From Methanolinea sp. (GTDB lineage: Archaea > Halobacteriota > Methanomicrobia > Methanomicrobiales > Methanospirillaceae): a DNA stretch of 64,000 nt. This document shows, piece by piece, positions 1-64,000 of this stretch (its first letter is position 1; each line of letters begins with the position of its first letter). Both the position numbers and the translations under genes were made by a program. The stretch lies in assembly GCA_024518585.1 (NCBI GenBank), contig JANIHI010000013.1, positions 1 through 64,000 on the forward strand, written 5' to 3'. The notes beneath the pieces are model-generated. The model worked only from the letters and a program-made list of their open reading frames with translations, did no database searches and had not been told where the DNA came from.

Positions 1-263
1 CACTTGTTCGAGCAGAAACCATTTTGGGTCCTTGCGATCTATTATCAAGGGGGAATTCATTGTTTCACCAAATATGTATTCCCCTTCGAGAACAATCAAT
101 TTTACGATTTATTCTTGCTTATTTTTCTATTTAGAGGTTTTTCGAAATGTACTTTTACACTAGGTCCATGAATTTCTTCGGAATCGTAGATTGAAATGTA
201 TATCAGGCGATTTTTATTGAGGAAAAAAGGAGGGGGCTAATCAAAATAAAAATTAATTACCGT

Positions 264-1619
264 TTAATCACGGATTACTGCCATTATCTCTTCGAAAAAT
301 TCCCGGGCCTTCCCATCAGAGACCGACTCCACCATGACGCGGACGAGTGGTTCGGTGCCAGAAGGGCGGACGAGGGCCCATGCATCGTCCCTGTTGATCC
401 GGACGCCGTCGGTAAGGTCCAGATGTTCGCCGGAAAACCTGGTGCGGAGGCGGGATATGAGACCTTTGGAGTCTTTCTCCCTTATTTTTTCTTTTATCAT
501 GGTGAAACGGGGAAGGGTATCAACAAGGACGGAGAGGGGTTTGTCGATCTGGGCGAGGAGGGCGACCATTGTTGCTGTTGTCATACCCCCGTCCCGGCAG
601 AACTGGTGGTTGGGAAAGATCAGCCCTCCATTCCCCTCTCCTCCAAATATGACCGGTATGCCCTGGGAACCGAGGGAAATCATTGTCCTTGCCACGTAGA
701 TGCTCCCGACCGGCGTATAGACCACCCTGCATCCATGGCGCTGTGCGATCACCTCGATGAGCCGTGACGTGCTCACGGGTGTGACGATCACGCCTTTCCT
801 CTCACGGCAGACAAGGTCTGCGATCAAACCAAATTCCCTGTTCTCCTCGATAAAATTCCCTTTTTCGTCAACGAAGACTGCACGGTCAGCGTCACCATCG
901 TGCGCGACACCGAACCGGGCGCCTGTTGTACACACGAGGTCGGAGAGGGGTTGGAGCCCCTCCGGGGAAGGTTCCGGGAGCCTGCCAGGGAACGTCCCGT
1001 CCATCTGGCTGTTGAGGGAAAATACCCTGCATCCCATGCGACTCAGTATTTCGGGTGTGGAAAGGTATGCTGCCCCACAACCGGGGTCTGCAGCAACGAC
1101 AAGGCCCTCTCCGATGTCGGGGGGGAAGGACCTGACGATTGCGTTGACATACTCTTCAAAGAGTGTTGGAGCGCTCTGTTCGTGCCCGACCCTATCCCAC
1201 GGTGCCATCCGGGCTGAACCCTCAAAGATGTGTCTCTCGAGGATGACGCTCTCCTCGTCGGCCATCTCCGTTCCATCCGGTTCAATCACTTTTATTCCAT
1301 TGTATTCAGGCGGGTTATGGGACGCTGTTACAACTGCCCCCGCATCGAAGTGGGCCCTGACAATGAACTGGAGGGCCGGTGTCGGGAGTACCCCCGCATC
1401 GACAACATCGCACCCTGCAGCAAGCAACCCTGCCTTTAAGGCACTCGCTAATGCAGGACCCGATGTACGCGTGTCCCTTCCGACTGCAACAGTTCCTGGA
1501 CGCATGGTTCCCAGCGCAAGGCCAATCTTTAGGGCAAGGTCGGGCGTCATCTCCGTCCCTGCAATCCCTCTGACACCATTGGTCCCAAAGAGTCTCTTTG
1601 CCAGTTTTTTTGGCTCCAT
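264..1619 (-). CDS. glmM: Phosphoglucosamine mutase / phosphomannomutase family (alpha-D-phosphohexomutase)
   Basis: The enzyme interconverts hexose 6- and 1-phosphates, probably glucosamine-6-P to glucosamine-1-P for UDP-GlcNAc synthesis. The 451-residue protein opens with the family signature LFGTNGVRG (10-18). It carries the phospho-serine loop TASHNP with Ser100, a metal-binding DGDADR loop near residue 240 and the C-terminal phosphate-binding RPSGTEP loop, so all four domains are complete. An in-frame ATG 27 bases upstream lies inside mobB. The ATG at 1619 is preferred because the conserved region begins directly after it. It is the last gene of a minus-strand operon, 2 bases after the mobB stop. 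The T-rich stretch just downstream (about 190-250) could end transcription. Exact substrate (glucosamine versus mannose) cannot be read from the sequence. Confidence 0.93.
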   Translation of the reverse strand: MEPKKLAKRLFGTNGVRGIAGTEMTPDLALKIGLALGTMRPGTVAVGRDTRTSGPALASALKAGLLAAGCDVVDAGVLPTPALQFIVRAHFDAGAVVTASHNPPEYNGIKVIEPDGTEMADEESVILERHIFEGSARMAPWDRVGHEQSAPTLFEEYVNAIVRSFPPDIGEGLVVAADPGCGAAYLSTPEILSRMGCRVFSLNSQMDGTFPGRLPEPSPEGLQPLSDLVCTTGARFGVAHDGDADRAVFVDEKGNFIEENREFGLIADLVCRERKGVIVTPVSTSRLIEVIAQRHGCRVVYTPVGSIYVARTMISLGSQGIPVIFGGEGNGGLIFPNHQFCRDGGMTTATMVALLAQIDKPLSVLVDTLPRFTMIKEKIREKDSKGLISRLRTRFSGEHLDLTDGVRINRDDAWALVRPSGTEPLVRVMVESVSDGKAREFFEEIMAVIRD

Positions 1620-1621
1620 GC

Positions 1622-2374
1622 TCACTCCGGTCCAGATGGTCCACATGCCGCGATTGCGGCAAGAATTTTGGTCTGCATGAGGGAAAATGCGAGGAAAGCC
1701 TCCTTTGCCGTCGGGGCCCCCACAGCAAAGATTACCCGGTCGTCATCTCCGAAATAGAGCCCCTGGTGGAGGTGGACCCTTGATTCTCCTCCCCCTTTCA
1801 TGGATGGATCCTCTCTGGACAACGCCGATAGTATTGGTAAAAAGCGCTGATAAAACTCTCTTCTCACGGGAGGGGCATATTTCCTGGAATTGAGAGGGAT
1901 ACCACACGTCATAACCACCCTCTCCCCCGTTTCGAGGGCCCTGGCAAGCGTGGCCCGCGAGATATATTCCGGGAACTCACCGAGCGAGTCAATGATCTCC
2001 TCCGGGGTGGGGTTATCCAGGACGACATTCTCTGCACCCGGGACGCCCCCCACGATGACCTTTGGAAGCGGGAGTGTCTTGTAGCCTTCAACCACGACGG
2101 AGGCCATGCCAAGGATGCAAAGCGTGTCAAGGACGGTTCGAAGGTGTGTCTGGTCAGTGATGATGACAGCCTTTGTCTCGTCAATGCCGGCCGATACCGA
2201 TGCACCTGCCTGGATAAAGAATGTCGTATCCTTCCCTTCTTCGAGTGTAAAAGCGTGGTGGCCGAGGTGTTTTACGACAGCGACAGGCCCCCTCTCTTTC
2301 AGGAGGGGGATGAGGGATCGGATGAGAGTCGTCTTTCCTGATCCGGAAAGACCACAAACGTGGATTATCCTCAC
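1622..2374 (-). CDS. mobB: MobB-type molybdopterin-guanine dinucleotide protein with MoaE-like C-terminal segment
   Basis: MobB proteins are P-loop GTPases that assist attachment of a nucleotide to molybdopterin. Residues 8-17 form the Walker A GLSGSGKTTL. The usual MobB motifs VVKHLGHH and VVVEGYK follow, and the MobB domain ends near residue 200. The last ~50 residues (RVHLHQGLYFGDDDRVIFAV onward) resemble the C-terminal half of MoaE, the large subunit of molybdopterin synthase. They lack the usual PxWKxE-like lysine segment, so catalytic MoaE activity is doubtful. The start overlaps the upstream DUF5806 gene by 4 bases (ATGA), consistent with translational coupling. Methanogens need pterin guanine dinucleotide for formylmethanofuran and formate dehydrogenases. 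MobB identity is secure; the MoaE relationship rests on pattern similarity only. Confidence 0.88.
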   Translation of the reverse strand: MRIIHVCGLSGSGKTTLIRSLIPLLKERGPVAVVKHLGHHAFTLEEGKDTTFFIQAGASVSAGIDETKAVIITDQTHLRTVLDTLCILGMASVVVEGYKTLPLPKVIVGGVPGAENVVLDNPTPEEIIDSLGEFPEYISRATLARALETGERVVMTCGIPLNSRKYAPPVRREFYQRFLPILSALSREDPSMKGGGESRVHLHQGLYFGDDDRVIFAVGAPTAKEAFLAFSLMQTKILAAIAACGPSGPE

Positions 2375-2925
2375 GTCTGGTCTCCCCCGCCGTCCTCGAC
2401 GGGACTTTCCCCGGTTTCTGCCATCCGCGAGTTGAGTATGTGGGTGGCGGCCCTGCCCACACTCCGCATGACCTCGGTGATGCGGTCTTCGATCTCTATC
2501 TCCTCATCGATCTCAAGAGAAGTCCTCTCGACCTCGAGGAGGAACCTGGCAACCTCGCTTGCCTCAAACAGGAGGTCATCCAGTTCTTCGCTCGTAAAAA
2601 AGCCGCACATTGCCCCGTAGAAGAATGTTGCGCCCGACTTGTACACTTTCTTTTTGAAGGAGTTGCGGGCCTGGTTGACGGCCTGTGGAGAATAGGGCTC
2701 TTGCATGAAAGGGACAAGCTGGGGAAGGTTCTGTCCGATAAAAGTCATCTCGGCACCGCTCCGGGTACGGAAATCGGTACAGAGCCGGGCAATTGCCCAC
2801 TCCCTCGCGGTGATGTAGGTCCTCTTCCGGAGGAACTGGTTGACCCTGTGGTAGGTTGCTCCATCGACCTTCTTGAATTTCCTGTACTTGTTGACATCTT
2901 CCTGCTGGAAATGCGTTCGTGCCAT
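2371..2925 (-). CDS. DUF5806 family conserved archaeal protein
   Basis: A 184-residue soluble protein of unknown function. I recognise it from a family conserved between methanogens and haloarchaea, with the hallmark stretches KYRKFKKVDGATYHRVNQFL, TYITAREWAIARLC and YGAMCGFFTSEELDDLL. The C-terminal third is acidic and probably helical. It is the first gene of the operon with mobB and glmM and overlaps mobB by 4 bases. Its putative TATA box lies in the 26-bp repeat at 2982-3007, which would give a leader of roughly 35-40 nt. No enzymatic motif is visible. Confidence 0.85.
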   Translation of the reverse strand: MARTHFQQEDVNKYRKFKKVDGATYHRVNQFLRKRTYITAREWAIARLCTDFRTRSGAEMTFIGQNLPQLVPFMQEPYSPQAVNQARNSFKKKVYKSGATFFYGAMCGFFTSEELDDLLFEASEVARFLLEVERTSLEIDEEIEIEDRITEVMRSVGRAATHILNSRMAETGESPVEDGGGDQT

Positions 2926-2981
2926 TCTGGACCCCTCACCCTGTCTGTGGGTTCTTTCCTGCCATTTACACGTGCATTCTC

Positions 2982-3007
2982 TTAGTATATAGCATCATAT
3001 GGTTTAT
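2982..3007 (-). repeat. 26-bp repeat, copy A (inverted relative to copy B at 8006-8031)
   Basis: Read on the minus strand this is ATAAAC-C-ATATGATGCTATATA-C-TAA. Copy B on the plus strand differs only by T at the two marked C positions (24 of 26 identical). The centre has TATAT/ATATA half-sites separated by the 6 bases GATGCT, reminiscent of Xer recombination sites. It also contains the likely TATA box of the DUF5806-mobB-glmM operon. Confidence 0.75.
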
Positions 3008-3073
3008 TTTAAATGGTTGCTCCGGGGAAATGATTAAAAATCACGTATAAAATGAAAAATAATAGGTTTAAAA

Positions 3074-3295
3074 GGCTTTTCGCAATTTTGAGTGGGGGGA
3101 TAGAAACCAAGGGGGGGCTGCCTCGCCCTAAACACACCCACATGAGGATAGTTCCGCTGCCCCAAAACGGCGCGCCAATGGCGGTTTCACCATCCATTTC
3201 TCATTACGTCGATATTTTTTTTGGATTAACCGGCTCAATCCAGCGAGATGCTATAACCTATCCATACAACGACCCACATTAAATGACGAAGAGGG
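3074..3295 (+). mobile_element. Non-autonomous ISL3-derived element (MITE-like), copy 1
   Basis: This 222-bp non-coding element starts with GGCTTTTCGCAATTTTGAGTGGG-type sequence (3074-3096). It ends with a degenerate inverted copy (3273-3295, CCCAC...AAATGACGAAGAGGG). The right end matches the inverted consensus of the left ends at about 18 of 23 positions. The first 115 bp (to 3188, ending GGCGGTTTC) match copies at 4995, 5574 and 35571. The next ~65 bp and the right end match only copy 3. No open reading frame of its own and no clear target duplication were found. Confidence 0.7.
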
Positions 3296-3359
3296 AAAAA
3301 ATAACCAGAGCATTTTGATGAAATGTGACAATGGGACACACCACCGCACATAATACCAA

Positions 3360-4469
3360 TCAGGGAGATTGCGGGATTTCCAGGAGGTAGGATGCCCCAA
3401 GACCTCGCGGTCCCGAACACACACCCCTCCTGAAAAGGAATGTGCACGGGACACCATCATGGCGGATAAAGGACAGTTCGAGCAAATCTGTCTCTTTTGG
3501 TCCCACCACCCGGGAGAGTACCTCACCGAGCCACTGGTGCTGACCCCTGGCGGTAATTTCAAATATGGTATACCTCCTCTCTCCAGGATCGGTGAGCGTT
3601 TTTCCCAGAAATGCGCTTGCGGCACCATTGAGGAAGATGATCTCTCCTGCCGTCGTCAGCTCAAGGTAAAGACAGGATAACGAATCGGCAAGGGCATGGC
3701 ATTGGGAAGTCACAACTTCCAACAGGGGCTCCGCCGCCGCGGATAATGCCCTTGGGAATGCATAGGCAAATATGAGGTCCCGGCCCCCCACATCCCCATG
3801 GGAAAATACGACCGCAGCTGGGACATTTTCTGCCCTCTGGGTCCGAAATACCATGTGCACTGTCATAGTCAAGTGGAGCTTTAACCTCTCTGCAAAAAGG
3901 GACCATTCCTGGGGGGAAAAGAACGGGTCAAGAGAACTCATGGAGAGGAGACGGAGCTCGTCAGGAGAATAACCAAGAATTTTGCCGGCAGATTCGTTCG
4001 CGTAAATAATCCTGCCTCTCACGTCAACCCAGAATATGGGAATACCAGCCTTTTCAACAGAATGGCGGGTGACCTGGAGGGCCCCCTCTTTCTGAAACCT
4101 CTCGACGGCAACCCGTATCTTGTGGATAAGCTCGGTAAACTGGGAACGGGGATCTCCTCCCTTCTGGAGGTAAAAGTCAGCACCATTATTGAGGGCCTCG
4201 ATGACAACGTGCTCCCTGCCTTTTCCCGTGAAGATGATGAAGGGTGTCTGGTCCCCGATACGACGGAGGACCTTTAAGAAAGAAATCCCGTCCATCCCAG
4301 GCATCTCGTAGTCCGAGACTACCACGTCGTAACTGCGTTCCCGCAATCTCTCCAGTGCCTGCTCGGCGGAATAACAGAGATCGACCTTGAGATCCCCGGT
4401 CTTCTCCAGGTAGAGCCGTGAGACGTCCAAGAGTGCGGGTTCGTCATCCACAAAGAGTACGGTGATCAT
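3360..4469 (-). CDS. Response regulator with receiver and two PAS-like domains
   Basis: A cytoplasmic signalling protein of 369 residues. The N-terminal receiver (1-120) has the acidic pair D8-D9, the phospho-acceptor D53 in VVVSDYEMPGMDG, T81 and K103, so it should be phosphorylated by a histidine kinase. A PAS domain (about 130-250, with WVDVRGRIIYANESAGKILGY) and a second PAS-like segment (about 255-365, LELTTAGEIIFLNGAASAFLGK) follow. There is no histidine kinase or DNA-binding domain, a layout common in Methanomicrobiales sensory networks. No kinase gene is adjacent. It stands alone inside the accessory island between element copy 1 and the IS debris, so it may be recently rearranged. 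Confidence 0.9.
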   Translation of the reverse strand: MITVLFVDDEPALLDVSRLYLEKTGDLKVDLCYSAEQALERLRERSYDVVVSDYEMPGMDGISFLKVLRRIGDQTPFIIFTGKGREHVVIEALNNGADFYLQKGGDPRSQFTELIHKIRVAVERFQKEGALQVTRHSVEKAGIPIFWVDVRGRIIYANESAGKILGYSPDELRLLSMSSLDPFFSPQEWSLFAERLKLHLTMTVHMVFRTQRAENVPAAVVFSHGDVGGRDLIFAYAFPRALSAAAEPLLEVVTSQCHALADSLSCLYLELTTAGEIIFLNGAASAFLGKTLTDPGERRYTIFEITARGQHQWLGEVLSRVVGPKETDLLELSFIRHDGVPCTFLFRRGVCSGPRGLGASYLLEIPQSP

Positions 4470-4712
4470 GCATTCGTCTTTATTGGGCCCATTATTCCGA
4501 AAATTCCGGTTTCCTTAAACTTACTTAGGATACCTTCTTCTTGAAATAGGTATTGGGAGTTTTTTGTGATATTCTGACATCTTCTGCCCGTAACTTGTGC
4601 GGGGAATACTCCCCGATGAAAAGACCTCCACCTCCCTTCCTGCAGGAATGCCATCTATATAGCAAAATGAAGTTTATGATCCTTCTCCCTCGAAAAAGTA
4701 CAATGAAAAGAA

Positions 4713-4748
4713 TTCCCCGTATTTTCTCATTTCCCCGTATTTTCTCAT
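4713..4748 (+). repeat. Perfect 18-bp tandem duplication
   Basis: TTCCCCGTATTTTCTCAT occurs twice head to tail (4713-4730 and 4731-4748) in AT-rich non-coding sequence upstream of the response regulator gene. No function is evident. Confidence 0.85.
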
Positions 4749-4790
4749 TTTATCCTTGAAAAAGGCTTATTGTAGGTTCTGCCATCCGGG

Positions 4791-4913
4791 ATCTGGGGAG
4801 CCCCGTATCAGGTCTCGGACTACCGTTGGACACGCGTGGAGGGAGAAAAATACCGGTTCTATGATGGAATCTACATGTATGATCGCATCAAACGGGATTT
4901 GATTTGGACGTGA
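4791..4913 (+). pseudogene. Fragment of an unrecognised coding sequence (C-terminal piece)
   Basis: An open frame without a start codon reads IWGAPYQVSDYRWTRVEG, then EKYRFYDGIYMYDRIKRDLI, and stops at 4911-4913. The aromatic-rich, charged composition looks protein-like, but a stop lies just upstream and no family is recognised. It lies about 80 bases before the IS left end at 4995 and is probably a gene remnant. It could also be a chance open frame. Confidence 0.25.
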
Positions 4914-4994
4914 TGAAAACCTCCCAAATCCCAGGAACTCATGACGGAATCGCTCGATGTCACCCGGTGTTTGGTATTGCGAACAAGGATAAAC

Positions 4995-5108
4995 GGTTCT
5001 TCGCTATTTTGAGTGGGTGATTGGGAACTGAAGTGGGGGCTGGTCGCCCCCACACCCCCACATGAGGATAGACCCGCCGCCCCCGAAGGGCGCCCCGGCG
5101 GCGGTTTC
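4995..5108 (+). mobile_element. ISL3-type insertion sequence left end and leader (copy 2)
   Basis: The left terminal sequence GGTTCTTCGCTATTTTGAGTGGG is followed by the conserved leader. The leader contains a perfect hairpin, GTGGGGGC-TGGTC-GCCCCCAC, and a second GC-rich hairpin ending in GGCGGTTTC. It lies 36 bases upstream of the transposase start at 5145, so this copy shows the repeat is the 5' end of an ISL3-family element. Similar terminal sequences (GGCTCTT...GTGGGT) are known from other ISL3 members. Confidence 0.7.
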
Positions 5109-5144
5109 GTGAGAATAAAAAACCTGGAACATCACAATAATTCT

Positions 5145-5591
5145 ATGGTTGCAGAGATCCAGAGTCAGCTCTTCAGTCAGGCACTGAACATTCAAAAGCC
5201 ATGGTACATCACAAGGATTGAATTCAGGAAGGAAGAAAGGCGACTGGATATCTGGGTTGATTTTGAACGAGGTGCAAGATTTCCATGTCCGGAATGTGGT
5301 GAAGAAGACTGCCCGATACATGATACCATTGAAAAGGAATGGCGACACCTCGACTTTTTCCAGTTCCGAACATACATTCATTGCCGGGTTCCCCGCGTGA
5401 TGTGTGGGAAATGCCGGATCCGACTCATAGAAGTTCCCTGGTCAAGGAAATCAAGTGGATTTACAAGTTTATTTGAGCCTATGATCGTTCTCATGGCTGG
5501 TGACATGCAAATCTCTCAAATCAGTGAGAAAGTCCAGGAGACCGATACCCGGCTCTGGCGAGTTATCAAATATGGCTCTTCACCATTTTGA
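5145..5591 (+). pseudogene. Truncated ISL3-family transposase (N-terminal third)
   Basis: About 144 residues of an ISL3 transposase remain where full-length members have roughly 400. Visible family features are the opening LFSQALNIQKPWYITRIEF and the zinc-binding segment with CPECGEEDCPIHD. These are followed by EWRHLDFFQFRTYIHCRVPR, a CGKC pair and an HTH-like stretch ending DTRLWRVIKYG. The frame then runs into element copy 3 (5574 on) and stops after four foreign residues. The entire DDE catalytic domain is missing, and it does not resume after copy 3. ATG 5145 is chosen because homology starts there; the frame itself opens earlier inside the IS leader. No transposition activity is expected from this copy. 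Confidence 0.82.
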
Positions 5592-5794
5592 GTGGGTGGA
5601 AAGGAACCAAAGTGGGAGCTGCCTTGCCCCCACGCCCCCATGTGAGGATAGTTCTGCTGTCCCCGACGGGGGCGCCGGCGGCGGTTTCACCATTCATTTC
5701 GCATTAAGTCTATATTTTTTTGGATTAACCAGCTCAATCCAGCAAGAGGCTCTGATGCATTTATAAACGAAACCACCTGAAATGACGTGGAGGG
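5574..5794 (+). mobile_element. Non-autonomous ISL3-derived element (MITE-like), copy 3
   Basis: This 221-bp element begins with the cleanest terminal sequence, GGCTCTTCACCATTTTGAGTGGG. It ends in a degenerate inverted end (about 5772-5794, AAATGACGTGGAGGG) shared with copy 1. It directly truncates the ISL3 transposase at codon ~144. The 115-bp core matches the other three copies, and bases 5689-5752 match copy 1 at roughly 80 percent. There is no coding capacity and no clear target-site duplication. Confidence 0.7.
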
Positions 5795-6287
5795 ATATCT
5801 TCATCCACTCTGTTCCTCTCAGTTCGGGTCCTCCCTCACGAACGATGACTCCAATATCAGCAGGTATCTCTTCACGTGAGATAAGAGTCTGGGAAGGAAT
5901 TTCCCGGAAATTTTCTCTTGAATATCCCCGTACCTTATTTGGTTCCCGGGTCAGGGAAGATACCAATGTCATAGTCTTCTTCTTCAGAATTCCATGCACG
6001 AATCTCCCGAATGGCCCCGGACGAACAAATCGGTCGATGGGAGTTCGTCTTGAATGTCTCTTGCCACACTAGGGAATTGACGAGATATTCGTCCATTGGC
6101 TCGAGTTGTATTCAAGGACTGTGCCTTCTATCTGGAGCCTTTTTAGTAATGCGACAGTGCTCTCGATTGGAATCGGCCGGTCCTCTGAAATGCAGACCAT
6201 TTCTTCCATGGGGTGCACGGTATCAGGTGGGAGTGATCTCCTTTTGGTTTGTGACCAGTGAGATCATCCCTTGAGGGACTATCCCGG
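5795..6287 (-). pseudogene. Decayed minus-strand coding sequence, family not recognised
   Basis: Between element copy 3 and the 69-codon frame at 6288, the minus strand shows protein-like stretches in different frames interrupted by stops. One is REIPSQTLISREEIPADIGV followed by REGGPELRGTEWMKI (about 5785-5950). Another is VHPMEEMVCISEDRPIPIES followed by TVALLKRLQIEGTVLEY (about 6080-6220). The pattern suggests one gene broken by frameshifts. No family is assigned. The plus strand offers only shorter, less natural frames. Confidence 0.3.
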
Positions 6288-6497
6288 CTAATCTTTGGAC
6301 ACAACCAGTCTATCATCGAGGAATGTATCAATCGTGGCCGATCTCAGGCGTTTTAGGGAGTGTTCGAGTCTTTCATACGCACGAAAGAGAACACCCTTGA
6401 AGTACTCTTTCTCCCTGGCAGCGCGGGATTTGCCAGCCGTCAGCCATTGTTCCTGGATTTCCCGGTCGATTCCCTCTGCACTCTTAAAATATTCCAT
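6288..6497 (-). CDS. Hypothetical 69-residue charged protein, possibly the 5' end of a decayed gene
   Basis: The frame encodes a highly charged, probably helical peptide beginning MEYFKSAEGIDREIQEQW and ending RLRSATIDTFLDDRLVVSKD. I do not recognise it. It may be an intact small protein. It may also be the N-terminal part of the broken gene whose pieces lie at 5795-6287 on the same strand. No good Shine-Dalgarno sequence is visible. Codon use and composition resemble the surrounding AT-richer island more than the housekeeping genes. Confidence 0.3.
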   Translation of the reverse strand: MEYFKSAEGIDREIQEQWLTAGKSRAAREKEYFKGVLFRAYERLEHSLKRLRSATIDTFLDDRLVVSKD

Positions 6498-6960
6498 GCG
6501 GCGGTTCTGGTTTCACTCGTTGGAAGAATTGATCTTCCTGGTTTCGGTGAACCATGGTTTTCTGGGTCCCTTTACCTGCGGGAGAAAGAAGTGCCGTCAC
6601 TGGGGGGTAGAGCGTCCCCCTTTTTCGCATAAGAAAGAATATGTTTGCCGGACGGATCATGACAAACCCCTTTAGCGTGCAATAAAGCCAAAAATAATAC
6701 TAGATAAATTTCTATACTCACTTAGATGAAAAAATGGCATCCTCGTTAAGATAAAAAGGATGAATTTTTGAGATTTTAAGTGGCCCCTGGCTTTGTCTTT
6801 TCATGTCATGTCAGTCCCGACTGTGAAGTGACCCGCCCGGGACGAGGTTACAAGAGTGCGTGGACGTGGTGAAGTGGTTTTGTATCAGGACAGAATATCC
6901 CTTTCAGACAACCAACCGGTCCGCAGTTTCTGTTGCGCAGAAGAGAGATTCTGCGCAAAA

Positions 6961-6972
6961 AGTTTATAAATC
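6961..6972 (+). promoter_or_regulatory. TATA box of the recombinase gene; leaderless transcript likely
   Basis: GTTTATAAATCG lies about 26 bases before the ATG at 6993. Archaeal transcription starts about 25 bases after the TATA centre, which would put the first transcribed base at or next to the start codon. No Shine-Dalgarno sequence precedes the ATG. Confidence 0.6.
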
Positions 6973-6992
6973 GAGGAAAAAAAGAATAGAGC

Positions 6993-7940
6993 ATGCCAGG
7001 GGGATTTTTCTCCGAGTGGATTGGACGCTACCGCCATTACCTCCGGATGCGCAATTACTCCCCCCGGACCATCCAGAGCTACGAGCAGGTTGTAAAGCAC
7101 TTTGCCTACTACGTGTGGCTCCGCCGGAATATCGACCCCCAGAAACTCGTTGTCTACTGGGAAGATTTCTCAAAGGCCCGGCTTGAAACCGACGTCGAGG
7201 TTGACCCCCCCCTCCTCGAAGACTACCTCTCATTCATGAGCTCCATGCGGACGTACAAGGCAAAGACGCTCCACCGGATAATCTCGACTCTCAGCTCTTT
7301 CTACCGGTTCCTCTACTCCCAGGGGGCAGTCTCCACCAACCCCCTCATTGGCGTGGAACGCCCCAAGATCAAGGGGCAGGAATTGCGGTATCTCAAGCAC
7401 AGCCAGGTCATCCGCCTGATCGAATCGATCGAGGACCCAAGGGACCGCCTCATCGTCCGGACGATCTACGCGACCGGAGTCCGCGTATCGGAGTTGTGCG
7501 GCATCAACATCGAGGATATTGATTTTGAAGACGGCACCATACGCGTCAGGGGCAAGGGAGGAAAAATCCGCATCGTCTTTGTCGACCCTGATACCCTGGG
7601 CGAGATGGACCGGTTTATCGGGTCACGCATCGAGGGCCCCCTCTTCCCCGGGCAACAGGGGCACCACATATCGCCACGGTCCGTCCAGCACATATTCCGC
7701 AAGTATGCCCCGGAAGGGATCACACCCCACAAGATACGGCACAGCTATGCCAGTGAGCTGTACCGCCGGTCAAAGAACCTCCGTGTCGTCCAGGAGAACC
7801 TGGGGCACACGTCCATCAAGACGACCGAGATATACCTCCATACCGACCTGGAAGAGAGAAAGAGGGTTTACCAGGAGTACTTCCCCCTTGCAGAGAAAAG
7901 GGAGAAAAAATCTCTTGAAAGGGGCGGAGATTCACAGTAA
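6993..7940 (+). CDS. xerA: XerA-type tyrosine recombinase / integrase
   Basis: The 315-residue protein has an N-terminal SAM-like core-binding domain (about 5-115) and a C-terminal catalytic domain. All catalytic residues are present: R164 (TGVRVSEL), K191 (GKGGK), H247 and R249 (HKIRHSYAS), H272 (GHTS) and the nucleophile Y281 (TEIYLH). XerA resolves chromosome dimers in archaea, and relatives move genetic elements. The length and catalytic spacing fit the single-recombinase Xer type. It lies at the right end of the accessory island, 66 bases from the 26-bp repeat B, whose layout suggests a possible substrate. Whether it is the housekeeping XerA or the island's own recombinase cannot be decided here. 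Confidence 0.9.
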   Translation: MPGGFFSEWIGRYRHYLRMRNYSPRTIQSYEQVVKHFAYYVWLRRNIDPQKLVVYWEDFSKARLETDVEVDPPLLEDYLSFMSSMRTYKAKTLHRIISTLSSFYRFLYSQGAVSTNPLIGVERPKIKGQELRYLKHSQVIRLIESIEDPRDRLIVRTIYATGVRVSELCGINIEDIDFEDGTIRVRGKGGKIRIVFVDPDTLGEMDRFIGSRIEGPLFPGQQGHHISPRSVQHIFRKYAPEGITPHKIRHSYASELYRRSKNLRVVQENLGHTSIKTTEIYLHTDLEERKRVYQEYFPLAEKREKKSLERGGDSQ

Positions 7941-8005
7941 TCTCACTCTCGTGGACTTTTTCAGTCGTCTGTCTCTGGAGTTGCTGCGTCCTTCCGCCTT
8001 CGTTT

Positions 8006-8031
8006 ATAAACTATATGATGCTATATATTAA
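8006..8031 (+). repeat. 26-bp repeat, copy B
   Basis: ATAAAC-T-ATATGATGCTATATA-T-TAA is the inverted partner of 2982-3007 (24 of 26 identical). It sits in the non-coding gap between the recombinase gene and the polynucleotide kinase gene, 5.0 kb from copy A. The TATAT-GATGCT-ATATA centre has the 6-base spacer typical of Xer sites, but the outer arms are only weakly symmetrical. Confidence 0.75.
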
Positions 8032-8212
8032 TTTGGATCTACTTTCCCGCCAAGAACTGATGCTCGATCCCGTTGATAACCCGCCTGGGAAAAAAATCAG
8101 GACAGCAGAATACCATTAAAAGAATAAAAATGAAAACACGAATATCAATTTAAATCGGTTTTATTTTAAATAAGAGGAAATTCTCGGTATTTTTCGCATA
8201 CAAAAATGAGGC

Positions 8213-9382
8213 ATGGACGGGAAAATTGCAATAGAAATAATGCAGTTACCCGTCCAATACCGTGGCATCTCGCTACACTCTTATGGAATGAATGGATATA
8301 TTCTACTTAAAGGAACGTCTTTGCAGATGCCTTCAGAGGATACAACCGGGAAAATGATCCGGGACAGCATGGCGGTGCAGGAAGGGATTTCCGTTCCCCC
8401 GGAATGGGAGACGATCGTCTCCCTCCTGCGCGACCGTGGATCAGGGGTGGTGTATGTCCTGGGGGCTGCTGACCGGGGAAAGACCACTTTCTGCCGCTGG
8501 CTCGTCGCACGCCTCGCCTCTCTCAAAATCACGGGCTTCCTGGACTGTGACATCGGGCAATCAACTCTCGGGCCACCTGCAACAGTGGGACTTGCCCTCT
8601 TCCGGGATACATCCGGGGAACCTCTCGCGACGTACTTCCGGTTCGTGGGAGCCGTTACCCCGAGCGGGCACATGGTGCAGGAGCTTGTCGGTGCATTGCG
8701 GCTCAAGGAGAAGGCAAGGGAAGGGGGGGCATCGTTCCTGGTCATCGACTCCCCCGGCTGGGTCCTGGAACCTGCTGCCCAGGAATTCCACGTCAGGATG
8801 ATCGACCTCCTCCAACCGGACCTCGTTGTCGGCTTCGAGAGGGGCCCCGAGCTCGAAGGTATCCTCGTTAACTTCCGTCGCCACCCCCGCATGACGCTTC
8901 TCGAGTGCAATTGTCCCCCCAAGGTTGTCGAAAGGAAGAGGGACTGGCGACGTCTCTACCGGCACCAGCGGTTCCTGGAATATTTTTCAGGGGCAGTACC
9001 CCAGGCCCGTTTCCTCTCGGGGCTTGGAATCCATGGCCGGATGCCAGAGTCGTTCCGCGAGGAATCGTGGCGGGACCTCCTCATTGCCCTCTGCGACCCT
9101 GAAATGATGGTTGTGACGCTAGGGCTCGTGGACCGGCTCGACCTTGTGACCGGCACGATCTCGTTCCGGGCTCCCCCTCACGATCCCCACCGGGTTGCTA
9201 CAGTCCACGTGGGTTCTCTCCAGGTTGACCTCTCCCATCCGCCGGGGAGGGATAAAAACGGTACCCGGCCTCTCTCATCGCGGCAATCAACTCTTCCCGG
9301 TGAGGATGACCCCGTACCTCCAGCTCGAGTGTCACCCTCATCTGGTGCACGGGGAGACCGGGAACGCTCCTTTCCTGAATGA
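8213..9382 (+). CDS. Clp1/Grc3-type polynucleotide 5'-hydroxyl kinase
   Basis: Archaeal Clp1-family kinases phosphorylate the 5'-OH of RNA or DNA. The P-loop is GAADRGKTTF (84-93), followed by the family DxDxGQ motif in DCDIGQSTLGPP (from 111) and the VIDSPGW segment. A C-terminal beta domain (VTLGLVDRLDLVTGTISFRA, then ATVHVGSLQVDL) ends near residue 345. The remaining ~45 residues are low-complexity and lie antisense to the 3' end of ilvA (9198-9382). That tail may be non-functional read-through. The ATG at 8213 has GAGGC just upstream, but a later in-frame ATG (codon 39 or 48) could be the real start. It stands alone on the plus strand. Confidence 0.85.
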   Translation: MDGKIAIEIMQLPVQYRGISLHSYGMNGYILLKGTSLQMPSEDTTGKMIRDSMAVQEGISVPPEWETIVSLLRDRGSGVVYVLGAADRGKTTFCRWLVARLASLKITGFLDCDIGQSTLGPPATVGLALFRDTSGEPLATYFRFVGAVTPSGHMVQELVGALRLKEKAREGGASFLVIDSPGWVLEPAAQEFHVRMIDLLQPDLVVGFERGPELEGILVNFRRHPRMTLLECNCPPKVVERKRDWRRLYRHQRFLEYFSGAVPQARFLSGLGIHGRMPESFREESWRDLLIALCDPEMMVVTLGLVDRLDLVTGTISFRAPPHDPHRVATVHVGSLQVDLSHPPGRDKNGTRPLSSRQSTLPGEDDPVPPARVSPSSGARGDRERSFPE

Positions 9383-10451
9383 TTTGGCTGATGACACCCC
9401 CTTTGCTTGTGACGATGTCAAGGAGCCCAGGCAGGGATCGCCCCTCCTCTTCGAGGATAACCTGCGCCTGGAGTATCCTGCCACTCGTATAGAGGCCCTT
9501 CTTGAGGATCCTCTCCAGGAGAAAGGTATCGACATTACCCCCGCTGATCACGACCACGACCTTCTCCCCCGGGGCCATCCGTACTTTTCCCTGGAGGATC
9601 CCCGCGAGGGGGGCTGCCCCGGCACCCTCTGCGAGGACCTTCTTCCGCTCGAGGAGCTGGAGAATGGCATTGACAATAGCCTCCTCGTCAACGAGGACGA
9701 CCTGGTCAACAAGGTCACGGACGATAGGGAAAGTGATATCCCCGATCCTCTTGACCCTGATCCCGTCGGCAACGGTCGGAGCGGCATCGACTATGACGGG
9801 AAATCCGGCCGCCAGTGCCTCGACGGCCGACGGACATGCCTCTGACTGGACGCCGGTTATGGAGATGCCCGGTTTCAACCCCCGCAAAGCGATAGCAATA
9901 CCGGAAATGAGGCCTCCTCCCCCGACCGGGACAACAACGTGCTGCACATCAGGCAGGTCACGGAGGATCTCAAGGCCTATCGTTCCCTGGCCGGCAATGA
10001 CGAGGTCATCGTCGTAGGGGTGAATGAATGTCATCCCCTCGTCGACCGCAATCTTCTTCGCTATCTCGATACTCTCTTCCAGGCTCTCTCCCCGGAGGAT
10101 GACCCGTGCCCCATACCCGGTTGTCGCCTCCTGCTTGCTGAGGGAGACCCACCGCGGCATAACGATGGTGGCAGGGACCCCTGCCAGGGACGCGGCAACC
10201 GCGACACCCTGGGCATGGTTTCCGGCCGATGCTGCAACCACACCGCCCTCTCCGATATCGGTTCTCCGCGAGATTATCCGGCAGGTCGCACCCCTGACCT
10301 TGAACGACCCTGCCTTTTGCATGCATTCAAGCTTGAGGTAGACCTCTGCTCCCGTTGCAGAAGAAAAGGTCGGCGAATGGACAAGGGGGGTATCTATCAC
10401 CTTTCCCTCGAGGAGACTGGCTGCAGCCCGGATATCCGCAAGAGTTACCAT
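9198..10451 (-). CDS. ilvA: Threonine dehydratase (threonine ammonia-lyase) with ACT-like C-terminus
   Basis: This PLP enzyme deaminates threonine to 2-oxobutyrate, which can feed isoleucine synthesis. K51 in GSFKVRGA is the Schiff-base lysine. SAGNHAQGVA binds substrate and the glycine loop VPVGGGGLISG binds the cofactor phosphate. A C-terminal ACT-type regulatory domain (about 330-400, with MRVTLELEVRG) follows. The frame opens 25 codons upstream, but ATG 10451 (MVTLADIRAA) matches the family start. The T/A-rich TAAAAGTTAAATT about 25-30 bases before it fits a leaderless promoter. The 3' end overlaps the convergent kinase gene by 185 bases. The C-terminal 16 residues after FYP are extra. 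Confidence 0.92.
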   Translation of the reverse strand: MVTLADIRAAASLLEGKVIDTPLVHSPTFSSATGAEVYLKLECMQKAGSFKVRGATCRIISRRTDIGEGGVVAASAGNHAQGVAVAASLAGVPATIVMPRWVSLSKQEATTGYGARVILRGESLEESIEIAKKIAVDEGMTFIHPYDDDLVIAGQGTIGLEILRDLPDVQHVVVPVGGGGLISGIAIALRGLKPGISITGVQSEACPSAVEALAAGFPVIVDAAPTVADGIRVKRIGDITFPIVRDLVDQVVLVDEEAIVNAILQLLERKKVLAEGAGAAPLAGILQGKVRMAPGEKVVVVISGGNVDTFLLERILKKGLYTSGRILQAQVILEEEGRSLPGLLDIVTSKGGVISQIIQERSVPGLPVHQMRVTLELEVRGHPHREELIAAMREAGYRFYPSPADGRGQPGENPRGL

Positions 10452-10546
10452 GGGGAGGTTTTTCCTGGCTGGGAATTTAACTTTTACACCTCTGCATCCG
10501 GAGTTTTTTTGCTCCCGGGAGAGCAAGATAAGTGAGGCCGGTTACC

Positions 10547-11470
10547 ATGCGATACGTGATAACGGGGGGTGCAGGGTTTATCGGGTCTCACCTTGCAGAG
10601 GCCCTCGCCCTTGCCGGACACGAGCTCACGATCATTGATGACCTCTCCCGGGGAAAGATGGAACACATCTGTCCGCTCCTTGCCAGTCCCCGGGTGACAT
10701 TCACGCAAGGGTCAATCCTTGACCTCGAACTCCTGCTCGACGTGTTCCGGGGGGCCGACGGGGTTTTTCACCAGGCCGCGTTTGTCTCTGTCCCGGGCTC
10801 CATCCAGCACCCGCAGGTCAGCCATGACATAACCCTCACCGGCACCCTCAACGTCCTGCTTGCGGCACGGGATACCGGTGTGAGAAAAGTCGTGCACGCT
10901 TCGTCTGCCGCAGTCTACGGCAACCTTCCCCAAAACCCCAAGAGGGAGGATATGCCAACCGACCCCCTCTCTCCCTATGCCGTGGCAAAGCATGGAGGTG
11001 AGGAGTACTGCAGGGTCTTTTCCCTGCTCTATGGGGTCTCGACCATCTCTCTCCGGTACTTCAACGTCTATGGGGCCAGGCAGGACCCCCAGTCAGATTA
11101 CGCAGCAGTTATCCCCCGGTTCATCTCGCGACTCCGCCGGAAGAGAAGTCCCATCATCTACGGGGATGGTACACAGACCAGGGATTTTGTCTATGTCAGG
11201 GATGTCGTTTCGGCGAATATCCGGGCGATGGAGTGCTCGGCAGAAGGCATCTTCAATATCGGTTCCGGAAGGGAGACAAGCGTCAACGAGCTTGCACAGA
11301 TCCTCATGGGCCTGTTCCATTACCAGGGCAAACCGGAATTCGAGGCAGAAAGACCGGGAGAAGTGAAGCGGTCCGTCGCAGACATCTCGCGGGCACGCTC
11401 TTTGCTCGGGTGGGAGCCTGCCTATACCCTCGAAAAGGGTCTCCTGGATACCCTCTCTTCAATGGATTAG
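10547..11470 (+). CDS. NAD-dependent nucleotide-sugar epimerase/dehydratase (GalE-like SDR)
   Basis: An extended short-chain dehydrogenase of 307 residues. The NAD-binding GGAGFIGSH is at 7-15, a serine-rich active-site loop reads HASSAAVYG, and the catalytic pair is Y144 and K148 in SPYAVAKHGGEEY. The closest family pattern is UDP-glucose/UDP-GlcNAc 4-epimerase of the archaeal surface-polysaccharide type. The true substrate is not determined. The ATG at 10547 is used because MRYVITGG begins the Rossmann strand; an ATG 15 bases upstream is the alternative. The neighbouring wecB and the surface-protein genes suggest a role in protein or cell-surface glycosylation. Confidence 0.88.
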   Translation: MRYVITGGAGFIGSHLAEALALAGHELTIIDDLSRGKMEHICPLLASPRVTFTQGSILDLELLLDVFRGADGVFHQAAFVSVPGSIQHPQVSHDITLTGTLNVLLAARDTGVRKVVHASSAAVYGNLPQNPKREDMPTDPLSPYAVAKHGGEEYCRVFSLLYGVSTISLRYFNVYGARQDPQSDYAAVIPRFISRLRRKRSPIIYGDGTQTRDFVYVRDVVSANIRAMECSAEGIFNIGSGRETSVNELAQILMGLFHYQGKPEFEAERPGEVKRSVADISRARSLLGWEPAYTLEKGLLDTLSSMD

Positions 11471-11525
11471 GATTCCCACCCCTGTACCAGAACTATTATC
11501 CAGCCCCCTCATTATTAGTAAACGT

Positions 11526-13184
11526 ATGGATGCGCGAATTCCAATCCTCCTCGTCGTGCTGGTGCTCATTTCCCAGGGGTGTATCACATCACGGGAATCC
11601 CCGGAATCGTTCGGTCCCGGTGCGAATGCAACCCTTGCCCAGGTCACCAGTGCCATCAATGCAGAACTGGAGAGTGTCCGGGACCAGAACGTCGCCAGTG
11701 CAAACCAGCTCTCTCTCGTGGGACTGGCCGGCAGGGATGCCGAAAGAGTACTCACCGAGAAGCTGGAAAAACTGCCCTGGGCCCTCTCGTCGGTCACCAT
11801 CTCGTCAGAAGGGTTTATCGTCGCGGCAGTCCCGGAAAATTACCGGGAAATAGTCGGCAGAGATGTCACTTACCAGGATGCCGTCCAGGAAGCATTTGCG
11901 TCAAAAGCCCCCCGTGTCAGCAAAGTCTTTTTGATGGAAGAGGGATTTGCAGGCATATCCCAGAGCGAACCCGTCTTTGCACCGAACGGGACATACCTTG
12001 GGTACACCGATGTGACGTACCGCCCGGAAGTCCTCATCGGCAGGGCTGTGGACCCGATCATCGCAGGGACACCCTTTGATGTGTGGGTGGTCCAGAAAGA
12101 CGGGAGGATCCTCTATGACACCTCGCCGGAAGAAATCGGGAGGAACCTCTTCTCGGACGCGGCCTACCAATCCCCGGAACTACAGGCTTTCTTCTCGCGG
12201 GTTATTTCTGAACCTTCCGGGAGGGGTGTCTACCAGTTCTGGGACCGGAACTGGGACAGGGTCATTTCCAAGGAGGTTGCGTGGGGAACGGCAGGTATCG
12301 ATGGTGCAGAGTGGCGTGTTGTCCTCACGACAGGCAATGCAAGCCCGATGTCCACGGGGAATGACGGTGCCCGCACCCTGACCAAGGCAGACGCGAGGGA
12401 TCTCGATGCCCTTGTGAAGGAAGCGGTGTCCTTTGCCCGGGAAAAAGGAAAAGACGTTGCACTTTTGGAATTCAATAACCCGGAGGGCCGGTTCGTATCA
12501 GGAGACCGGTACATCTTTGCCTATGACATGAACGGGACCGTCCTTGCGCTGCCTTTCCAGAAGGGACTCATCGGGGAATCACGCCTGGACGTGCAGGACT
12601 CAAACGGCGTGTCCTACATCCGGGCGATGGTGGCCGCTGCCTCCCGCGGGGGTGGACATGTCACCTATGTCTACCCCAACCCTGCGAGGGGGTTCGCCGA
12701 GGAACTGAAGCGGTCATCGGTGTTCCCCGTTGATGGGACCTGGTTTGTCGGGTCGGGTATTTACCTCCCGCACATGGATGCGCGTTTCAGCCGGGATGCA
12801 AAAGATGCCCTCCAGCAAAGGGTCAAAAAAGCCCGCGATTTTGCCCAGGAAAGGGGGCGGGAAGAGGCCCTTTCCGCATTCAATGACCTTTCAGGACCGT
12901 GGGCGGCGGGCAGCGACTACATATTCGCCTATGCCATGGACGGGACAACGCTTGCCCTCCCATTCCAGCCTGAACTCATCGGGACAAACCGGACAGGTTT
13001 CCAGGACCACTATGGTGTTGCGGGAATTGCATGGGAGACCGAGGTCGCCCGGGATGGTGGCGGGTTCGTGTACATCATGTACCCCGACCCAAAGACAGGC
13101 CTTACAGCCCTCAAACTCTGTTACGTTGTCCCCGTGGACAGGGAATGGTTCGTCGGCTCAGGAATATATTCGACGCCGGTGTGA
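11526..13184 (+). CDS. Secreted lipoprotein with tandem cache-type sensor domains
   Basis: Residues 1-19 form a lipoprotein signal (hydrophobic core, then ISQGC with C19 as the probable lipidation site). The first domain (about 35-280) contains the dCache-like WVVQKDGRILYDTSPEEIGR. Two related single-cache repeats follow (about 290-420 and 425-552). Each has a DYIFAYDMNGT/DYIFAYAMDGT motif, an ALPFQxxLIG motif and a WFVGSGIY ending. Cache domains bind small extracellular ligands. There is no transmembrane or signalling output domain, so the protein probably presents ligands to a separate receptor or acts as a surface binding protein. It lies 55 bases after the epimerase gene on the same strand. 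Confidence 0.82.
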   Translation: MDARIPILLVVLVLISQGCITSRESPESFGPGANATLAQVTSAINAELESVRDQNVASANQLSLVGLAGRDAERVLTEKLEKLPWALSSVTISSEGFIVAAVPENYREIVGRDVTYQDAVQEAFASKAPRVSKVFLMEEGFAGISQSEPVFAPNGTYLGYTDVTYRPEVLIGRAVDPIIAGTPFDVWVVQKDGRILYDTSPEEIGRNLFSDAAYQSPELQAFFSRVISEPSGRGVYQFWDRNWDRVISKEVAWGTAGIDGAEWRVVLTTGNASPMSTGNDGARTLTKADARDLDALVKEAVSFAREKGKDVALLEFNNPEGRFVSGDRYIFAYDMNGTVLALPFQKGLIGESRLDVQDSNGVSYIRAMVAAASRGGGHVTYVYPNPARGFAEELKRSSVFPVDGTWFVGSGIYLPHMDARFSRDAKDALQQRVKKARDFAQERGREEALSAFNDLSGPWAAGSDYIFAYAMDGTTLALPFQPELIGTNRTGFQDHYGVAGIAWETEVARDGGGFVYIMYPDPKTGLTALKLCYVVPVDREWFVGSGIYSTPV

Positions 13185-13328
13185 TGGCCACGGTCCTCCA
13201 CACCAGTCTTTTCTTGCGCCCTCCTCCCCCGGACATTGTGATGGCACCCGTGAATCACCGTATTTCAAGGAAAGGATACATGGAGAGAGGAGCGGTCCAT
13301 GAAACAGAACTCCTTTTCCATCGGGAGA

Positions 13329-14444
13329 TCACCGGGTTCTCTTCATCACCAGTGCGACCATGCCTGCCGCGATGGCAGACAGGATAACGAGCGGGGGGAG
13401 TCCGGCCCGTGGCGATGGCGTGGCAAGGGGGGTCGTTGCCGTCCCGGGGGCAGGTGTCAGCAGGGTTGGAGGTAATGACAGCAGAGTCGTTGGCGAGGTC
13501 GGGACAGGCGCAAGCAGGGCATAGATGCCCCCTCCCGCAAGGGGAGCAGTGACATCCCCGGGGGTCGTGACCGAGGGGAGCAGAGTCCAGGTGCCGTTTG
13601 AGAAGAAGGCTACCGTGGCACCATCCCCTGGCATTCCACCGGGATGAGTGAATGCAATCTGACCCTCCGGCCGGAATACGACATCACCAGGAACGAGGGC
13701 ATAGGGGCCGGCAACCACCTGCATGCCTGCCGGGATGCCCGGGGCAGCGACCTTGACGATACTGACGGGGGATCCTGCCGGCACCGTGACCCTGACCAGC
13801 CCGTCAGGAGAAGTGGAGGAGACCGGGGCCGCGGGAGACGACGATGCGGGGGCAGCATCTCCCGTCCCGACAGGGATAGTCCTGTACATGACCTGTGACC
13901 CGTTAACAAGGGCGGCAATCGTGACCGACCCGGACGGCAGGCCATCAACGACAAAGGTGATCTCCGAATCGGATGGTCCCTTCTTGACCCCTGTCACCTG
14001 GAATTGCGTAAATATTGAGCGCGCAGTGGGATCTGTTATCCCTGAAAGGCGGAAGTAATCATAGGTCCCGGCCGTGATATCGTAGGACTTCGTGGTGGTG
14101 AACCGGCCTTCGATTGACTTGCCGGAGATGCTCACGATAGTGTCTTCTTTCTTCACCTCGAGGCGGTTCTGGGATGTTCCGGTCAATGTTGCTGTCATGC
14201 TCCCCTGCGTGAGGGAGAAAGGCATTCCAAAATGGCTCATCTGGAACCAGAACTCAGAATTCGGTGAGACGCCGTATGATGCTTCGACGAGGAGTGAAAA
14301 GTGCGCACCATCCGGCAGGTCACGGATCCTGACATAAACTGGCTGGCCGTTTGCAATTGTCTCCGGGTGGGCAGTGATTAACACGGGTGTGGCCGGGAGG
14401 ACGAGGAACGAGGAGATAAGGAGAGCAAGAAGAATTCGCTTCAT
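13329..14444 (-). CDS. Surface-anchored protein with signal peptide and C-terminal membrane anchor
   Basis: Function unknown. The start at 14444 (MKRILLALLISSFLVLPATP) gives a clear signal peptide and has GGCAGGAG 7-10 bases upstream. Earlier in-frame ATGs would bury the signal. A beta-rich ectodomain (about 25-190) resembles the first half of the PEGA protein at 17910, with IRDLPDGAHFSLLVE matching VIGLPDGSWISMSWE. A Pro/Ser/Thr-rich linker (about 310-345) and a terminal hydrophobic helix ending in MKRTR follow. This is a typical archaeal surface-layer-associated layout. wecB ends 55 bases upstream on the same strand. Confidence 0.7.
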   Translation of the reverse strand: MKRILLALLISSFLVLPATPVLITAHPETIANGQPVYVRIRDLPDGAHFSLLVEASYGVSPNSEFWFQMSHFGMPFSLTQGSMTATLTGTSQNRLEVKKEDTIVSISGKSIEGRFTTTKSYDITAGTYDYFRLSGITDPTARSIFTQFQVTGVKKGPSDSEITFVVDGLPSGSVTIAALVNGSQVMYRTIPVGTGDAAPASSSPAAPVSSTSPDGLVRVTVPAGSPVSIVKVAAPGIPAGMQVVAGPYALVPGDVVFRPEGQIAFTHPGGMPGDGATVAFFSNGTWTLLPSVTTPGDVTAPLAGGGIYALLAPVPTSPTTLLSLPPTLLTPAPGTATTPLATPSPRAGLPPLVILSAIAAGMVALVMKRTR

Positions 14445-14499
14445 GCGGGGGGCTCCTGCCATAGTCTTTGCCATAGAGATCTCTGGAGATGCGGTCCAC

Positions 14500-15609
14500 C
14501 TAAACCTTTGTCTTTTCAAAGGAGGAAATTTCCTCCCCAGTTCGCAGAAGAACCCCCGCTATCCGTTCTGCGGCTCGGCCATCGCCGAAGGGATTTTTCC
14601 AATCACGCCGCTTATCGAGCATTGCGAGCCCCTCTCTGACGATCCTTGCCGGGTCGGTCCCCGCAAGAACATTTGCACCGGCATCGAGGGTCTCGGGCCG
14701 CTCGGTGTTCTCCCGGAGTGTCACGCAGGGAACATGAAGGATGCATGATTCTTCCTGGACACCCCCTGAGTCAGTCAGCACGAGGCGGGCTGAAGACTCG
14801 AGCCGGAGGAACTCGAGGTACCCTATTGGAGGGATGAGGCGGATGCCGTCGGGGACGAGAGAAAATACTTCCATCATCTTTCGTGTTCGCGGGTGGACAG
14901 GAAAGATGACAGGCATCCCTGTCTCTCCCGCCAGTTCCCCCAGGCCTTCCAGTATCCCCTGGAGGTTCCTCTTGTCATCCACGTTTTCTTCCCGGTGGGC
15001 CGTCGCAAGGATGTATCGCCCTTCCCCGATACCTCCTGTTCCAGGAATATTCAGGGGCCTTGCGCGTGCAATGTCAAGGTTCTGGTAAACGGCATCGACG
15101 ATTGTATTTCCCGTGACGAAAATTTTTTCCTCCCCGATTCCCTCTGACAGGAGGTTTTTCCTGGCGACGGGGGTTGGTGCAAAGAGGAAGCGGGAGATGT
15201 GGTCAGCCACGACCCGGTTGATCTCCTCGGGCATTTTCCGGTCAAAAGACCGCAGACCAGCCTCGATGTGAGCGACAGGGATATGGAGTTTGACCGCCGC
15301 AAGCGCCCCGGCAAGGACCGTATTCGTATCCCCCTGCACCAGGACGGCAGATGGGCGGTGAGATTGGAGGATTTCCTCAACCCCGGAGAGGATCCTTGCC
15401 GTCTGCCTGCCATGGGAGCCTGAACCTGCCTCCAGGGCAAATCCCGGTGCCGGCAGCATCAGTTCCTCAAAGAAGACCCGGTCCATTTCGTACGAGTAGT
15501 GCTGGCCGCTGTGGATGACGTGGTAGGGGACGTCCTGGTTCTCAAATGCCCGGATGACGGGACTGCACTTGATGATCTCGGGACGGGTCCCCAGGACGAG
15601 GAAAAACAT
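14500..15609 (-). CDS. wecB: UDP-N-acetylglucosamine 2-epimerase (non-hydrolysing)
   Basis: The enzyme interconverts UDP-GlcNAc and UDP-ManNAc, the precursor of mannosaminuronic acid in archaeal glycans. The 369-residue protein shows the family pattern GTRPEIIKCSPVIRAF at the N-terminus. It also has VQGDTNTVLAGA, HIEAGLRSFDRKMPEEINR, a conserved TAHREENVD and DSGGVQEESCILHVPCVTLR, all diagnostic. The ATG at 15609 (MFFLVLGTRPE) is preferred over one nine codons upstream. It precedes the surface protein gene on the minus strand and, with the epimerase at 10547, suggests local sugar-nucleotide supply for surface glycosylation. Confidence 0.94.
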   Translation of the reverse strand: MFFLVLGTRPEIIKCSPVIRAFENQDVPYHVIHSGQHYSYEMDRVFFEELMLPAPGFALEAGSGSHGRQTARILSGVEEILQSHRPSAVLVQGDTNTVLAGALAAVKLHIPVAHIEAGLRSFDRKMPEEINRVVADHISRFLFAPTPVARKNLLSEGIGEEKIFVTGNTIVDAVYQNLDIARARPLNIPGTGGIGEGRYILATAHREENVDDKRNLQGILEGLGELAGETGMPVIFPVHPRTRKMMEVFSLVPDGIRLIPPIGYLEFLRLESSARLVLTDSGGVQEESCILHVPCVTLRENTERPETLDAGANVLAGTDPARIVREGLAMLDKRRDWKNPFGDGRAAERIAGVLLRTGEEISSFEKTKV

Positions 15610-15719
15610 ACCTGCAGAGGATATGGCAATCCACAATTAAATAGGAGTAGGATTCCCAGGAGTCTCCCGCCCGGAAAAAGGACATGCTGGCCCAGGAGGA
15701 GAGTCCTTCCACGGGCTTT

Positions 15720-16412
15720 TTATGGTCTTTCCCCTTCACCTGGAAGAGTACCCCGTTTTTGCCACAGGATGGCAATGGCACCCCCTAGGAGGACGAGTCC
15801 AACGTAAATATTGTCGAGCCGGTTGTCCCACCCGGTAACGGCACAGGGGGATCCGCCAACGGCACAGAAAAAGGCAAAAAAAGCAGCTAGTGCGAGAACG
15901 GCAAAGAGAGCGGGAGAAAACCTTCTCCCGACCTCCACTCTCCGGAAGAGGCCAGCCCAGAGGAAGAGGAAAGCGATGCCAAAGAGCCATTCTGCCGGCT
16001 GGGAAATATCCCCGAGAATGTACGGGATGAGTGGAGTGCTCTTCGGCGGGGGAAAAGGCCCGTACAAGGGCCAGAACCAGGTCCGTGGTTCATCCCACAG
16101 TGTGTCAAGGACATGGTGAAGGAAAATACCCAGGGCAGCTGCAATCAGGATACCGTCCCCGTACGCCCTGTTGCGGGAATCCATCCAGACAACAACACCT
16201 GCACAGAGAACAAGGGTGACAAAGAGGAGCGTGTGGGAAAATATCCTCCCAAACCCCATTGACCCTGCCAGGAGGAGCCCCAGCGGCTTATCGATCACGT
16301 CAGGAAGGACCGATCCGCAGACGCAGGCGATGGCAAGCCGCCGGTCCTTTCCCCACCACGACAGGAAGATGCCGGCAAGGAGCCCTGCCAGGAGGTGACA
16401 CAGGACATACAT
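15720..16412 (-). CDS. YdjM-like membrane-bound metal-dependent hydrolase family protein
   Basis: A membrane protein of 230 residues with about six hydrophobic helices. The conserved histidine/aspartate pattern is HLLAGLLAG at the N-terminus, GSVLPDVIDKPLG, FSHTLLFV and LGIFLHHVLDTLWDEPRTW. It matches the DUF457/YdjM family annotated as membrane-bound metal-dependent hydrolases, whose activity is unproven. It is monocistronic, 110 bases upstream of wecB on the same strand. Confidence 0.8.
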   Translation of the reverse strand: MYVLCHLLAGLLAGIFLSWWGKDRRLAIACVCGSVLPDVIDKPLGLLLAGSMGFGRIFSHTLLFVTLVLCAGVVVWMDSRNRAYGDGILIAAALGIFLHHVLDTLWDEPRTWFWPLYGPFPPPKSTPLIPYILGDISQPAEWLFGIAFLFLWAGLFRRVEVGRRFSPALFAVLALAAFFAFFCAVGGSPCAVTGWDNRLDNIYVGLVLLGGAIAILWQKRGTLPGEGERP

Positions 16413-16558
16413 GGAGCGGGAGACCTCTTTTTACGGGGGAAAATCTGCACGGGACGGGAGCATGGACGGTAATTTCTGCGTCATGTTTTGCATCTTTGCC
16501 ATCAATACACCTGGTTTTCCACAAGGCATATTTTTTTCAAGCGTTCATTGAGTCTATA

Positions 16559-18019
16559 ATGACCCGGGGGAGAGATTTTCTTTGTATTATTATTTTCTCT
16601 TTGGTCCTCTCCATGCCCTCTGTCCTCGCGGTTGAGCCTCTCTGGACAGCCACTTTTCCCGGTGAAAAGATCTCCGGCCTTGCTGTTTCGGAAGACGGGA
16701 GCTCCATTGTCGCCGGCACAACGACAGGGGGAATTTATCTTTTTAATCAGACAGGAGACCTCATCTGGAAAAAACACTTCAAGGGGATCATGACGGTTAC
16801 CCTTGACCCTGCAGGTGCAATGGTAATTGCCGGAGAGTCAGAGTCCCGTGAAAGTAACAAAGGTGCATTGCGGGGTTTTTCCCTCGATGGAACACCCCTC
16901 TGGGTATCTCACCCGGGATGGATCTGCAGGATGGCGTCCGCCGAAGACTTCTCTCTCTTTGCAGTGGGAAACAGGCAGGGTGAGGTGTCCCTCTACGACA
17001 GGGATGGCCTTTTGGTATGGCAAAAGTCTGATATTTTCAAAACCTACAGTATAAGCAGCCTGGCCCTCTCGCCGGGGGGAGACTCACTTGCCTATGCCCT
17101 CCATGAGAAAACGCCCGCCGTCTATCTCATTGACCTTGACTCCCTTGGAAGTCGGACCCTGAAAGTCAGGTCAGAGGGTTCGGGGAGTCCTTACCATTCT
17201 TTGAGATACTCGGGAGATGGAAACAAGATCCTCTGTATCACGGGGGAAGGGAGTTGGGATACCCTGGCCCTCTTTTCCCTGAAAGGCACGCTCCTGTGGA
17301 AAAAGGGAGTTCCGAAGATCCTTGACAGTGACATATCGACAACCGGGGACAAAATCCTGGTGGGGTCTGCGGATGGAACTATTCGGTGCTTCGATAAAAA
17401 TGGAAACATCACGTTTTCCCGGGATATGAACGGGCCGGTTCGTTCCCTTGCAATGACACCCCTGGGGGATACCATTGTTGCCGGGTCTGAAAATGGAGAG
17501 ATTATCGCCCTGGATAGGGAAGATAAAACGTTGTGGCAGTATTTTCCCCGTCGGTTCCCCAGGGTAGTCATCGATATGATCGAGGTGTCAAAGTCCGGCA
17601 TGCTGGTTGTTGCTGTCATTAATGGGCAAGAGATGTGTGTCTTTTTCAATGGAGAAGATGTGACCCGGGACGAGGATTTTACAGGACCAGGAGAGGTCGT
17701 TTCACCCCTCCCCGGTAATGAGCCGGCGGTTCCTGGTGAAACACATTTTACCAGATTTTCTTTACCGGGAATTCTATGGGGAGAGGCTGTCCAGACTGAC
17801 GAGATCTTGCGGGTGGTCGGGAGAGAGACCGGAAAATTTTTAGCAGGAGATAAGCAGCTACATATGAAAACTAGTATAATAACTGGTGAATTGAAGAGAA
17901 GTGAAGGTCATGAAAAGTTATCTCTATTGCCTGCTCGTTCTCCTTACAATTGGTGGAACTGCCTCGGCTGCAACGGTCACGGTGTTTCCTCATCAGGTGA
18001 GTCCGGGGGATACTATTAG
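16559..18019 (+). CDS. Secreted beta-propeller (PQQ/WD40-like repeat) protein
   Basis: Residues 1-24 form a signal peptide (ATG 16559 chosen for this reason; the frame stays open 100 codons upstream without homology). Repeated blades of about 40 residues follow. They share the pattern hydrophobic-S-xDG-xxIVAG-xxxGxIYLFNxxGxLIWxK, for example VAGTTTGGIYLFNQTGDLIW and VGSADGTIRCFDKNGNITF. This indicates a seven- or eight-bladed propeller. The last ~40 codons are out of frame with, and overlap by 110 bases, the next gene starting at 17910. That C-terminal tail has no propeller pattern and may reflect loss of an original stop or anchor. Role unknown; probably extracellular binding. Confidence 0.72.
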   Translation: MTRGRDFLCIIIFSLVLSMPSVLAVEPLWTATFPGEKISGLAVSEDGSSIVAGTTTGGIYLFNQTGDLIWKKHFKGIMTVTLDPAGAMVIAGESESRESNKGALRGFSLDGTPLWVSHPGWICRMASAEDFSLFAVGNRQGEVSLYDRDGLLVWQKSDIFKTYSISSLALSPGGDSLAYALHEKTPAVYLIDLDSLGSRTLKVRSEGSGSPYHSLRYSGDGNKILCITGEGSWDTLALFSLKGTLLWKKGVPKILDSDISTTGDKILVGSADGTIRCFDKNGNITFSRDMNGPVRSLAMTPLGDTIVAGSENGEIIALDREDKTLWQYFPRRFPRVVIDMIEVSKSGMLVVAVINGQEMCVFFNGEDVTRDEDFTGPGEVVSPLPGNEPAVPGETHFTRFSLPGILWGEAVQTDEILRVVGRETGKFLAGDKQLHMKTSIITGELKRSEGHEKLSLLPARSPYNWWNCLGCNGHGVSSSGESGGYY

Positions 18020-19121
18020 CGTGAACGTGATCGGTCTTCCAGACGGGTCGTGGATTTCCATGAGCTGGGAGGTCTTTATCGAAGAGCCCGGCCCTGATTT
18101 TGCATGGTCTGTCGAAGGACTGGCTTTTCCCATTAACCTGAACAATGCCTCGTTCCGGGTTACCAACCAGAATACCGAGACAAACCGCGTGACCCTGAAG
18201 AACGATGTGCCGTATTATGGAACACGGGAACTCACGTTATCCGGGCAGTCGGTCAATGGTGTCTGGACAGCTTTCCACGGGAATGATTTCATCAACGGAA
18301 CCTGGCCGGTCATCCGGAACGAGGGCACCGTGCAGGCGGGAAAGAAGCAGGTCCTCTCCCTTGTCGAGTGGGTGGGAGTGAAGGGTGCAAATCCGGCGAT
18401 ACCGCAACAGGGGAACGGAGGCCCCGATACCTTTGGGATACCCCTCTCATTTTCGGGTTTTGAGAAAGGGAAGGTGAAATTTACAATCAAGGTGAACGGG
18501 ACCAATGTCCTCACTGATACGGTAACGGTCGGAACCCCTGCACCTGCGAAGGGGTACCTCTCGGTCCAGTCGCGTCCCAGTGGAGCACAAGTTTATATTG
18601 ATGGTGTGTTCTATGGAACAACCCCGTTGAGCAATTTCCAGGTCCCTGCAGGTCTCCGGACTGTCACTGTCACAAAAGAGGGGTATCGCGACTATGTGAC
18701 GCAGGTGAGGGTCACTTCGACAGGGCTCAGAGTCATCACCGCAACCCTCCAACCACTCTTTGCCACTATTGAGGTTAGGTCGTTCCCACAGGGTGCTCGT
18801 GTATTTCTTGACGGCCAGGAAAGGGGAAACACCCCCCTGAGGTTAACCGGGGTGACGCCGGGAACCCACACTCTCCTGCTTACAAAGCCGGGGTACAGGG
18901 ACTATTCGACCAGTATCTCCATTGATGAACCAAAGACGATTCGCCTGCCAACGGTTCTCCTCCAGAAGGTAATGAGTGGACCAACTCCAAGGAGCCCCGG
19001 AATGACAATGACTAAAAGTCCTGCAATTCCCAATACGCCGACGATGAATACGTCGATGATCCCGTCACAGAACCCTGTCCGGCAAGGCTATACAGTACGC
19101 CTCCCCCTTGGGGGGTACTGA
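17910..19121 (+). CDS. Secreted PEGA-domain protein
   Basis: A signal peptide (residues 1-21, ending TASA) precedes a beta domain (about 22-215) related to the one in the protein at 13329. Two PEGA repeats follow, GYLSVQSRPSGAQVYIDGVF and TIEVRSFPQGARVFLDGQER, each ending in KxGYRDY. PEGA domains are short surface modules of unknown ligand. The C-terminal ~45 residues are Pro/Thr/Met-rich and lack the hydrophobic anchor seen in the related protein at 20424, so this protein may be released. ATG 17910 gives the cleaner signal peptide; a GTG lies three codons upstream. A possible TATA (TATAAT, 17874-17879) lies within the preceding gene. Confidence 0.78.
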   Translation: MKSYLYCLLVLLTIGGTASAATVTVFPHQVSPGDTISVNVIGLPDGSWISMSWEVFIEEPGPDFAWSVEGLAFPINLNNASFRVTNQNTETNRVTLKNDVPYYGTRELTLSGQSVNGVWTAFHGNDFINGTWPVIRNEGTVQAGKKQVLSLVEWVGVKGANPAIPQQGNGGPDTFGIPLSFSGFEKGKVKFTIKVNGTNVLTDTVTVGTPAPAKGYLSVQSRPSGAQVYIDGVFYGTTPLSNFQVPAGLRTVTVTKEGYRDYVTQVRVTSTGLRVITATLQPLFATIEVRSFPQGARVFLDGQERGNTPLRLTGVTPGTHTLLLTKPGYRDYSTSISIDEPKTIRLPTVLLQKVMSGPTPRSPGMTMTKSPAIPNTPTMNTSMIPSQNPVRQGYTVRLPLGGY

Positions 19122-19151
19122 AGTCTCCTTTTTCCCTCTCCCTGTGCCAAG

Positions 19152-19159
19152 AGTATTTA
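19152..19159 (+). promoter_or_regulatory. TATA box of the TPR protein gene
   Basis: TATTTAAG lies about 40 bases before the ATG at 19196. GGGAGAT near 19184-19190 then serves as ribosome binding site, giving a short leader. Confidence 0.5.
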
Positions 19160-19195
19160 AGACATCCTGCATATTCCTGTACGGGAGATGCCACA

Positions 19196-19984
19196 ATGCC
19201 AGCCACCTGTCGAAAGGTTATGCTAACTGTTTTGCCATCCCTGTTTTTTATCCTCCTTCTCCTGGCGCTGCCCTGCTCTGCCGACATGCTGATCGAATCA
19301 GGGGATGCATCACCTGCTGCGACTGCCGCGGCATGGAACGATATCGGGAACAATTTCTCCAACCAGTTTCGGTGGGACAGGGCAATTGATGCCTATACAA
19401 GGGCGATTGCCCTCGAACCCGGATATGCACGTGCATATTTCAACCGGGGCAGGTCGTATGCGGCAATGGGCTTAAACCGGGAAGCTCTTGCAGATTACGA
19501 AAAATCAGTCGCACTTGACCCCACGCTGGCGGGGTTGGTTGCACATTACATCGATGTGGCAATGACTGGCCAGTACCCGACAATCCCGAGTGGGTCACTC
19601 GTAAGGGGGTCATGGCAGCCGGGAAACCATTTCCTGGCGATTGATAATACCCGGGGGACGACTGACCTAGTCGTTGCCCTCGTCCCCCACGGTTTAAAGG
19701 GGGCTCTCATGGCTGTTTACGTTGCGAAGGGCTATTCCCATCGGTTCGAACAGGTGGTGCCGCAGGGCTATTACGATGTCTATATCATGTATGGGGAACG
19801 CTATGACTCCCGGTCAAAGTCCTTCGTGAGGGGCACAGGGTACCTCAGGTGGGAGATACCCCAGGTATTTTCAGGAACAGAGAACAGCGGTCTGACGTTG
19901 ACATTTATCGACTGGAAGCCCCCCTCCTCCTGGTTGGAATATAAACTCACCCCCGTCACGGCAGACCAGTTCCCGGGTCTCTAG
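19196..19984 (+). CDS. Secreted TPR-repeat protein
   Basis: The N-terminus carries a signal peptide (hydrophobic residues about 8-28, ending PCSA). Two to three tetratricopeptide repeats span about 40-115, with AWNDIGNNFSNQFRWDRAID followed by YTRAIALEPGYARAYFNRGR. TPRs mediate protein-protein contacts. The remaining C-terminal half is a beta-rich domain I do not recognise. It is an extracytoplasmic protein in the surface-protein block and has its own TATA box and Shine-Dalgarno sequence. Its stop overlaps the convergent frame at 19981 by 4 bases. Confidence 0.8.
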   Translation: MPATCRKVMLTVLPSLFFILLLLALPCSADMLIESGDASPAATAAAWNDIGNNFSNQFRWDRAIDAYTRAIALEPGYARAYFNRGRSYAAMGLNREALADYEKSVALDPTLAGLVAHYIDVAMTGQYPTIPSGSLVRGSWQPGNHFLAIDNTRGTTDLVVALVPHGLKGALMAVYVAKGYSHRFEQVVPQGYYDVYIMYGERYDSRSKSFVRGTGYLRWEIPQVFSGTENSGLTLTFIDWKPPSSWLEYKLTPVTADQFPGL

Positions 19985-20307
19985 GGGCCCCTGGAACTTT
20001 TTTCCCGTGATGTGCCAGGGGGAAAAAGAGGGATAAGGCGGATTTTGGCACTGCCGGGATAGGACTCGCCTGGTGACTGCGCGACGGCAGGCATCGAGAA
20101 GTTGACCATCTCGAAAAGCCAGCGGGAACCCGTATTCTTCAGCACGGCAGTCATGCGGCCTTCCATTGCAAGGGGGCAGCCTTTTATCACCACCTCGAAG
20201 TCGCAGTCGGCCATCACCCATGCGACTGGCAATCCCCGCAGATCTCCGGTAAGAAGAGCGACAGGAGTCTTTCCCTGTTCTTCTGGCACAACATTCCTGC
20301 GCAGCAC
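19981..20307 (-). pseudogene. N-terminally truncated SnoaL/NTF2-like domain protein
   Basis: The frame holds only the second half of an NTF2-like fold. Residues about 20-75 (DLRGLPVAWVMADCDFEVVI, then GRMTAVLKNTGSRWLFEMVN and FSMP) match the closing strands of SnoaL-type domains. The only usable start is a GTG at 20307, and the upstream in-frame sequence (to about 20390) does not supply the missing first half. A 3'-extension after FSMP is Pro/Ser-rich. It is either a remnant or a very short divergent protein; no catalytic residues are seen. Confidence 0.5.
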
Positions 20308-20423
20308 TTCATCATGCCACAGACCTCGTCTTTCTGCCGGCTGCTCAGCGGCATGGGAGGCAGGGAGGAGTTTAGGGGTTGAATTTTTTTCTCTTGGTGC
20401 AGGAAAAAAGGGTGACGGTCTCT

Positions 20424-21743
20424 TTACCGTCTCCTTCCCAGGAAGAAGAGAGCAAGTATCCCGATACCGAGGACTGCAAGTGGCCCCGATAGCCCCGCTT
20501 TCGTCGGCAGGGGCGTTGGAGATGCCGAGAGGGTTGCCTCAACAGGGGTCTGGAGATCCCTTTGGACCGCAATTGTGGCTTCCCAGTTTGAATACCCCTG
20601 GAGGGTCAGGAGAACTGTGTGGGTGCCGGGTGTCACAGAGGGGAGCGTGAGGGGGGTTATTCCCATGTAGACATTGTCAAGGTAGACGTCTGCCCCTGCA
20701 GGGGTTGAATGGATGGACACGGAACCTGTTCCCGGAACCGGTGTCGGCGTCGGGCCGACAGAGAGCGTCTGGGTTACCCGGGTCGTCGCTCCCGACTCAA
20801 CCAATACACTCCCTATCCAGTCCTGGAAACCTGAAAGGGATATCCTGACCTGGTGATACCCGGGAGAAAGGCCGGATGCCAGTTGGGGTGCCGGCCCGTA
20901 GTACGTCCCGTCAACGTAGACACTGGCTCCTGTCGGAACTGAGCTGACGTAAATCGATCCCGTTGCCGGCTGGATCGGTGAAAGGGAAGCATAGACCTGG
21001 GTATTGAGACCGGCACTGACAGTCGTCGTCGTGCTCCAGAGCTGGTATCCCGACTTGCTCACCTGGATCGTATGGGTCCCCGGAAGAACGTTGTTGAACG
21101 TGCAGGGGGTCGACTGGGTCTGTGCCCCGTCGAGGATTGCCGTTGCACCCGATGGGGAGGAAGTGACAGTGATGCTCCCGTAAGTCTGGACAGGCTGCAG
21201 TGTTGCGGTCACGTAGAGGGTCTCGCCCTCGCCCGGGTTGCCGGGCTGGTAACTGCTCCATTCCTGGTAGCCGGAAAGCACGAGACGGATGGTATGGCCT
21301 GGCGTTCCTGTTGTCGAAACGGTCACTGTGAGCGGTGTTGTTCCCTTGTAAGATCCGTCAAAGTAGACAGACGCTCCCGAGGGGCTCGAATATATCGAGT
21401 AGTAACCTTTATCCCCGCCGGGGACGGGCTGGAGAGTCGCACTGATATGGATCGTCTCTCCCTCGAAAGGATTCCCGTCGTATGTCTGTGTCCACTCCAT
21501 GTACCCGCTCTTGGTCACCCGGATCGTATGGGTCGGAGTCCCCGTCACTGAAACAGGCACCGTGACCGGCGTGGTCCCCTGGTACGTTCCGTCAAAGTAC
21601 ACCGATGCCCCGGAGGGAAACGACGTGATTTCAAAGTATCCTGTCCCACCGCCTATCTGTGCAGCAGCCTGCGTGATGCAGAGAGCCAGAAAGAGGACCA
21701 GTACCAGGAAAAAAGTGAGCGAACGTGCATTCTGAATCGCCAT
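20424..21743 (-). CDS. Surface protein with five PEGA repeats and C-terminal membrane anchor
   Basis: A signal peptide (1-28, ending TQAAA) is followed by five PEGA domains of about 70-80 residues. Each contains a variant of SSPSGASVYFDGxYxGTTP and an H-T-I-R/Q-V-xxSGYxxW segment. A Pro/Thr linker (SASPTPLPT) and a terminal hydrophobic helix ending FFLGRRR anchor it in the membrane. Repeats 1 and 2 are closest to each other at DNA level, implying recent duplication. PEGA proteins are thought to be surface attachment or S-layer modules; the ligand is unknown. It is transcribed alone on the minus strand. Confidence 0.85.
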   Translation of the reverse strand: MAIQNARSLTFFLVLVLFLALCITQAAAQIGGGTGYFEITSFPSGASVYFDGTYQGTTPVTVPVSVTGTPTHTIRVTKSGYMEWTQTYDGNPFEGETIHISATLQPVPGGDKGYYSIYSSPSGASVYFDGSYKGTTPLTVTVSTTGTPGHTIRLVLSGYQEWSSYQPGNPGEGETLYVTATLQPVQTYGSITVTSSPSGATAILDGAQTQSTPCTFNNVLPGTHTIQVSKSGYQLWSTTTTVSAGLNTQVYASLSPIQPATGSIYVSSVPTGASVYVDGTYYGPAPQLASGLSPGYHQVRISLSGFQDWIGSVLVESGATTRVTQTLSVGPTPTPVPGTGSVSIHSTPAGADVYLDNVYMGITPLTLPSVTPGTHTVLLTLQGYSNWEATIAVQRDLQTPVEATLSASPTPLPTKAGLSGPLAVLGIGILALFFLGRRR

Positions 21744-21926
21744 AGAAATGACCTTCCTTTTTCATACTGGAATTGCAACCAGAACTATAAAAAACCCTTC
21801 AGGAAGATACTACAAAAAAACAGCATCTCCCCCATGACGGGAGAAACAAAGTTGGATTTAAGAATCGAAAAAGCACATAGAAAAGGGAAACACCAGTCAA
21901 GGGGTGTCATATCAGACTAAAGTAAA

Positions 21927-21999
21927 ACCCCCGTAGTGTAGCGGTCAATCATGCAGGACTTTGGATCCGGCGACACCAGTTCGAATCTGGTCGGGGGTA
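21927..21999 (+). tRNA. tRNA-Gln (anticodon TTG)
   Basis: Acceptor strands ACCCCCG and CGGGGGT pair over 7 bp. The T arm is ACCAG-TTCGAAT-CTGGT. The anticodon loop is CTTTGGA, giving TTG, flanked by CAGGA and TCCGG, which pair except for one A-G mismatch at the second position. The D-arm sequence GTGTAGCGGTCAATCATG matches archaeal tRNA-Gln. The discriminator is A; the 3' CCA is not encoded and no intron is present. Confidence 0.9.
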
Positions 22000-22152
22000 T
22001 CGGGAGGAGGGATCCTCCATCCTTTCTTTATCACTCGCCGGGGATCTATTCTCTTTTGATGGATAAGAATAACGGATGAGGAGACGTTTGCGGGGTCTTT
22101 CTCCCCCCACCCCGCCTTGCGCATGCATTCTCAACGGGTGCGGTCTCCTTTC

Positions 22153-23055
22153 TCACCCCCACAGCGCAATGAGTGCCGTCCCCGTGACCATGACGAGGGC
22201 GCCTGTGACCCGGAAGAGTGTGTTTCCCTCCCCAAGAAGGTAGCCGCCGAGGATGACACCAAAGAAGACTGAAAGTCTCTTGATGGTTATCACGTACGGG
22301 ACGAGCGAGAGGGTGTAGGCCACATTGATGGAGACCGCCTCCACGGTCAGAACGAGGCCGAGGACCAGGGGGAGGATACCTGTCACGAGCCGTTTCTTAC
22401 CGGTGTCTTTCCGGGCCTGCGGATTTTTCCCCAAAAAGGTTTCCACGCCTCCCAGGAAGATGAAGGCGAGGGCAAGGAGGCCGAGGACAACGGCAGACCC
22501 AAAGACCGGGTCAGTTTTTTCCACGACGACCTTGTCATAGTTGACCGAGATGCTGTAGAGGAAAGCCACGGTCACCACGAGGGGGACTCCGGGATCTGCA
22601 CCCAGTCTCCTGAATGGGAGGGACCATTGCCGGTGCCCCGGCTCGAAACCCCTAGCGGAAAGGAGGAATGACCCTCCGACTACGAGGAAGATCCCCGCGA
22701 GGCCACCAGCGGTTGGAACTTCTCCAAGGATGATACAGGAGGTCGCAACCAGGAAAACAGGAGTAAAGGAGAGGAGGGGGAGACAGAGCGAGAGGTCGGA
22801 GACAGAGAGTGCCCGGTAGAAGAGGATGGTTGCCACGATGTTGATTGCCACCGTGATGGCTGCCGCTTCGAAAAAGCCGGGCGCAATAGCCGGTATCCCT
22901 GCATGGAGGGAGAGGGAAAAGAGCAAGAGGGAGGCAACAGAGAAGCTCCTTCCCGCGATGGCCCACGGAGAAATGCGCGAAAGGAGGACCTTCACACCGG
23001 CCGAGTAGGCTGCCTGGGCCAGGGCACCCGTGAGGGCAAGGAGGGGCCATATCAT
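22153..23055 (-). CDS. DMT/EamA-type membrane transporter
   Basis: A 300-residue integral membrane protein with about ten hydrophobic helices arranged as two EamA repeats. These are LLALTGALAQAAYSAGVKVL in the first half and VTVAFLYSISVNYDKVVV in the second. Such proteins are drug/metabolite exporters of unknown substrate. The start at 23055 (MIWPLLAL) has GGTGACC upstream; the frame runs 77 codons further without family-like sequence. An insertion rich in Lys/Arg around residue 205 is probably a cytoplasmic loop. It is monocistronic, with tRNA-Gln on the opposite strand downstream. Confidence 0.85.
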   Translation of the reverse strand: MIWPLLALTGALAQAAYSAGVKVLLSRISPWAIAGRSFSVASLLLFSLSLHAGIPAIAPGFFEAAAITVAINIVATILFYRALSVSDLSLCLPLLSFTPVFLVATSCIILGEVPTAGGLAGIFLVVGGSFLLSARGFEPGHRQWSLPFRRLGADPGVPLVVTVAFLYSISVNYDKVVVEKTDPVFGSAVVLGLLALAFIFLGGVETFLGKNPQARKDTGKKRLVTGILPLVLGLVLTVEAVSINVAYTLSLVPYVITIKRLSVFFGVILGGYLLGEGNTLFRVTGALVMVTGTALIALWG

Positions 23056-23848
23056 GGGCAGGGTCACCGGGGAACGGGAAGGACAATCATGGAACGTGTC
23101 ACTGATCAACCGGTATGGAAGGCAAGAGAGAATAAAAGCTCGCGTGGTATTCTGGTGAATGGCACAGGCAGGGGAGGCGGGGGTGTCTCCATCGTTCGTT
23201 ACCGGGAGGGGGCAGGGATTGAACGGAATTTGGTCAAAAGACTGCGCGATGGGGGTGCCACCCTTCCATGAACCCTGAAAAATCAATCAGAAATTGGATT
23301 TTTTTGGATTTGAGGGGATAATATTCCTTTTTTTTGCCACCGGTGACCACAAGGTTCATGAGGGTTACGGGTTCACTTCGTTCATACACCATGACCTCTC
23401 CAATGTTCCCGATTTGGGCGGGATACGGGCATATGGGGCCGATACGGGCGAGTCGTATCACCCCTGCCGTCGCCGGGTTCATCTCGCTTGCCGTCCTTGC
23501 GGTCGGGACACTCCTGGGGGGCATGAGAGGCAGGGACGACCTGCCGGCGGGAAAGGGAAACGTCCCCTCCCGGTCGGGATCCCCCCTCCCCTACCTGTCA
23601 CTTCTGCTTTTCCTGCGTCATCGTCGGTAATACCAGTCAAATCCATGGCCCGAATCCGAGATGTTTGGCCAGCCCTGGTAAAGCCAACCGATCAGGCACA
23701 CCCTGTCCCGGGGGATACTCCCCATGTCCCCGTTCCATACTCCCTCCAATCCGAACCACACCCTCAAGAACCCCGACCCCTGCCGCTGCACGTGCAGGAG
23801 ATCATTTGGTCCCGCATCCGACCCGACCAGAGAAGCGCAGGGATTCCA
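23056..23848. other. Gene-poor 793-bp interval with uncertain small open frames
   Basis: Two overlapping candidates on opposite strands compete. A plus frame at 23407-23630 has one hydrophobic helix (ITPAVAGFISLAVLAVG). A minus frame at 23234-23524 contains ARIGPICPYPAQIGNIGEV. Neither has a convincing ribosome binding site and neither is recognised. A T-rich run at 23299-23337 could contain a promoter or terminator. Nothing else is identifiable. Confidence 0.35.
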
Positions 23849-24217
23849 ATGACCAGCTCGCCGAGATCCCGCCCCATAGAGTTCGAGGCCCGTGGCATAC
23901 TTGAATCCCTCGGCCTGTATACCCTTCGGTTCTCCGGCACGAAAAGTCCCGTGAACCTCGTCGGGATATGCGAGGGAGAGGTCGTCCTCGTCAAGGTCAG
24001 GAGGGAACGTCTGCCCCCCGGCGATATCCGCGACGTTAACGCCCGGTTTTCCCGGGACCTGGACATGTTACGGAGGATCGGTGGTCCGCGCTGCTGTAAA
24101 AAGGAGCTTTGGATATTCTCCCGGCGGGAAGGTTTCCGGTTCTTCGAGGTGTTCCCGGGAGGGCTGATGGAAATCCAGCGGGCGATCCCCTCAATCCCGA
24201 CCGAGCGGGGAAGGTGA
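23849..24217 (+). CDS. Small protein with a possible degenerate restriction-endonuclease-like fold
   Basis: A 122-residue basic protein. The segment FEARGILESLGLYTLRFSGT, then SPVNLVGICEGEVVLVKVRR, then LWIFSRREGFRFFEVFPGG follows the alpha-beta order of Hjc/RecB-type nucleases (E...; xxD-hydrophobic; ExK). The usual Asp is Asn and the ExK is replaced, so activity is unlikely. The ATG at 23849 is chosen because conservation-like sequence starts there; the same frame is open far upstream with low-complexity residues. It ends 3 bases before the convergent DUF6125-like gene. Function unknown. Confidence 0.45.
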   Translation: MTSSPRSRPIEFEARGILESLGLYTLRFSGTKSPVNLVGICEGEVVLVKVRRERLPPGDIRDVNARFSRDLDMLRRIGGPRCCKKELWIFSRREGFRFFEVFPGGLMEIQRAIPSIPTERGR

Positions 24218-24220
24218 TTC

Positions 24221-24733
24221 TCATTGCCGGATGGTGAAACGCCACGTGCAGAACATGTCTTTGGGGTGGGGGTCCGGCGGGGCAAACAGGCACTCGACCA
24301 CGATGCGGGGATCTATCTCGTGGGCGAAGCTCGTAAACTCTGCCCTGTGCATCTCCCTGCATGAGTACTCGGCAAGTCCCCTCCGGATGCGGGCCTCCTG
24401 CGTGGGGCAGTGGGGAACCCGGATGATCACCTCGTCCTCCCGCTCCTCGATCGAATAACCGACGATGAGCGCCCAGGGAAAAAGCCGTAAAGCTTCCGTA
24501 AATCCACGCAAACCCTTATTTTCAAGTAAGAACCTTGTCTTGAGGTCACGGGCCGCCATCCCCGCGACCCTTCCCCAGACCTGTTCGTTGATGCGCTCGG
24601 CAACCGGCTGGCCAAACATCTCGGCCACGTATATGAACCAGAAAGCATCCACGACCCTGTAGTGCCAGAGCAGAAAGTCGAGGTACGACACGATCTCATC
24701 ACGGTCCATCTCCCTGATGCGGTCACGTTCCAT
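24221..24733 (-). CDS. DUF6125-like conserved hypothetical protein
   Basis: A 170-residue soluble protein with an acidic helical N-terminus ([20 protein letters not shown] then [12 protein letters not shown]). Its C-terminal alpha-beta region has several cysteines and histidines ([20 protein letters not shown]). I recognise the overall pattern from a family annotated DUF6125 in methanogens and some bacteria; no activity is known. Its His/Cys distribution could support metal binding. It appears monocistronic, and its stop lies 3 bases from the end of the convergent gene at 24217. Confidence 0.6.
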
Positions 24734-24944
24734 GCGTGAAGATGGGACGATACTCTCCCATCAGTCTTTTTATGCCGTCGTTCCGGCAAAAATTTGATTT
24801 TTCCTTCATTATGCAAACCAATGGGCTTATTTTTCAAAAATAACCTTTAAATGGACGTGTATTCAGAACCCCTGAGAATCTCTATCCGGCAGGGTGCTGA
24901 CCTCGTGAGCGTCCCCCGGGGTTCCGGGGGCAGGAAGGAAAAGA

Positions 24945-25448
24945 ATGGGAGACTTTGTGGAAAAAAGCACAACGAAGACCGCGGCCCGGGTACTGGCCGC
25001 ACCGATCGCAGACGTGAACACCTTTGCCGGGATCATCCAGGCAGTCATCACGACAAACCCCTTTGGCTGCACCCCCTACGAGGTCGGCGGGGTCACCTAT
25101 GACCCGGTGACACGGAGCCGCGAGGCATATACCTCTCGTGTCATATACGAGAATGGCGAAGGCAGGACTGTCGGCCAGATATCGGCCAGGTCATCGAGCG
25201 TGGCAGCATTCAATGCCTGCATTTCGGAGATCATGGGAAACGCAGACCTCACAGCAGCAATGGGAGGAGATGCCGTCAGGGACACCGAGAACGAGCGTTA
25301 CCTTGCCACGCTGCGGTGCCACGACCCGTCGGGAGAGACGTATTACATCACCTTCACCCGTGACCAGGTCCGCGTCTCCTCCTACGCCGACGATTCGATC
25401 GTTTCGCTGGTGGAAGCGTGGGCAGACACCGTCCCCGCGCTGGCCTGA
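24945..25448 (+). CDS. Hypothetical methanogen protein, 167 residues
   Basis: Not recognised. It is a soluble alpha/beta protein without signal peptide. A TATA-like CCTTTAAATG lies at 24844-24853 and AGGAAGG upstream of the ATG is a good ribosome binding site. Features include a repeated basic/hydrophobic N-terminus (VEKSTTKTAARVLAAPIADV) and a C-terminal stretch of DNA- or nucleotide-binding-like composition (YYITFTRDQVRVSSYADDSI). A 44-codon membrane-peptide gene follows 34 bases downstream and may be cotranscribed. Confidence 0.6.
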   Translation: MGDFVEKSTTKTAARVLAAPIADVNTFAGIIQAVITTNPFGCTPYEVGGVTYDPVTRSREAYTSRVIYENGEGRTVGQISARSSSVAAFNACISEIMGNADLTAAMGGDAVRDTENERYLATLRCHDPSGETYYITFTRDQVRVSSYADDSIVSLVEAWADTVPALA

Positions 25449-25482
25449 CCTTTATGGAACCTGGAACGGCCTCCTGGTGGGG

Positions 25483-25617
25483 ATGATGGAAGGGTCTGTC
25501 ATCATCATGGGGATACTCGTGGGCGCCGGTCTGCTCGCGTACGTGGTTATCCCCGGCCTGATACTCCTGTGGGACAGGGTGCTGGACTCCGTGGAGAGGG
25601 AGAGGGAAAAGGAGTGA
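25483..25617 (+). CDS. Small single-pass membrane protein (44 residues)
   Basis: MMEGSVIIMGILVGAGLLAY continues into VVIPGLILLWDRVLDSVERE, giving one long hydrophobic helix and a charged cytoplasmic tail. GGTGGGG lies directly upstream as a ribosome binding site. The frame is open further upstream but overlaps the preceding gene there. Probably the second gene of a two-gene unit with 24945-25448. No family known to me. Confidence 0.55.
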   Translation: MMEGSVIIMGILVGAGLLAYVVIPGLILLWDRVLDSVEREREKE

Positions 25618-25827
25618 TCCCCTTTTCCCTCTTTTATTCCTCCCGGGTTTTCGAAGGGGAACCGGAGCCGGGCAGGCGCACGCAGGAAACAGGAAAAGCC
25701 TTGGAAAACCCTTGGCGACCTCCCGGGGAATGCCAGGGATGGAGGAAAGAAACCGCATTCTCTCTCCCTCTGGGAGGGCCAGCGTAAAAAAAGTTCATTG
25801 GGGGGATTCCACTCTCCCCCACCCTCT

Positions 25828-26208
25828 TCAGTTGCCAGAAGGGGGGCAGAGGCCACAGGAACCATCCCGGAGCCGGGTCTGGTTGCGGGCCAAAGTGCGC
25901 ACCTGGTCACCAATACCCTCCCGTATGCGGGTCTGGTTATGGGCCAAAGTGCGGACCTGGTTACCGATTCCTGTGGATGTGCCTGGCCTGCTGACCTCGC
26001 TTTGCCCGCGAGGGGAGCTATCAGTGAGACCATGCCAAGCACGGGCCTGGTACTGGCCCTGGGTATCTGCTGTTGCCGCTGACTCTTCCTGGACTGCAGG
26101 AGAACCTGCTTTTGCACCATTGTTTCCCTGCCCGTGGGGCCCTGCTGCCATAACGGCGGCAGGGAGAAGGATGAGCCCCAGGAGACAGAGTATGAAAACT
26201 TTCTTCAT
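25828..26208 (-). CDS. Small secreted repeat protein
   Basis: The ATG at 26208 follows GGAGGAAAG, a strong ribosome binding site, and starts a classical signal peptide (MKKVFILCLLGLILLPAAVM, then AA). The mature ~100 residues are hydrophilic and low in complexity. They contain a tandem 18-19-residue repeat, GIGNQVRTLAHNQTRIRE followed by GIGDQVRTLARNQTRLRD; the duplication is visible in DNA at about 25870-25960. Each repeat has an NQT sequon, so N-glycosylation is possible. It lies 108 bases downstream of the membrane-anchored winged-helix regulator on the same strand. No known family. Confidence 0.6.
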   Translation of the reverse strand: MKKVFILCLLGLILLPAAVMAAGPHGQGNNGAKAGSPAVQEESAATADTQGQYQARAWHGLTDSSPRGQSEVSRPGTSTGIGNQVRTLAHNQTRIREGIGDQVRTLARNQTRLRDGSCGLCPPSGN

Positions 26209-26316
26209 GCTTTCCTCCGTGTGGTCCGGGCCATGGCATCTGTATGTGTCCTGGCCCGTCTCCGGTACGACGTCGGCACGTGTGTAAAAGGCATCTCTCA
26301 CATTCCCAGCTACGGG

Positions 26317-27450
26317 TCAGGCGTAACTGGTCTGCCTTTTCATGGGGGCCCCCTCCCCCGGCAGGGGAGGCACGATGGGTGTTTCGGGCAGCCAGGTCTC
26401 TGACCGGAGGACCGAGAGGGCCAGGTTTGTGAGGGAGTACTGGGTTTCCCGACCCGCATGTCTGGCCTCCACAATTCCATCGGCTGCCAGGTTCTGCATG
26501 TGGCGGGTGACAGACGGCCCGGCAAGCCCGAGGGCAAGGGCAAGTTCTGTCCTCGTCATACCAGGTGTTTGGGCAAGGAGCCGGATGATTGCCCGCGGAG
26601 TATCCGTCCAGAGGTAGGAAAAGAGGCACTGAACGAAAGGCGGGTAAGTGCCCCGATTGACAAAGTACCTCACGGTCCCGGGCCGGGAGAAGAAGGTTAT
26701 CTTCTCCTCGCGCGTGAGTGCAAAGAGATGGTACCGAAGCGTGTTGATGTTCATCGGGACGATTGCCGCGAGGGTAGGGGCATCAATGCCGGGGTGCTCT
26801 GCAATGGCCTGGTACACGCGGTTCCGGGAATCACACGAGAGAATGTTCGTTTTTGTTATTCTCCGGTATCCCAGCGATGGAAGGAATAAACCGGGAATCG
26901 CGGGAATAGGGGATGTATCCCCGATTGCACCTTGGGACCCTGCCTCTTCCCCGTCTTCCTTCCGTGGCCTCGGTGAGGTGAATCCCTCTTTACTTTCCCC
27001 CCCGGGAACCTTTGAGACCGGCAGGGGTCCCGTGGTCTGGGCCGGTCCGCACGGGTACCGTCCTGCCCCATCTCCCCATCCGGGTGGTACGCGGGGGGTA
27101 TGGGGTCCCTGGTGATGGCCGGCCTGCGGGCCACGATTGTCCCTGTTCCCGGCTGCAGAGTCAGAACCTGTTCTCATGGCTGCTACACCCGTAAAACCAC
27201 CGGCAGCCTGTTCACTTGTCTTTTGACCGGCAATGACTCCCTTGCTGAGACCGGCGGCGACCCCCGTCTCACCGTGAATATTTTCCCCCCTTCTCATATC
27301 GGAATTTCCCGGTATGCCGGAATTTCCCGGCGAAGTACCTGGTGGTCCCCCCAGGCCATGGGCTGCCCCTGCAGGGAGGACGAGGAGAAATACAAGAGCC
27401 ACTGCAATGAGGACAAGGCATACCAAGGACGTCCGCATCCAGGTGATCAT
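26317..27450 (-). CDS. Membrane-anchored double winged-helix transcriptional regulator
   Basis: The N-terminus is a hydrophobic anchor (LVCLVLIAVALVFLLVLPAG, about 9-28). A long Gly/Pro-rich spacer (about 30-195) follows, then two winged-helix domains. The first contains RVYQAIAEHPGIDAPTLAAI and ALTREEKI (about 210-270). The second contains AIIRLLAQTPGMTRTELALA and RHMQNLAADGIVEA (about 285-355). The spacer is on the same side as the wHTH domains if the anchor is uncleaved with its N-terminus outside. If it were a cleaved signal, a DNA-binding protein would be exported, which is implausible. Similar membrane-tethered regulators occur in Methanomicrobiales. Targets are unknown; the adjacent secreted-protein gene is an obvious candidate. 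Confidence 0.72.
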   Translation of the reverse strand: MITWMRTSLVCLVLIAVALVFLLVLPAGAAHGLGGPPGTSPGNSGIPGNSDMRRGENIHGETGVAAGLSKGVIAGQKTSEQAAGGFTGVAAMRTGSDSAAGNRDNRGPQAGHHQGPHTPRVPPGWGDGAGRYPCGPAQTTGPLPVSKVPGGESKEGFTSPRPRKEDGEEAGSQGAIGDTSPIPAIPGLFLPSLGYRRITKTNILSCDSRNRVYQAIAEHPGIDAPTLAAIVPMNINTLRYHLFALTREEKITFFSRPGTVRYFVNRGTYPPFVQCLFSYLWTDTPRAIIRLLAQTPGMTRTELALALGLAGPSVTRHMQNLAADGIVEARHAGRETQYSLTNLALSVLRSETWLPETPIVPPLPGEGAPMKRQTSYA

Positions 27451-27682
27451 GGGGAAAGGGTCCCTTAAATATTATCTGATGCAGGAAGCTCCATGGTATT
27501 GCCTCCCATTCCCGTCGTGCGGGGGATATATAGGATGCCCCCCGTTCCCGGTCCCGCCACCAATCCTGCAAAAAGTAGCATTTTCTGGTCCATGGAGGCA
27601 CCATAGCCTTTTCCATGCTGTTCACTATCCGGATAAGACCGCGGGAACCATCCCGGTAGGGCGACTTCCCCCACCGGGAAGC

Positions 27683-27691
27683 CTTATTATA
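27683..27691 (+). promoter_or_regulatory. TATA box of the YIP1-family gene
   Basis: CTTATTATAG lies about 37 bases before the ATG at 27723. It is immediately before the earlier ATG at 27699, which therefore would not be transcribed. Confidence 0.5.
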
Positions 27692-27722
27692 GGATGCAAT
27701 GGGTACAACCAATGGGATTTCA

Positions 27723-28322
27723 ATGGATTTTGTTGCTACAGCCAGGGGATTCCTCCTGGAACCCAAAGTGGCCTTCGTGAGGGCGAGGAGTGTCAGTATC
27801 AGTGACTCCATCCTCTACTTCATCCTCCTCCTCCTGATCAATGCCATTTTATCGGTCATTGTCGGCCTTGTCATCGCAACCGCCATCCTTTCACTCGTCG
27901 TCCAGCTCATTGGCCAGCTCGGCATGGGAGAGGTCTTCCTCGTTGAGACATTGGGGATGGTCGCGGCCGCCATCATCCTCGTGATCGTCTCTTTCCTCTT
28001 CCTCTTCGTTGCCGCCGGTTGGTTGCATATCTTCGTGTACCTGCTCGGAGGGAGAAAGGGCTATGGAGAGACGCTCAAGGTACTGGCCTTTGGTTCAACT
28101 CCCTTCCTGCTTGTCGGGTGGATACCTCTCGTGGGATTCTTCGTCGGGGGAGTGTGGACACTGGTCCTGTCAGTCCTTGGTATCCGCGAGCTCCAGCAGG
28201 TCTCCACGGCCAGGGCACTTGGCGCCGTAATCCTTGCAGCAGTCATCCCATTCATCCTCCTGGTCATTCTTGCTGCATATTTCTTCATCTCCCCGGTCTC
28301 CGTCGTTGGACCGCTGTCCTAG
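27723..28322 (+). CDS. YIP1 family membrane protein (paralogue of 45039-45629)
   Basis: About 199 residues with five hydrophobic helices and the YIP1 signature: AGWLHIFVYLLGGRKGYGET (about 96-115), then STPFLLVGWIPLVGFFVGGV and SVLGIRELQQVSTARAL. The start at 27723 (MDFVATARGFLLEPKVAF) aligns with the paralogue's MSESVLDKVRGFLFSPTLSF. The listed TATA box also rules out the ATG at 27699. Archaeal YIP1 proteins are of unknown function; eukaryotic relatives act in membrane trafficking. Monocistronic. Confidence 0.82.
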   Translation: MDFVATARGFLLEPKVAFVRARSVSISDSILYFILLLLINAILSVIVGLVIATAILSLVVQLIGQLGMGEVFLVETLGMVAAAIILVIVSFLFLFVAAGWLHIFVYLLGGRKGYGETLKVLAFGSTPFLLVGWIPLVGFFVGGVWTLVLSVLGIRELQQVSTARALGAVILAAVIPFILLVILAAYFFISPVSVVGPLS

Positions 28323-28644
28323 ACCCCTATCCTCCCCTTTTACCCGTAAAAATCAGGTCTCTCCCATCTTTTTTGGGTAAATTAAAAAAATGAGCGAGGG
28401 AGTGCAGCACGTGAGGTGCGTGTGGAAAGGGCCGGGCACCATCCCCCCTGGCCCGGCTATGTACGAGGGGACTTACAAGTTAATAAATTTTTACAATTTT
28501 TTATTACATAAATTAAATGTCTTCTTAAAAAAATTGTCTCCACCAGAAGGTGCACAGACTGACTGGCAACCCCTCCCATCACCTTTCCCGGAATGCAGAG
28601 ACCGCACCATTAATCCTCCCGTCCCGCAGATAGTAGGAACAGAC
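28323..28644. other. Non-coding 322-bp interval upstream of the folate ligase gene
   Basis: The 3' part (28478-28535) is very AT-rich, with several TATA-like stretches (TTAATAAATTTTTAC and CATAAATTAAATG). It probably contains the promoter of the gene at 28645 with a leader of about 100 nt. A frame is open upstream of 28645 but has no family-like sequence. No RNA gene is recognised. Confidence 0.4.
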
Positions 28645-29211
28645 ATGTGTACCTCCAAGGAGGCACTCCGTTCCAGTGGCCGTGAAGCAAGGGCAGCCCT
28701 CCCGGAAGAATCGCGGAGGATTTTCAGCAGCCGCATCTGTGAACAGGTCGCACAAATCCTAAACGGAATGGACCCCGTTCTCGTCTATGTCTCAAAACCC
28801 CCTGAGGTAGACACCCACAGCCTCATACACACGCTTCTCTCACGGGACAGGTCGGTTGTTGTCCCCATCATCGAGAGGGAAGAAAGAAACCTGCGCCTTT
28901 CGTACCTGCGCGATCCCCTCCACCTCTCTCCCAGCACGTTCTCTGTCCCTGAACCCATCGGCCACGAGATCCCCGCCGACCCGGGCAGGATACCGGTTGC
29001 CATCGTGCCCCTGATAGCCTTTGACCGGAAGGGGCACCGGCTCGGGTATGGCGCAGGGTACTACGACAGGTTCCTCTCCCGGAACCCCCATATGGTCAAG
29101 ATTGGGCTTGGGTTCTCCTGCCAGGAGGTCGATGCAATCCCTGCCAGCGAGAGGGACATCTCCATGGACGTGATCGTCACCGAGCAGGATATCATCCGCA
29201 TCAGGAAATGA
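28645..29211 (+). CDS. 5-formyltetrahydrofolate cyclo-ligase family protein
   Basis: The family closes 5-formyl-(tetrahydro)pterin to the methenyl form using ATP. The 188-residue protein has the N-terminal basic segment KEALRSSGREARAAL and the diagnostic substrate/phosphate loop RKGHRLGYGAGYYDRFLSR (about 130-148). It ends with the family DVIVTEQDI. In a methanogen the physiological substrate may be a methanopterin or a related C1 carrier. ATG 28645 fits the family length; 85 upstream codons in frame look non-coding. It converges with serS, ending 3 bases from it. Confidence 0.87.
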   Translation: MCTSKEALRSSGREARAALPEESRRIFSSRICEQVAQILNGMDPVLVYVSKPPEVDTHSLIHTLLSRDRSVVVPIIEREERNLRLSYLRDPLHLSPSTFSVPEPIGHEIPADPGRIPVAIVPLIAFDRKGHRLGYGAGYYDRFLSRNPHMVKIGLGFSCQEVDAIPASERDISMDVIVTEQDIIRIRK

Positions 29212-29214
29212 GGA

Positions 29215-30492
29215 TCACAGGTACGCCATCCCGTTCATGTAGGGCTTCAAGACGTCCGGTACAGCCACCCTGCCGTCGTGCTCCTGGTAGTTCTCAAGGA
29301 TTGCCCGGATGGTCCGCGAGGTCGCCACGGCCGTCGAGTTGAGGGTGTGGACATACCGCTTTGACTCAAAGTCCCGTGGGTCCCGGACGCGGATACGGAG
29401 GCGGACGGCCTGGTAGGAGGTGCAGTTGGAACAGGACACAACCTCCCGGTATACCTGTTCGCGGGGCATCCAGACTTCAATATCGTATTTCTTGGCGGCA
29501 ACCGTCCCGATATCTCCCGTGCAGATCGAGACGACCCGGTAGGGGAGACCAAGGAGCCGGTATACCTCCTCGGCATGGTCGAGCAGTTCCTCGTGGATCT
29601 CCCAGGAATCTTCAGGCCGGCAGAAGACGAACTGCTCCACCTTGTGGAACTGGTGGACCCTGAACAACCCTTTCGTATCAAGGCCATGTGACCCTATTTC
29701 CCGCCGGAAACAGGGAGAGACACCGCAGAGCCGAAGGGGAAGGTCCCGCTCCTCGAATATCTCGTCCTGGTACATCGCGCAGAGCGGGTGTTCGCTGGTC
29801 GCGATGAGGTACGCATCGTCATCCTCGATCTTGTACATGACATTTTCAAAATCGGCGAGGTCAGTGACACCCTCGTACGAGGAACGGTTCATCATGTACG
29901 GGGGGATGACGGGAATAAACCCCTTTCTCGTCAGGAGGTCGATGGCAAACCGCTGGAGTGCGAGGTCCAGGAGGACGAGGTTGCCCTTGAGGTAGTAAAA
30001 GCCCGCGCCGGCAGCACGGGCAGCACGCTCAAAGTCTGCCCACCCCTTCTCGCTTGCGAGCTCCCCGTGGTTTTTGAGGGGAAAATCAAAGGACCTCGGG
30101 GTTCCCACGCGCCGGACCTCCACGTTCTCGGAGTCGTCCTTTCCGACCGGGACACTCTCGTGGAGGATATTGGGCAATAGCATCAGGATTGATCGGATAT
30201 CCTGTGAAAGAGTCTCGACGGCAGACTCTTTCTCCTTTATCTTCCCGGGCAGCTGCGATGCCTCCAGGAGAAGGGTACGGCAGTCCTCGCCTGCCTTGCG
30301 TGCTTCGTTGATTTCACGGGCGATGCTGTTCCGTCTCCGGCGGAGTTCGTCGGTCTCGACCTTGAGGGAACGCACCTGCCTGTCCTTCTCAAGGAGCTCA
30401 TCAACGAGCCTGGTATCCGCAGTCCTCCCCCTCTTCCGGAGATCTGCCCGGACGATCTCGGGGTTTTCCCGTATGAACTTTATGTCAAGCAT
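29215..30492 (-). CDS. serS: Seryl-tRNA synthetase (class II, common type)
   Basis: The enzyme charges tRNA-Ser. The 425-residue protein has the N-terminal coiled-coil arm (about 28-105, LVDELLEKDRQVRSLKVETD onward). Class II motif 2 reads CFRREIGSHGLDTKGLFRVH, and motif 3 is in the segment containing STAVATSRTIRAILENYQ near the C-terminus. The start MLDIKFIRENPEIV at 30492 is the family start; an ATG 28 codons upstream is not used. This is the bacterial/eukaryal-like SerRS, not the rare methanogen type. Monocistronic. Confidence 0.95.
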   Translation of the reverse strand: MLDIKFIRENPEIVRADLRKRGRTADTRLVDELLEKDRQVRSLKVETDELRRRRNSIAREINEARKAGEDCRTLLLEASQLPGKIKEKESAVETLSQDIRSILMLLPNILHESVPVGKDDSENVEVRRVGTPRSFDFPLKNHGELASEKGWADFERAARAAGAGFYYLKGNLVLLDLALQRFAIDLLTRKGFIPVIPPYMMNRSSYEGVTDLADFENVMYKIEDDDAYLIATSEHPLCAMYQDEIFEERDLPLRLCGVSPCFRREIGSHGLDTKGLFRVHQFHKVEQFVFCRPEDSWEIHEELLDHAEEVYRLLGLPYRVVSICTGDIGTVAAKKYDIEVWMPREQVYREVVSCSNCTSYQAVRLRIRVRDPRDFESKRYVHTLNSTAVATSRTIRAILENYQEHDGRVAVPDVLKPYMNGMAYL

Positions 30493-30694
30493 GGTCCGCG
30501 TCCCACCTGCACCGGTTTTCTCTCCTCTCTCTTGGTTGCCAAGGGGCATTGTTTTTTTGGGGTGAACGGGGCCCACCCCAATGAGTGCCCTGGTGTGGAA
30601 AGGCTGAGAAAGAAATAGTCTTATTTAATGTTCCAATGCCCAATTTATAGGATTAAATGGTCTTTTTCTCTTGCCGTGCGGTTCCTGCCGTGAG

Positions 30695-30708
30695 TGATAT
30701 TTTTATAT
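30695..30708 (+). promoter_or_regulatory. Strong TATA box of the Cdc48-Hsp20 unit
   Basis: ATTTTTATATACTA lies about 60 bases before the ATG at 30763, giving a leader of about 35 nt with CAGGAG as ribosome binding site. Confidence 0.65.
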
Positions 30709-30762
30709 ACTATTGGACACTTACTTTTAGTAAACTCTTGACAACAACCAGGAGCAGATTCA

Positions 30763-33144
30763 ATGTCAAATACAGATACCATCGAAGTCATCGTAAAGGA
30801 GGCAGCCAGGGACGATGCAGGGCGTGGCATTGCCCGTCTGAGTATCGAGGCGATGCGGAAGCTCGGAGTGGTCTCGGGCGATGCCATCGAGATCCAGGGG
30901 AAAAAGAAGGCAACGGCCATCGTCTGGCCGGGATTCCCCCAGGATACCGGGCAGGCCATCATCCGGATCGACGGCACCATCCGCAGCAATGCAGGGACAG
31001 GCGTCGACGAACGCGTCAGGATCAGGAAAGTGGAGGTGGGGTATGCAAAAAAAGTCGTGATCAACCCCACCCAGCCTATCCGTCTCGTCGGCGGTGAACA
31101 GTACCTCTCGCGGATCCTGCGGGGCCGGGCCGTCATGGAAGGCCAGACGGTGAGGGTTGATGTCATCGGAAACCCGCTCACGCTCGTCATCTCTAAGGTC
31201 ACTCCCAAGGGAGTGGCAATAGTCACCGAGGATACCCAGATTGAGCTTAGGGAGACCCCCTACGAGCCGGAGGAGAAGAGGAAGGGAGAGGTCACGGACG
31301 TCCATTACGAGGATATCGGGGGGCTTTCCCGCGAGCTCGAGATGGTCCGCGAGATGATCGAGCTCCCGCTGCGTCACCCCGAGCTCTTCGAGCGCCTCGG
31401 GATAGACCCTCCCAAGGGTGTCCTGCTCTATGGCCCCCCCGGTACAGGCAAGACACTGATTGCAAAGGCCGTGGCAAACGAGGTGGATGCACACTTCCTC
31501 TCTATCTCCGGCCCGGAGATCATGAGCAAGTACTACGGGGAGAGCGAGGGCAAGCTCAGGGAGGTCTTTGAGGAGGCCCAGGAAAATGCACCGGCCATCA
31601 TCTTCATCGACGAGATCGATTCCATCGCACCCCGGAGGGAGGAGACGAAGGGCGAAGTGGAACGGAGGGTTGTTGCCCAGCTGCTCTCCCTGATGGACGG
31701 GCTCAAGGCAAGGGGCCAGGTCATCGTGATCGCTGCCACGAACATACCGGACGCCATTGATCCTGCCCTCCGCCGGGGCGGTCGTTTCGACCGCGAGATC
31801 GAGATAGGGATCCCCGACAAGAAAGGGCGCCTGGAGATCTTCCAGGTCCACACGCGCGGTGTCCCGCTTGCAGATGACGTCCGGCTCGAGAACTATGCGG
31901 ATACGACCCATGGATTCGTGGGGGCAGATATTGCCCTCCTTGTCAAGGAGGCAGCCATGCATGCCCTCCGGAAGGTCCTGCCGAAGCTGGACCTGGACAA
32001 GGAGATCCCGGCCGACATGCTCGAGCAGCTCAAGGTCACGAAAGAAGACTTTGACGAGGCCCGCAAGCACGTGGAGCCGAGTGCCATGCGGGAGGTCCTC
32101 GTTGAGGTACCGGACGTGACCTGGGATGATATCGGCGGCCTCGAAGAGGTCAAGCAGGAGTTGCGGGAAGCCGTCGAATGGCCCATGCGCTACCCGCAGG
32201 TCTTCGAGAAGCTCAACACCCGTCCACCCAAGGGTATCCTTCTCTTCGGCCCCCCCGGGACCGGGAAAACACTCCTCGCGAAGGCCGTCGCCAACGAGAG
32301 CGAGTGTAACTTCATATCCGTGAAGGGACCCGAGCTCCTGTCCAAGTGGGTAGGAGAGTCAGAGAAGGGTGTCAGGGAAGTCTTCCGCAAGGCCAGGCAG
32401 GCCTCACCGGCCATCATATTCTTCGACGAGGTCGATGCCCTCGTGCCCAAGAGGGGGATGTACGCGGGCTCTTCCCATGTCACGGAGAGCGTCGTCAGCC
32501 AGATCCTGACAGAGCTTGACGGGCTCGAGGAACTCAAGGACGTGACCGTCATCGGGGCGACGAACCGGCCCGACATGCTGGACCCGGCACTGATGCGACC
32601 CGGCAGGATGGAGAGGCACATTTACGTCCCGCCCCCGGATGCCGAGAGCAGGAAGAAGATCTTCGAGGTCTACCTCGGGAGCGAGGCAAACCTCGTCACG
32701 GGCGATGTGAAAATCGATGACCTCGTCGCACTGACCGAGGGGTACGTCGGTGCCGATATCGAGGCCCTCGTCAGGGAGGCAAAGCTGATGGCCATGCGGG
32801 AGTTCATCACCGTCATGGCCGGAAAGAGTGACCAGGAGATTGCCGATGCTGCCGTCAACGTCCGGATCACGAAGAAACACTTTGACGAGGCCCTCAAGAA
32901 GGTGAAGGGTTCGATGGATCGCGAGTCGCTCGAGGCCGCAGAACGCCAGGCCTGGGAGATCCTCTACAACCAGGAGCAGCGGACCATCCTCGAGAACGCT
33001 GTCGCAGCGTTAAAACAGGCTGAATTGCGACGGGGAAAAGTTTACGACACGGAAGCACTCCGCGCCAGCACGTTTGCCCGCAAGAAAGACTGGAACGAGA
33101 TCAAGCGGCTCACCCACCAGCTCGAGGAAGAGCTGAAGGCATAG
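30763..33144 (+). CDS. Cdc48/VAT-type AAA+ ATPase
   Basis: A hexameric unfoldase that extracts and unfolds proteins for the archaeal proteasome. The 793-residue protein has the double-psi barrel N-domain (1 to about 185). The D1 AAA domain has Walker A GPPGTGKT at 224-231 and Walker B IIFIDEID. The D2 domain has Walker A at 496-503 and Walker B IIFFDEVD. Both arginine-finger regions are intact (D1 [12 protein letters not shown]2 [11 protein letters not shown]). The C-terminal extension (about 715-793) ends EEELKA without an HbYX motif. ATG 30763 follows CAGGAG. An Hsp20 gene follows 52 bases downstream, so a stress/proteostasis pairing is plausible. Confidence 0.97.
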
Positions 33145-33196
33145 GAACAGGAATTAAACCTCTTCCATGAGGCGAAGGGTACAATGAACGCTTAAA

Positions 33197-33634
33197 ATGG
33201 CCGAGAAACAGGACGATATGAAAAAGACCATCGAGGAGATGGTCAGGCAACTCATGGCTGCGGCGAATGACGGGCGAATACAGCCTGTCTTCGTCGGGAT
33301 GAAGGTCATTGTCAGTCCCGGCGGAGGTGGCCCCCTTCCCCCGCAGAAGGCTCGCGGGGACTCCGTTGACCCGGGGATCGAGATCCACAGAGTGGGAAAA
33401 CGTGTCATGCTGGTCACGGAGATGCCGGGGGTCTCTTCCGAGAACGTTCGGGTCCTGTTCAGGGATGACCGCGTGTATATCTGGGCACGGGAAGGTGAGA
33501 TACACTACAAATCCAGTGCACGGGTGCCTCACCCCCTGAAAGGGTCAGAGGAAATGACTTTCCGGCACGGCGTCCTTGAGGTTACCTACCTCCCGGAAGA
33601 GGATGGCGACCAGGGAGAGACGACGACCCCGTGA
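33197..33634 (+). CDS. Hsp20/alpha-crystallin-like small heat-shock protein
   Basis: A 145-residue protein. A helical N-terminus (KKTIEEMVRQLMAAANDGRI) and a Gly/Pro linker lead to a divergent alpha-crystallin domain (about 60-135). Its recognisable strands are MLVTEMPGVSSENVRVLFRD and MTFRHGVLEVTYLP. The C-terminal IxI motif normally needed for oligomer assembly is not seen, so it may act as dimers. It follows the Cdc48 gene by 52 bases on the same strand and probably shares its transcript. The T-rich stretch just after the stop could terminate transcription. Confidence 0.8.
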   Translation: MAEKQDDMKKTIEEMVRQLMAAANDGRIQPVFVGMKVIVSPGGGGPLPPQKARGDSVDPGIEIHRVGKRVMLVTEMPGVSSENVRVLFRDDRVYIWAREGEIHYKSSARVPHPLKGSEEMTFRHGVLEVTYLPEEDGDQGETTTP

Positions 33635-33640
33635 CAAACC

Positions 33641-33652
33641 CTTTTTTTCCCC
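33641..33652 (+). terminator. Probable T-tract terminator after the Hsp20 gene
   Basis: A run of seven T residues (33644-33650) directly after the Hsp20 stop codon and before the next TATA box resembles archaeal oligo-T termination signals. Confidence 0.4.
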
Positions 33653-33662
33653 AAACATACAC

Positions 33663-33674
33663 CTTTTTTATATC
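33663..33674 (+). promoter_or_regulatory. TATA box of the FBP aldolase/phosphatase gene
   Basis: TTTTTTTATATC lies about 48 bases before the ATG at 33717. GAGGT at 33704-33708 serves as ribosome binding site. Confidence 0.55.
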
Positions 33675-33716
33675 TTCTTCCCCTACTATCTGGATAGCAC
33701 ACACGAGGTTTCTCTC

Positions 33717-34814
33717 ATGCCGAAAATTACCATTTCTTTGATCAAAGCAGATATCGGGAGTTTTCCAGGGCATTCCCGAACGCACCCGGTAATCCTTGAG
33801 AAGGCAGCAAAGCTCCTCAAGGAGCAGGAAGGAAAGCTCCTCATCGATTCTTTTGTCACCCATTGCGGCGATGACCTTGAACTAATCATGACCCATACCC
33901 GGGGGGAGGACGATAAAGAGATCCATGCCCTCTCGTGGAAAGTTTTCCAGGAGTGCGCCAGGATGGCAAAAGAGATGAAGCTCTATGGTGCAGGCCAGGA
34001 CATCCTCTCTGATGCGTTCTCCGGGAATGTGAAGGGGATGGGGCCGGGAGTTGCGGAGATGGAATTCGAGGAACGGGGCTCAGACCCCGTGCTCCTCTTC
34101 ATGGCAGACAAGACGGAACCCGGGGCCTGGAATTTCTACCTGTACAAGATGTTTGCAGATCCCTTCAACACGGCCGGGCTCGTAATTGACCCCTCCATGC
34201 ACGATGGTTTCATCTTTGAGGTCCATGATGTCATCGAGAAGCGCAAGATCGAGTTCCGGACACCCGAAGAGATCTACAGTCTCCTCGCCTACATCGGGGC
34301 CCCCTCCCGTTATGTCATCAAATACGTGCGCAGGAAAGACGGCCTCGTGGCCGCCTCGACGAGTACCCAGCGTCTCTCCCTCATCGCCGGCAAGTACGTC
34401 GGCAAGGATGACCCGGTTATGATAGTCCGGGGACAGAGCGGTCTTCCCGCTGTCGGGGAGATCCTTGAGCCATTTGCTACCCCGCTCATCGTTGCCGGAT
34501 GGATGCGTGGCTCTCACCACGGTCCCTTCATGCCCGTCGGTCTCCCGGACGCCAACTGCACCCGGTTCGACGGGCCTCCAAGAGTCATATGCCTCGGTTT
34601 CCAGGTCTGCAACGGGAAGCTGATTGGGCCGGCAGACATGTTCGATGACCCGGCTTTTGACAGGGTGAGGCAGCGCTGCAATGAACTTGCGGACATCCTC
34701 CGGGCACACGGACCCTTTGAGCCGCATCGCCTCTCCCTGGGGGAGATGGAGTATACGACCCTCCCGGCGGTTGAGAAGGCATTAAAGAGCCGTTGGGTCC
34801 CCATCGGTGAGTGA
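33717..34814 (+). CDS. Bifunctional fructose-1,6-bisphosphate aldolase/phosphatase
   Basis: This archaeal gluconeogenic enzyme condenses triose phosphates and dephosphorylates the product to fructose-6-phosphate. The 365-residue protein begins KITISLIKADIGSFPGHSRT, with the N-terminal metal-binding residues. It contains THCGDDLELIMTH and the catalytic Lys/Tyr region FMADKTEPGAWNFYLYKMFA. SHHGPFMPV and the closing FDGPPRVICLGFQV are also present. The ATG at 33717 gives the usual family start; the frame opens 47 codons upstream inside the Hsp20 gene without homology. It has its own TATA box and ribosome binding site. Confidence 0.95.
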   Translation: MPKITISLIKADIGSFPGHSRTHPVILEKAAKLLKEQEGKLLIDSFVTHCGDDLELIMTHTRGEDDKEIHALSWKVFQECARMAKEMKLYGAGQDILSDAFSGNVKGMGPGVAEMEFEERGSDPVLLFMADKTEPGAWNFYLYKMFADPFNTAGLVIDPSMHDGFIFEVHDVIEKRKIEFRTPEEIYSLLAYIGAPSRYVIKYVRRKDGLVAASTSTQRLSLIAGKYVGKDDPVMIVRGQSGLPAVGEILEPFATPLIVAGWMRGSHHGPFMPVGLPDANCTRFDGPPRVICLGFQVCNGKLIGPADMFDDPAFDRVRQRCNELADILRAHGPFEPHRLSLGEMEYTTLPAVEKALKSRWVPIGE

Positions 34815-34853
34815 TCCCCACTCATCCCCACCCTGCCGGGGTGCCGGCTGAAA

Positions 34854-34863
34854 ACCAATAAAT
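34854..34863 (+). promoter_or_regulatory. TATA box of the LSm gene
   Basis: CCAATAAATACC (about 34854-34864) lies about 30 bases before the ATG at 34889, giving a very short leader with GAGGCAG. Confidence 0.45.
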
Positions 34864-34888
34864 ACCGGCACTCCCCAATAAGAGGCAG

Positions 34889-35125
34889 ATGGTGAACGGT
34901 ATCGTATTACCTATCAAAAAGGTCTTTTCTCTTGTGGATTCAAAAATTACAGTTGAAATCAAGGATGACCAGCGCAAACTCCAGGGACGCCTGGTTGCCG
35001 TTGACGAGTACCTGAATATCCACATGGAGGACACAACCGAGTACGTGAACAACGTGCGGGGCCGAACCCTGGGAACAGTCGTCATCCGGGGGAACAACAT
35101 CCTCTCCATCCAGCCACAGGTCTAA
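34889..35125 (+). CDS. LSm (Sm-like archaeal RNA-binding) protein
   Basis: A 78-residue protein that forms a heptameric ring and binds U-rich RNA. Sm motif 1 reads VTVEIKDDQRKLQGRLVAVD followed by EYLNIHM (about 20-46). Sm motif 2 is in LGTVVIRGNNILSIQ (62-76, with the conserved RGNNI). Nearly the whole protein is the Sm fold. It is followed 22 bases later by a Cys-rich winged-helix gene, probably cotranscribed. Confidence 0.93.
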   Translation: MVNGIVLPIKKVFSLVDSKITVEIKDDQRKLQGRLVAVDEYLNIHMEDTTEYVNNVRGRTLGTVVIRGNNILSIQPQV

Positions 35126-35147
35126 AAAATCTGCGCTGTCGTGAGCC

Positions 35148-35489
35148 ATGTCAAAGAGTCCCGAAGACGCGCTCAAGGTCATACAGTCCCACGCCGAGGG
35201 GGTCCTCCAGAGTGACCTCTGGAAGATCCTCGGGGTCGACAGCCGCAAGTGTTCCCGGCTCGTCAAGAAACTCCTGGACGACGGCCTCGTCGAGAGAATC
35301 GAGTTCCGGAAGGACGGCATAAAGACATTCGTCCTCAAGGCCGTCCGGTGCCCCGTTGACCCTTCCCTGATCCTTGCAGGTGATGAGCTGATCCCCTGCA
35401 TCGCCTGTGACCTCGAGTGCAAAGCGGAAGAGTGCCCCCGCCTCCTCGACTGGATGTACCAACTTGCGATATCGGAAGCAGAAAAGTGA
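35148..35489 (+). CDS. Winged-helix DNA-binding protein with a C-terminal cysteine cluster
   Basis: Residues 1-65 form a MarR/Lrp-like winged helix (DALKVIQSHAEGVLQSDLWK, then SRKCSRLVKKLLDDGLVERI). The C-terminal third contains VRCP, then IPCIACDLECKAEECPR, so at least five cysteines lie within about 30 residues. This could hold an iron-sulfur cluster or zinc and make DNA binding redox-sensitive. That is inferred from the cysteine spacing only. It follows LSm at 22 bases on the same strand. The pairing suggests cotranscription, not a shared job. Confidence 0.75.
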   Translation: MSKSPEDALKVIQSHAEGVLQSDLWKILGVDSRKCSRLVKKLLDDGLVERIEFRKDGIKTFVLKAVRCPVDPSLILAGDELIPCIACDLECKAEECPRLLDWMYQLAISEAEK

Positions 35490-35570
35490 GGGTATGTCCC
35501 TCTTTTTTCCCGACTATTATCTTTCATCCTGCAGGTGACCGGTGCACTATCTATTTTTTTAGATTTTCGC

Positions 35571-35674
35571 TATTTTGGGTGGGTGCATAGGAACCAAAGT
35601 GAGAGATGCCTCGCCTCCACACCCCACTGGAGGATAGTTCCGCTGCCCCAAAAGGGCGCCCCAGAGGCGGTTTC
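35571..35674 (+). mobile_element. Solitary ISL3-type left end and leader (copy 4)
   Basis: About 104 bases match the 115-bp core of copies 1-3: ATTTTCGCTATTTTGGGTGGG at the left, GGAACCAAAG, the GAGGATAG landmark, and GGCGGTTTC at the right end. Both hairpins are partly decayed. No transposase follows; instead the repeat ends where a different inverted-repeat element begins (35674). It lies in the convergent gap after the Cys-rich winged-helix gene and thiC. Confidence 0.65.
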
Positions 35675-35803
35675 AGTGACTGTACACAATGACTGCCGAA
35701 GATCTTGTTTCGAGGTATTAATGTCTGAAAGTTCCACTGGAACTAGTGCTTAACCTGATGAACATCATTCGTTTTTTTTTCTATGGGGAGTGTACAGTGA
35801 CTG
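35674..35803 (+). mobile_element. 130-bp element with 14-bp terminal inverted repeats
   Basis: CAGTGACTGTACAC (35674-35687) and GTGTACAGTGACTG (35790-35803) are inverted copies matching at 13 of 14 positions and enclose 102 bases. The interior has no coding frame and a run of nine T (35772-35780). This looks like a tiny non-autonomous transposon or a large imperfect operator/attachment structure. It abuts IS end copy 4 exactly. Only one copy is seen in the window. Confidence 0.5.
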
Positions 35804-35855
35804 TGCAGGATCCGAGTTTCGTATTTCCAGTACACCCCCTTTTTAAAAAATGTGT

Positions 35856-37130
35856 TCAGAAGGAGAAGTGCCTGTTTACAATCTTCAACGCACAGTAATC
35901 CCCGCACATCGTGCAGGCATCCGCATCGGCAGGCATCCTCTCCTGCCTGATCTTTCGTGCCCTCTCGGGGTTCATCGCGAGCTGGAACTGGCGTTCCCAG
36001 TCGAGGTCCCGGCGGGCATGCCCCATCTCGAGGTCCGCCTCCCTCTTTTTCAGCTTGATCATGTCACCGACGTGGGCGGCGATGCGTGAACTAATGACGC
36101 CTTCAAAGACCTCCTCAGGGGTTGGCAGGGCCAGGTGTTCGGAAGGCGTGACGTAGCAGATGAAGTCGGCACCGTAGCCCGAGGAGAGAGCGGCCCCGAT
36201 GGCCGCGACGCGGTCGTCGTACCCGGGTGCGATATCGGTCACGAGCGGGCCGAGCATGTAAAAGGGCTTGCGGTTACTGACTCTTTTTTGAAGGATGACA
36301 TTTGCCTGGATTTCGTCGATGGGGATATGGCCCGGCCCCTCCACAATCACCTGGACACCTTCCGCATGGGCCTTGTCCGCGAGCTCTGCATTGATGAGGA
36401 GCTCCTGGATTTGGGCCCGGTCGGTCGCGTCATGGACGGCACCGGCCCTCATGCCGTTGCCCATTGAGAGCGTGACCTCGTGCTCCTTCATAATCTCGAG
36501 GAGGTAATCAAACTCCGAGTAGAGGGGATTTTCCTTCTCGTTGTGGATCATCCACGCCGTCATGAAGGCCCCTCCCCGCGAGACGAGCCCGCCATGCCTC
36601 CCCTGGTTCCGGAGGCGCTTGAGCGTTTCCCAGTTTATGCCGGTATGGATGGCCATGAAGTTGGTCCCGAGCTTTGCCTGCTCGGCCGTTATGCGGAAGA
36701 GGTCATCTTCCTTCATGTGGACAACGGCCCCGTCCTTGCGGGCAGCCTCGATGAAGGCCTGGTAGAGTGGCACGCTCCCGACAGAGAGCGACGTGGACGC
36801 AATGACCCGCTTCCTGATCTCGACTAAGTCACCGCCGGTCGAGAGCTCCATCAGCGTGTCAGCTCCCGCCCGCTCGGCCTGGCGGGCCTTCTCAACCTCC
36901 ATATCGATGTCAACGATATCGGTCGATGTCCCAATGGACGCGTTCACCTTTGTACGCAGCCCCTCGCCGATTCCACAGATCTTCACTTTGCGGTACGGAG
37001 AGACCGGAATGACGATATGGCCCCCGGCGATACCCCGGCGGACAAAATCCTCGGTCACCCCTTCCTGCCGGGCCACGATTCTCATCTCTTGTGTGATCCT
37101 CCCGGCACGGGCATCTTCGACAAGACTCAT
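35856..37130 (-). CDS. thiC: Phosphomethylpyrimidine synthase (ThiC)
   Basis: This radical SAM enzyme converts aminoimidazole ribotide to hydroxymethylpyrimidine phosphate for thiamin synthesis. The 424-residue protein shows [56 protein letters not shown] and [11 protein letters not shown]. The C-terminal cluster motif reads CTMCGDYC. Its CX2CX3C spacing is one residue shorter than the CX2CX4C of bacterial ThiC, as in short archaeal ThiC. ATG 37130 ([10 protein letters not shown]) is preferred over one eight codons upstream. TTTTTATCTT about 25 bases before it suggests a nearly leaderless transcript. No TPP riboswitch motif is visible; a 15-bp palindrome lies upstream at 37194. Confidence 0.95.
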
Positions 37131-37470
37131 GGAGAGGAGTGGGAAGAAAGACAAGATAAAAAGTTGTTTTTCAAATTGGACAATAAATTACGCTTGTTAA
37201 GTTAACAATTAAAATTGATTTGCTCCAAGACAAATTTATTTGAAAAATAGGTGCCGGGGAGCCCTCCAACCGGGATTGGGATGCGGGAAAAAATGCATGC
37301 GGGCTCTTGGCGTCCGCGCACGTCTCACCCGGCGAGAAAGCACCTGTCCCGTGGACGCCGGGTTCTCCAAGGCGACAGGCCGCAAGAGGGGGACCCCTCC
37401 CTGCCCCGGCCTGCGGGGTTCCATAGATTGATGAAACTTCCCTTCCCACCAGTACAGCACGGTGACCCGG
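37131..37470. other. 340-bp divergent intergenic region between thiC and nrdG
   Basis: The thiC-proximal ~110 bases are AT-rich and contain the palindrome and promoter. The nrdG-proximal ~200 bases (37250-37435) are GC-rich. They can form nested stems, for example CCTGTC/GACAGG (37347-37383) and CCGCA/TGCGG (37380-37416) with internal GGGG/CCCC. No conserved riboswitch, SRP or RNase P motif is recognised. It may be an nrdG leader or a decayed sequence. Confidence 0.4.
37194..37208. promoter_or_regulatory. Perfect palindrome TTGTTAA-G-TTAACAA upstream of thiC
   Basis: A 7-1-7 perfect dyad lies 64 bases upstream of the thiC start and about 30 bases upstream of its TATA-like TTTTTATCTT. This is a suitable position for a regulator site. 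Archaeal thiamin genes are often controlled by a ThiN-domain repressor (ThiR). A link to this palindrome is inference. Confidence 0.5.
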
Positions 37471-38298
37471 GTGCAGGTGAACTTTGGCGGGTTCGTTGAC
37501 ATGAGCACAATCGACTGGCCAGGGAGAGCGGTATGTACCGTCTTTCTCCGCGGATGCCCCCTCCGGTGCTCCTATTGCCACAACGCGTCCATCCAGACCG
37601 GCAGCGACATGCGTGACGTGGACTGGGTGGTGGAAAAGATTGCCCGGGTCCGCCCCCTCGTATCCGGCGTGGTCTTTTCGGGAGGAGAACCCACCATGCA
37701 GCGGGAAGCCCTCGTTGCCCTTGCCCGGGCGGCCAGGGACATGGGGCTCCTCGTCGCCATCCAGACAAACGGCTACTTCCCTGCAACAATCAGGGACCTC
37801 ATCGCCGGGGCGCTCATCGACCGCATCGCCCTGGATTACAAGAGCCGCTGGGAGGGCTTCTCTAAGCGCTGGGAAGGGTACGGCAGTGTCTGCAAGGAGG
37901 ATTACACAAAGCAGGTCAGGCAATCACTGGCTATCTGCGAGGAGGCCCACAGGACCGGGAAGCTTGCGTCATTTGAGGTGGTCCTGACAGTCTTCTGGGG
38001 AAACGAAAAGGAGATACTCACCATCGAGAAGGAACTTCCCCGCGGGACCATCATCCTCCAGCAGGGTGTGCACAAGAGGGTCTGGAAGGATTGGGACAGG
38101 TCCCCAAAGGAGAAAGGCAGGCACAATCTTTCTTCCGGCGAGGTGGGGGGGCCCCGTCCTCCGCTCACTCTCGAGGAACTTGCGGCCCTCGCGGCAAGGA
38201 TGGTGCGGGTCGGCAGGACCATACGGATCAGGACGAGGGAGACGGGGGAGGTGGACTATGAAGGTGATCGGGGTCGTTGGGTTCCCTGCAAGCGGTAA
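37471..38298 (+). CDS. nrdG: Anaerobic ribonucleoside-triphosphate reductase activating protein (radical SAM)
   Basis: The protein generates the glycyl radical on the class III ribonucleotide reductase. The radical SAM triad is C29, C33 and C36 in GCPLRCSYCHN. The archaeal opening VNFGGFVDMSTIDWPGRAVC and SGGEPTMQ (SAM binding) support the family. GTG 37471 gives the usual start; an in-frame GTG at 37462 is an alternative. The C-terminus (about 200-275) is longer than in bacterial NrdG. The reductase gene itself is not in the window. The stop overlaps the next gene by 41 bases, the first of several overlaps in this plus-strand unit up to RNase Z. Confidence 0.85.
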   Translation: MQVNFGGFVDMSTIDWPGRAVCTVFLRGCPLRCSYCHNASIQTGSDMRDVDWVVEKIARVRPLVSGVVFSGGEPTMQREALVALARAARDMGLLVAIQTNGYFPATIRDLIAGALIDRIALDYKSRWEGFSKRWEGYGSVCKEDYTKQVRQSLAICEEAHRTGKLASFEVVLTVFWGNEKEILTIEKELPRGTIILQQGVHKRVWKDWDRSPKEKGRHNLSSGEVGGPRPPLTLEELAALAARMVRVGRTIRIRTRETGEVDYEGDRGRWVPCKR

Positions 38299-38806
38299 GG
38301 GGGAGTTCTCCCGCATTGCGGGTGAAATGGGTATCCCTGTTGTCGTGATGGGAGATGTCATCAGGGACGAAGCCCGGGGGCTTGGGCTCCCGCCCACGGA
38401 TCAGAACCTTGGGGCTGTCGCCCAGCGGTTACGGCAGACAGAGGGCATGGACGCGATTGCCCGTCGGTGCATCCCGCGGATAAGGGCAACAGATGCACCA
38501 GTCGTCCTCGTTGACGGGATCAGGGGTGATGCCGAGGTCCGGCTTTTCGAAGAATCTTTTGGGGGGTTCGTCCTCGTCGGGATCGATGTCCCCTTTGACA
38601 AGAGGGTCAGGCGCCTCTCCCGGAGGGGACGGGAGGATGATCGGGCTCTCCCGGCGGCTCTCGAGGAGCGTGACAAGCGCGAGGCCGCGTGGGGCCTTGA
38701 CAGGGCACTCTCACGCGCTGACCACATCATCGACAATTCCGGGTCCCTCGAGGAGTTTGTGCGTGCAAGCCGGGCCCTCCTCCGGCAGATAGTGGAGGAC
38801 CCATGA
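38258..38806 (+). CDS. UPF0200-type P-loop kinase
   Basis: A 182-residue nucleoside/nucleotide-kinase-fold protein with P-loop GFPASGKGEF (8-17) and the adenylate-kinase-like MGDVIRDEARGLGLPP (31-46). VLVDGIRG and a lid-type RLSRRGREDD follow. It matches the archaeal UPF0200 family, often annotated as dephospho-CoA kinase-like; the substrate is not established. GGGGGAGGTGG precedes the ATG. It overlaps nrdG by 41 bases and the next gene by 4 bases (ATGA), so translational coupling is likely. Confidence 0.85.
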   Translation: MKVIGVVGFPASGKGEFSRIAGEMGIPVVVMGDVIRDEARGLGLPPTDQNLGAVAQRLRQTEGMDAIARRCIPRIRATDAPVVLVDGIRGDAEVRLFEESFGGFVLVGIDVPFDKRVRRLSRRGREDDRALPAALEERDKREAAWGLDRALSRADHIIDNSGSLEEFVRASRALLRQIVEDP

Positions 38807-39576
38807 GTCACCGGATTTACTTCTCCTCCTCCTCGAAAGTGTGGGATGAGATCTCGTGGGTCTATGGTATCGAGGAGGCAGGGTTCCAGGGGTGGGAAGT
38901 GGTTGCCGACGGGAACTACAGGCTCGATAACCCTGAGAACGTGCGCCGTATCGGAGAAACGATCGCATCGACACACCTTGGAATCACCGTCCATGCACCC
39001 TATGCCGACTTAAACCTCGCAACGCTCAACTACCCCATCTGGAAAGAGTCCGTCCGGCAGGTATGCAGGTGCATCGAGACCGCGTCGTGCTGGACGGACA
39101 GGGTGACGATCCACCCGGGCTACCTATCGCCGGTCGGAAAGATCATGCCCGGTCGCGCCTGGGATCTGCAAAAGGATGCCCTCCGGGAGATCGGCAGGGT
39201 GGCCGTGGAGCATGGCGTGACGGCGTGCCTTGAAAACATGATCGGCGTCCGCGAATTCCTCTGCCGAGATCCCCAGGAACTTCTCGGCATGGTGGAGGGC
39301 CTCGAGGGGATCGGGATCACGATCGATATCGGTCATGCCCATACCGTTGGTCTCGTGCAGGCGTTCCTGCCCCATATCGGGAAGGCCACCCACATGCATG
39401 TCCATGACAACCACGGCCAGTCCGATGAACACCTTGCCATCGGGGAGGGGACCATTGACTGGGAGAGGGTGGGAAGAGAGATCGGGAGAGTGTATTCCGG
39501 AGTCCTCGTCATAGAGGGGCGCAGCGTCCTCGACGGAAAGAAGAGCCTCGCCATTGCACGGGGGTGGGGACGATGA
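38803..39576 (+). CDS. Sugar-phosphate isomerase/AP-endonuclease-like TIM-barrel protein
   Basis: A 257-residue (beta/alpha)8 protein. Metal-ligand motifs appear in order: THLGITVHAPYADLNLATLN, VTIHPGY, CLENM, ITIDIGHAH and HMHVHDNHGQSDEHLAIGEG. They correspond to the His, Glu, Asp and His ligands of the AP endonuclease 2/xylose isomerase superfamily. The reaction is unknown; an isomerase, epimerase or endonuclease role is possible. It is coupled to both neighbours by 4-bp overlaps. Confidence 0.85.
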   Translation: MSHRIYFSSSSKVWDEISWVYGIEEAGFQGWEVVADGNYRLDNPENVRRIGETIASTHLGITVHAPYADLNLATLNYPIWKESVRQVCRCIETASCWTDRVTIHPGYLSPVGKIMPGRAWDLQKDALREIGRVAVEHGVTACLENMIGVREFLCRDPQELLGMVEGLEGIGITIDIGHAHTVGLVQAFLPHIGKATHMHVHDNHGQSDEHLAIGEGTIDWERVGREIGRVYSGVLVIEGRSVLDGKKSLAIARGWGR

Positions 39577-40520
39577 GCGGAGAGACACTCCACGTCTACT
39601 TCCTCGGGACAGCGGCCGCCCTCCCCACGCCACACCGGAACCCCTCCTGCATCATGGTCCGCCGGGGTCATGATACACTCCTTTTTGACTGCGGGGAGGG
39701 CGCACAGCAGCAGATGATGAGGGCGAGGACAGGGTTCCTCGTGGACGCGGTCTTCATCACCCACTGGCACGCCGACCATTTCCTTGGTCTCTTCGGGCTT
39801 GCCCAGACGCTTTCCTTCATGGGCCGGACCGAGCCTCTCACCATCTATGGACCGGACTGGGTCCATGAGGTCGCGTCAGCCGTCCGGAACCTCTCACGCT
39901 ACAACATCAAGTTTCCCGTCGTCCCGGTTGAGATGAAGCCCGGATCTTCTGTCCGTTTCGAGGGGTACACCGTCCATGCCTTTGAGACCGCCCACGGACT
40001 CCCGGGTCTTGGCTACGCGCTCTGCGAGGACCCGCGACCCGGGCGTTTCAACAGGCAGAGGGCTATTGAGCTCGGGGTGCCGCCGGGCCCCCTCTTCGGG
40101 AGGCTGCAGAGGGGAGAGACCATCCGCATCGTGAAGAATGGAGAGACGAGGGAAGTCAGCCCCAAAGAAGTCATGGGCCCTCCACGCCCCGGGAGAAAGA
40201 TCGTCTACACGGGCGATACGCGGCCGATCCATGGACGGATTTCTGACATCGCGGAGGGTGCAGACCTCCTCATCCATGACGCAACCTACGACGACGAGGC
40301 ACGGGAGAGGGCAGAAGAGGTCCTCCATTCAACGGCAGGAGAGGCAGGGGAGGCTGCAGAGCACCTCCATGCCTCCATCCTGGCACTGGTCCACATCAGC
40401 TCCCGCTACACGACTGTTGCAGGTCACATGCGGGATGCCCAGGCACGGTTTTCCGGAAAAGTCATCGTCCCCTCCGACATGGACATGATCGAGATACCCT
40501 ACCGGGACAGTGATGCCTGA
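39573..40520 (+). CDS. rnz: Ribonuclease Z (tRNA 3' endonuclease)
   Basis: It removes the 3' trailer of pre-tRNAs, needed here because both tRNA genes in the window lack an encoded CCA. The 315-residue metallo-beta-lactamase protein has the zinc motif HWHADH (64-69) and the RNase Z-specific FLGTAAALPTPHRNPSC. It also has FETAHGLPGLGYAL, YTGDTRP and the closing VPSDMDMIEIP. ATG 39573 overlaps the upstream stop by 4 bases; ATG 39564 is an unlikely alternative. Confidence 0.95.
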   Translation: MSGETLHVYFLGTAAALPTPHRNPSCIMVRRGHDTLLFDCGEGAQQQMMRARTGFLVDAVFITHWHADHFLGLFGLAQTLSFMGRTEPLTIYGPDWVHEVASAVRNLSRYNIKFPVVPVEMKPGSSVRFEGYTVHAFETAHGLPGLGYALCEDPRPGRFNRQRAIELGVPPGPLFGRLQRGETIRIVKNGETREVSPKEVMGPPRPGRKIVYTGDTRPIHGRISDIAEGADLLIHDATYDDEARERAEEVLHSTAGEAGEAAEHLHASILALVHISSRYTTVAGHMRDAQARFSGKVIVPSDMDMIEIPYRDSDA

Positions 40521-40637
40521 AGGGAAAGCCCGGTCTCCATTCCATACATACATAATACTTCCGCACCTATTCATAAAGAGAAAGGGGACCGTATGGAGAG
40601 AAAGGGAGAAAAATCCCGCATTCATCCGGTAGGTAAT

Positions 40638-42482
40638 ATGAAAGACGCGAATATCACGGTATACCGCATGAGCCCCGGGTGCGATCTTGGGGACGTGGAG
40701 GTTGGAAAGACCTATATCGGGCGTGTCCAGGGTTTTGCCAATTTTGGGACGTTCGTCCAGCTGAACGAGCGTGTCAAGGGCCTCGTCCACAAGAGCAACG
40801 TTCGCACGCACCACAGGGAAAAGGACAGTATCCTTGTCAGGGTTCTCAATATCCGCAGTAACGGGAACATTGACCTCGAAGAGGTCACGATCCCGGTCTA
40901 CACCGTCGAGATGGTCGAGAGAAAGTCGACTGCAGTCCGGCTCTCGGAACTGGCGGGCAAAGTCGGGAAGACGGTCCGAATCGAGGGCGAGATAGCCCAG
41001 ATCAAGCAGACGAGCGGGCCCACCATATTCACCATCGTGGACGAGTCAGGCACCGAGAATGCGGCTGCCTTCGTGGAGGCGGGCGTCCGGGCCTACCCCG
41101 AGGCAGAATGCGGGGACCTCGTAAGGATCGTGGGCGAGGTCATGATGCGCCAGAACCAGCTCCAGATCGAGGTCGAGGACCTGACAATCCTTGCAGGAGA
41201 AGACGCAGAGACCGTCAGGGAGCGAATCGAGAAGGCTATTGACCTCCGTTCAGAGCCCCCGGAAGTACCCCTCCTCATTGATTCGCCTGTCCTTGAAAAA
41301 CTCCGGCCCCGGATGCGGGAAGTCGCCAAGATCATCCGGAAAGCCGTCTTTACGTCCCAGCCGATCATCCTGCGGCACCACGCTGATGCAGACGGTATCT
41401 GCGCCGGGGTGGCAGTGGAACTGGCAGTCATCTCGTTAATGAGGGAGGCAGGGGCAGACTTTGATGCTGACTACTTCCTCTTCAAGCGTGCCCCGTCAAA
41501 GGCTCCGTTCTACGAGATCGAGGACATCATCAGGGACCTTGACTTTGCGACAAAGGATAACGTGCGCTATGGACAGAAGATGCCCCTTGTAATCCTGATG
41601 GATAACGGCTCGACAGAGGAAGACCTCCCCTCCATGAAGCTGGCACAGGTCTACGGCATCCCCATGGTCGTGATCGACCACCACCACCCCGATGCGATCG
41701 TTGACCAGTACCTGGTGGGGCATGTGAATCCCTACCATGTCGGGGGAGATTTTGGGATTACTGCCGGGATGCTTGGGACAGAGGTCGCGCGACTCATCAG
41801 CCCCGGCGTGGAGGCGACAATCAGGCACCTCCCCGCCGTCGCAGGGGTCGGTGACAGGAGCGAGGCACCGGAAAGGGCAAAGTACCTTGCGCTTGTCAGG
41901 GAGACGTATACCGAGCAGGACTGCAAGGACATTGCCCTGGCACTGGATTACCTCCAGTTCTGGCTCCGGTTCAATGACGGCCGCGAAATTGTCAAGGACG
42001 TGCTCAACCTTGCCGGGGATTTCGAGCGGCACAGGAGGCTCGTTGCACACCAGGTTGAGGGGGCGAACCTTGCCATCCAGGACCAGCTCAGTGCGTGCAT
42101 GCCACACGTTCGCCATGAAACGCTCCCCAATGGGGCGGAGCTTTTCCTCATCGACGTGGAGATCCATGCGCACAAGTTCACCTTTCCCCCGCCGGGCAAA
42201 ACATCAGGGGAAGTCCATGACAGGTTATGCCAGCAGTATTCCGGGTCTCCCGTCGTCACCATCGGTTTTGGCCCGGATTTCGCGGTTCTCCGTTCACGGG
42301 GGGTCATGATGAACATCCCCCAGATGGTCCGGGAACTGCGGGAGGAGATACCCGGGGGCGGAATTTCGGGAGGGGGACACCTGGTGGTCGGGAGCATCAA
42401 GTTTGTCGAGGGGATGAGGGACGAAGTCCTCAGGGGCCTCATCGCAAAGATATCGCTTGTCAGGACCGGGTTGCCGGCGTGA
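40638..42482 (+). CDS. RecJ-like DHH-family protein with S1 and OB domains
   Basis: The 614-residue protein combines an S1 RNA-binding domain (about 15-85, GKTYIGRVQGFANFGTFVQL), an OB-fold (about 105-190, GKVGKTVRIEGEIAQIKQTS) and a DHH phosphoesterase core. The core has ILRHHADADGICAG, LMDNGSTEED, VIDHHHPDA and GVGDRSE. A DHHA1 domain with GGGHLVVGSIKF ends it. Archaeal relatives are 5'-3' exonucleases, some associated with GINS/Cdc45 functions, others with RNA decay. The S1 domain favours RNA. ATG 40638 has TAGGTAAT upstream; an ATG at 40593 is possible. Last of the plus-strand run that includes rnz. Confidence 0.85.
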   Translation: MKDANITVYRMSPGCDLGDVEVGKTYIGRVQGFANFGTFVQLNERVKGLVHKSNVRTHHREKDSILVRVLNIRSNGNIDLEEVTIPVYTVEMVERKSTAVRLSELAGKVGKTVRIEGEIAQIKQTSGPTIFTIVDESGTENAAAFVEAGVRAYPEAECGDLVRIVGEVMMRQNQLQIEVEDLTILAGEDAETVRERIEKAIDLRSEPPEVPLLIDSPVLEKLRPRMREVAKIIRKAVFTSQPIILRHHADADGICAGVAVELAVISLMREAGADFDADYFLFKRAPSKAPFYEIEDIIRDLDFATKDNVRYGQKMPLVILMDNGSTEEDLPSMKLAQVYGIPMVVIDHHHPDAIVDQYLVGHVNPYHVGGDFGITAGMLGTEVARLISPGVEATIRHLPAVAGVGDRSEAPERAKYLALVRETYTEQDCKDIALALDYLQFWLRFNDGREIVKDVLNLAGDFERHRRLVAHQVEGANLAIQDQLSACMPHVRHETLPNGAELFLIDVEIHAHKFTFPPPGKTSGEVHDRLCQQYSGSPVVTIGFGPDFAVLRSRGVMMNIPQMVRELREEIPGGGISGGGHLVVGSIKFVEGMRDEVLRGLIAKISLVRTGLPA

Positions 42483-42610
42483 GATACCCTGCATCCTCCG
42501 ATCCGGGCGACCGGAATCTTACCCTTAGGTAAGCGTCGAGATTCTCATCATAAATAGCCGAATTCGATATATCGTTCAGTATATAGTCTTTCTCCTGACC
42601 CGTGCCAATA

Positions 42611-42624
42611 GGTATTTATTTATA
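42611..42624 (+). promoter_or_regulatory. TATA box of the DUF7123-like gene
   Basis: GTATTTATTTATAG lies about 45-50 bases before the GTG start at 42667. GAGGTGA at 42654-42660 is the ribosome binding site and fixes the start choice. Confidence 0.55.
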
Positions 42625-42666
42625 GATGCATAAGAGTACCAGAATCACACGGCTGAGGTGACGCTT

Positions 42667-42918
42667 GTGAACGCTTCACGAAATATACGTGACCGCTATA
42701 ATGAGACCCAGGCCAAGATTATCCAGTACCTCAAGGGAGGTCTCGAGAAGGGGAAACACTATTTCAAGTCAAAATACATTGCACGGGAACTCGGGCTCTC
42801 ACCCAAGGAGGTGGGGACCAACATGGCAATCCTCTCCGAGATCTGCCAGGAACTGGCAATCATCAAGTGGAGCTATTCAAACAGTACCACCTGGATGGTG
42901 ACGTCCCGGTCGGTATAG
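42667..42918 (+). CDS. Small winged-helix protein, DUF7123-like
   Basis: An 83-residue protein with QAKIIQYLKGGLEKGKHYFK, then SKYIARELGLSPKEVGTNMA and the ending IIKWSYSNSTTWMVT. The pattern matches a short winged-helix family conserved in methanogens and haloarchaea, where the ending reads like KWGYSSSTTWKV. A DNA-binding role is likely but targets are unknown. GTG 42667 is chosen for the Shine-Dalgarno spacing (GAGGTGA, 6 bases); a GTG three codons upstream overlaps that site. A 62-residue protein gene follows 31 bases later. Confidence 0.75.
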   Translation: MNASRNIRDRYNETQAKIIQYLKGGLEKGKHYFKSKYIARELGLSPKEVGTNMAILSEICQELAIIKWSYSNSTTWMVTSRSV

Positions 42919-42949
42919 GGAGGCCCCGTCCTCCATCATCCATTTTCCC

Positions 42950-43138
42950 ATGAAAAAGGTTGCAGAAATTGAATCGGTCATCGAATTCGTGGCCACGATC
43001 AACGAGGAGAAAGACTGTCTCATGTCCCAGGACTCCACCCAGGACCAGCCGGGTTCCCTGTGGTTCAACATCGACGTGCCCAAGGGACATGGCGTGCGGG
43101 CAGGGGACAGGGTAAGAATAACCGTTGAAAAGATATAA
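42950..43138 (+). CDS. Small conserved-looking hypothetical protein (62 residues)
   Basis: Beginning MKKVAEIESVIEFVATINEE and ending VRAGDRVRITVEKI, it looks like a small beta-barrel protein. The last ~25 residues resemble an OB/SH3-like strand-turn-strand. It lacks a strong ribosome binding site. It follows the winged-helix gene by 31 bases on the same strand, so it is probably cotranscribed. No family assigned. Confidence 0.55.
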   Translation: MKKVAEIESVIEFVATINEEKDCLMSQDSTQDQPGSLWFNIDVPKGHGVRAGDRVRITVEKI

Positions 43139-43298
43139 GGCCGGAGTGAGCGCCCCGATACCGGGTATACCCCGCGGGAGGGGAAAGTCAGTGCACCCCT
43201 TTTCATGGGGGAACTCTTCTGCACTATCCCCGTCCGGGCGTATGGGGGCGTCTCCTTCCCTGGAAATTTTGTGAACGGGGGGAGTGATGGAGGGGGAT

Positions 43299-44411
43299 TT
43301 ACTCGCCTTTCCCCACGCTCCCCTCGATCTCCTCCACGAGTTCCGAGCCTGTCTTCTTCCTGCTCCGGCTGATATCCTTGAGTTCATCGACCGAGATCTC
43401 GGTCTTAATAGTGGTGTCCATCTCCTTGAGGATCTCCCTGACCTCATCGGCCGTGGGAATGGTCCCGAGGATATCGGTTTCAGGCACACCGGTCGGCCCG
43501 GGCATTTCCCCTTCCTCATCCGTCGCACCGAGGAACCGTGCGGCCTGTTTCATCAGGCTCGAGACCTCGAAGGGAAAGATGATCTTCGTTGCCTGGCCAT
43601 CGGCCATTGTTTTTAAGGCGTCGAGCGAGAGGACCGTGATCGCCCGGCGGTCGAGGGGCCGTGCGCCGACCGAGAGGATGCGCAGGGACTGGGCCTCGCC
43701 CTGGGCCTGGAGGATGCGCGAGATACGTTCACCTTCTGCGCGCAGGACCTTGCTCTGCCTGTCCCCTTCGGCCTCGAGGATCATGCTCCGCTTGGTCCCT
43801 TCGGCCTTCAGGATCGCTGACCTTTTTTCCCCGTCTGCCCGCAGGATGGCAGCCCTCCTTGCTCTCTCTGCCGCGGTCTGTTCCGTCATCGCCTGCTTGA
43901 CTGCCCCAACGGGGTCAACCTCCTTTATCTCCACCCTCTCGACCTTGACACCCCACTGGTCGGTTTCCCGGTCGAGGATATCACGGAGTTTCGTGTTGAT
44001 GATGTCCCGGTTGTAGAGGATCTCGTCGAGCTCCATGTCCCCGATGATCCCGCGCAGGCTCGTCTGGGCAAGGGCGACTGTTGCCATCCGGTAATTTGCC
44101 ACCTCGAAAAATGCTTTTTCAGGGTCTATGACGCGAATGTAGACGATTGCATCCACGTTTGTCGGTGAGTTATCCTTCGTGATGACCTCCTGCGAGGGGA
44201 CATCCATGACCTGGGTCCGCAGGTCCATCTTCACCACGTTCGTGATGAGCGGGAAGACCCAGCGGAACCCCGGGTTCATGCGCCCGATGTATCGTCCAAG
44301 CCTGATGCTTAACCCCTGCTCGTAGGGCTGGATGATCACGACGCCCCTGGCAAAGATGATCACGATTGCAATGATGAGAAAAACTGTGATGATGGTCTCA
44401 AGAACAGCCAT
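43299..44411 (-). CDS. SPFH/stomatin-like membrane protein
   Basis: One N-terminal membrane helix (about 4-28) anchors an SPFH domain (about 30-190). The domain carries VVIIQPYEQGLSIRLGRYIG, EVITKDNSPTNVDAIVYIRV and WGVKVERVEIKEVDP. A long alanine/glutamate-rich coiled coil follows (about 180-260, repeats of RAEGERI and KAEGTKR). Proteins of this type form large membrane microdomain assemblies and regulate proteases. The tail (about 310-370) is acidic and unlike bacterial members. The NfeD partner gene ends 1 base upstream, the standard pairing for this family. Confidence 0.93.
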   Translation of the reverse strand: MAVLETIITVFLIIAIVIIFARGVVIIQPYEQGLSIRLGRYIGRMNPGFRWVFPLITNVVKMDLRTQVMDVPSQEVITKDNSPTNVDAIVYIRVIDPEKAFFEVANYRMATVALAQTSLRGIIGDMELDEILYNRDIINTKLRDILDRETDQWGVKVERVEIKEVDPVGAVKQAMTEQTAAERARRAAILRADGEKRSAILKAEGTKRSMILEAEGDRQSKVLRAEGERISRILQAQGEAQSLRILSVGARPLDRRAITVLSLDALKTMADGQATKIIFPFEVSSLMKQAARFLGATDEEGEMPGPTGVPETDILGTIPTADEVREILKEMDTTIKTEISVDELKDISRSRKKTGSELVEEIEGSVGKGE

Positions 44412-44412
44412 T

Positions 44413-44874
44413 TTACTCTACCTCCTCCACGATGATGTGAACCCCTTCAGACGAGACCACCCGGACCTTTTTTCCCGGCGGGATCTCACCCATTGTACTC
44501 CTTGCACTCCATTCCTGGCCCGATACAAGGACCTTGCCAGAGAGATCGCCGGGGAAAACCGTCCGCAGGACACGACCCTCCTTTCCGACCAGCGAGTCCC
44601 TGCTGGTGGTCACCGGGACTGCATCACCGGGATTGATGCGACGGTAGAACCAGATCGTGAGGAGCGAGACGGCAATCGTGGAAAGAACCCCGACAATGAG
44701 TCCGAGTGGCCCGGAAAAGACATCCACGCCAAGCAGGATCATCACGCCGAGGATGATCATCACAGTCCCCGGGACTGCGATGAAGAACCCGGGATTCGAG
44801 GCCTCGACGACGAGGAAGAATGTCCCAAGAACGACGAGAATCCAGCCAAAGGAGAGACCTGCCAGTTCTACCAT
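44413..44874 (-). CDS. NfeD-family short membrane protein
   Basis: A 153-residue protein with three to four hydrophobic helices (about 5-80) and a C-terminal OB-fold (about 90-153, SLVGKEGRVLRTVFPGDLSG followed by KVLVSGQEWSARS). NfeD OB-folds bind partner SPFH proteins. The short form, lacking the ClpP-like protease domain, is the type usually paired with stomatin, as here. The stop is 1 base before the stomatin start codon, so the two are certainly cotranscribed. Confidence 0.92.
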   Translation of the reverse strand: MVELAGLSFGWILVVLGTFFLVVEASNPGFFIAVPGTVMIILGVMILLGVDVFSGPLGLIVGVLSTIAVSLLTIWFYRRINPGDAVPVTTSRDSLVGKEGRVLRTVFPGDLSGKVLVSGQEWSARSTMGEIPPGKKVRVVSSEGVHIIVEEVE

Positions 44875-45038
44875 GAGACTGTATCGACGGGCAAGGAGAA
44901 AATACTCCCGCCCCCCCCCGCGGGGAGGAAATGCCGGAAATGCCGGGCGAGAACCCCGCGCCGGAGGAAACGGGGGAAAACAGTCTCCCTGGTAATCCGG
45001 AAAGTTAAAATTTTCCCTGATCCAACGGAATTCCTATT

Positions 45039-45629
45039 ATGAGCGAGTCTGTACTGGACAAGGTCCGTGGTTTCCTTTTCAGCCCCACGCTGTCATTCCG
45101 GAAAGCCAGGGACGAGGAGGCGAAGGAGACCCTCACGTACCTCATCACCCTCTCTGTCTTCTATGCCATCATGAGTACACTCCTGACGGCCCTCAATGTC
45201 TTTGTCCATCCCTTTGCAGGGCTATCATTTATTCCTCCCGGGCCGGCCGTCGAACCACTCCTCATCGTCTCCTGGATCTTCGTCATCCTCGTCTTTACCC
45301 TGGTCATGGCCGTTATTTTTGGGCTTTGGCTGCACATTTTCGTTTACCTCGTTGGCGGGAGGAAGGGTATATGGCAGACAGAGAAGTCAGTGTTCTACAA
45401 CCTGACTCCAACGTTCGTCCTTGGGTGGATACCCGCCATTGGGCCGCTGGTGGGGGGGATATGGTCGGTTGTCATCGGTGTGATCGGGATTCGGGAACTC
45501 CACAACATCCCGGATACGAAAGCCGCTCTCGCCGTGATCCTGGCAGTCGTGATTGCATCCGTGATCGCGGTCATCGTCCTGGGAGCAATGCTGTATGCCG
45601 TCGTTACATCCCTCTCCATGACGGCATAA
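45039..45629 (+). CDS. YIP1 family membrane protein (paralogue of 27723-28322)
   Basis: A 196-residue protein with five hydrophobic helices and the shared YIP1 core LWLHIFVYLVGGRKGIWQTE. This is followed by TPTFVLGWIPAIGPLVGGIW and VIGIRELHNIPDTKAALAVI. It starts MSESVLDKVRGFLFSPTLSF, matching the paralogue. No function is known in archaea. It stands alone, divergent from the SPFH/NfeD pair. Confidence 0.85.
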   Translation: MSESVLDKVRGFLFSPTLSFRKARDEEAKETLTYLITLSVFYAIMSTLLTALNVFVHPFAGLSFIPPGPAVEPLLIVSWIFVILVFTLVMAVIFGLWLHIFVYLVGGRKGIWQTEKSVFYNLTPTFVLGWIPAIGPLVGGIWSVVIGVIGIRELHNIPDTKAALAVILAVVIASVIAVIVLGAMLYAVVTSLSMTA

Positions 45630-45783
45630 ACCTCCCATTTTTCACGTATCCTGCGAGGGGCGAACCTGCCCCTCCCTGCCAGGACCTGCAGGATGGTTTC
45701 CGTAGTTCTATTCTTCCGGAAGGCACCAGGGGTAGGGGTTTGCTCTCCGGAGGTACCCCTGGTGGCACGGGTTCATTCGTCCA

Positions 45784-46638
45784 TCAGTCTCTCAGCATCG
45801 CGATCTTTTTTCCGCGAGGGACTCCCACTTCGTTTGCAATCGGCTCGCACTTGACCGCCATCAGGTGCGCGACCGGCGGGAGGCCCTGGTACTCGGAGAG
45901 AGACTCGTAATTGGCCATCCCCTTGGATATGATGAGGGTACAGGAGTCAATTGCGCGGGCAAGGTCTTTGGGCAGGCAGTCGAGGCGAACCCCCAGTTCG
46001 CACCCGCACCCGGTCGTGGTCAGGAGGTCTGCGAACTTCCCGATGTGGAGGGCCTCTGCCTCGGCACGCGTTGCATCGTTCAGGATGGGTTCGTCGCGGA
46101 CCGCAACGGTGACCTTCGACCCCTGGCGGGAGAGGAACTCGATGAGAAGACGGTCAAAGACTATCTCCCCGCAGTTGTCCGTGAAGTAAACGACGCGGTC
46201 CGTCAGGGGGAGCATCCGGTCGGTATCATCGATGAAAAGACCCGCGGCAAATTCTTCCTCGAAGTACTGGGAAAAGTCTCCCGCAACCGTGTGGGAAAGG
46301 ACACCGAAATCAAAAGTGTTTCCAATCACGCTTGCCGTCACGAGATCCCTCCACGTCTTCAACCGGGGCCGGACCCTTCGGCAGACCTCGAGAGCCTCCT
46401 TTGTGCTCCGTTCCTTGAGTTCCCGGAACGGGTCGCAGGTGCCCAGTCTCCTGTAGGCATGCCGGTGGAGGGCGCTTGCGATCCGGGGATGCGGGAGTGG
46501 CCACGCCTTCTGTTCCTCGAGGATGCGGGCACATTCGTCAACGATCTCATCCTCGAGGGACGGATCCGCATGACAGAGCCGGCACTCGAGGGAGACACGC
46601 GAGATGAGGCAGGAAAAACACCTCTCGTCCCATTTCAT
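45784..46638 (-). CDS. DUF89/ARMT1-like metal-dependent phosphatase
   Basis: The family hydrolyses damaged or excess phosphometabolites (metabolite repair). The 284-residue protein has an N-terminal CFSCL...CRLC cysteine pair typical of archaeal members. Its metal/substrate segment is VVYFTDNCGEIVFDRLLIEF (about 150-169), followed by VAVRDEPILNDAT and LIISKGMANYESL. The active-site Asp/Asn of the DNCGE motif are present. tRNA-Pro lies 25 bases upstream on the same strand and could share the transcript. Confidence 0.88.
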   Translation of the reverse strand: MKWDERCFSCLISRVSLECRLCHADPSLEDEIVDECARILEEQKAWPLPHPRIASALHRHAYRRLGTCDPFRELKERSTKEALEVCRRVRPRLKTWRDLVTASVIGNTFDFGVLSHTVAGDFSQYFEEEFAAGLFIDDTDRMLPLTDRVVYFTDNCGEIVFDRLLIEFLSRQGSKVTVAVRDEPILNDATRAEAEALHIGKFADLLTTTGCGCELGVRLDCLPKDLARAIDSCTLIISKGMANYESLSEYQGLPPVAHLMAVKCEPIANEVGVPRGKKIAMLRD

Positions 46639-46663
46639 GGTCGCACCAGAATAATGAGTTGGA

Positions 46664-46737
46664 TGGGGCCACCGCGATTTGAACGCAGGTCAGAAGACCC
46701 CCAGTCTCCTAGGATGGCCAGGCTACCCTATGGCCCC
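46664..46737 (-). tRNA. tRNA-Pro (anticodon GGG)
   Basis: Read on the minus strand, GGGGCCA and TGGCCCC form a perfect 7-bp acceptor. The anticodon arm is GGAGA-CTGGGGG-TCTTC with anticodon GGG, and the T arm is CTGCG-TTCAAAT-CGCGG. The discriminator is A, the 3' CCA is not encoded and there is no intron. Confidence 0.92.
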
Positions 46738-47053
46738 GGAACGATTGACGGGAAACTGCAGATAACAGCATTGTTGCTGTCCATTTGCTTTTCCGGACCC
46801 AAAATACCATGATCCTGGGTTATACCATGTATGGAAGGGATGCATAATAAAACATCCTGTTATCTCTGCAGAACCCGGAAAAACGGGAATCTCTCCTGCC
46901 GGAGCAGGAAAACACCGGGGAAAAGCGGGTTGCAACCGGCACCCCGGGGCCCCTCCAGGGACGGTGTGATCAGGAATATGAACAGTGAGAGTGAATACAC
47001 TGTGAAAGATACACCATGGAAGGACAGGTGGGGGTTCAACCGGTGAGAGAAAC
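46738..47053. other. 316-bp interval between tRNA-Pro and the roadblock gene
   Basis: It should contain the divergent promoters of tRNA-Pro and the roadblock gene. An open frame at 46831-47046 (71 codons, MEGMHNKTSCYLCRTRKNGN) includes a CxxC pair but has no clear ribosome binding site or family, so it is not called. Confidence 0.35.
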
Positions 47054-47413
47054 ATGCTGAAAGAGAAGGTAAAGGGTTATATTGAAAAAATAAGGGCTAT
47101 TGACGGTGTAAAGGGCTGCGCACTCATCTCCCGGGACGGAATCATGCTCGGCCAGTTGATGGAGAAGGATTTCAACGAGCCCTGGCTTGCCGCGATGTGT
47201 GCAACCCTTTTTGCCTCTGCGGAATCGGCATCCGGAATCCTGAAGATGGCCCCACCCGAGGTGGTCTGTGTCCACGGCGGCGCGTCGTCCCTCGTTGTCC
47301 TCGGTGCGGGGGAGAAACTTCTCGTCGTCGTCGTGGGTGAGAGGGGGTTTGAACATTCACCGGGTGCCCGGCAGCTCGAGGTCCTGGCCGGTGAGATCGG
47401 GGGGTCATTCTGA
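47054..47413 (+). CDS. Roadblock/LC7 domain protein
   Basis: A 119-residue single-domain protein. KVKGYIEKIRAIDGVKGCAL, then SRDGIMLGQLMEKDFNEPWL, then LVVLGAGEKLLVVVVGERG follow the alpha-beta order of the roadblock/MglB fold. Such dimers regulate small GTPases or serve as signalling scaffolds. It lies 1 base before a receiver-domain gene, indicating a two-gene signalling unit. GGTGAGAG precedes the ATG. Confidence 0.87.
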   Translation: MLKEKVKGYIEKIRAIDGVKGCALISRDGIMLGQLMEKDFNEPWLAAMCATLFASAESASGILKMAPPEVVCVHGGASSLVVLGAGEKLLVVVVGERGFEHSPGARQLEVLAGEIGGSF

Positions 47414-47414
47414 T

Positions 47415-48053
47415 ATGTTCACAGTCATGGTGATAGACGACAGCCCCTTCATTGTCGATATTTTTGTGACAATGCTCCAGAGGGGAGGATACCAGACTGT
47501 TGCCGCCTATGGGGGCCAGGAGGCCCTCGAACTTCTTGAAACTGTCAGGCCGGACTTAATCCTCCTTGACATCATGATGGAGCCCATGGATGGGTGGGAG
47601 ACCCTCATGAACATCAAGAACAACCCCCGGACCAGGGATATCCCGGTCATGATGCTCACCGCCAAACAACTGACCCCCAACGAGGCACAGGAATATGGGA
47701 TTTACATCGAGGACTATATCATGAAACCCATCACGCACAGGGAGCTCTATGAGGCTATCGAAGGCCAGCTCAACCGCAGGAAGGTGATGGAACTCGATGT
47801 CCAGCTGGCCCGGGAGGCGGGCGTCGACGAGGCAACCATCCAGGAATACAAACGACTGCGCAAGAGTATCGACATCAACAAGAGGCTCCTCAAACTCCTG
47901 GAGAGCACGTACAGGGTCACAGAGGAGAAGGGCAAGGAGGAGGACGACATGGTCATGGCGATTCGAAGCATGGCCATGAATCTCCACTTCCAGGAGGAGC
48001 AGATGGAAAAACTCCGCAACTCATTCTCGGCCATGTCAAAGACCGCAAAGTAA
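47415..48053 (+). CDS. Response regulator with receiver domain and helical C-terminal output
   Basis: The receiver (1-125) has D8-D9, phospho-acceptor D52 (LILLDIMMEPMDG), T83-region MLTAKQ and a KP pair (MKPITHREL). The C-terminal ~85 residues form charged helices (RKVMELDVQLAREAGVDEAT, EYKRLRKSIDINKRLLKLLE) without a known DNA-binding or enzymatic domain, probably a protein-interaction coiled coil. ATG 47415 lies 1 base after the roadblock stop. The pair resembles signalling modules in which a phosphorylated receiver talks to a roadblock scaffold. Confidence 0.88.
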   Translation: MFTVMVIDDSPFIVDIFVTMLQRGGYQTVAAYGGQEALELLETVRPDLILLDIMMEPMDGWETLMNIKNNPRTRDIPVMMLTAKQLTPNEAQEYGIYIEDYIMKPITHRELYEAIEGQLNRRKVMELDVQLAREAGVDEATIQEYKRLRKSIDINKRLLKLLESTYRVTEEKGKEEDDMVMAIRSMAMNLHFQEEQMEKLRNSFSAMSKTAK

Positions 48054-48085
48054 CGGTTTTTGCCAATGGCCCTCATTTCCCCGGC

Positions 48086-48754
48086 CTATTCGGTGAGGAT
48101 ACCGGATCTCACGGCACATTCCCGCGTCCACCTGAGGGCCGCAATGGCATCCTCCCTTTTCTGGTCGACCGCGTGGTCGTGCGCGAACGAAAGGAACCTC
48201 TGGCACGTCTCCTGCGGGAGCCTGGCCTGGGCCCGGGAACAGACCTGCGGGTAGGTCCTCTCGGGGAAATAGAGAGAGCGGGCGGAATCAAGGAGAACAC
48301 CTTCCTCCCTTGGGGTGATCACGCCCTGGTCCCTGGCTTTTCGCAGCGTGCACCGGATGTTGATGAGAGGTTCGGAGAGGGGCATGAAGCTCTCGGGGTC
48401 ATAGACGAGGGCAACTTCATCATCCGATACGAGGGTGCCGTCCTTGTAGAGGCTGTATATAAGGCCGATACCCTCCATCCCGAGGGTATCGAGCTCGGCA
48501 GCCCGGAGGGCCCCCATGCTCGACGCCCCGATGACACGGACACCCCGCGAGAGGGCAGAGAGGATCTCCCGGTGGCTAACAGCGCTCTCCTGGAAAAACA
48601 CGCCGTCAATGAGGGTGATTATCCTTGCCCCGGAAGCCACGGCCAGTGTCAGGTCTCCCCGTGCCGCCGGGGGACGGTAGTCGGCAGAAAGGAGCTCCCC
48701 GGCGACCTGCCGCTCACAGCTGGGGCCGAGAAAGACCACGATGTCGGGCGTCAC
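48086..48754 (-). CDS. tfuA: TfuA-like protein, partner of YcaO
   Basis: TfuA assists YcaO in making thioamides; in methanogens the pair thioamidates a glycine of methyl-coenzyme M reductase McrA. The ~222-residue protein carries the TfuA pattern DIVVFLGPSCERQVAGELLS. This is followed by ARGDLTLAVASGARIITLID and GASSMGALRAAELDTLGMEG. The GTG at 48754 is chosen: GAGGTGCC lies just upstream and the TfuA domain starts right there. Earlier ATG codons would add a non-homologous tail. It overlaps the end of ycaO by 41 bases, a strong sign of coupled expression. Confidence 0.9.
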   Translation of the reverse strand: MTPDIVVFLGPSCERQVAGELLSADYRPPAARGDLTLAVASGARIITLIDGVFFQESAVSHREILSALSRGVRVIGASSMGALRAAELDTLGMEGIGLIYSLYKDGTLVSDDEVALVYDPESFMPLSEPLINIRCTLRKARDQGVITPREEGVLLDSARSLYFPERTYPQVCSRAQARLPQETCQRFLSFAHDHAVDQKREDAIAALRWTRECAVRSGILTE

Positions 48755-49928
48755 GGCACCTCTTCCCAACCCTTTCCTGGTCCATGGCAAAGACCTCAAG
48801 TCCCGGGACGATGACCCGGACAACAGGGACGCCGATCTCCGGCCTCGTTAAGTCAACGACGATGACCCTCTCCATCCCGGCGTCCTGCAAACGTCTCACT
48901 GCGACATGGATGTCGGTCAGGAAGTCATCGGTATCGCAGGAACTGACGCGGTCAAATGGCTCTTCTGCCTTCCCGTCGAACCAATAGGCATTCATGCGCC
49001 TGACCCTCTCGTAGCCTGCCCTCCTCCGGAGGTCGGCGGTGTCCGTATCCTCGCGGGCCCCGTGAATCTGGGTCAGGCGGCTCTGGGCCACCTCGGTCAG
49101 TGCGCGGAGCAGTGCGATCCGCGCACTCGTGTGGGTCCCCATCCCGATGGTGAGGAGCGCGGGGTCACGAAGTTGCAGGTCGTCCGAGACGGCGGCAAAA
49201 GTCGGGATCCCTATATCGCTCGTGATGTCCCTGATGTGGACTTCCACCTGGGCCGAGGAGAACCGGGAGAGGAGATCACACGAGAGGGAATCTGTTATCC
49301 CGTATACCCGTGGCCCCGTGTCCCGTGTCGCTTCCACGAGGGACCAGGCATCCCTCTCGATGACTTCCATGAGGGCATGAAAGACCGCTTCCTCTGGCGT
49401 ATTGCCTGACGCAAGGCCATTCGTGGAGGTCCGGAAGAGCTGGGGATAGGTCGCCGGGAGGGGGTGAAAGACCGCGCTTGCCGGGACGAGTATCTCCTGG
49501 TTCGTGACAATATCATACCCGCTGACCCAGGGGATCACCATGCGGGGGTCAGTGCGCCGGGGGAGGATGAGATCTCCAGGGTCGAGCGCAGGCACATCCC
49601 TGCCGATCTCGGGGTATCTCCCTGTGGCCAGAATGGCATCCGGGGGCACCTCGGCAGAGTAGCGTTCGATCCCCTCCATGATTGCAGAGACTCTGGCTTC
49701 TATGGGGGTAGCCCCCTTGCCGTTGTAAACGGATATGGCACCCCTGCCTGCCGTGGGGCGGATACTGGAAAAGACGGGGATGCCCACCCTGTCAAGGCTC
49801 GTGATGTCTGCGACACGGGTGATCCCTGCGGCAGGGAGCGCCTTTTCGACGTGTTCGAGTGTCTCTTCCGGGGACCTCGTGCGCTGCGTCTCGTTATTGT
49901 AGGTCTTTTTGCAGGACCGGAGAATCAT
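48714..49928 (-). CDS. ycaO: YcaO-type cyclodehydratase/thioamidation enzyme
   Basis: ATP-dependent YcaO enzymes activate a backbone amide; with TfuA the methanogen enzyme installs thioglycine in McrA. The 404-residue protein has the ATP/Mg motifs SAIMEGIERYSAE (about 81-93), HALMEVIERDAW (about 184-195) and ALTEVAQSRL (about 275-284). The C-terminus lacks the PxPxP tail of azoline-forming YcaOs, fitting the TfuA-associated class. No precursor peptide gene is adjacent, consistent with McrA as substrate encoded elsewhere. It is upstream of and overlapping tfuA. Confidence 0.92.
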   Translation of the reverse strand: MILRSCKKTYNNETQRTRSPEETLEHVEKALPAAGITRVADITSLDRVGIPVFSSIRPTAGRGAISVYNGKGATPIEARVSAIMEGIERYSAEVPPDAILATGRYPEIGRDVPALDPGDLILPRRTDPRMVIPWVSGYDIVTNQEILVPASAVFHPLPATYPQLFRTSTNGLASGNTPEEAVFHALMEVIERDAWSLVEATRDTGPRVYGITDSLSCDLLSRFSSAQVEVHIRDITSDIGIPTFAAVSDDLQLRDPALLTIGMGTHTSARIALLRALTEVAQSRLTQIHGAREDTDTADLRRRAGYERVRRMNAYWFDGKAEEPFDRVSSCDTDDFLTDIHVAVRRLQDAGMERVIVVDLTRPEIGVPVVRVIVPGLEVFAMDQERVGKRCRDARHRGLSRPQL

Positions 49929-50071
49929 GCGGTGATTGCACTCCCTGGCAGAACCAGCCTTCCCTTATTGGTATACAGGTAGGAACCGTCGGCACTTATG
50001 TATTCCTTTGCTGCCAGGCAGGGAGTTCCCGGGGGAAAAACCGTCTCCATGGGACGTAATTTCTGCCCGGA

Positions 50072-51433
50072 TCACAGGTGGAAGAGGTAGGGCAGTGCGA
50101 CAAGTGAAATGAGCATTACCATCATCACGGAAGATATGAGGGAGACGACAAAAATCGTGTACTTGGAGAGGCCCCTTCGCTCAAAAAGCCTTTCAACAAC
50201 TTCTTTGAGGATATATCCACCGTCCAGCGGTACCATGGGAATGGCGTTGAAGATCCCGACGTTGATATTTATCCATGCGCACCAGAAAAGGACGTGCACG
50301 ATCGTCCAGAACCCGGGGAAGGGAGCGTGGTAGAACCCCGTCTCGGGAGTCTCGAACGCGAGGACACGGAGGGCCTGGCCGGCGGCTGTGGAGTCAAAGG
50401 GTATCGTCAGGAAGCGGATGAGTCCCGGAAACGAGAGGCTCTGGCGTACCTGCTCGATCACGAGGGCACCGTCATAGTACTGGATCCCCATGAACCCCGA
50501 CGGGTGGCCCCCGAGTTCCTCCGGCCATGCCGAGAGAGTGAGATGGAAATCCTTAATTTCTTCTCCCGTCTGGAGTGTAAGGGTCACGTTGTCGCCGGGG
50601 CGCGTCCCATTCAGGATGCTCGCGACATCGTCCCTGTCTGCCACCGGGATGGCGTTGATGGCAAGGATCGTCGAGGGGCCGGTCACACCCGCCTCCCATG
50701 CCGAGTAATTCTTGTAAACTCCCCCGATAACGGGGTTTCCGACCGGCACGACCAGGCCAAAGAGCAGTACGAGGGCAACGAAACAGGCCCCCCCAACAAG
50801 GATGTTGTTGGTTATCCCGGCCCCGAACATGCGGATCTTGGGCATACCCCTGCTCTTTTCCAGTTCGGCCTCGTCGGGCTCGACAAAGAAACCGATCGGG
50901 ACGACTGCAATGAGGGCCCCCATGCTCCGCACCGTGATGTTCTCGACGCGGCAGAGGATGCCATGGCCCCATTCGTGGATGGCAATCGCAAGGACGAACG
51001 CAAGCCAGACGGCAAAGGTGGAGGGGACGTACTCGTTGATCCCGGGTATCAGGAAGATGTTCTGGGGTGCATAGATGCCGGTTGGTTCCGGCCGCAGGAG
51101 GAATGTGAACCGGACGGAGAGGAGGAGAATGAAGGCTATTCCCACCGATATGACTGCCACCATGGCAACACCGAGCGATGCGTAGACCCGGAAGAATGTC
51201 GCGTGGCGGACGAACCGGTCAAAGAACCCGACCCTCTCTGTCTTCAACGCGAGGATCGGGCCATAAAAAACAATTGCATCCCACAGGGACTTTTTATGCT
51301 CTCCCGGACTCCTACCAGGAAACGCAATCCTGTCTGCTTTCTCGCGTTCGTGGGCCGCTTTCCGGACGTAGATAAATCCGGCTGCAACAGTATAGAGGGC
51401 AACTGCCAGGAGCGCGGGAAAGAGCCAGTTCAT
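50072..51433 (-). CDS. Site-2-type (M50) intramembrane metalloprotease with PDZ domain
   Basis: A 453-residue membrane protease. Several N-terminal helices precede the zinc motif HEWGH (153-157). A PDZ-like domain (about 235-320, VYKNYSAWEAGVTGPSTILA, then RPGDNVTLTLQTGEEIKDF) follows. The second active-site motif NAIPMVPLDGGY (about 405) lies in a late helix. Such proteases cut membrane-bound regulators. ATG 51433 (MNWLFPALL) starts the first helix; the frame opens 20 codons earlier with non-hydrophobic sequence. Substrate unknown. Confidence 0.92.
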   Translation of the reverse strand: MNWLFPALLAVALYTVAAGFIYVRKAAHEREKADRIAFPGRSPGEHKKSLWDAIVFYGPILALKTERVGFFDRFVRHATFFRVYASLGVAMVAVISVGIAFILLLSVRFTFLLRPEPTGIYAPQNIFLIPGINEYVPSTFAVWLAFVLAIAIHEWGHGILCRVENITVRSMGALIAVVPIGFFVEPDEAELEKSRGMPKIRMFGAGITNNILVGGACFVALVLLFGLVVPVGNPVIGGVYKNYSAWEAGVTGPSTILAINAIPVADRDDVASILNGTRPGDNVTLTLQTGEEIKDFHLTLSAWPEELGGHPSGFMGIQYYDGALVIEQVRQSLSFPGLIRFLTIPFDSTAAGQALRVLAFETPETGFYHAPFPGFWTIVHVLFWCAWININVGIFNAIPMVPLDGGYILKEVVERLFERRGLSKYTIFVVSLISSVMMVMLISLVALPYLFHL

Positions 51434-51527
51434 TCCAGTACACTGGGTGAGAAATCTACATAAAAGTGTGGAACATGCGGTTTTTCTCCCCACTTGCGAG
51501 AAAAGGGGTTTTACCGGGGCTTTTGGC

Positions 51528-52169
51528 CTATTGCAGGAAGGAGGTCAGGTCCTGCTGCTCGTGCCTGGCGGCCAGTTCCCGGACAGTTGCCCAGCTTCGG
51601 CGGGCAATCGGGGGACAATGCCCGTGTTCCCGGAAGTAAGAGACCAGGAACCTGACAGTCGCAGGGTCGGAAGGGTACCCGCTGCCGATGTCCCCCCACT
51701 CCTCCCGCATCCGCGCGATCGAGTGGTCCCGCTCGACCTTGGCAATGATGCTCGCGGCCGAGACGGCAGGGTGGTGCTGGTCGGCATGGTGCTCTGCAAT
51801 GACCCTGCAGGGGACCGTGAGGAACCCAAGGACCATCGACCCGTACCGGGCGGGGTTGACATCGCACGCATCGACAATGGCGACCGGGGGGGCAAGGAGG
51901 GAGATGACGTGGGCATGGCTCCTTGCCATCAGGACATTCATGCTCATGCCGCGGGAATCCACATCGGCGGGGGTGAGGGAAAGGATAGCAGTGGGAAAAG
52001 AGTCCCGTATCCTCTCCGCGAGTGCCTCCCGCTGTGCCGGGGTGAGGGCCTTGGAGTCCCTGACCCCGAGACCGGCGAGGTCTTCAGTCTCCCTGCACCC
52101 GACAGCAGCCACCACAAGGGGACCGAGCACCGCGCCCTTCCCCGCCTCGTCGACCCCGCAGTGTACCAC
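51528..52169 (-). CDS. rnhB: Ribonuclease HII
   Basis: It removes RNA from RNA-DNA hybrids and single ribonucleotides from DNA. The GTG at 52169 (MVHCGVDEAGKG) gives 213 residues, the normal length, with the signature DEAGKGAVLGPLV at 7-19. IVDACDVNPA, SAASIIAKVERD and GSGYPSDPAT complete the catalytic DEDD set. The AT-rich TTCAAATAATTT lies 20-30 bases before the GTG and fits a leaderless promoter. Earlier start codons in the frame would overlap that promoter. Confidence 0.93.
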   Translation of the reverse strand: MVHCGVDEAGKGAVLGPLVVAAVGCRETEDLAGLGVRDSKALTPAQREALAERIRDSFPTAILSLTPADVDSRGMSMNVLMARSHAHVISLLAPPVAIVDACDVNPARYGSMVLGFLTVPCRVIAEHHADQHHPAVSAASIIAKVERDHSIARMREEWGDIGSGYPSDPATVRFLVSYFREHGHCPPIARRSWATVRELAARHEQQDLTSFLQ

Positions 52170-52224
52170 ATATACAGGTGCAGCCCGCAAATTATTTGAA
52201 TGCCCATGGTCGTAACCCGTACGC

Positions 52225-52893
52225 ATGTACATCATCATCGTGGGGCTCGGGGGGATCGGGCGGAGTCTCACCCAGCTCGCAGTGGAGCATGGCAACAACG
52301 TGGTCATCATCGACCGCGACGAGCAACGCTGCAGCGAGATACTGGAGCACTACGATGTGCTGGCGGTCACCGGGAACGCGACAGACAAATCTATCCTCGA
52401 GGATGCCGGCATTGACAGGGCAGATGCTCTCGTTGCAACAACAAGCGATGACTCTGTGAACCTGATGACCTGCTGGCTGGCAAAGAGGTTCAAGGTTCCC
52501 AATGTCGTCTCGATCGTCAACCAGAAGGAACACTCGGACCTCTTCTCGGAGGTGGGGGTCAAGATATCAGAAAACCCCGATGAACTCGTCGCCCAGAGGC
52601 TCTACTACTGGGCCGAAAATCCCCAGATGCAGCAGCTTGCCTCGATCCCGGGTGGGACGATCTTTGAGATCGTTGCCGAGAAGGGTGCACCCATCGTCGA
52701 CCACGAGATCCGGGAACTCAAGGTCAAGGACTTCGTATTCATCGCCATTCGGCGCGCCGGGGGAGAACTGATCATCCCGAGCGGGACCGTCAAGATCCGC
52801 CCCGGGGATACCATTACAGTCTTTACGAAAAAAGAGGCGGAGGACGAGTGCCTCGCAATCCTCAACAGGCAGCTGCGGCGTTCACCTGAGTGA
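52225..52893 (+). CDS. trkA: TrkA-type potassium channel/transporter regulatory subunit
   Basis: A 222-residue cytoplasmic regulator with an N-terminal RCK/TrkA-N Rossmann domain. NAD-binding GLGGIGRSL is at 7-15, an acidic IIDRDE ends beta 2, and VTGNATD and [12 protein letters not shown] follow. A C-terminal TrkA-C domain (about 140-220) ends with [15 protein letters not shown]. It gates a Trk/Ktr-type potassium transporter encoded elsewhere. It is divergent from rnhB and its 3' end overlaps the convergent geranylgeranyl reductase gene by 12 bases. Confidence 0.93.
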
Positions 52894-54078
52894 GAGGGAG
52901 AGCGCGGCAAGGTCACCTAATAACCGCGGGTTCTTCTTCATCAGTTCCCTGACCAGGCTCAGGGTGGAAAACTCCTCGAGTTTCATCGTCGATACGGAGT
53001 GGATGATGGCGTTGAGCTTCTCGTCAGTCATCCTGATGAAGTACTCCTTGATGTGCCAGTTCCGTGCAATGGTCTTTCCCATCGGGGACTCGCGCCAGGC
53101 CGTGTCGTAGGCCATGAGGGCCGATTTTGTGCAGTCTCCGTGTGCTATCGCCGATGCGGCAGTCTCGCCCGCGAGTTTTCCCGTGAACATGGCATTGTAG
53201 ATCCCACCGCCCGTCAGCGGGTCAACGACGCGTGCGGCATCCCCGACGACCAGGAGGCCGTCTCCTGCCGTGCAGGGGAGCGGCTGGCAGACAGAGACGC
53301 CACCCACGACGTGCTCGATGGTCTTACCCTCAGGAAACCGGGCCGCAACGAACCTGTCCAGGTAGTCGCGGGCCCGGTGCCCGGGGCCGCTCTTGAGGCC
53401 GCTTATCCCGACTCCGACATTCGCAGACCGCTCCCCCTTCGGAAAGATCCAGAGGTATCCCTGCGGGGCGATCTCGTTCCCGACGTAAAAGACGGTCGTG
53501 TAAGGGTCGATATCGATATCGGTCATCAGGTACTGCGCAGATGTCATGATTTCCCGGACAGGAACCGTCGTATCGATACCACACCAGCGGGAGAACTTGG
53601 ACTCGACTCCGTCGGCGGCGATCACCACGCCGGCCTCCACGTTCCGCGTCTCACCACAGTACCGGAGGACCGCACCCCTGACACTGCCATCCTCAATGAT
53701 CGGGGCAGCTGCCCGCGTCTTGACTGCGACATCAGCCCCTGCCTCGGCTGCCTGCCAGACGAGCTCGCGGTCAAAGACTTTCCTATCAAGGATGTACCCC
53801 ACTTTGCTCCCGGCCTTCTCGGAATCAAGTCTCATCGAGGTGCCGTCAGGAGCAACGATCTTGGCACCCTTCAGTTCCGCGGAGATGAAACACGGGTCGG
53901 GTTTTACGAATTCTGTGAGGGCGTCCTTTCCGATACCCTCGGCACACCTGACCGGGGCACCGATTGCAGGGCGTTTCTCGACGAGGCAGACGGAGAGCCC
54001 CTTTTCCGCGGCTGTCCGGGCAGCGAGGGCCCCTGCCGGGCCACCACCGATCACAAGGACGTCATACCGGGGTTTCAT
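52882..54078 (-). CDS. Geranylgeranyl reductase family flavoprotein
   Basis: It saturates the geranylgeranyl chains of archaeal membrane lipids. The 398-residue protein has the FAD-binding [17 protein letters not shown] near the N-terminus (about 10-26). VRCAEGIG, the GD-motif [20 protein letters not shown] and a C-terminal lipid-pocket region with [12 protein letters not shown] are also present. ATG 54078 has GGAGGTGCAGG just upstream. A two-cluster ferredoxin gene overlaps its start by 17 bases and most likely supplies electrons, a pairing known from Methanosarcina. Confidence 0.92.
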
Positions 54079-54244
54079 CCTGCACCTCCAGTGCCCCCAG
54101 CGGGCAGACCTTGGCGCAGATACCACAGCCCGTGCAGGTATCGGCCACCTCGAGGTAGGCGTCGATGAGCTCGAGCGCCCCCTGGGGACAGACCGAGACA
54201 CAGCAGCCACAGTACCCGCACACTTCGCGGAAAACCTTCAGCAT
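54062..54244 (-). CDS. 2[4Fe-4S] ferredoxin, probable electron donor to geranylgeranyl reductase
   Basis: A 60-residue ferredoxin. Cysteine sets [16 protein letters not shown] and [16 protein letters not shown] give two CX2CX2CX3CP motifs, enough for two [4Fe-4S] clusters. ATG 54244 ([15 protein letters not shown]) is the natural start; the frame is open 65 codons upstream without homology. The 3' end overlaps the reductase gene by 17 bases, so the two are translated from one message. Confidence 0.92.
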
Positions 54245-54327
54245 CCTTGTACTGTACGCCTCTGGAGCACCAAAAATCTTTGCACCAAAACGATATTTTG
54301 TGGCTTTTTTGGCAAAGGGAGTATTTC

Positions 54328-55455
54328 TCAATAGAAAGCAAAGGTTCCGTACCTTCCCCCTCCCCCGGGAGAGAGCCGGACCTTTCCGTTCCGGAGGGCC
54401 TCGAGAGCCCCTGCAGCACCCTCGTGAATGGTCCTGCACCGGGAGACGGGAACATCCATTAGGACAGATATCTCGTTACCGAATGCACCGATGAATTCGT
54501 TGTAGAGGGAAAGGACCGATCGTGCCCGTACCGATGAGACTCCAAGTACCCTCTGGAGGATCTCGGCAAGGGGTATCATGTGCACGTAGGGGGGACGGGG
54601 GGCGGGGTGCCCGGCAGAGAGCTCGCGGGCCCGGTCAAGGACACCTTTTTTAATCCTCCCGCCGTCATGGGGACACCTCCAATCCCGGGCCCGGGCTTCT
54701 TCCGGGGAAAAATGCGTGTAACACCGCGTGCAGGCGGTCCTGTTATATTTCCCCTCCTCGGGGAAGAGGCCCACGTTGCGGACGATGGCACCCTCCCGGA
54801 GGGCTGCGATGACGCTTGCCGGTGTTGGTCCCGTGGTGGAGAGGACAACAAATTCCCGTCCCAGCCGCCAGGGATCCGGGCAGTGGGCGTCGGAGCTTGA
54901 AATGAAGGGTATCCCGTGAAGTTCCGGGATTGCGGCCCCGTAGGAGCTGTCGGCAGAGAGACCGAGTTCCAGGAAGTCAACCGGTTCATGCCCGTAACAC
55001 TCGTGGAGACTGTCATGGGACGCGTACAGGGACGTCCAGGGAGTAAAGGCATGGGCAGGGCCGATAAGCCCCCCGCCGTCATGCACTGCAGCGGCAATTT
55101 CTTCCCCGGAAAGGGAGAGGTGCGGCCGTCCCTGGAACGGCTGGGAGGCGGCCGGAGAAAGGCCAAGTTCGCGTTCCAGGTCCTCGAAACCGGCGAAATC
55201 TTCCAGGAGGACGAGGTGGTGGACGCGGTTTTTATCCTCCACCTCTGCAGAGGGGACGACACAGACTCCCGGGGTGGTTTCCGGCACCCCCTGGTCTTCC
55301 CACATTCTCCGCCACCGGGGATGGAGGGCATCGCCACTTCCGACGACATCGAGCCCCTTGGTCCTGCATGCACCGAGGATGGCTGCCGGCACCATCCGCC
55401 GGGAGGAAGCGATCGAGAAGCAGGAATGGATATGGAGGTCGCAGGAGAGCTCCAT
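54328..55455 (-). CDS. Endonuclease Q (PHP-domain DNA repair nuclease)
   Basis: EndoQ nicks DNA 5' of deaminated bases (uracil, hypoxanthine, xanthine). The 375-residue protein starts with the PHP metal motif CDLHIHSCFS (H8, H10). It also contains VVGSGDALHPRW, VPSAEVEDKNRVHHLVLLED and SSSDAHCPDPWRLG. A zinc-finger segment with CTRCYTHFSPEEARARDWRC follows. The end has a helix-hairpin-like ILQRVLGVSSVRARSVLSLY. It is the last gene of the long minus-strand operon, 6 bases after the PAC2 stop. Confidence 0.9.
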   Translation of the reverse strand: MELSCDLHIHSCFSIASSRRMVPAAILGACRTKGLDVVGSGDALHPRWRRMWEDQGVPETTPGVCVVPSAEVEDKNRVHHLVLLEDFAGFEDLERELGLSPAASQPFQGRPHLSLSGEEIAAAVHDGGGLIGPAHAFTPWTSLYASHDSLHECYGHEPVDFLELGLSADSSYGAAIPELHGIPFISSSDAHCPDPWRLGREFVVLSTTGPTPASVIAALREGAIVRNVGLFPEEGKYNRTACTRCYTHFSPEEARARDWRCPHDGGRIKKGVLDRARELSAGHPAPRPPYVHMIPLAEILQRVLGVSSVRARSVLSLYNEFIGAFGNEISVLMDVPVSRCRTIHEGAAGALEALRNGKVRLSPGGGGRYGTFAFY

Positions 55456-55461
55456 GCCGGT

Positions 55462-56214
55462 TTAAACGATGTAACGCAGCTCGTCGTCCTGAAGGGTGCG
55501 CTCGGTGTCGACGAGTCTTTGGATCATATGTTCCAGTTCCCTGCCCCGTTCCTGGAGGGTTGTGGCATTGACCTCGATGCCAAGGAGCGTGCAAAGGACT
55601 TCCAGTACTCGTGCCGCACTCTTGGGGTCGACGAGGTACCCGCTCGTCTCGCCCATGAGGCATATCCCCTCGATCCCGCGGGCAAGACCCAGACCGAGCA
55701 GGAGACCAGCCGCACCGATGATCCCGCCGCCCGGTTCGTCCGGGCTGATCACTGCCCCTGCAGCCTCCACCTCGTCCCGCAGGTCTTCCCTGTTCACTGC
55801 CCCGAGCACCCGGGGGACATCCACGAGGTGACCGACCCCATACCCTCCGAGCGTGTAGATCCTCCTGACCCCCAGGTCCTTTGCAATCGAGATGTAGGTG
55901 TCGGCAAGGAGGTAGTGCCCCTCGCCGGACGTGCTCTGGAAGTCCCCGACAAGGAAGAGGAGGCGGGTCTTTCCCCCGTCATAGTAATAGATCTCGTTGT
56001 TTGCAAGCCGGATGATCCCGTTCTCCCGGATGATGACCTGCGGCGGGAAGAAAACCGATTCGATCTCGGCAATCTTTCGTGCCGGGAGCTCATGGATCAT
56101 GTGCTCGGCGACGAGTTTTCCCACGTGCCCTATTCCCGGCAGCCCTTCGATGAGGACGGGAGCAGAGATGCCCGCCCGGTCTTTCTCCGTGAAACGGACG
56201 GTTATATCGTCCAT
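55462..56214 (-). CDS. PAC2-family proteasome assembly chaperone
   Basis: A 250-residue protein with LIEGLPGIGHVGKLVAEHMI at the N-terminus, then LLFLVGDFQSTSGEGHYLLA. YTLGGYGVG, CLMGETSGYLVDPKSAARVL and a C-terminal helical part complete the PAC2 pattern. Archaeal homologues help assemble the 20S proteasome. The start at 56214 overlaps the end of nop10 by 13 bases. The frame is open 80 codons upstream over nop10 without homology, so the shorter start is right. Confidence 0.9.
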   Translation of the reverse strand: MDDITVRFTEKDRAGISAPVLIEGLPGIGHVGKLVAEHMIHELPARKIAEIESVFFPPQVIIRENGIIRLANNEIYYYDGGKTRLLFLVGDFQSTSGEGHYLLADTYISIAKDLGVRRIYTLGGYGVGHLVDVPRVLGAVNREDLRDEVEAAGAVISPDEPGGGIIGAAGLLLGLGLARGIEGICLMGETSGYLVDPKSAARVLEVLCTLLGIEVNATTLQERGRELEHMIQRLVDTERTLQDDELRYIV

Positions 56215-56363
56215 CCCCGTGCAGCCCTCCTGTATCGGCCCCGGCTGTCCGAGGGGGAGAACCTGGCCGGGTGTGCCGGGACCGTCGGCCCGCCACAGGC
56301 CGGGCAGACGGGAAGGAGCGTGTAGGTCATGTCCCGCGGGCACCGCCTCAGCCTGCCGCTCAT
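56202..56363 (-). CDS. nop10: Nop10, H/ACA ribonucleoprotein subunit
   Basis: This 53-residue protein binds Cbf5 in the RNA-guided pseudouridylation complex. MSGRLRRCPRDMTYTLLPVC, then CGGPTVPAHPARFSPSD, then RGRYRRAA match the Nop10 pattern (C...YTL...CPxCG, PARFSPxDxxGxYRR). The usual first-knuckle second Cys is replaced (CPRD instead of CPxC), so zinc binding may be weakened. It overlaps the aIF2-alpha stop by 4 bases (ATGA) and PAC2 by 13. The gene is easily missed because of its size. Confidence 0.92.
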   Translation of the reverse strand: MSGRLRRCPRDMTYTLLPVCPACGGPTVPAHPARFSPSDSRGRYRRAARGWTI

Positions 56364-57145
56364 GAGACCTTCCCGGCTTTGGGTTTCTTCTGGAACCTGC
56401 CTTCACCGCCGGCCCTCTCGATGACACCGATCGCTGCCGCGGCTGCCTTTTCAATCGCTTTTTCTGCGGCCTTGTAGTTGCCTGCCGTCACCTTGATCCG
56501 GTAATTGGGTGCACCAAGGTAGGACAGCTCGATATCGACTCCCGGTATCTTGGGCTCGGCGGACCGGAGTGCCCTCCGGATGAGGTTCACGCCGTCTGGC
56601 TTGCTCGAAGAGAGTACAAGCGTTCCGCTGACCGTGACCCGCGGGATCTTGACGTTTTCCCTGGCCACCTGCTGGAGGGCCTCCATTGCAGCAGGGGAGA
56701 CGGAGAGGGTGCCTTCCCTGTATTCACCCGAGGCGATCTCCTCGAAAAAGGAATAGAGGTCACCGTAATGGGAGTAAATTGCAGACTCAAGTACTTCGGG
56801 GCTCTCGCCGGAAGCCGCTGCTGCAAAGCCGATCCACTTCCGTGCTTTTGACTCGTTCTTCCATTCCCTGATCTTCTCGCGCCGCTGGTGCTCGTTGACG
56901 TCCTTGAGGGAGAGGTCAATGTGCCCCCGGGAGGGGTCGACGTGGAGCACCTTGCAGACCACTTTCTGGCCCTCGCGGATGTGGTCACGGATGTACTTGA
57001 TCCACCCGGTTGCCACCTCCGAGATGGGGATGAGGCCGACGCGGCCGGGATACTCGTCGAGGTTGACGAAAGCCGCAAAGTCCTTGACGTCCTTGACCGT
57101 GCAGACAACCAGTTCCCCTGATTCCGGCCACTCTTCCTTGCTCAT
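56360..57145 (-). CDS. Translation initiation factor aIF2 subunit alpha
   Basis: The alpha subunit of the Met-tRNAi carrier aIF2. The 261-residue protein has an N-terminal S1 domain (about 10-85, GELVVCTVKDVKDFAAFVNL, then DEYPGRVGLIPISE). A helical middle domain and the C-terminal alpha-beta domain that binds the gamma subunit (GVDIELSYLGAPNYRIKVTA) follow. ATG 57145 (MSKEEWPESGE) is the family start. It lies 8 bases after rpS27e and is coupled to nop10 by a 4-bp overlap. Confidence 0.95.
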   Translation of the reverse strand: MSKEEWPESGELVVCTVKDVKDFAAFVNLDEYPGRVGLIPISEVATGWIKYIRDHIREGQKVVCKVLHVDPSRGHIDLSLKDVNEHQRREKIREWKNESKARKWIGFAAAASGESPEVLESAIYSHYGDLYSFFEEIASGEYREGTLSVSPAAMEALQQVARENVKIPRVTVSGTLVLSSSKPDGVNLIRRALRSAEPKIPGVDIELSYLGAPNYRIKVTAGNYKAAEKAIEKAAAAAIGVIERAGGEGRFQKKPKAGKVS

Positions 57146-57153
57146 CGGACCCT

Positions 57154-57342
57154 TCACTCGAAAGTCGCCAGGATCTCTGCCTGGAGTCTCGCCTTGCCGC
57201 CTGCCGGCTCTGCAAGGACCCTGCCGCACACGACGCAGTCGACACGTGTACTTGCCTTCTCGAAGATGACCTGCTCGTTCTCGCAGTCAGGGCACTTCAC
57301 CTTGAAGAACCTGCTGCGGTTCTCCCGTATCAGCTGGACCAT
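57154..57342 (-). CDS. rps27e: Ribosomal protein S27e
   Basis: A 62-residue zinc-ribbon ribosomal protein. FFKVKCPDCENEQVIFEKAS followed by VDCVVCGRVLAEPAGGKA shows the two CxxC pairs. ATG 57342 (MVQLIRENRS) has GGAGTG upstream. It sits 5 bases after rpL44e, the usual archaeal order L44e-S27e-aIF2alpha-Nop10. Confidence 0.95.
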   Translation of the reverse strand: MVQLIRENRSRFFKVKCPDCENEQVIFEKASTRVDCVVCGRVLAEPAGGKARLQAEILATFE

Positions 57343-57347
57343 CCCGT

Positions 57348-57626
57348 TCACTCCTTCAGCTCGAATTTTCCCGCGCGGAAAGCCGGGCGCAGGTGGGCTT
57401 TTCCACATGTGCTGCACCGGTACCTCACGTTGATTCTCTTCGTGGGCTTGTCACCGCCGGGCACCTTGGAGAACTTCCCCATGTTCCCGACCGTGCTCCT
57501 CCGTGCCTTCTGCCTGTCGATCCAGTGGAGACCGGTGGTCTTGCTCTTCTTGACCTTCTCCACCTCGTGAGTCTGGTGTGCCCTGCAGAACGGGCAGTAT
57601 GTCCTGAATTTCTGTGGCATTTTCAT
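57348..57626 (-). CDS. rpl44e: Ribosomal protein L44e
   Basis: A 92-residue zinc-binding large-subunit protein near the E site. [20 protein letters not shown] and the C-terminal [13 protein letters not shown] supply the zinc cysteines. The start may be the first ATG (57626) or the third codon (57620), which matches the family MP start. A TATA-like TTAAATATC near 57680, inside the end of the GINS gene, could provide an internal promoter for the translation genes. Confidence 0.95.
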
Positions 57627-57663
57627 GGAATCGGCCTCGTATTCCGGATATCGAATATCAGTA

Positions 57664-58281
57664 TTATTTGCCCGGGTTGATATTTAAGACTATGTTGCGT
57701 TCACACAGGACCTCGGCGTTTCTTTCAGGCAGAGTCACGATATCTTCCCGGCGCAGGTCGTAGATCCTCCCGTCCACACCCATGAAAGGTTCGACGTCCG
57801 AGAGCACCCTCGTCACGACGGGGGTGAGAGTGGCGACGGATGCTGCGGTGCCTGCCGGGGGACAGGCCTTCTCACCGGTCCGCGGGGCCTGTGCCGTGGG
57901 ACGGGGAGAGATCCCCTCGACTAGCCTGCACCGGGCCTGCTCGAGTGCCTGGATAATCTGGTCGCACATCTCCTTCTCTTCGGGCAGGAGTTTCTTGATC
58001 TCTTCCCTGTCGATGTACTGGCCGTCTTCCTGGGTCCGGGCGAGCGAGAGGATCTTCTCGGCACGGATACGGAACAGATCGAGGAGTGTCTCGCGTATTG
58101 CAGAGATCTTCTCGATGAGGACCCTCGCCTCGTCGGAGAAGGGATCTTCACAGGCGTAGAGTTCCGCGTACAGCGTTTCCAGTCCTTTTTTGGCAGATGA
58201 GAAGAGGTCTGCGGGTATCTGGACGAGACGGCCGGTCTCCCTCTCGGAGAGGAGGATGACACGGAGTTCGTCGAGGTTCAT
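57664..58281 (-). CDS. GINS complex protein Gins51-type
   Basis: GINS joins MCM helicase and the RecJ-like Cdc45 homologue in archaeal replication. The 205-residue protein has the helical A domain first ([20 protein letters not shown], about 1-120), then a low-complexity linker. A small beta B domain ends it ([20 protein letters not shown], then NIVLNIN). A-before-B order defines the Gins51 type. ATG 58281 overlaps the priS stop by 4 bases. Placement next to primase is the conserved euryarchaeal arrangement. Confidence 0.88.
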
Positions 58282-59435
58282 GCCTTGCTCCCCCCTGCGA
58301 ATTCGGCAATACCCCTGCAACAGAGAAAGACTGCGAGGGCCTCGGGTACCCGGACCTGCCCCTTTTCGAGCCGGAAATCAGACCCGAGCAGGGGCATCGC
58401 TAGCGGAACCTGAAGGTCAACGGCAACCTCGCGGTGTCCAAAGACAACAGCATCAACGAGGGGGTCGAAATCGGCAAGTTCTCCCGGTGAGAGGGGGGTT
58501 ACCCGGAACCCGCTCCCGCCATGGAGGGAAGTGGGCATCCGGATGAGGCGTTTTGTGTCTGTCGTCACCGGTTCATCGGCAAGAGCTGCCCTTTCCCGGA
58601 GGAGGGCAGGGAATTTCCCCTCCCTGTCACCCATGAGGCCACGGATGACCCGCGAGAGGACAGCATCCCGAAGAGAGATCCTGCCGGGATCAGTTGACAG
58701 GAGGGAGAGAAGGGTGGGCAGACGCCGGTTAAACTCCTCGGCGGTCGTCTTTCCCACCCCCTCCATGCTCGTGAGAATGGCAATTCTCTCCTTTTCCTCC
58801 AGGCTCTCCAGCCATAGCAAATACTCGGCGAGTGCATCTATATAGCGGTAGTGCCATCCGCGGGGTGAATGTGTCTGGTGCGAGAGCACGCGGCCGGGGT
58901 CAAGTCCTATCCCGCACACGTAATCGATGATCTCCCTCCTCTCGTTACTCCCGAAGTCGCGTACCCGGGGATCCCTGACGTGGATGTGGTAGCCCCGGCC
59001 ACCGGAGAAGACCACTTCGATCTCCCTCTCTGGAAAGCCGAGTTCTTCGGTGAGCATCTCGATGAGCTTGAGTGTCTCCTCCTTGACGCGGGACAGCATC
59101 CTGTCATAGGGCCCGCGCATGAGGTGGTCGGCGTCAAGGTCAAAGATGAGGTCTGCACCGAGCCATTCCTTCTCCTGCATGGTTGGTGCACCAGGCCGGG
59201 CATAGTATGCCGTCGAGTAGTAGACGTGAGCCGGGACGAGGGACCGGATGTAGGAGAAGACCTCCTCCTTCGTCTCGAAGCCCAGGTGCCTGCGCATGCG
59301 GGTATCGGGAGACGAGGGGTCAAAGAATACAAAGGCCCACTCGCGCTGGGGAACGGAAGGAGGGACGGTGAGCAGGGCCTTTTCGTAGTAGGAGGAGAAA
59401 CGCTGGCGGAGGAACTCAAAGGTTGCAGCCTTCAT
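58278..59435 (-). CDS. priS: DNA primase catalytic subunit PriS
   Basis: It makes RNA/DNA primers for replication. The 385-residue protein has the catalytic aspartates in FDLDADH (98-104) and SGGRGYHIHV (about 143-152). It also carries SHQTHSPRGWHYRYIDALAE and the late KRLIRMPTSLHGGSGFRV that binds nucleotide. It is coupled to elp3 and gins51 by 4-bp overlaps at both ends. The large subunit PriL is not in the window. Confidence 0.95.
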   Translation of the reverse strand: MKAATFEFLRQRFSSYYEKALLTVPPSVPQREWAFVFFDPSSPDTRMRRHLGFETKEEVFSYIRSLVPAHVYYSTAYYARPGAPTMQEKEWLGADLIFDLDADHLMRGPYDRMLSRVKEETLKLIEMLTEELGFPEREIEVVFSGGRGYHIHVRDPRVRDFGSNERREIIDYVCGIGLDPGRVLSHQTHSPRGWHYRYIDALAEYLLWLESLEEKERIAILTSMEGVGKTTAEEFNRRLPTLLSLLSTDPGRISLRDAVLSRVIRGLMGDREGKFPALLRERAALADEPVTTDTKRLIRMPTSLHGGSGFRVTPLSPGELADFDPLVDAVVFGHREVAVDLQVPLAMPLLGSDFRLEKGQVRVPEALAVFLCCRGIAEFAGGSKA

Positions 59436-61006
59436 GCGAGCTTCTTGTGCATGTATGGGCCGCGCCGCTCATAGCCATGACGCCGGTAATAGGGCCGCAC
59501 CCCGATGCCACTCATGACAGCTATTTTCCGGTACCCCTCCTCGCGTGCGGTTTCTTCAGCGGCAGAGATGAGGATTTTTCCAAAACGGCGGTGCTGCCTC
59601 TGTTCCGGGTACGGCGAGCTGCCGAGGGGGACCATGCTCCCGTACACGTGGAGTTCCCGGAGGAGGGCAGCATCGGCAACCTCCTCCCTCCAACGGTCCC
59701 CCCCCGTGCGCAGGCGGGCAAACCCCACGAGGGCATCTCCCGAGACGATGGAGAGGAAGTGCTCCGTGCCCCCCCCTGCCGCGTACGAAAAGGAGGAGAA
59801 TTCCTCCTCCCCGCCCCCCTCTCTCCTCCCCGCCTCCCTGCAGCGGATACACTGGCACTGCCCCCCCTTCTCCGCGAGCCGCTGCTGGCAGAGCTGGCGG
59901 AAGTTACTGTGCCGTGAGCCCGCCACGATGAGCTTTGCGGGGATGTCCCTCTGGATGCGCTGCAGCCGGACGTACCGGGGGAGGAGGGACTTTGCCTCGG
60001 CCACAAGATCGATCAGTGTCTCCTCGGTGTAGGGTGCGTACTCGCCCCTCTGCCAGAGTACCTCGATCTCGGAGCCCGGCGTCACGAGGGTCGGGTAGAT
60101 CTTGAGGAAGTCGGGGCGGAAACGGGGGTCGTCAAAGAGCTCGCGGAACATCCAGCGGTCGCGGGCAACGTCACTCCCGGGGAGGTTGGGCATGACGTGG
60201 TACCCCACCTTGATCCCCGCATCGCGAAGGAGGCGCGTCGCCTCCACGGTATCAGCGACCGTGCACCCCCGCCGGTTGAAGGAGAGGACGCGGTCGTCCA
60301 GGTGCTGGACACCGAGTTCCACCTTCGTCACCCCGAGGGCAAGCATGCGGTCGATATGGACCTTCCTGCACCAGTCGGGACGGGTCTCGAACGTGATGGC
60401 CACGCACCGTACCGGGGAATACTCGTTCTCCCGGAAAACTGACTCGGTGTCACAGGGTTTACCCCCCGCTCCGCCCCGGTATTCATTCATGGCCTGGACG
60501 CATGACCGGACAAACGACTCCTGGTAGTCTCCTGGCCGGGAAGTCATCGTTCCGCCCATCACGATCAGCTCGACCTTGTCGACCGGGTGACCGAGGAGTT
60601 CAAACTGTTCCAGGCGCGCCCTGACCTGGGCAGAGGGATCGTACCCGTGTTCCCGGGCCCGGAGGGCGGCAGGCTCTTCCCCTGTGTAGCTCTGGGGTGA
60701 CTGGAAAAGGTGGTCCGGACCGCCGGGACAGGGGAGGCATTTTCCGTGCGGGCACGGGGCAGGGGATGTCATCACGGCCACCGGGGCAACGCCCGAGAGG
60801 GTCCTCGTCGGCTTGACGAGGAGGAGACGCCGGAGGAACGCATGCTCCCCCGGCGCCGCAGCTGCAAGGAGAGCAGAGTTCCGGGGGACAGAAGGAGCAC
60901 CGTACTTCCTGCAGACAGCGATTTTTATCCGGTTGACATCGTCCGGTCCCCGGGCGTGGAGAGTGAGAGCCTCGATAATCTCGCGGGAGATATCGGGCTT
61001 TTCCAT
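59432..61006 (-). CDS. elp3: Elp3: radical SAM/acetyltransferase tRNA-modifying enzyme
   Basis: Archaeal Elp3 alone makes the cm5U-type modification of wobble uridine 34. The 524-residue protein has the cluster motif C85-x4-C90-x2-C93 (CPHGKCLPCPGGP), the SAM barrel (VELIVMGGTMTSRPGDYQES, TKVELGVQHLDD) and zinc-site cysteines (CQCIRCREAG). The C-terminal GNAT domain includes FGKILISAAEETAREEGYRK and VRPYYRRHGYERRGPYMHK. The insertion between zinc site and GNAT (EAGRREGGGEEEF) is longer than usual. It is the second gene of the operon, after the UPF0058 gene. Confidence 0.96.
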   Translation of the reverse strand: MEKPDISREIIEALTLHARGPDDVNRIKIAVCRKYGAPSVPRNSALLAAAAPGEHAFLRRLLLVKPTRTLSGVAPVAVMTSPAPCPHGKCLPCPGGPDHLFQSPQSYTGEEPAALRAREHGYDPSAQVRARLEQFELLGHPVDKVELIVMGGTMTSRPGDYQESFVRSCVQAMNEYRGGAGGKPCDTESVFRENEYSPVRCVAITFETRPDWCRKVHIDRMLALGVTKVELGVQHLDDRVLSFNRRGCTVADTVEATRLLRDAGIKVGYHVMPNLPGSDVARDRWMFRELFDDPRFRPDFLKIYPTLVTPGSEIEVLWQRGEYAPYTEETLIDLVAEAKSLLPRYVRLQRIQRDIPAKLIVAGSRHSNFRQLCQQRLAEKGGQCQCIRCREAGRREGGGEEEFSSFSYAAGGGTEHFLSIVSGDALVGFARLRTGGDRWREEVADAALLRELHVYGSMVPLGSSPYPEQRQHRRFGKILISAAEETAREEGYRKIAVMSGIGVRPYYRRHGYERRGPYMHKKLA

Positions 61007-61012
61007 GGAGAA

Positions 61013-61279
61013 TTAGTGTTCAGCGGCGACCTTCTCGGAGGTTGCCTCAGAGGAATACCCTACCCGCACAATCTGGGTGTTCCGCAGGTGGGTGACGATC
61101 TCTTCACCGAGGGCCAAAATAGCATCCTTGTGACACTTCTTGTTCTTGTGAATATGGACCGGTGAGATCTCAAGGGAATTGTACCGTTTCGTTGGAATTT
61201 CCTGGTTGGTGATGGTTTCGTAGTATTTCTTGATGTGGATCATCAGCATGTGGAGATGGAGGAGTTCTTCCTTTTGCAC
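61013..61279 (-). CDS. UPF0058 family protein
   Basis: An 88-residue helical protein restricted to archaea: MQKEELLHLHMLMIHIKKYY, then VHIHKNKKCHKDAILALGEE. It is histidine-rich with two helices, so metal binding is possible but unproven. It is the first gene of the ten-gene minus-strand operon and ends 6 bases before elp3. Its promoter lies in the 50-bp divergent gap to the ADP-ribosylglycohydrolase gene. Confidence 0.88.
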   Translation of the reverse strand: MQKEELLHLHMLMIHIKKYYETITNQEIPTKRYNSLEISPVHIHKNKKCHKDAILALGEEIVTHLRNTQIVRVGYSSEATSEKVAAEH

Positions 61280-61329
61280 ACTATCACCTTCTTCAAATCA
61301 CTACTTTTTTCCTGACCAGATATAGTTTA

Positions 61330-62217
61330 TTGGTGACCTTTATATTGGACATTCTGCACGCAACAGGCGCCCTCGCGGGGCTTGCAATAGGCGACGCTTT
61401 GGGTGCGCCTTTTGAGGGAGGGCCACCCCCGGGACGTCCCGTCCGCACCTTTTACGCCGGGGGGAGAAATCCACGGAAAGCCGGGGAATTCACTGACGAT
61501 ACGTTACAGGCTCTTGCCCTTGCCGAGTCGCTTGCGGCATGCCGGGGGTATTGTCCCGAGGACTTCATAGCCCGGATGGCGAGGGACTACGCACTTCACC
61601 GCGAGTGGTACGGCCCGACATCGTCGGCTTTCCTATCCCTCGTGGAGGGAGGCTCCGGGCTGTACGAGAGTGCTGCCCTGGTCCATGAAAGGATGGGTGG
61701 GAGCAGGAGCAACGGCTGCGTGATGCGTGGTCCCCCGATTGGCATCTTCTATTCAGGGCCGGAGGTAGAGGCCGTCTCCCTTGCATGTGCCGCACTCACG
61801 CATGCAGACCCGGTCGCCGGCGCCTGTTCTGCCTTCGTCAACAGGATGGTGAGTGATATGTGCCGCGGGAGTCCCCGGGAAAAAGCGTACCGGAGGGCAT
61901 GTACGCGGTGCAGGAACCGCGAGGTCGCATCCTGCCTGGGAGAGTACCGGGCATTTTCTCCCGTCCCCGGCATCGATGCACTCGAGGCGACCCATGCTGC
62001 CCTCTCCGTTTTCATGCAGGCGGCGCGGTTCGATGACTGCGTCGTTGCTGCCGTGGGTCTGGGTGGGGACTCTGACACTGTCGCGGCTATCGCCGGGGCC
62101 CTCGCCGGGGCACTCCACGGCACTGCCCGGATTCCCCGGGAATGGCTGACAGGACTCCCCGCCGGGGAAAGGGTCTTTTCTGCCGCCTGGGCCCTCTGGG
62201 CAGCCGCAAAAGAGTGA
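61330..62217 (+). CDS. ADP-ribosylglycohydrolase family protein
   Basis: The family removes ADP-ribose from proteins or small molecules. The 295-residue protein shows the N-terminal ALAGLAIGDALGAPFEG, the metal-binding GEFTDDTLQALALAESLA and a late GLGGDSDTVAAIAGALAGAL. These are the paired acidic metal sites. SNGCVMRGPPIGIF is also typical. GTG 61330 is given, but TATATAGTTTATT at about 61319-61329 is too close to it. An in-frame TTG at 61342 (M-DILHATGALAG) is the more likely, leaderless, start. A Cys-rich loop (RRACTRCRNREVASC) is unusual. Confidence 0.87.
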   Translation: MVTFILDILHATGALAGLAIGDALGAPFEGGPPPGRPVRTFYAGGRNPRKAGEFTDDTLQALALAESLAACRGYCPEDFIARMARDYALHREWYGPTSSAFLSLVEGGSGLYESAALVHERMGGSRSNGCVMRGPPIGIFYSGPEVEAVSLACAALTHADPVAGACSAFVNRMVSDMCRGSPREKAYRRACTRCRNREVASCLGEYRAFSPVPGIDALEATHAALSVFMQAARFDDCVVAAVGLGGDSDTVAAIAGALAGALHGTARIPREWLTGLPAGERVFSAAWALWAAAKE

Positions 62218-62224
62218 TCGGTGT

Positions 62225-62686
62225 TCAGGCGGGCCGGAGTTCCACGAGCTGGAGGACCCTCCCCTTTTCACACGGCCCGGGAGCACTGCCGATGATTTCT
62301 GCCACCACGTATTTCTCTCCCAGGATTGCACCATCAGGGTTACAGAGGGGGAAGTTATCGCAGGATGTCCGCGAGCAGGGGGAGTCAAACGTGATGCGGC
62401 TGTTTCTGATTGCCATGTCGGCGCTGATCAGGGCACGGAAAGGGGACTCCACAACCTCGATGGCACAGGCATCGGTAAGGTGCACCGTGCAGGAATGGTG
62501 TGTCTTCCTGACGCCGATGATGCGGTACCTCCGCCCGGGCTTGAGGTTATGGCAGGCCTTCTTCACGCTGCACCCCTCGCACTCAGGATTTGGTCCCTCG
62601 TAGATGAACTCGAGCCCGACGCGGGCAATCTCACTCCCGATAAGGGTAACCTTGGGCTTTGCCTCTGCCACTTTCTCACTCTTCAT
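62225..62686 (-). CDS. UPF0179 family protein
   Basis: A 153-residue archaeal protein with many cysteines: NPECEGCSVKKACHNLKPGR, then HHSCTVHLTDACAIEV and SPCSRTSCDNFPLCNPDG. These patterns define UPF0179. The Cys spacing suggests one or more iron-sulfur clusters or zinc sites, function unknown. It follows egsA with an 11-bp overlap and is likely cotranscribed. Confidence 0.88.
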   Translation of the reverse strand: MKSEKVAEAKPKVTLIGSEIARVGLEFIYEGPNPECEGCSVKKACHNLKPGRRYRIIGVRKTHHSCTVHLTDACAIEVVESPFRALISADMAIRNSRITFDSPCSRTSCDNFPLCNPDGAILGEKYVVAEIIGSAPGPCEKGRVLQLVELRPA

Positions 62687-63755
62687 ACAGCATCTTCACC
62701 AGTTTTGTCGCAGATTCCCGCGTCAGGCCCATGTCGAGGATGGTAAACCGCTCTGGGCGGATCGTGCGTGCAGCCAGGAGCGCCTCTACCGCGACCCCGT
62801 CATCGATCCCGAGTTCAGCGGGCGTGGTGGGGGCCCCGATCGCCCGGAGCGCAGCCCGTATACCCCTCCAGTCTCCCCCGTGCAGGTACATCACCATGAT
62901 CGTGCCGATCCCGCATGCCTCGCCATGGAGAACTTTACCCGGGGCAAGTCTCTCCAGAGCGTGCCCGAACTTGTGTTCCCCTCCCGACGCCGGCCGCGAG
63001 GAGCCCGCGATGCTCATGGCCACGCCGGAGGAGACGAGAGCCTTTGTGACCATCCAGGCTGATTCCTCGCTGTGAGGTTTGATACTCTGGGCGTTCTTCA
63101 TCAGGAGCTCTGCTGTCATGCGGGAAAGGGCAATTGCATACTCGCTCACCACCTCGTGTTTCAGCCTGTTCGCAAGTTCCCAGTCGAGGACTGCCGTCGA
63201 GTTGGAGATGACGTCAGCGCACCCGGCGGCAAGGAGCCGGTGGGGTGCGGCAGCGATCACGCCCGTGTCTGCCACGATACCCATGGGCGGGTGTGCCTCG
63301 AGGGACGCGTTCCCGTCTCCCATCGGGACGGATGCCCTCGCTGACGCGATACCATCGTGGGAGGCTGCCGTCGGGACCGAGAGAAACGGGCAGTCAAGGT
63401 TGTAGGAGACGATCTTCGCACAGTCAATGACCCGGCCTCCCCCCACCCCCACCAGGAAGTCGGCACCCTGGGAAGCCTCTTCCGCCCGGGCAATCGTCTC
63501 CATGCTGATCGTTCCGACGGTGAACGTGGAGACCGAGTACGTCTCCCCGAGGAGGGAGACCACGCGGTCACCGGCAAAGGATCTCGTGCTCGTCCCATAC
63601 AATACCATGGCCCGTTCCCCGAAGCAGAGGTCAGCGCAGACCTCGGGGACCTGGAAAAGGACGTCGTGCCCGATGACAACGTCCCGGGGGAGCTGCATCC
63701 ACCGGGATTTGTCAAAGCCCTTGGTTTTAAGTACTTTTATCGGGTCTGCGCTCAT
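62676..63755 (-). CDS. egsA: NAD(P)-dependent glycerol-1-phosphate dehydrogenase
   Basis: It makes sn-glycerol-1-phosphate, the backbone of all archaeal membrane lipids. The 359-residue protein has the nucleotide loop VGVGGGRVIDCAKI (about 102-115). FLSVPTAASHDGIASARASV and the zinc residues in GCADVISNSTAVLDW, GGEHKFGHALE and LHGEACGIGTI follow. The start at 63755 leaves only 12 bases to the divergent DUF63 start at 63768, so promoters of both genes must lie inside the neighbouring coding sequences. It complements the geranylgeranyl reductase at 52882. Confidence 0.95.
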   Translation of the reverse strand: MSADPIKVLKTKGFDKSRWMQLPRDVVIGHDVLFQVPEVCADLCFGERAMVLYGTSTRSFAGDRVVSLLGETYSVSTFTVGTISMETIARAEEASQGADFLVGVGGGRVIDCAKIVSYNLDCPFLSVPTAASHDGIASARASVPMGDGNASLEAHPPMGIVADTGVIAAAPHRLLAAGCADVISNSTAVLDWELANRLKHEVVSEYAIALSRMTAELLMKNAQSIKPHSEESAWMVTKALVSSGVAMSIAGSSRPASGGEHKFGHALERLAPGKVLHGEACGIGTIMVMYLHGGDWRGIRAALRAIGAPTTPAELGIDDGVAVEALLAARTIRPERFTILDMGLTRESATKLVKMLYEE

Positions 63756-63767
63756 ATATACCCCGAA

Positions 63768-64000
63768 ATGATTGGGGAGTTCATAGAGAAATACTACATC
63801 GATCCGATACGGTATGGACAGCCATACAATGTCGTGGATACGACAACCTATGCGATCGTTCTCATCATCTCCCTATTTATGATTTATCGCTGGCTCTCCC
63901 GGTCTCCCACAGTCCGCATCGACCGTGACTTTGTCCTTTGCACCCTCCCGTTCGTGGTCATGGGTGGACTCCTCCGGGTGGTGGAAGATACCGGGATAGT
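63768..64000 (+). CDS. DUF63 family archaeal membrane protein (5' part; runs off the window)
   Basis: The first 77 codons are present. MIGEFIEKYYIDPIRYGQPY precedes a first hydrophobic helix (NVVDTTTYAIVLIISLFMIY). A second segment, DRDFVLCTLPFVVMGGLLRV with VEDTG after it, matches the start of DUF63 proteins. These are multi-pass membrane proteins of unknown function. The gene is cut by the window end. Its likely TATA (ACTTTTATCGG, about 63732-63742) lies within egsA. Confidence 0.78.
   Translation, partial: MIGEFIEKYYIDPIRYGQPYNVVDTTTYAIVLIISLFMIYRWLSRSPTVRIDRDFVLCTLPFVVMGGLLRVVEDTGI

What the first reader, a model, noticed from the sequence alone, without database searches (positions are those of the whole stretch)
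3074..5794. Family of structured ISL3-derived ends: MITEs and a transposase leader that may encode an RNA
A 104-115 bp sequence occurs at 3074, 4995, 5574 and 35571, always in the same orientation. Copy 2 sits between the IS terminus and an ISL3 transposase start, so the repeat is the 5' leader of an ISL3 element. Copies 1 and 3 extend to 221-222 bp and end in degenerate inverted termini, so they look like MITEs. The leader can fold into an outer GAAACC/GGTTTC stem enclosing two GC-rich hairpins; the perfect stem GTGGGGGC/GCCCCCAC in copy 2 is partly kept in copy 3. Conservation of a non-coding, foldable leader is unusual for a DDE-type IS. It could be a transposon-encoded regulatory or guide-like RNA, by analogy with RNAs in IS110 and IS200/605 ends. 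The RNA function is speculative.
Basis: partly seen in the sequence, partly recalled or inferred. Interest (0 to 1): 0.7.

Follow-up and report, generated by a model that had tools for sequence, protein, structure and literature searches.

The report
ISL3 transposon ends with shared hairpins
The repeats are the left end of an ISL3-type jumping gene and short non-coding copies of it, scattered through a methane-making archaeon. Their two GC-rich hairpins are a module also carried by other, unrelated short transposons in the same archaeal family, and nothing found here shows that they make an RNA.

Summary
The four window copies belong to a family with about 35 matches in this Methanolinea-like genome. 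Copies 1 and 3 are 222- and 221-bp MITEs with ISL3-type 22-bp inverted ends. Five sister copies have perfect 8-bp target duplications. Copy 2 is the left end of a truncated ISL3 element.

The RNA reading is not supported:
- The hairpins lie upstream of a TATA-like box about 30 bp before the transposase start, so they are probably outside its mRNA.
- Stem substitutions in this genome's copies look neutral: 1 compensatory change, about 1.9 expected.
- G·U does not exceed A·C in relatives (16 against 18).
- Rfam has no match.
- Other intact ISL3 elements have a 46-bp leader with no hairpins.

What is unusual is the 76-nt double-hairpin core. It occurs in 71 of 108 family (Methanoregulaceae) genomes. 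It sits inside ISL3-type MITEs and inside MITEs with different, IS5-like ends. Its second hairpin also sits in an element with a third type of end. Outside this genome its stems do show compensatory changes. Between ISL3 elements whose transposases are 78% identical, the hairpins are 95–100% identical.

I take it as a palindromic DNA module carried by several MITE families. It may insulate the ISL3 transposase promoter from read-through transcription; that role is untested.

The parts
3074..3295 (+). Copy 1: 222-bp ISL3-type MITE (left end 3076-3097, right end 3272-3293, core 3112-3188)
4995..5573 (+). Copy 2: left end of a truncated ISL3 element (left terminal repeat 4997-5018, then hairpins, promoter-like box and transposase start)
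5033..5053 (+). Hairpin 1 of copy 2, GTGGGGGC TGGTC GCCCCCAC
5074..5104 (+). Hairpin 2 of copy 2, CCGCCGCCCCCGAAGGGCGCCCCGGCGGCGG; almost invariant across genera
5032..5108 (+). 76-nt double-hairpin core in copy 2 (covariance model R1, 91.4 bits)
5113..5124 (+). TATA-like box GAATAAAAAACC about 30 bp before the transposase ATG, downstream of both hairpins
5145..5573 (+). ISL3 transposase, N-terminal part only (zinc ribbon and HTH), cut off at copy 3
5574..5794 (+). Copy 3: 221-bp ISL3-type MITE abutting the truncated transposase (core 5611-5688)
35562..35679 (+). Copy 4: ISL3-type left end with degraded hairpins (core 35598-35674) and a different tail (type D), no recognisable right end

Best explanation
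The repeats are the left end of an ISL3-family insertion sequence and MITEs moved in trans by its DDE transposase, which recognises the 22-bp ends and makes 8-bp duplications, mostly in A/T-rich DNA (shown by ends, duplications and intact relatives). The two hairpins are a palindromic DNA module of the Methanoregulaceae. The module is also carried by MITEs with IS5-like ends, and hairpin 2 by an element with a third type of end (shown). In autonomous ISL3 elements it lies between the terminus and the predicted transposase promoter, so it is probably not in the transposase mRNA (inferred from the TATA-like box). Its most likely role there is to shield the transposase promoter and start from transcription running in from neighbouring genes, by folding in the read-through RNA or as a DNA hairpin (inferred, untested). 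In MITEs it is a passenger that decays.
For: Ends and 8-bp duplications. Transposase family. Origin by internal deletion in a relative: the G006 MITE joins the leader to the transposase C-terminus and right end. TATA-like box downstream of the hairpins. Unrelated GC double hairpins occupy the same place in another ISL3 clade, with few copies outside the ISL3 leader. Window against G010: hairpins 95-100% identical, transposase 78%, promoter region 46%. Neutral decay in MITEs. Same core inside MITEs with ends TGCTCTGTAGAAA and 8-bp duplications. Hairpin 2 inside an element with ends GGGTATAGTG/CACTATACC and duplication ATTTTTTT.
Against: Short-leader ISL3 elements with intact duplications lack the hairpins, so a shield is not needed in general. 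Archaeal termination depends on U-tracts and aCPSF1 (title and abstract of PMC8716108), not on hairpins, and the core has no T-run. Carriage by IS5-type MITEs does not follow from a role in ISL3. Hairpin identity could reflect sequence homogenisation between copies rather than selection.
Confidence: 0.55

Rival explanations
1. The hairpins have no role in ISL3. They are a passenger palindromic repeat, spread by several transposon families and kept alike by recent copying and sequence homogenisation.
For: The core occurs in MITEs with unrelated ends. ISL3 elements without it are intact. Stems in this genome's MITEs decay neutrally. Target duplications are A/T-rich (about 83-88% A/T against 42% A/T in the window), which by itself would favour intergenic 3' ends.
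Against: A second, unrelated GC double hairpin sits in the same place in another ISL3 clade. Compensatory changes outside this genome (26 double changes against 0.4 expected in copies without ISL3 ends; they recur in several genera) argue that pairing is kept.
Confidence: 0.3
2. The leader encodes a transposon RNA (regulatory, or guide-like as in IS110 or IS200/IS605).
For: Conserved foldable non-coding segment next to a transposase; compensatory changes across genomes; an outer stem above chance.
Against: Promoter-like box downstream of the hairpins. No conserved promoter-like box in the left terminus upstream of them: CTATTTTG becomes CTAATCTG or CTATCTGG. G·U does not exceed A·C. Fold energies are mostly no better than shuffles (z -0.6 to -2.1, one copy +0.9). 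No Rfam match. Hairpins absent from other intact ISL3 elements. The transposase is a DDE enzyme with its own zinc ribbon and HTH.
Confidence: 0.06
3. The hairpins are DNA binding sites for the transposase or a host factor at the left end, needed in cis for transposition.
For: All ISL3-linked copies found keep the core 35-48 nt from the left end while their right parts vary. Hairpin 2 is almost invariant.
Against: Copies were found by searching for the core, so its constant presence is partly ascertainment. Short-leader ISL3 elements transpose without it. Two left ends in this genome, L350 and L351, lack a recognisable hairpin 2.
Confidence: 0.08
4. The core is a host REP-like repeat with a function at gene 3' ends, captured by transposons.
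For: In other genomes (ISL3-linked copies included in the count) intergenic copies are mostly between convergent genes or codirectional: 56 convergent, 61 codirectional, 15 divergent. Core-bearing genomes have no RAYT-type spreader but many copies.
Against: Many copies are TIR-bounded (ISL3 or IS5-like ends on at least one side in 144 of 226 distinct copies), and A/T-rich target preference can explain the 3'-end bias. Y1 transposase in 1 of 17 genomes.
Confidence: 0.1

Closest known systems
ISL3 family insertion sequences
   Same: DDE_Tnp_ISL3, Zn_ribbon_ISL3 and HTH_Tnp_ISL3 domains; ends starting GGCTCTTC (PMC9782665 reports GGGTCTTCGGA ends and an 8-bp duplication for an ISL3-transposase transposon); 8-bp target duplications
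   Different: Some members here carry a double GC hairpin before the promoter; the transposase stop codon overlaps the right terminal repeat
Prokaryotic MITEs (review PMC10969869)
   Same: Short, multicopy, non-coding, terminal inverted repeats, A/T-rich targets, foldable, derived from an IS
   Different: GC-rich core rather than the AT-rich type the review calls typical; one core shared by MITEs with different ends
REP/BIME palindromic repeats
   Same: Short GC palindromes, many copies, bias to convergent intergenic regions
   Different: Often inside TIR-bounded elements; no associated Y1 (RAYT) transposase
IS110 bridge RNA (PMC11208160)
   Same: Structured non-coding segment next to the transposase gene
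   Different: DDE zinc-ribbon transposase with inverted ends and 8-bp duplications; no evidence of a transcript or of guide-like loops

Membership tests
ISL3 insertion sequence | Transposase with ISL3 zinc ribbon, HTH and DDE domains | tested here: met
   Window N-terminal fragment: zinc ribbon and HTH. Intact relative L091: all three
ISL3 insertion sequence | GGCTCTTC-type inverted ends and 8-bp target duplications | tested here: met
ISL3 insertion sequence | Complete, intact element in the window | tested here: not met
   Transposase ends at 5573, no remainder downstream
MITE | Multicopy non-coding element with TIRs and target duplications matching an autonomous IS | tested here: met
   The right half of the own-genome type A MITE was not traced to an IS
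Transposon-encoded structured RNA | Compensatory base changes with RNA-type G·U tolerance | tested here: not met
   Compensatory changes exist outside this genome but G·U equals A·C; none in excess within this genome
Transposon-encoded structured RNA | Transcript from the segment | not testable with these tools
   No RNA-seq available; promoter-like box lies downstream
IS110 or IS200/IS605 RNA-guided element | IS110 recombinase, Y1 transposase or TnpB partner | tested here: not met
   Partner is an ISL3 DDE transposase; Y1_Tnp not found in the own genome. TnpB was not searched
REP/RAYT system | Y1 (RAYT) transposase in genomes with many copies | tested here: not met
   1 of 17 genomes

The most novel reading that the evidence does not exclude
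A 76-nt double-hairpin module is exchanged between MITEs of unrelated transposon families (ISL3, IS5-like, and a third with GGGTATAGTG ends) across the Methanoregulaceae, and is kept paired because it gives its carrier an advantage, such as transcriptional insulation at gene 3' ends or upstream of transposase promoters.
Probability: 0.3. Interest if true: 0.6.

Novelty: new member of a known kind. Interest (0 to 1): 0.35.

Why it matters
It accounts for one of the commonest repeats of Methanoregulaceae genomes and removes a candidate guide RNA from a DDE transposon family. If the shared module proves functional, it would show MITEs of different transposases carrying the same small structural cassette, which could be tested with simple reporter constructs in a cultured relative.

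Tried and rejected
Rfam at gathering and at E<=1: no match. Single-sequence folding: not convincingly better than shuffles. An alternative stem between the left terminal repeat and CCCCCACATGAGGATAG looked attractive in the minimum-energy fold but the two sides do not change together between species (read from the rows). An early reading of L054 as a compensated stem was wrong on recount (its hairpin 1 has an A·C mismatch). RAYT-driven spread: rejected. Viral carriage: no exact match to the hairpin-2 pattern in viral contigs. A reading frame open through copy 2 in frame with the transposase was not taken as coding, because indels that are not multiples of three are common among copies.

Full report
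What is there. The window is part of a 1.78-Mb assembly of a Methanolinea-like archaeon; its near relatives in the scan are Methanolinea and Methanoregula species of the family Methanoregulaceae. The repeat is real. Window copies match each other at E down to 1e-44, and the genome holds 35 matches, 18 on one strand and 17 on the other.

Ends and target duplications. Aligning the copies with their flanks gives a left end GGCTCTTCGCTATTTTGAGTGGGT and a right end that reads CCCTCTTCGTCATTTCAAGTGGGT on the other strand, with perfect 8-bp duplications in five copies (ATATTTAG, TGAATTTC, TTTATTTT, TATAATCC, TAAAAATA). The end pattern gives 51 hits in the genome and none for a reversed control. Copies 1 and 3 are therefore MITEs of 222 and 221 bp. 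Copy 2 is the left end of an ISL3 element whose transposase carries the ISL3 zinc ribbon and HTH and is cut off at residue ~148 where copy 3 starts. Copy 4 has an ISL3-type left end but a different tail. Full ISL3 elements with 8-bp duplications exist in relatives: L091 TCCAGATT, L097 ATCAAATA, L100 AAATAATC, L227 GATTATCT, L092 ACTTTTTG. In those with an intact frame the stop codon overlaps or adjoins the right end. A MITE of G006 joins the leader to the transposase C-terminus and right end, so it arose by internal deletion.

Leaders of ISL3 elements. Among transposase-bearing relatives some have about 46 bp between end and start with no hairpins. One group has the window-type double hairpin (window, L239, L224, L225, and L119 by its leader). 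Another clade has an unrelated GC double hairpin in the same place (L226, L242, L238), and L229 has GC-rich hairpin-like sequence there too. G037 has a 111-bp AT-rich leader. The second type is found almost only in ISL3 leaders. In the long-leader elements the best TATA-like box lies 28-34 bp before the start codon, downstream of the hairpins, in seven of eight (L229 at -19; in L226 a -29 box ties with one nearer the start); the best is TTTTATATAAT in L242. This rests on a simple consensus and few lineages, but it predicts a nearly leaderless mRNA that excludes the hairpins.

The core as a wider repeat. A pattern scan of genome contigs found the double hairpin almost only in Methanoregulaceae. 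A covariance model of the 76-nt core finds it in 71 of 108 Methanoregulaceae genomes. Across a 150-genome sample of the order, 24 genomes match, and only one of them lies outside the family. Of 226 distinct copies examined, 74 have ISL3-type ends on one or both sides and 70 have IS5-like ends (GCTCTGTAGAAA) on one or both sides, against few control hits. The IS5-like elements have perfect 8-bp duplications in several cases, e.g. CGGATAAT, AATTTTCT, TTTTTTTC, and one apparently autonomous 1,005-bp relative with these ends carries a frameshifted DDE_Tnp_1 transposase and no core. Hairpin 2 alone also sits in an element with GGGTATAGTG/CACTATACC ends and duplication ATTTTTTT. The module is thus shared by elements with at least three kinds of ends.

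Is the fold maintained, and as RNA? In this genome's 27 distinct copies, stem cells show 52 one-sided changes and 1 compensatory change (about 1.9 expected if independent); in the 222-bp MITEs hairpins are no more conserved than the rest (0.22 against 0.15 mean pairwise difference). Elsewhere there are 26 compensatory cells in copies without ISL3 ends (0.4 expected) and 3 in other ISL3-linked copies (0.2 expected), and the changes recur in several genera. These are cell counts, not independent events, and a few of the doubles are in weak, partly mis-aligned copies. G·U does not exceed A·C outside this genome (16 to 18 and 6 to 5); within it the difference is not significant (23 to 13, p=0.13). 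Pairing therefore seems to be kept in many copies but without the sign expected of RNA. In transposase-bearing elements hairpin 2 is 100% and hairpin 1 95% identical between window and G010 while the transposase is 78% identical; selection and homogenisation would both do this. An outer GAACC/GGTTC stem is above chance.

Mechanism. The mobility is that of an ISL3 DDE element and its MITEs. For the hairpins I favour insulation of the transposase promoter from read-through, by analogy with known shielding of IS10-type transposase genes (my own knowledge, not tested here), with a pure passenger as the close rival. A guide or regulatory RNA is unlikely on present evidence but only transcript data can close the question.

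Limits. Copies were found through the core, so core-less MITEs are under-counted; two core-poor left ends exist in this genome (L350, L351). Gene context used simple ORF calls. No expression data were available.

Noticed in passing
L284:46-1050 (G105): An apparently autonomous 1,005-bp IS with TGCTCTGTAGAAA ends, 8-bp duplication AAATTTTT and a DDE_Tnp_1 transposase split over two overlapping frames (IS5-like; subgroup not tested).
   Followed up: partly
L047:1390-1686 (G008) and L049 (G026): MITE-like elements with GGGTATAGTG/CACTATACC ends and an ATTTTTTT duplication (L047) that contain hairpin 2 without hairpin 1.
   Followed up: partly
L081, L083, L085, L090, L352 and window 35562-35900, L084, L088, L353: Two recurrent tails (types C and D) follow the ISL3 left end in this genome instead of the usual MITE right half; only L088 keeps a right ISL3 end. 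Their origin is unexplained.
   Followed up: no
L145, L159, L202: Cores with an extra 30-75 nt inside the hairpin 2 loop while the outer stem is kept.
   Followed up: no
window 6993-7940: Open frame that looks like a tyrosine recombinase (XerA-like by eye), close to the MITE cluster; not searched.
   Followed up: no
G000 contig C18 end and C25 start: Contigs break inside the ISL3 transposase (left part at C18 end, right part at C25 start), so an intact copy may be hidden in an assembly gap.
   Followed up: partly
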